Assembly: GCA_002329565.1 (NCBI GenBank)
Contig: DCTM01000007.1
Span: forward strand, 1,121-14,977
Direction: 5' to 3'
DNA: 13,857 nt
Source: Firmicutes bacterium UBA1440
GTDB taxonomy: Bacteria > Bacillota > Clostridia > Peptostreptococcales > Anaerovoracaceae
Notes under the pieces: generated by a model
Database searches by the model: none
Seen by the model: the letters and a program-made list of their open reading frames with translations, nothing else
What the model was told of the DNA's origin: nothing
Shown: piece after piece, positions 1 to 13,857 of the stretch
How the letters are laid out: the number at the start of each line of letters is the position of its first letter
Position numbering within the stretch: the stretch's first letter is position 1
Translations under genes and position numbers: made by a program

Positions 1-602
1 GCGAACTCGACCTCAAAGAGCGCAGATATAACATCATGTGCATGTATATCCATCTGCTGATAGCCAAGTATGCTGTTGCCAGCGTCATTGTTTGCTTTTG
101 CGTAGTTGCGGAAATTGACAATGTTTTTATTGATTAGCGGGTATGTGTTAGGCTTGGATTCAAGCTTAGTGTTATCTGCGCTTAGGCTTGCGACGTATTT
201 ACCAATTAACACATAATCAAGTTCTTTGTTATTGGTAAAATCCCAAAAACACCAAGGAAGATAAAAGTTAGGGTGTTGATACTTTGATATTTTAGTCTGT
301 TTGAATGCTGATCCCGCTCGACGGTATATGTAAAATTTCGGGATTTTTATGAATACATTCCCATACACATCCTGTACTTCTTCAATGTCTCTATAGATTG
401 GCATAGAATCAAAGTCATTTTGTACTATTGCACCATCTTGACCGACATTAGCAACTAGATCAACCGATGCGTCTGTACGTGTCATGACAGGGGATGACGT
501 TTTGTCCCAATATACACCCATGATTAATTTATCATCATTTAGGACATTCAAGATTTCATTGACTTGCGTTTCCGTTGCTATATTAAAAGCTGTGACTGCC
601 AT
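1..602 (-). CDS. Probable receptor-binding tail protein, C-type-lectin-type family (partial, cut at window edge)
   Basis: Two hundred complete codons from the ATG at 602 (GAGGAGGTAG upstream), then the frame runs off the left edge. It begins MAVTAFNIATETQVNEILNV. The order IMGVYWDKTSSPVMTRTDAS, then FDSMPIY, VFIKIPKFYIYRR, YVLIGKYVASLS, LESKPNTYPL, INKNIVNFRNYAKAN and ISALFEVEFA follows the common gut-phage tail protein layout (Y-G-V-x-W-D, R-T-D-A, I-P-K-F-Y, I-G-K-Y, an S-x-x-G/N-x-x-P segment, R-x-x-A, and a final L-x-x-x-E-F). Full-length members have a C-type-lectin/sulfatase-modifying-factor-type fold, some of them targets of diversity-generating retroelements. The variable C-terminal part would lie beyond the window. 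Family recognition is by pattern, not by search. Confidence 0.7.
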   Translation of the reverse strand, partial: MAVTAFNIATETQVNEILNVLNDDKLIMGVYWDKTSSPVMTRTDASVDLVANVGQDGAIVQNDFDSMPIYRDIEEVQDVYGNVFIKIPKFYIYRRAGSAFKQTKISKYQHPNFYLPWCFWDFTNNKELDYVLIGKYVASLSADNTKLESKPNTYPLINKNIVNFRNYAKANNDAGNSILGYQQMDIHAHDVISALFEVEF

Positions 603-869
603 TTAAACTACCTCCTCGTACATGATTTGAGTTTTGCCATCTTTGATTTGTAAACCCATTTTATAAGTCTTGTTGTTGTCAACATCTTTGACCTTATGCG
701 GCATTGTGCTTTCGTCACCCAAATCGTTAATTTGTTGCTTAACTGATATGCCAGTATCAGGGTCTTTAACAATATCTGATTTTGTCTCAGGATAAAAAAC
801 ATCGGGGTATGTAGCAGTGCCCTCCCCATCATACACAGGCGGTCTTATTCTACCTTTATAGTCTGCCAT
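603..869 (-). CDS. Small uncharacterised tail-fibre-region protein
   Basis: An 88-aa protein starting at the ATG in a TAATG overlap, with GGAGGTAAT inside the last codons of the upstream gene. The sequence ADYKGRIRPPVYDGEG, FYPETKSDIVKD, ISVKQQINDLGDEST and then DVDNNKTYKMGLQIKDGK with ending IMYEEVV reads like a short connector: a proline-rich start, one helix and a strand pair. Similar KxYKxGxQxKDGKxQxxYEEV ends occur in phage fibre proteins, but I cannot name a family. Its last codons form the GAGGAGGTAG ribosome site of the next gene, whose ATG follows the TAA with no gap. Confidence 0.65.
   Translation of the reverse strand: MADYKGRIRPPVYDGEGTATYPDVFYPETKSDIVKDPDTGISVKQQINDLGDESTMPHKVKDVDNNKTYKMGLQIKDGKTQIMYEEVV
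608..617 (-). promoter_or_regulatory. Ribosome site GAGGAGGTAG for the partial receptor-binding gene
   Basis: It is formed by the Glu-Glu-Val-Val end codons of the 88-aa gene and supports the ATG at 602 as the start, directly after the TAA. Confidence 0.8.
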
Positions 870-1720
870 TATATTACCTCCATCCACAGTCCACGAGTCG
901 GCTGTGATTCTCCACAGGTTATCAGTGATTCTATTGACCCCGAAGCTTCGGCAGCGGCGCCGACTGCTATGTCTTTTGCTTCAAGCGTGGCCTGTTTGGC
1001 CGCCATTATCGGGGTCATCATATTTCCGATAGTTTCTATAGCTGCATGTGCGGACTGCGAATAGCCACGAGCCTCATTCGCCCATCCTTCTGCGTTCTCC
1101 GCCTGTGCGGCGGCTTGGTTTTTGCTCTCTTCGGCCTGGCCTGCATATGTGCCCGCTTGACCTGCGTAATACGATGATTGCTCTGCTGCTGAACCCGCAT
1201 CTCTTTTGCTATCTGCAGCACTGTCCTCGGACTCTTTTGCCTTCTGTTGTGACTCTAAAGCTTGGGCGGCTTTTGTGGCGACATCAGCCTCGACTACAAT
1301 GTTTTTCGCTTCTGTCACTCTTGCTTCCATCTGTACAAACTCGCTCGGCAAAGGGTCTGGATATTCAGCAGTAGAGCCTATCGACGCGCCGACACGCAGA
1401 TAGGTTGGACTGGATCCCCATTTTTCTAACGTACCGTTGAAAGCGCGGATTTGAATTTGCACATATCCAGAGTCTAGGAGATGCGTTTCCTCAACCGTCC
1501 ATGTAAGTTGTATATATTCTCCTACTGTTTTGTCGAGGTCAATGATGTCCTTTTTGTCTCCAAATTGCGTGTCCAGTTTAAAAGAAAAACCAGACATATC
1601 TATGCCGTTGTAGGTTTTGGGCAGCTTAAATACCACTCTTTCTACCCGGTGATCTCCTATATATCCGATGGTTTCTTCGTCTTTTGGTACTACGAGTTTC
1701 CTGCCTATTACTTCAATCAT
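869..1720 (-). CDS. BppU-like baseplate/tail protein with Ala-rich coiled coil
   Basis: A 283-aa protein. The start at 1720 is set by the GGAGGTGAT ribosome site; the frame is open a few codons further but without one. Residues 1-115 resemble the N-terminal beta-sandwich of BppU-type baseplate upper proteins: ERVVFKLPKTYNGIDMSGFS, FKLDTQFGDKKDIIDLD, a QLTWTV strand, then GYVQIQIRAFNG and KWGSSPTYLRVG. Residues about 125-260 are an Ala/Gln/Glu-rich, heptad-like helix with repeated AGQA (YYAGQAGTYAGQAEESK), which should form a trimeric coiled-coil stalk. The C-terminus TRGLWMEVI closely resembles that of the upstream dockerin protein. It probably links the tip to receptor-binding parts. Confidence 0.78.
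   Translation of the reverse strand: MIEVIGRKLVVPKDEETIGYIGDHRVERVVFKLPKTYNGIDMSGFSFKLDTQFGDKKDIIDLDKTVGEYIQLTWTVEETHLLDSGYVQIQIRAFNGTLEKWGSSPTYLRVGASIGSTAEYPDPLPSEFVQMEARVTEAKNIVVEADVATKAAQALESQQKAKESEDSAADSKRDAGSAAEQSSYYAGQAGTYAGQAEESKNQAAAQAENAEGWANEARGYSQSAHAAIETIGNMMTPIMAAKQATLEAKDIAVGAAAEASGSIESLITCGESQPTRGLWMEVI
873..881 (-). promoter_or_regulatory. Ribosome site GGAGGTAAT deciding the start of the 88-aa gene
   Basis: It lies in the codons for Met-Glu-Val-Ile at the end of the BppU-like gene and sets the start to the ATG at 869 in a TAATG overlap. Confidence 0.8.
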
Positions 1721-2703
1721 GGTATCACCTCCAACCACAACCCCGCTTCCGGCTCTTCCGTTCCGAGCGTTACGACATGTAATTGCATCGCACCATCGAT
1801 CATTCCAGTGATTTCTGCCTTGACGTCGGCCGATATAAACTCCCAGACCTGATTTCCGAGTGCTTTAAGTCCTTCTTTGGTCTCGAAGCTCCAGCTGCCA
1901 TCACTGTAATAGATGGCGTAATATTCGGCGCCTTCTACGCCGCCGATCGGTAGAGCGGGACCACCGAGTGCGCGGGCTATGATAGCGTCATAGTCCTCTT
2001 GTGTTATTTCACCATCCAGATTTACGTCCCCAATTGCGACATGAGATCGATACCAATCTTCGGACGATAAAGAGCCAGTGATATAATTAGCGACTTTAAG
2101 CGCATCCGTTGAGGTAATGAAACCGTCATTGTCGCAATCTCCGAAATTCTCGACCTTCTCAATACGGACGATGCCCCGCACCGAAAGCGCTTCAATGCCA
2201 GCTTCCACCTTCCCGATTGCCTGATTGATAGTATCTGTCGGAGCAATTGCTGATCTGGATGAGGGCTTTTCGTATCCAGTTAGAGCCATCATAGCTGTTG
2301 TGTACAGCGTATCGAAGTATTGTTTTAGTTTGGCTTTAATATTACTCCATGTGATTTTCTTTGTTCGATTATTTTCGGACGTATCCGTAAACGGCACAGT
2401 ATCATCGTCCGCGATCTCGCCGGTTGGCGCATTTTTTATAAATGTCTCATACGCATGCAAGGGAGCCCAGTTTGTTGTGTCTGTATCAGGAGTTGTCGAA
2501 ACCCCCGAGTGCGTCACAATGCAAAAATACGATACGCCATCATACACCACGACATCGATTATCTCTGAAGTATTACTGTAGCTGCCCTCGGATACCCACG
2601 CTCCACGATTGTTATATGTCTTGCCCTCTGCGACAATATTAAGCGCGCGTCCGATTGCTTCATCTATCTGCGCGCGTGTATATGTCGATTTAAATAATGC
2701 CAT
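1717..2703 (-). CDS. Tail fibre/tip protein with carbohydrate-binding-like module and type I dockerin
   Basis: A 328-aa protein with GGGGTGAT just before the ATG. The N-terminal helix YTRAQIDEAIGRALNIV is typical of phage tail proteins. Residues 34-82 (AWVSEGSYSNTSEIIDVVVY, DGVSYFCIVTHSG, TTPDTDTTNWAPL) match the CBM5/12-like pattern common in phage adhesins, with aromatic Trp36, Tyr54, Tyr59 and Trp79. Residues 141-170 contain the tail-fibre phrase LTGYEKPSSRSAI and INQAIGKVEAGIE. Residues about 187-249 are a dockerin with two calcium loops: D189, D191, D193, D200 and D226, N228, D230, D237. A C-terminal beta region YYAIYYSDGSWSFETKEG and an EAGLWLEVIP end follow. Its stop overlaps the next ATG (ATGA). 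The role in host attachment is inferred. Confidence 0.82.
   Translation of the reverse strand: MALFKSTYTRAQIDEAIGRALNIVAEGKTYNNRGAWVSEGSYSNTSEIIDVVVYDGVSYFCIVTHSGVSTTPDTDTTNWAPLHAYETFIKNAPTGEIADDDTVPFTDTSENNRTKKITWSNIKAKLKQYFDTLYTTAMMALTGYEKPSSRSAIAPTDTINQAIGKVEAGIEALSVRGIVRIEKVENFGDCDNDGFITSTDALKVANYITGSLSSEDWYRSHVAIGDVNLDGEITQEDYDAIIARALGGPALPIGGVEGAEYYAIYYSDGSWSFETKEGLKALGNQVWEFISADVKAEITGMIDGAMQLHVVTLGTEEPEAGLWLEVIP
1724..1732 (-). promoter_or_regulatory. Ribosome site GGAGGTGAT deciding the BppU-like start
   Basis: A nine-base anti-SD match inside the codons for the final Leu-Glu-Val-Ile of the dockerin protein. It places the start at 1720 in an ATGA overlap rather than further upstream, and suggests coupled translation. 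Confidence 0.8.
1957..2145 (-). other. Dockerin type I domain within the tail protein
   Basis: Two F-hand repeats separated by a linker: GDCDNDGFITSTDALKVANY and GDVNLDGEITQEDYDAIIAR. Calcium positions 1, 3, 5 and 12 are D, D, D, D in the first and D, N, D, D in the second, with Gly at 6 and Ile at 8 in both, and an xLG-type helix end (YITG, ALGG). Positions 10-11 of the first loop are Ser-Thr, as in many cohesin-recognising dockerins; in the second they are Gln-Glu. Dockerins bind cohesins on cellulosomal scaffoldins. Isolated dockerins also occur in non-cellulosomal proteins. Confidence 0.88.
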
Positions 2704-2713
2704 ACCATCACCC

Positions 2714-4786
2714 CTAGTAATAAATCACAATGCAGCCGTCGCCGCCCTTGCCACCAGCAGATCCAGATCCACCCTGTCCAGGGTAACTGCTCGGATACTT
2801 CAGATTGTGACCACCGCCACCGCCGCCATGACCTCCATGACCGCCTTGTCCATAGTTTGCAGCGTCGTCTGCGTCTACTGCGTCAGCTCCATTTCCGCCA
2901 GATCCGCCAGTCGGTACATAACTGCCATACGTGCTTACGTACGCAATTGTGATGTTGCCACCATTGCCACCGTTAGCCCCTGCAGCTGCGCCACCTCCGC
3001 GTCCACCGAAACCGTATGTGTTATATGTCAAACTTATTTCATTTGCACCATTTGCACCGGGCGTGAATGTAACGCCTTTGTAAACAATACTCGGGCCGGG
3101 GATTGTCACATCATTTTCCCAAGATGGCCAGGCCGTCTGGAATGCGGATCCTCTTCCTCCGGCCAATCCGGGGTCTCCATCTGCCCCGAGCGTGAGGCCT
3201 GTTTTAGGCTCTTGGTAACCGTCGGGATAGAACCTTCCGAGTGCTGAGGAATAGATTCCAAATGTTGTGTCGCCACCGGCAAGTCCAGGATTACCCTTCG
3301 CACCGCCGTCACCGCCTGTACCGCATACGAAATCAAAAGGCGCTCCAGGCGTTACAGTGAGATTGAGTTCAAATATCAATCCACCGCTTCCATTTACACC
3401 TCCTGATCCGCCTTCTCCCGGGCCACCCGAAGATGATTCCGCGGGCGTTCCGTCTTCGCCATCATATCCGCCGCTTCCGCCATCTCCTGCACCGAAAAGT
3501 GCAACCCTGATCTTTGTCACGCCTTCGGGCACTTCCCACGTTCCGGATCCGGTGAGTAAGACGTGATGCGTAAACCCACTTATCAAACTCGGCGGAGTAT
3601 ACCCAACTAAAAACTCACTCATGGCTCGCAATTCTGAGCGACCTACAGAGATCGGTGACATACTTTTAAGCGTAGCCTTAACTAACTGCTCCGTATAAGG
3701 ATGTACAACATTGACAACATCGCCAGGTCTTTCGGATCCGAATACCACCTCTGCCCGTATGGACTTAGCCACAGATAGGTAATCAAAAAGCCGCTGAGCT
3801 ATATCAACGGCATTGTAAGGATTTATTAAAGTGTTCGATGTTACCGATTTGACTACATCGTCAACGCTGTCTGTCGGTGTCGTGCCATGCGTTATGATTC
3901 GTTTTATATGGACATATTTCTTGCCTTTGATTGTAACCAGGCCTGCGCCTGTAAATTTGACGTGGTTTACACCTGATTCAATAATGGCCCCGTTTGTAAT
4001 GGAGTAATCGTGGTATGGCTCGCTAAAATAAATAGTCTCTGTAGTGATGGATGAGGATTCGTATAAAGTGACTTCCTCAGCAGACTCAATAAAATTGTGC
4101 TCTGTTACTTGCACAGCCGTGCAAGGAATCTTATCCTCCACAATCGCCCCAATAAAGACTCTGTCCTTGCCGAATGTTCCGGTTTCAATTTCACTTAGCT
4201 TTGTGATTCTCAAGGTTCCGTCAGCAGCATTTCTAACAGCGGCTCCTGTCGCCATGAGAAACATTTGAAGGTTGTTGCGCCGGGTCGAAAAAGGCAGATA
4301 TCCATATATCTGCAACGTAGTAATGTCACTGTCGACTGTGTACGGCACTCCGCCCATTATATCTGCTAAGACATCTCCCGCGGCATCTCCCGAATAAAGC
4401 CCGCCTAGGTGTTTGGTCTGATCCAAAAGTCGAATTGCGGAGTACAATGTGAAAGCATATTCGTACTTCCCTATTTGCTGTAATGCATGTAAAAAATATT
4501 TCGCTATCAGAATATTATTGTGAAAAAAAGTCCCCGGAGCATTTGCATTAAACTCCGGAGTAACGGGCTCTGGCTTTGCACATAATTCATACCCGTCAGC
4601 TGTGACAAGCCAGTCATCTTCACCCTGATCAACTGCAATAAATCTCTCCGGCAGATCACCGTGAATTATCGGGAGATAAAGAGAATCGACAGACAATGTT
4701 TCGCCTACCATCGAATGCTTCATATCAAGCGTTGCGGACACGATCTCATTCTCGTACTCATTTCCGTTGTATATTAGCTTTACCAT
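2714..4786 (-). CDS. Tail hub-like protein fused to a glycine-rich C-terminal domain
   Basis: A 690-aa protein. The start at 4786 has GAGGAG seven bases upstream; an in-frame TTG at 4801 is a weaker alternative. Residues 1-400 look like a tail hub/Tal-type N-terminus: paired strands at the start (KLIYNGNEYENEIVSATLDM), a TFFHNNILIAKYFLHALQQ segment, GDAAGDVLADIMGG, and strand repeats up to ELRAMSEFLVGYTPP. No peptidase motif was seen. Residues about 408-690 are a glycine-rich domain that opens with HHVLLTGSGTWEVPEGVTKI and RVALFGAGDGG, the pattern of phage glycine-rich tail domains, then long G-G-x runs (HGGHGGGGGGHN) and ends GGDGCIVIYY. Such domains can form packed polyglycine helices in phage adhesins, suggesting a receptor-contact role. 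The DNA here is GC-richer than its neighbours because of glycine codons. Confidence 0.8.
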   Translation of the reverse strand: MVKLIYNGNEYENEIVSATLDMKHSMVGETLSVDSLYLPIIHGDLPERFIAVDQGEDDWLVTADGYELCAKPEPVTPEFNANAPGTFFHNNILIAKYFLHALQQIGKYEYAFTLYSAIRLLDQTKHLGGLYSGDAAGDVLADIMGGVPYTVDSDITTLQIYGYLPFSTRRNNLQMFLMATGAAVRNAADGTLRITKLSEIETGTFGKDRVFIGAIVEDKIPCTAVQVTEHNFIESAEEVTLYESSSITTETIYFSEPYHDYSITNGAIIESGVNHVKFTGAGLVTIKGKKYVHIKRIITHGTTPTDSVDDVVKSVTSNTLINPYNAVDIAQRLFDYLSVAKSIRAEVVFGSERPGDVVNVVHPYTEQLVKATLKSMSPISVGRSELRAMSEFLVGYTPPSLISGFTHHVLLTGSGTWEVPEGVTKIRVALFGAGDGGSGGYDGEDGTPAESSSGGPGEGGSGGVNGSGGLIFELNLTVTPGAPFDFVCGTGGDGGAKGNPGLAGGDTTFGIYSSALGRFYPDGYQEPKTGLTLGADGDPGLAGGRGSAFQTAWPSWENDVTIPGPSIVYKGVTFTPGANGANEISLTYNTYGFGGRGGGAAAGANGGNGGNITIAYVSTYGSYVPTGGSGGNGADAVDADDAANYGQGGHGGHGGGGGGHNLKYPSSYPGQGGSGSAGGKGGDGCIVIYY

Positions 4787-4787
4787 A

Positions 4788-5147
4788 TCATAGCTCCTCA
4801 AAGACCAGTGGAGGTAATTGATACATAGTTACGACGCCGCCTTTTGTAATGGCCGACTCCTTTCTAGGTTCGGAGATCGGCTCCGTCAAAAAAGTATCGC
4901 CCCCGATTGTAAGAAATACCAATCCCGAGCGATACTCAGACAAGATCATATCTGTAATGTTCTCTGTGGTCGGATTAAACCGCACGGTCACAATCCTCTT
5001 GCTTTTCCCCAGATCAACGTGTTTTGCGTCATCCATTGTATATTTATCTGGGAGCCCTTTGCGATACCTGTACGCGATTGTGATACCCGCCTTGTGGACA
5101 TGTGCCGATATGTCTTTTGAGTTCATTCTTACGGTTGTACTAATCAT
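4788..5147 (-). CDS. Uncharacterised small tail-tip protein (position of distal tail protein)
   Basis: A 119-aa protein one base after the tape measure stop. Its ribosome site CGGAGGTG is made of the tape measure's last codons. I do not recognise the family. The sequence is beta-rich: MISTTVRMNSKDISAHVHKA, ITIAYRYRKG, DLGKSKRIVTVRFNPTT, LVFLTIGGDTF, then VVTMYQLPPLVFEEL. It has no signal peptide or membrane segment. By position it takes the place of the distal tail (Dit) gene, but it is about half the usual size and lacks the galectin-like second domain, so it may be a minimal Dit-like ring or another tip component. That role is inferred from position alone. Confidence 0.65.
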   Translation of the reverse strand: MISTTVRMNSKDISAHVHKAGITIAYRYRKGLPDKYTMDDAKHVDLGKSKRIVTVRFNPTTENITDMILSEYRSGLVFLTIGGDTFLTEPISEPRKESAITKGGVVTMYQLPPLVFEEL

Positions 5148-5148
5148 G

Positions 5149-8064
5149 CTACACCTCCGTCAGATCAATGCCGGCGAGTGCACTTTCTTCGGCTAAATAC
5201 GATCTGATTACTTTCGCAACCGGCCTGCCTTCAAGGTCAACATTGATATCAAGATGCAGTTGTATCGGCTGACCGTTCCCATACTGCCCTAAAGCTGATG
5301 ACACCGCGTTAACGATCTGATCTCCGATTTGTGCTGTGCTTTCCGGCAGTGATACTCTTGTTGCACTATCCGCTGCGTAAGCGGCCTCAGCGAACGTCCT
5401 CTCAAGCTCTGCTTGCTTTTGCTCAGCCCCCAAGATCAAACCCTCAAAGTAATCTTCCGAGGCTTCCATCGCTTTTCGTGAGGGAGAGTGCATGTCCATA
5501 GCGTCTCGGTATGCAGCGTTCGCTCTCTCGGCAGCCTTCTTGTACGCCTTTTCCAGCTCTGGGATCATCGAGAGGACTTGATCTATATATCCTCGCATAG
5601 TATCAATTGCGGCTTCTTGGGCTGCAGCTTTATTATTTAATGCATTTACCGCACCCGAGGTCTTATCCGATAGCTCCTCCATCTTTTTATCAAAGTCAGT
5701 TGTCGCTTCGGCCATCGTGTGAGAGAGAGATTTTTTACCCTCGTCGACTCGCTTCATGCTCTTGATGATTTTGGATATTTCCTCATCAGTAGCAATTGAG
5801 AGTCCTGCTAATATTGCTGCGGATTCCGTTGAGCCATCCGACAAGCTTTTTACAAGCTCATCCACGCCCTCGACTTGTCTCTTTGATAATTTAGTGAGGT
5901 TGGTAGTATAGTTATCAAGCCATCTCATCTGGCTTTCTAGCGCTTTCTGGATCTCAGCAGCAGACTTTATAACAGAGTTGTCCATCTCTTCCCAAAGCCC
6001 GATTTGAGATGTTATGCTATCGTATGCAGCCTGATAAGCCTCGTTATATGCAGTCTGGAGAGCGTCGACTTCCGCCGTCAGATCAGCCACTATGGCCTGT
6101 GCCTTTTTCTCGGCGTCAGACAGACCGATCGTGGAGACTGCGGCGGCTCCGAGGATTTCGGAAAGTTCATCAATCGAAAGCCCGAATGTTTCGGCCGCCT
6201 CTTCTGCGGTTAGAAATCCGTTGTTCACGAGTCCGCGGAGAGCGTCTTCGGCAGCCGCTGTGTTTTCTTCCACTTCGGACATTTTCCCAGCAGTGTCGCC
6301 AAGTATTTTCCTGAGAGCTTCAACGCTCTCGCTTGCAAGTTTTAACTCGTCGACAGACTCTTGACCGGGCAGAAAAATAGTAGTGCTTTCTCCCTTGGCG
6401 GCCCTCTCTTGCACTTCCGCGAGGTACTCAAGCGCATTATTGAGTTTATTCTGCGCTTCTTCATATTCCGCCGTGGCCTCAGCTGCTTTTTTTCGCGCCT
6501 CCGCACCGAGATTCTCGCGCACAATTGATTCGAGCCGGTACTGATTATATTCTTGCTGGGACTTCGTTGCCCTTTCGAGCGCCCCAACCTGTTCATCAAA
6601 GGTTCCGTTTTCGATATCCAGTGCGGTTACCACTCCGCCAGACGCTTCGATCAGATCCTTTTTGGTCTTCTCAAGTTCGGCGTTCTTAGCAGCCGCGGAT
6701 TCTTTGCTCAGGTTCGTGTTTTGAAGCTCAATGCTCAGTTCTCGGTACTTCTCAATCAGATCAAGGACGCCAGACGTATCGGACATCTCTTGAGTCAAAC
6801 CTTCGATTCTTTCGGCTGCCGTCTTGCTGTCTCCGATTAGTCCGTACAGCGCTTCGCCAACAAAGGCTTTCATTCTTTGGCCGAGGCGGTCTATTGCATC
6901 GCCGGCAGCATCGAGAGCCTTCACGGCATCCTCGGACATAACTGCCCCGTTATTTTTCGCTTCGTCGGTAAGTCTTTTAAGCCCGTCCGCGCCCTCTTTT
7001 ATCAAAGGATTGAGATCCATTGCGGACTTTCCGAGCAGCTCCATCGCAAGAGCGTCGCGCTCGGTTTCGTTGCCGATCTCACCCAAGGCGCCGATGGCAT
7101 CGATAAATACGTCAGACGCCGACCGCAGAGATCCATCCGCGTCGGAGAAAGCCACTCCGAGCTTTTTGAAAGCTTCTGTTTGAGCTTCCGTGCCCTGCTG
7201 TGCTTCGCTCATCGATCTGGTAAGGCGTGCAACGGAGGATTGGATTGTTCCAAACGTCGCGCCCGGATCTGCGTATTTTAAGGCTTGCAGCTCCTCTACG
7301 TTTTGACCGGTTACGTCGGCCATTTCTTGGAGTTCTCCCGCCGTATCAAACGCCGCAGATGCAAGCTCTTTTATCTTCGATGTGACCCATGACAGAGCCT
7401 GAGTTGCTATATTAGCAAAAAAGCCACCGGCAAATATCTTCGCAAGCAGATTGCTCTCTTCAGCAGCATCCTTTACTTCCTTACCGTATTCGTCGATAGA
7501 CTTTGCGCACTTGTCCGTGGATTTTTGGGCTTCGTCCAGGTACCTATCGTTTTTCTGTATTTCATCGTTTAAACTATTTAAACGAATTTTCGCCGAGTTA
7601 AGTTGTTGCTGCCAGTTATTTACCCCTTTTGCGGCAGCAACTTCTCCAGCAGTTGCTTCTTCGAGCTCTTTCTGGAGCTTATTTAATTCCGCAACGAGCT
7701 TTTTCTGCTCATCGGTGGTATCATTTGTTGAGTTCTTTAATCCATTAAGGGCGGTTTCGGTTGCGGTTATTTTCGCTCTGATCGATTCTGCTCTTTCTGC
7801 ATAGGCTTGTTGCGCACCCTGCGCGTTTTTAAGAGCTGCTTCGAGCTCCTTTACCTTATCTGCCTGCTTGTCATAGACCTTTTGCAGAGCGTCACCTTTG
7901 GCAGTGAGGGCTTCCATGCTGTTTGCCTGACCCTTGAATTGTGATTCAACTAGCTTTAATTCTGAGTCAAGAGTTTTCAACTCAGAGTTGACTTGGGTTA
8001 TCTTCTGCTTGTACTCTTGTTCACCTTCGATAGCTAAACGTGTGGATATTGTTCTTACAGCCAT
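5149..8064 (-). CDS. Tail tape measure protein
   Basis: A 971-aa protein that sets tail length and travels through the tube ahead of DNA. At about 1.5 angstrom per residue the tail would be near 145 nm, an estimate from the general rule. Residues 1-200 are a long charged coiled coil with heptad-like Leu/Glu/Lys. Residues about 205-240 (LLAKIFAGGFFANIA onward) are hydrophobic and could be membrane active. The following region (FDTAGELQEMADVTGQNVEE, then ALGEIGNETERDALAMELLG) is the conserved tape measure domain. More coiled coil follows to about 850. HSPSRKAMEASEDYFEGLILG (about 859) is the usual C-terminal motif, then a beta tail LHLDINVDLEGRPVAKVI. No peptidase or lytic transglycosylase motif was seen. 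The start has GGGGGCGGAG and a TAATG junction. Confidence 0.93.
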   Translation of the reverse strand: MAVRTISTRLAIEGEQEYKQKITQVNSELKTLDSELKLVESQFKGQANSMEALTAKGDALQKVYDKQADKVKELEAALKNAQGAQQAYAERAESIRAKITATETALNGLKNSTNDTTDEQKKLVAELNKLQKELEEATAGEVAAAKGVNNWQQQLNSAKIRLNSLNDEIQKNDRYLDEAQKSTDKCAKSIDEYGKEVKDAAEESNLLAKIFAGGFFANIATQALSWVTSKIKELASAAFDTAGELQEMADVTGQNVEELQALKYADPGATFGTIQSSVARLTRSMSEAQQGTEAQTEAFKKLGVAFSDADGSLRSASDVFIDAIGALGEIGNETERDALAMELLGKSAMDLNPLIKEGADGLKRLTDEAKNNGAVMSEDAVKALDAAGDAIDRLGQRMKAFVGEALYGLIGDSKTAAERIEGLTQEMSDTSGVLDLIEKYRELSIELQNTNLSKESAAAKNAELEKTKKDLIEASGGVVTALDIENGTFDEQVGALERATKSQQEYNQYRLESIVRENLGAEARKKAAEATAEYEEAQNKLNNALEYLAEVQERAAKGESTTIFLPGQESVDELKLASESVEALRKILGDTAGKMSEVEENTAAAEDALRGLVNNGFLTAEEAAETFGLSIDELSEILGAAAVSTIGLSDAEKKAQAIVADLTAEVDALQTAYNEAYQAAYDSITSQIGLWEEMDNSVIKSAAEIQKALESQMRWLDNYTTNLTKLSKRQVEGVDELVKSLSDGSTESAAILAGLSIATDEEISKIIKSMKRVDEGKKSLSHTMAEATTDFDKKMEELSDKTSGAVNALNNKAAAQEAAIDTMRGYIDQVLSMIPELEKAYKKAAERANAAYRDAMDMHSPSRKAMEASEDYFEGLILGAEQKQAELERTFAEAAYAADSATRVSLPESTAQIGDQIVNAVSSALGQYGNGQPIQLHLDINVDLEGRPVAKVIRSYLAEESALAGIDLTEV

Positions 8065-8578
8065 TACTCCGCCCCCTTTCGTTTAATACATAGCTCATAC
8101 ATATCAAATACCTCTCCCGGCGGCATTAAAAGTGCCTCTTTCGGTTTAATCCCGACCACGGAAGCTATCCAGAGGTATTCAGCTTTCTTTATCCCTTTGT
8201 TGTTTTTTTTTCTAGCTCCTGCAGAACAAGATCAACCTCTTTTTCGTCGGGCTCGATTTCTCTTCCGTAACCCAAAATAATCGCCTTTGCTATGTCAATT
8301 TTGAGTGACTGAATATCTTTAGGGGTTACAATTGCTTTTATTGTCTCAGGATCCAGAAAAGCGCCTTTGTCGTACCCCATATATCTCCTAGCAAGCTCGC
8401 CTTGCTCAACGAGTAAAGAAACAGCCTTACTGAGATAGTCTAAAGCCTCTCTTGTATCAGGCTGAGTTAATTCCAGAATTGATTGATCACCACATAGTTC
8501 ATTTAGTGCATATCTGGCTTCACCAGTAAAAGCAAGGTAATATTTCTGCCCAGCGAGTGTAATTTCAATAGCTTTCAT
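8064..8578 (-). CDS. Tail assembly chaperone, -1 frameshift fusion (gpGT-like)
   Basis: The short chaperone frame is joined to a second frame by a programmed -1 slip on the nine-A run at 8203-8211. Reading the first frame to the second AAA codon (8206-8204) and slipping back one base continues into 46 further codons with no stop, ending TAA at 8066-8064, which shares its last base with the tape measure ATG (TAATG). The expected fusion is 171 aa. The added part contains AEYLWIASVVGIKPKEALLM followed by PPGEVFDMYELCIKRKG, matching the style of gpT-type extensions (a short helix, G-x-x-P-x-E, then a helix with a final Tyr and basic end). This second frame has no start of its own with a ribosome site. 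The exact slip position within the A run cannot be fixed from sequence. Confidence 0.85.
8189..8578 (-). CDS. Tail assembly chaperone, short form (gpG-like)
   Basis: A 129-aa protein starting at the ATG after ATATGGAGGCCTT. A longer frame open from 8800 is spurious because it would lie over the major tail gene. It begins MKAIEITLAGQKYYLAFTGEA, followed by a helical domain (YALNELCGDQSILELTQ, LDYLSKAVSLLVEQGELARR) and a C-terminal acidic helix DEKEVDLVLQELEKKTTKG. It lies between major tail protein and tape measure, the position of lambda gpG and equivalents, which bind the tape measure protein and recruit tail tube subunits. The last codons include the nine-A run used to make the extended form. 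The family is divergent in sequence, so the call combines fold pattern, position and the frameshift arrangement. Confidence 0.85.
   Translation of the reverse strand: MKAIEITLAGQKYYLAFTGEARYALNELCGDQSILELTQPDTREALDYLSKAVSLLVEQGELARRYMGYDKGAFLDPETIKAIVTPKDIQSLKIDIAKAIILGYGREIEPDEKEVDLVLQELEKKTTKG
8202..8220 (-). promoter_or_regulatory. Programmed frameshift signal: A9 slippery run with upstream SD-like AGGAG
   Basis: The message reads AGGAG (8220-8216), CTAG, nine A (8211-8203), then C. An A-AAA-AAA heptamer is within the run and an SD-like sequence four bases upstream is the kind of element that stimulates -1 slipping, as in bacterial dnaX. A weak stem (AAGCT/AGCTT, 8185-8162) lies downstream and might add to this, though it is farther away than usual. 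Confidence 0.8.
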
Positions 8579-8600
8579 AAGGCCTCCATATAAAAGGGAA

Positions 8601-8620
8601 AGGGCGAGTTTCCTCGCCCT
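8601..8620 (-). terminator. GC-rich hairpin after major tail gene: probable partial terminator or mRNA stabiliser
   Basis: On the minus strand the 8-bp perfect stem AGGGCGAG / CTCGCCCT closes a GAAA loop. The stem starts inside the TAG stop of the major tail gene and is followed by TTCCCTTTTATAT, then the ribosome site of the chaperone gene. The tail is T-rich but interrupted, so I infer an attenuator that lets some transcripts through, or a 3' end protecting the tail-tube message, rather than a complete stop. This is the only spacer of more than 15 bases in the gene series, once the frameshift is counted. Confidence 0.65.
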
Positions 8621-9395
8621 AGAATATAACTGCGATATTGTGAGCAGCTGCAACATCTGCGACCGTGTATTTACCTGCTGAGATAGATGTCTTGGACTCC
8701 ACGCCATTGTCGTACAAGGCGGTTGGGGTTCCGGAAACCTGGAGTACGAAGTCTTCTCCGGCTGCAACCATTGTTGTGCCGATCGGAGTAGCGCTCTCAC
8801 CTACGCCTGCACCCTGAACCTGTACATTCACAGGATACCATGTCGCAACATTGAGCTTATTCTGGATGTAAGCCTTTGCGGCAGACTCTGCGGAAAACTC
8901 CTTGACATATCTCCACTTGCCGTATTCAGGCTTGTATACAGTGAAGGTAACAGCGGTCGTTTCAAGAGTGAATGAATTTCCTTTTGTTTGAGACGTTTCA
9001 TCACCCATCTTCGCTTTTACTTTGGGGTAGTAAAATGCGCGATATTTCTTCACTCCATTGACCATCAATACCTGATAGTAGCCAATACCACCAAACGGAG
9101 GTGTATCACTATCGCCATTTCCGAGTTCGTCATCGACGATATCAGCACCGTAAATCGTCCCCATCTGTGCGATTGTGAGATTATCTGTTTCTGTAGTTAT
9201 TGTACCGCTGGAAAATTCCGAAACGTCTTCTGCAAGCACGTTATCAGCGTAAAGTTGCCCCTCGGCGTACTGTATAGATAGATCTGCCCTGACTGCTTTC
9301 CCCAGTGCAAAGCCAGAACCGTATGTAGGCAACTCAGATGCGGACTCAGTTACTACCGGAGCCCAGCAAGGATACGCAAGTCCGATTTTTGCCAT
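8619..9395 (-). CDS. Major tail tube protein (phi13-type)
   Basis: A 258-aa protein that polymerises into the tail tube. Residues 1-170 show the tube fold of the phi13-type major tail proteins: an N-terminal IGLAYPCWAPV strand, GKAVRADLSIQYAEGQLYADN, a DNVLAEDVSEFSSGTIT strand pair, GIGYYQVLMVNGVKKYRAFYYPKVK, and FTLETTAVTFTVY. Residues about 185-258 form an appended domain ending KYTVADVAAAHNIAVIF, resembling the strand ends of bacterial Ig-like/InlB-type repeats, as often decorate tail tubes. A GGAGGT ribosome site precedes the ATG. The stop codon is part of a strong hairpin that separates it from the chaperone gene, consistent with this being the most abundantly expressed tail protein. Confidence 0.88.
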   Translation of the reverse strand: MAKIGLAYPCWAPVVTESASELPTYGSGFALGKAVRADLSIQYAEGQLYADNVLAEDVSEFSSGTITTETDNLTIAQMGTIYGADIVDDELGNGDSDTPPFGGIGYYQVLMVNGVKKYRAFYYPKVKAKMGDETSQTKGNSFTLETTAVTFTVYKPEYGKWRYVKEFSAESAAKAYIQNKLNVATWYPVNVQVQGAGVGESATPIGTTMVAAGEDFVLQVSGTPTALYDNGVESKTSISAGKYTVADVAAAHNIAVIF

Positions 9396-9409
9396 ATTAG
9401 TACCTCCAA

Positions 9410-9904
9410 TTAAAGATTTTTAGACTTCAGCCAGTTATCATAAACACCGAAGGCAGCTTGTTCGACTTCTGATCCGCAACTATCATTAGCCTTTTTCATC
9501 CACTGTGAAGCTTTTATCCCTTTCCGTGGAGCACCAAACTCATGGATAAACCCGACTTCGTTCGATGTTACGGTTTCGAGTTTGCCGCCTATGGTATATG
9601 TCCGACCATGTTTGCTGTTCTTATACACCTTAGTCTGTTCTCTGCTGTGATAGGTATGGTGATCTCCCGATGGGTAAACTAGTACATATTGCCGTCCTTT
9701 GCTGCGCTTCTTAAACGCTTTTATCGAGGACTCAAGCAATCCCGTTTTGTGTAGCCCGAGAGTTCTTATCGATTTCTTGTGTGCCGCTACCACAACCCTG
9801 CTCTCCGCATCCAGAATGCCCTCAATCACATCTTCCGGAATCTCGGCTATATCTGCCAGATCAAGCATTAACCCTTCGATGCCAGTAGTAGTATAGCTAG
9901 CCAT
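9410..9904 (-). CDS. HK97 gp10-like tail component / neck protein
   Basis: A 164-aa protein matching the HK97-gp10 family. It has an N-terminal helix region (EGLMLDLADIAEIPEDVIEG), a central basic segment beginning HKTGLLESSIKA and continuing to a YVLVYPSGDHHTYH strand, then NEVGFIHEFGAPRKGIKASQWMKKA and a C-terminal helix. The pattern G-x-L-x-x-S-I and the F-x-H-E-F-G-x-x-x-K-G-I-x-A-x-x-W-M motif are characteristic of this family, which acts at head-tail joining or tail completion. It overlaps the upstream gene by 8 bases and has a GGGGGT ribosome site in that gene's last codons. The major tail protein gene follows after 14 bases. Confidence 0.82.
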   Translation of the reverse strand: MASYTTTGIEGLMLDLADIAEIPEDVIEGILDAESRVVVAAHKKSIRTLGLHKTGLLESSIKAFKKRSKGRQYVLVYPSGDHHTYHSREQTKVYKNSKHGRTYTIGGKLETVTSNEVGFIHEFGAPRKGIKASQWMKKANDSCGSEVEQAAFGVYDNWLKSKNL

Positions 9905-10232
9905 TCCAGACCCCCATTAGATACTCACATTCAAATATCCAATGCTGTCCGTCAGAATCTGTGGCATCTGTTACCGTCGGCCAAGTAAACCCAGCGCCGA
10001 ATAGTAATTGCTTAATCTGCTCGCGGATTGATATGCTGTTCTTTCCGCTTGGGCATACATAATGGACCTGCATGCTGTAACGTTCATGTTGCGGTATGTC
10101 ATCGGCGAAGTCGTCACCCTGAGAATTGTAATTGAACGTAATGTACTCGTCCCCAGCTCCGGTGTATTCGTCAGGTTCAACTGGCAGGCTAACTGGAGAA
10201 AGAGTGTTAATAATTATTGAGTTTATGCTCAT
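9897..10232 (-). CDS. Probable tail terminator / tail completion protein
   Basis: A 111-aa protein starting at the ATG in a TAATG overlap, with GGAG in the last codons of the upstream gene as ribosome site. A longer reading from 10274 is rejected because it would lie over the previous gene. Features seen are a short N-terminal helix, a YITFNYNSQGDDFADD strand-turn, a YSMQVHYVCPSG strand, helix SISIREQIKQLLFGAGF, and a final HWIFECEYLMGVWNG strand. This pattern of a helix between Ile/Val-rich strands is that of tail terminator proteins (SPP1 gp17, lambda gpU and related small families), which cap the tail tube. In most siphoviruses the HK97 gp10-like gene comes first and the terminator second; here the order appears reversed. 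The call rests on pattern and position only. Confidence 0.6.
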   Translation of the reverse strand: MSINSIIINTLSPVSLPVEPDEYTGAGDEYITFNYNSQGDDFADDIPQHERYSMQVHYVCPSGKNSISIREQIKQLLFGAGFTWPTVTDATDSDGQHWIFECEYLMGVWNG

Positions 10233-10576
10233 TACTTCGCCTCCGTTCTCATCTGAACCTTGATTTCCATCCACCTGTGACGGTCTTCAACATCGTCAAT
10301 GCTGATAACCTCATACGGGTCTGAATCTGACCCCTTATAAACGATTAGCTTCTGATTGATCAGCGGAGAGTATCGCACGGTAATGGTGGCTGGCTCTCTT
10401 AACTGTTGCTGCATAGCCGTGAACACTTCGGAGCCGTGGGCGTTTACCCATTTGCAACACACTTTTAGGACGTCAACCTCTGTTTCTGTAGGATATCCGT
10501 CTGCATCTCTTATGCGGTCAATACGGACAAACCTGACCGGCGTTCTGAGTTCTCCTGCATTTGCATATTTAGCCAT
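10232..10576 (-). CDS. Head closure / head-tail joining protein (SPP1 gp16 / HK97 gp7-like)
   Basis: A 114-aa beta-rich protein. The order ELRTPVRFVR, DADGYPTETEVDV, KWVNAHGSEVFTAMQQQ, ATITVRYSP, LIVYKGSDSDPYEVISIDDVEDRHRWMEI is the classic layout of the phage head-tail joining family, which stoppers the connector after DNA packaging. The ATG at 10576 is preferred. In-frame GTG codons at 10585 and 10582 would add three residues, and neither start has a strong ribosome site, so coupling with the upstream connector gene (8-base overlap) probably matters. The gene ends TAA at 10234-10232, sharing its last base with the next ATG. Confidence 0.85.
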   Translation of the reverse strand: MAKYANAGELRTPVRFVRIDRIRDADGYPTETEVDVLKVCCKWVNAHGSEVFTAMQQQLREPATITVRYSPLINQKLIVYKGSDSDPYEVISIDDVEDRHRWMEIKVQMRTEAK

Positions 10577-10850
10577 CCTCACCACCGTACCTTAACTCGA
10601 GCACATAACTGTCAATCATGCGCTGGGCATTCGCCGCATCCGCAGGATTCTGGAATGCCATGCCCCGGTTGTCGTAGTACATCGCTGCAAGCGCCATAAT
10701 GAACAGATCATATTGTGCATTGTTGGCATAGTCGGGGATACCCGCCGCACGCGCTTTTGATCGCGCGGCGGCAAGGTATCCAACAAGGATTTCAGATGAG
10801 TCAGATGGCAGCCCGAGATATGCTTTAAAGTCATGCTCTGTTACTGCCAT
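10569..10850 (-). CDS. Head-tail connector protein (HK97 gp6 / SPP1 gp15-like)
   Basis: A 93-aa, mainly helical protein. It begins with TEHDFKAYLGLPSD, has a central helix with MALAAMYYDNRG, and ends in helix MIDSYVLELRYGGEDG. The N-terminal acidic loop, the short-helix bundle and the C-terminal QLRY-like motif (here ELRY) are the signature of the phage connector family that forms a ring under the portal. Size and position, first gene after the major capsid gene, match the family. The ribosome site AAGGAGG sits 7 bases before the ATG, in a 15-base gap after the capsid stop. Its stop overlaps the next gene by 8 bases, so translation is probably coupled. Confidence 0.85.
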   Translation of the reverse strand: MAVTEHDFKAYLGLPSDSSEILVGYLAAARSKARAAGIPDYANNAQYDLFIMALAAMYYDNRGMAFQNPADAANAQRMIDSYVLELRYGGEDG

Positions 10851-10865
10851 GAATAGCCTCCTTTT

Positions 10866-12296
10866 TTACGCACCAGGTATAGTAATGGCGTTGGTGTAAA
10901 CGCTGGTGTTGTCGTAAGTGATCTTGCAACGGAAGGAGATACCTGCGTCAGCTCCGTCGTCATCTACAGTTAATGTGGCCGCATTGTAGCCAGTGTAAGC
11001 GTTGGTCAGATCAGTCCAAGTGCCAGCTACAAGTTTCTGCCACAGGTAGGCGATACCGGAGGTAGGCTTGTTATCGTCATCGGTGTTAAAGATCGCTGCG
11101 GCTGTGATGGCGTCAAGAGACTTTGTCGCGATACCGCCGATGACACCAATCGCAACAATAGCAAGGCGGAAGGCACTCTTAAGCTTGATCTGATGGTCTC
11201 CCCATGCGGTCAGGACGTACTTAAAGAGACCGGTGTCGACGTCCTTATCGGAATCAAGAACAGCCGTCGGTTCGTAGTTCTGCTTCGCGTAGCGGAAATC
11301 GCCAACAATCGGGATAGTAGCCTTGTCATTGAAAATGACCGGAACACCAATGACATCCTGCGGTTTCGCAGTGAACAGCTCGTTATTAGCGCCGTTCAGG
11401 GTCTGCAAGTAGCTGTACCAATCAGCAGCCCGCATGACAACCTTAGCGTTAGCACGGAACATATCATCAAGATCGCCGAGAGCCTTCATGATGGCATCAA
11501 CAACCGAGGTGCCGGTGACTCCCTTGATGCCGACCATGTAGAACGACATGTGCTTGTGATCATCGTCTGCAGACTTGGCAAACGCGCGGAGTTTTTCCTT
11601 GCGAGCCAGAGCAGAGCGGAGGCCGCCCTCAATCTTAGAGACAAGCTGTGCGTCAGCTCCATAAACAACAGTGTCGGCAACTTCGATCTTTACCTTGGTC
11701 TTGTAGCGTCCGTAAGTAACGAGTTCGGTCGAAGTTGCAATCTCCTTGGCTGTCTCAGCGTCAGCTACATCCTCAAGCAGATCCTCATCGTCGATAGAGA
11801 ACAGGAGGCGAGGCTCTTCAAGTCCTGCAACCTGCGAGGTTTCCTCAACCTGACGGAGTGAGTTCTCTTCAAACGGCTCTGTTATGATCTCGTTGGAGAG
11901 GTTTGTCGGCAGAAGATTTGAGCCACTACCGAGATCTGCTGATCCGGCAGGGATAGCTCCGAGAGCGGAATATGTTTTCCTTGCCGCTTCTTTGTCACCA
12001 AATGCAACAGCACGGTAGAAAGCGGCCTTATTCTTTGTAAGAACCTCTTTCTCCGTAACACCAGAGCTTCCAGAGCCCTGAAGCGCAAGAGCGTCACGCT
12101 GGGCTTTCTCCATATCGTCGTGCTGCTTCTGAAGAAGGTCACGTCTTGCGGCCAACTCATCTCTGTGAGTAGTTTTTGCTTTGATCTCATCCATAGGGAC
12201 ATTGGGGTCAGCAGCTTTTTCAGCGATCCAATCAGCATCAGCCTTGATCGCCGCATTCAGGGTTGCGATTTTTTCTTTGAGTTCAAACAGTGTCAT
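10866..12296 (-). CDS. Major capsid protein, HK97 fold, with N-terminal delta domain and C-terminal Ig-like domain
   Basis: A 476-aa protein that forms the icosahedral shell. Residues 1-75 are a charged coiled coil (FELKEKIATLNAAIKAD onward), typical of the scaffolding delta domain removed by the prohead protease. A flexible linker rich in Gly and Ser follows near 73-80 and 115-127. The HK97 core runs from about 128 to 385, with the usual features: the N-arm phrase LLPTNLSNEIITE, an E-loop region, the VVMRAADWYSYLQTL helix, a VIGVPVIFND segment and a final DHQIKLKSAFRLAIV strand. Residues about 388-476 form an extra domain with Trp419, Trp427, a TLTVDDDGADAG turn and FRCKIT around Cys457, which fits an Ig-like fold as displayed on many phage capsids. 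The ATG at 12296 has a GGAGGT ribosome site inside the end of the protease gene. Confidence 0.92.
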   Translation of the reverse strand: MTLFELKEKIATLNAAIKADADWIAEKAADPNVPMDEIKAKTTHRDELAARRDLLQKQHDDMEKAQRDALALQGSGSSGVTEKEVLTKNKAAFYRAVAFGDKEAARKTYSALGAIPAGSADLGSGSNLLPTNLSNEIITEPFEENSLRQVEETSQVAGLEEPRLLFSIDDEDLLEDVADAETAKEIATSTELVTYGRYKTKVKIEVADTVVYGADAQLVSKIEGGLRSALARKEKLRAFAKSADDDHKHMSFYMVGIKGVTGTSVVDAIMKALGDLDDMFRANAKVVMRAADWYSYLQTLNGANNELFTAKPQDVIGVPVIFNDKATIPIVGDFRYAKQNYEPTAVLDSDKDVDTGLFKYVLTAWGDHQIKLKSAFRLAIVAIGVIGGIATKSLDAITAAAIFNTDDDNKPTSGIAYLWQKLVAGTWTDLTNAYTGYNAATLTVDDDGADAGISFRCKITYDNTSVYTNAITIPGA

Positions 12297-13101
12297 GATT
12301 TTTTACCTCCAAAAACTTCTGATTTTCTGTGAGGATCTTTGTCCTCTCTGCGCGCTCATCATTGCCAGCGAGCGCCATTTGACTACGCTGAATAATTGCT
12401 TTAAGGTCTTCGGGTTTTGCTTTGCTGAGATCTCCTGCCTTGAATAGTTCAACCGCATCATCAAGGGTCTCTGCGCCTTTTGTGACGCCTGCACCTCTTT
12501 GAGCCGGAACTGCGACAAATGAAAACTCGTATGCTTCCTGAGGCTCTTTGAGTTCTCCAACGCACTGTTTCCCGTTGTATTTCTCTCCCTTGATGTGCCC
12601 TGTTTCGCACTGATATGTCCATGTGCGCCAGTCAAGTTTTAAGTCCTTACCACACACTGAACATGTGCACTTTCCAACACGACAGCCGACAGAGACTTCC
12701 TTCACAATGCCTCCTTCAATCGCTTCTATAAGCGGCTTGTTGGCTTCATTGCGAAGCATATAAGCGCTGCCCCGCAAAACGATTAATGGCTCCCCGAGCG
12801 AGTTCTTTTCGCTCATTTCTACTACTTCACAACGGTATAAACGCGCGACTTGCTTTTCAGCAGACCAGCGGTGATCTAAAATGCCGCTTTTCCCGACGAA
12901 AAGCGTTGTAAGTTTCTCAAGCGCTGCCTTAGTGAATCGCTCAATGTCACGGTCAACGTCGTTGTCACAGAGATTAACAGGGAAACAAAAAACGCCTTCC
13001 GGCGTCAGCTCTTTGTGTGCGTATTGATTAATTAGCGCTATGTCTTTTTCGGGATCTATTGGCGTTGCTTGCAGCGCCTTAAGTTTTTCGATCCTGTCCA
13101 T
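12283..13101 (-). CDS. Prohead maturation protease (HK97 gp4-like) with inserted Cys/His cluster
   Basis: A 272-aa serine protease of the caudoviral prohead protease family, expected to cleave the capsid N-terminal scaffold during head maturation. The family pattern is visible: His77 in GILDHRW, Ser137 in IVKEVSVGC, and the later strand YEFSFVAVPAQRGAG (residues 191-205), followed by a helical charged tail. Between the serine strand and the last motif sits an insert with Cys145, Cys147, Cys150, Cys165, His169 and Cys180, which looks like a zinc-ribbon-type site. The start at 13101 is chosen because it follows GAGGAGGAG and lies one base after the upstream stop. An in-frame ATG at 13140 would overlap the previous gene by 38 bases and has no such site. 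It overlaps the capsid gene by 14 bases, as expected for the protease-capsid pair. Confidence 0.88.
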   Translation of the reverse strand: MDRIEKLKALQATPIDPEKDIALINQYAHKELTPEGVFCFPVNLCDNDVDRDIERFTKAALEKLTTLFVGKSGILDHRWSAEKQVARLYRCEVVEMSEKNSLGEPLIVLRGSAYMLRNEANKPLIEAIEGGIVKEVSVGCRVGKCTCSVCGKDLKLDWRTWTYQCETGHIKGEKYNGKQCVGELKEPQEAYEFSFVAVPAQRGAGVTKGAETLDDAVELFKAGDLSKAKPEDLKAIIQRSQMALAGNDERAERTKILTENQKFLEVKNHDTV

Positions 13102-13102
13102 T

Positions 13103-13696
13103 CTACTCCTCCTCATCCGGCGCGGCGTTAAGTTCTGCAAGTGTTTCTCCGGTTATTGCATAGGTTACAGAGCCCTCATTAAGATCTATTTCTTTGCCGT
13201 TTATCGTTAAAATAGGAAATTCCCCGTCACCAACCGTTGCAGCGAACGACACAACATCGCCTGTGAATACTGTCGCTCCAGAGGTCAGCACAACCGGTGA
13301 ATCAAGGTCAAGCGTCTGGCCGTGTTGTCTGACAAGTGAAGCCGTGAGAGTTGTGCCTTCCCCCGCCGTTAGTGTTAATGTGTGCGGAATCATTCCTGCG
13401 ACATCAAGAGCATTGCCGAGCATTCCCATTCCCTCAGAGCCGAAGCAGACTTCAACATCTCCCGCAACTGTGGCTTTGACATATAACTTTGGAGTTTCTC
13501 CATAAGGCAAAGTCACGCTGAAAATCTGCCAGCTATATGATGGGATTACAGCTGCTTTCGCTTCGTTAAAGGGGCCGTCACAAAACAGAATTGAGTCTGA
13601 GGTCATGTTCTTAACCATTACAGACCGGGAATAAAACTCATCAAACTCAAACGCGGTTTCGATTCCTACTGCGAGTGTTAGTCTTTTTACTTGCAT
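13103..13696 (-). CDS. Uncharacterised phage structural protein with beta-rich C-terminal domain
   Basis: A 197-aa protein with a good ribosome site (GAGGTGA, about 8 bases before the ATG). I do not recognise the family. Residues 1-95 are beta-rich and contain short phrases such as VMVKNMTSD and IPSYSWQIFSVTLP, a style seen in small capsid-decorating or accessory virion proteins. Residues 105-190 (LTLTAGEGTTLTASLV, then a VSFAATVGDGEFPI / LTINGKEIDL / VTYAITGETL pattern) resemble bacterial Ig-like or InlB-B-type repeat domains. The tail DEEE is low complexity and its codons form the GAGGAGGAG ribosome site of the protease gene, one base away. It lies where a portal-to-protease junction would be expected, so an accessory head role is plausible but inferred. 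There is no signal peptide or membrane segment. Confidence 0.6.
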   Translation of the reverse strand: MQVKRLTLAVGIETAFEFDEFYSRSVMVKNMTSDSILFCDGPFNEAKAAVIPSYSWQIFSVTLPYGETPKLYVKATVAGDVEVCFGSEGMGMLGNALDVAGMIPHTLTLTAGEGTTLTASLVRQHGQTLDLDSPVVLTSGATVFTGDVVSFAATVGDGEFPILTINGKEIDLNEGSVTYAITGETLAELNAAPDEEE

Positions 13697-13857
13697 CAGT
13701 CTTTCACCTCTCTTTCATCGTCATACTTCCAAATTCCAGCTGAAACACCCTCTATTACAGCAATAATTTGCTCTTTTGTTCTTGCCCTGGCTCTTGCAAG
13801 GTCGATTTTCATTCCTTCAGCTATCTCCTTGAGTTCACTAATTTTCATTTTTGCAAG
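13696..13857 (-). CDS. Small Rho_N/SAP-like phage protein (5' end at or beyond window edge)
   Basis: This frame is open to the window edge and ends in TGA at 13698-13696, sharing one base with the next ATG (TGATG). The first visible ATG is at 13848 and would give a 50-aa protein. No ribosome site is seen in the nine bases before it, so the true start may lie outside the window. The N-terminal pattern ISELKEIAEGMKI followed by a basic stretch and TKEQIIAVIEG resembles the short helix-extended-loop-helix folds of Rho N-terminal and SAP-like domains, which bind nucleic acid and are often seen as tiny proteins among phage head genes. The C-terminus is acidic and charged. The family resemblance rests on a short motif only, and its role here is unknown. 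Confidence 0.6.
   Translation of the reverse strand, partial: LAKMKISELKEIAEGMKIDLARARARTKEQIIAVIEGVSAGIWKYDDEREVKD

Follow-up and report, generated by a model that had tools for sequence, protein, structure and literature searches.

On fibre-degrading bacteria, cellulosomes are held together by the very tight pairing of cohesin with dockerin. On the phage side, adhesion proteins at the tail tip whose distal modules can be exchanged are a known class. In the dockerin literature, positions 11 and 12 of the dockerin repeat are given as the pivotal cohesin contacts (PMC5301203; PMC5141474 for type II dockerins), and certain type I dockerins in which one pair is atypical are said there to bind in a single mode and to be directed to the cell surface (PMC5301203). 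Dockerins have been mentioned in phages: part of a phage protein is likened to 2wz8, there called a dockerin carbohydrate-binding module (PMC5967307), and gene 40 of Vibrio phage VvAW1 is credited with BLAST homology to ‘dockerin type I’, with no tail function given (PMC3558961). UniProt lists phage proteins called ‘Dockerin type 1’ (Myoviridae sp. ctCL221 and ctagO6, Siphoviridae sp. ctgN495), which the dockerin described below matches in structure (BFVD, probability 0.99–1.00, E = 0.07–0.11). In the accessible portions of the open-licence literature (including PMC9377139, PMC4022735, PMC12484212 and PMC8199421) we found no report of a phage-tail dockerin bound, or proposed to bind, to a cohesin, and no description of dockerins on the tail-region proteins of several phage types.

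We analysed a stretch of 13,857 nucleotides (the window; G000:C33:1121-14977), which lies within an 18,069-base contig composed of phage genes in the genome of the assigned host (G000). Terminase-like and portal-like genes, read from their sequences, occupy one contig end; the head and tail genes come next, all in minus orientation, and include all of the features below. The gene order deduced from PHROGs is major tail protein (8619..9395; phrog_88, E = 8.8e-20), a 971-aa tape measure protein (5149..8064; several tape measure families, for example phrog_8462, E = 6.5e-31), a 119-aa protein, a 695-aa tail/baseplate-type protein with a glycine-rich C-terminus (2714..4801; phrog_32744 of unknown function, E = 2e-101, and phrog_863, tail fiber assembly, E = 1.2e-8), the 328-aa protein that carries the dockerin (1717..2703), a 289-aa tail-type protein (869..1738; phrog_25888 of unknown function, E = 1.4e-17, plus weaker tail families), a 94-aa protein and the start of another tail protein. 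The 695-aa gene is the upstream neighbour of the 328-aa gene and served as our synteny marker; the 289-aa gene is its downstream neighbour, and a scan of IMG/VR with the latter protein gave no relative. The 328-aa and 289-aa proteins end almost alike, with GLWLEVIP (window 1717-1760) and GLWMEVI (window 869-900), respectively. Further downstream, a tail protein that by eye is lectin-like/formylglycine-enzyme-like (L024:437-964 and L024:1099-1722, both minus, reaching into window 3-602) is interrupted by N runs, one of them near its end, and an HNH-like gene lies after it at the end of the contig. The tail protein looks like a possible target of a diversity-generating retroelement, and the N runs may correspond to variable or withheld sequence.

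The 328-aa protein, delimited by its reading frame, Pfam, a syntenic homologue and one full-length relative (L025 and P0001, see below), is built of several parts. Residues 1–44 (2572..2703; MALFKSTYTRAQIDEAIG...) form an N-terminal anchor, recognized by comparison with the corresponding loci of the host family. Residues 50–79 (2467..2556) are a weak CBM5/12-like stretch, and the module of this kind proposed in an earlier note on this DNA shrinks to that, as it scores 14.1 bits in Pfam against a curated cut-off of 26.2, which does not place it in family 5/12. Residues 83–186 (2146..2457) comprise the phage tail-fibre motif ADDDTVPFTDTSENNRTKKITWSNIKAKLKQYFDTLY, which recurs in P0002, in phage records and in L056 and L057, together with a presumed helical stalk. 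The stalk helices appear only in a poor model of the whole protein, which we set aside (pLDDT 36, from too shallow an alignment). The type I dockerin (residues 188–243; 1975..2142) is thus internal, with the stalk on one side and on the other a C-terminal region (residues 247–328 and the stop; 1717..1965) that ends in GLWLEVIP, a position that we count against adhesion. Pfam detects no enzyme domain in the protein, and its N-terminus (MALFKSTYTRAQ), as read from the sequence, shows no hydrophobic leader; with its place in a tail operon, it does not look like a cellulosomal enzyme subunit.

The dockerin itself is confirmed as genuine, on a protein encoded among tail-tip genes. Dockerin_1 (PF00404) matches residues 188–243 with 35.7 bits (E = 1e-8, cut-off 22.9), and the domain model, with the loop–helix–helix–loop–helix fold of this family predicted, matches known dockerin structures such as 4uyp_B (the ScaB dockerin in complex with the cohesin ScaC) and 1ohz_B (C. 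thermocellum). The score and the fold led us to drop the reading as a chance EF-hand, and they bear out the identification of a type I dockerin in a tail protein made from the letters alone, for which a structure prediction of this region had been called for. The calcium positions proposed at the same time (Asp189, Asp191, Asp193 and Asp200; Asp226, Asn228, Asp230 and Asp237) are all eight correct: the first loop (residues 189–200, DCDNDGFITSTD; 2104..2139) and the second (residues 226–237, DVNLDGEITQED; 1993..2028), 37 residues apart, both have Asp or Asn at positions 1, 3, 5 and 12, and their intactness counts for adhesion. By domain family and fold, the module is therefore akin to the type I dockerins of clostridial cellulosomes; it differs from them in lying inside a phage tail protein with no enzyme domain and no leader seen, in having one atypical recognition pair and in that no cohesin was found in the assigned host.

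As read from the sequence, Ser198-Thr199 in the first loop occupy the positions described as key cohesin contacts of type I dockerins, and Gln235-Glu236 are at the equivalent place in the second, so that the two halves are asymmetric and the second pair is the atypical one. Asymmetry in itself is nothing unusual: of the 84 compared domains with two loops found, 71 have unlike pairs. Ser-Thr occurs in only three of the 204 loops of the compared set and is therefore not a background default; a single pair is nevertheless weak evidence. We take Ser-Thr to be a recognition pair of C. thermocellum, for which the title of entry 2ccl is our sole backing; the Lys-Arg pair of the dockerins of the same species is Ala-Asn here, which counts against adhesion.

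Among 5.8 billion proteins searched, the sole full-length relative of the 328-aa protein is P0001 (319 aa, 88% identical), and the dockerin part alone as a query again returned only P0001 (candidates preselected by length and shared words); a scan of IMG/VR with the whole protein gave no relative. Identity to P0001 is uneven along the chain, with 44/44 residues in the anchor (1–44), 24/38 in the CBM-like part (45–82), which is the least conserved, 101/104 in the motif and stalk (83–186), 59/60 in the dockerin (187–246) and 62/82 in the C-terminal part (247–328). That the dockerin was conserved while residues 45–82 and 247–328 diverged counts for adhesion, albeit as weak evidence because the two proteins are close relatives. 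More distant loci show what may take the place of the dockerin. On an IMG/VR contig (L025), genes for the major tail protein, the tape measure protein, a 122-aa and a 697-aa protein precede the counterpart of the 328-aa protein, in the order seen in the window. This counterpart is 66% identical over residues 1–126 and continues with collagen-like repeats, the contig being cut off within its gene. In the host family, 11 of 349 genomes, counting G000, have a homologue of the 695-aa protein; a scan of this protein against genome contigs found none. At the ten other family loci we read the following genes by eye, over the first 420 residues of each. The start of the next gene is much like the anchor in four of them (L046, L047, L048 and L049; for example MAIYKSKYTGSQVDELL), more weakly so in three (L050, L051 and L054) and unlike it in L052, L053 and L055. 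Lectin-like proteins were read at this place in L050 and nearby in L051, and other sequences elsewhere. In L050:3168-5995 and L051:8997-11942, a lectin-like protein and a YMDD reverse transcriptase lie downstream of the 695-aa homologue, as seen by eye; this is probably a diversity-generating retroelement at the same place.

In none of these ten other genomes does the contig with the 695-aa homologue match Dockerin_1; a match exists in only two of them (G298 and G317), once each and away from the contig of the tail gene. The dockerin of the window therefore occupies a place where its relatives carry something else. An anchor-like start, a position directly downstream of the 695-aa homologue and a different distal part are found together in L025 and, as judged by eye, in seven of the ten family loci, and it is in this similar N-terminal start and varied distal part that the 328-aa protein resembles tail-tip proteins with exchangeable modules, the module here being a dockerin. 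Fold, gene context and the different modules of the relatives carry this description; the source of the module and its position on the virion we infer from them.

To consider this source, we compared the window dockerin with 121 domains that score at least 15 bits with our own dockerin profile (65 from bacterial loci and 56 viral). The nearest is found at the C-terminus of a 913-aa protein of the family member G383 (score 99, 25/57 identical), the best 19 of the 121 are all bacterial and the top viral domain scores 69. This suggests the host family as the source of the dockerin, and does no more than suggest it because the set is biased, the bacterial domains being nearly all from that family and the viral ones picked by the motif GDVNGDG. 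The G383 protein combines three cohesins with its C-terminal dockerin, and two single-cohesin proteins encoded next to it end in a hydrophobic segment and a basic tail, so that they read as surface anchors to which the dockerin of the 913-aa protein looks able to fasten the scaffoldin. Its recognition pairs, as read from the sequence (L182), are Ala-Lys and Ile-Thr, compared with Ser-Thr and Gln-Glu in the window. The whole forms a compact cohesin–dockerin cluster (L182:1894-7490; G383:C22) that also includes a 252-aa dockerin protein.

The window is not the only phage sequence with a dockerin among its tail genes. Scanning IMG/VR for GDVNGDG gave at least 120 stretches, of which 80 were listed, corresponding to 80 open reading pieces from 75 loci. 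We sent 48 of these and the window to Pfam (32 were omitted by eye, as they had no calcium-loop pattern at the motif or were L134 repeats), and Dockerin_1 was among the matches listed for 39 of the 49; L178 and L179, which repeat the contigs of L097 and L129, were dropped before counting. One such protein, of 361 aa (L097/L129, also on two more contigs), has a C-terminal dockerin (50.8 bits) and matches the tail family phrog_6779; before its gene come one that by eye resembles a tape measure gene, one for a minor tail protein (phrog_20385) and one for a 413-aa protein with no PHROG match. A 233-aa protein (L089, 46.2 bits) has a tail-fibre repeat common to named phages, and the same protein in L069 stands at the edge of the locus beside tape-measure-like and tail-like genes. 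Two long proteins (L123, 1109 aa, 36.0 bits; L087, 1277 aa, 42.5 bits) come immediately after a tape-measure-like gene, and L101 encodes a 217-aa protein with a dockerin of 31.8 bits. All of these proteins (L097, L089, L101, L123 and L087) carry the dockerin at, or close to, the very C-terminal end. Like that of the window, these dockerins are above the Dockerin_1 cut-off within tail gene series; unlike it, they are C-terminal, with a loop spacing of 34 (L097 and L089) instead of 37.

These phages amount to fewer independent cases than they appear to because their proteins are related: L089 and L097 are 30% identical over a shared 193 residues, L087 is a homologue of L123 and L101 has some 120 residues in common with L087. 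BLASTP kinship within L089/L097/L069 and L087/L123 thus ruled out our initial description of all of them as unrelated. The window protein itself matches only the L097 and L089 types (residues 168–237 and 178–237, that is, the dockerin and up to about 20 preceding residues), with no BLASTP match at E = 0.01 to L101 or to L123/L087. Another arrangement is seen in phage-contig proteins of about 900–1000 aa, in which a dockerin-like loop pair lies mid-protein (L062, L070, L078, L083, L088, L098, L112, L114, L127 and L130; lengths taken where complete), with 46 residues between the loops in most and 56 in L062, on contigs of up to 458,729 bases; L062 and L130, the sole pair compared, are homologous. 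Some of the scanned viral pieces are not tail proteins, with one peptidase C10 and three Glyco_hydro_108 pieces; the latter (L084, L106 and L126, by eye) are phage lysins in which GDVNGDG belongs to an EF-hand-like loop. The L097 tail protein found no match among genome contigs, and what L069 DNA matches in two Clostridioides and three Streptococcus phages is confined to short pieces, too little to name a host. The 992-aa and 1109-aa proteins have no GenBank phage match at E = 1e-10, and the same holds for L130. The window dockerin has one weak match among GenBank phage records (MT837882, E = 0.2). Eight ‘Bacteriophage sp.’ records (MT835815, MT836339, MT836518, MT836697, MT837251, MT837761, MT839337 and MT839470) are matched by L097, L089 and one bacterial dockerin taken together, and just three of them by the L097 protein; we did not count them as phages, as the five inspected (L222–L226: MT835815, MT836697, MT836339, MT836518 and MT837761) are UNVERIFIED human faecal scaffolds with apparently bacterial chromosomal genes.

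We may then ask where a cohesin partner could come from. The assigned host genome (1,480,088 bases, 68 contigs) has the window dockerin as its only dockerin and no match to the cohesin family PF00963, an absence that stops short of proof in a genome 90.61% complete. A second profile (A5), built from five cohesins of G383, in the same family, finds at E ≤ 1 twelve places in G383, seven in G031 and eight in G029 (one at E = 0.47). In G000 its one match (E = 0.13) lies inside translation factor IF-2, as does its one match (E = 0.08) in G001, a member of the same genus in which no cohesin was found; we rejected both as IF-2 on the evidence of Pfam for G001 and of likeness to the G001 protein for G000. 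The earlier proposal that the virion could use a cohesin of its own host as a receptor is thus not supported by a partner in either search, unless one has escaped both profiles by its divergence or belongs to the tenth of the genome that is missing. The condition that the note set for its refutation also took in the relatives of the host, and these do have cohesins: neither G000 nor G001 yielded one, but cohesins were found in 15 of 99 genomes of relatives and, across the host family, at E ≤ 0.001 in 51 of 345 genomes (43 over the Pfam cut-off) and 32 of 92 genera. Dockerin matches occur in 82 of 341 family genomes (81 over the cut-off). We dropped a misbinned contig as an explanation, since the contig is closest in composition to G000 (47.1% against 46.3% G+C; tetranucleotide correlation 0.862, the best of 12 genomes sampled, followed by G001 with 0.78 and G055 with 0.774), an argument that is weak as binning itself uses composition and the sampling is limited (four of the 12 genomes were represented by their phage locus alone, L204 and L214 are all N, and L217 and L218 were left out).

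We tentatively favour the view, at a probability of about 0.4, that the 328-aa protein is a tail-tip protein with exchangeable modules whose dockerin serves as an outward accessory adhesion module for a putative cohesin-type partner. It draws its support from the C-terminal dockerins of the other phages and from the exchange slot. It is also quite possible that the dockerin is a calcium-stabilized structural module with no cohesin partner, whether as a calcium-locked linker that joins the stalk to the C-terminal region or as an adaptor within the protein; this is favoured because no cohesin was found in the assigned host, or in its genus-mate G001, and because the dockerin is internal, and the atypical recognition residues of the second loop and the mid-protein loop pairs of L062, L088 and L130 agree with it, but the dockerins of L097, L089, L101, L123 and L087, at or near the C-terminus, link nothing. 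The two cohesin-bearing genomes (G048 and G317) among the ten others with a 695-aa homologue are no clear excess over the family rate of 51 in 345, which we count against adhesion.

The same two genomes bear on the idea that the phage infects cohesin-bearing members of the family and uses the dockerin for true receptor binding, the assembled genome being either not its main host or lacking the genes. Cohesins in 51 of 345 family genomes, the apparently anchored single-cohesin proteins of G383 and the homologues of the 695-aa protein in 11 of 349 family genomes, G048 and G317 included, would fit; yet G048 is devoid of any dockerin, G317 has a single one on another contig, the composition of the window contig is closest to G000 and neither G000 nor G001 yielded a cohesin, so that we hold this to be improbable. 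It is more improbable still that the dockerin fold is a generic scaffold for another partner, such as a virion protein, a glycan or a surface protein: its recurrence in other phages without identified hosts is compatible with this, but nothing positive points to any particular partner. A bolder form of the adhesion reading appears unlikely to us, namely that the virion copies a scaffoldin-fastening dockerin and uses it as a reversible, calcium-dependent plug for the cellulosome-type surface that fibre-degrading neighbours, or an unsampled host, display, other tailed phages having taken up dockerins likewise and more than once.

In the accessory adhesion reading that we prefer, the short N-terminal anchor would fix the protein to the tail and the stalk would carry the distal part outward, where the slot is filled by a type I dockerin that probably has its source in the host family. 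This dockerin, binding two calcium ions, would be displayed as an accessory adhesion module. The most plausible place for its partner, a putative module of cohesin type, would be on neighbours in the same family that bear cohesins, or on the scaffolds that these have shed on plant fibre; the assigned host is a less plausible source of the partner, as none was found there. The virion could thus be held reversibly where its host grows, and host-specific binding would fall to another tail-tip protein, for example the lectin-like protein further downstream. The interpretation of the earlier note is partly supported: the virion may have a foothold on cohesin-bearing neighbours, and the calcium-stabilized spacer that the note gave as a simpler option may apply instead.

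If virions do use cohesin–dockerin pairing, cohesins would be candidate phage attachment sites, and new binding specificities could be drawn from phage dockerins as a natural source. Whether or not there is binding, dockerins on the tail-region proteins of several phage types are a testable pattern. The dockerin may let viruses cling to neighbouring cells, or it may be merely a sturdy spacer.
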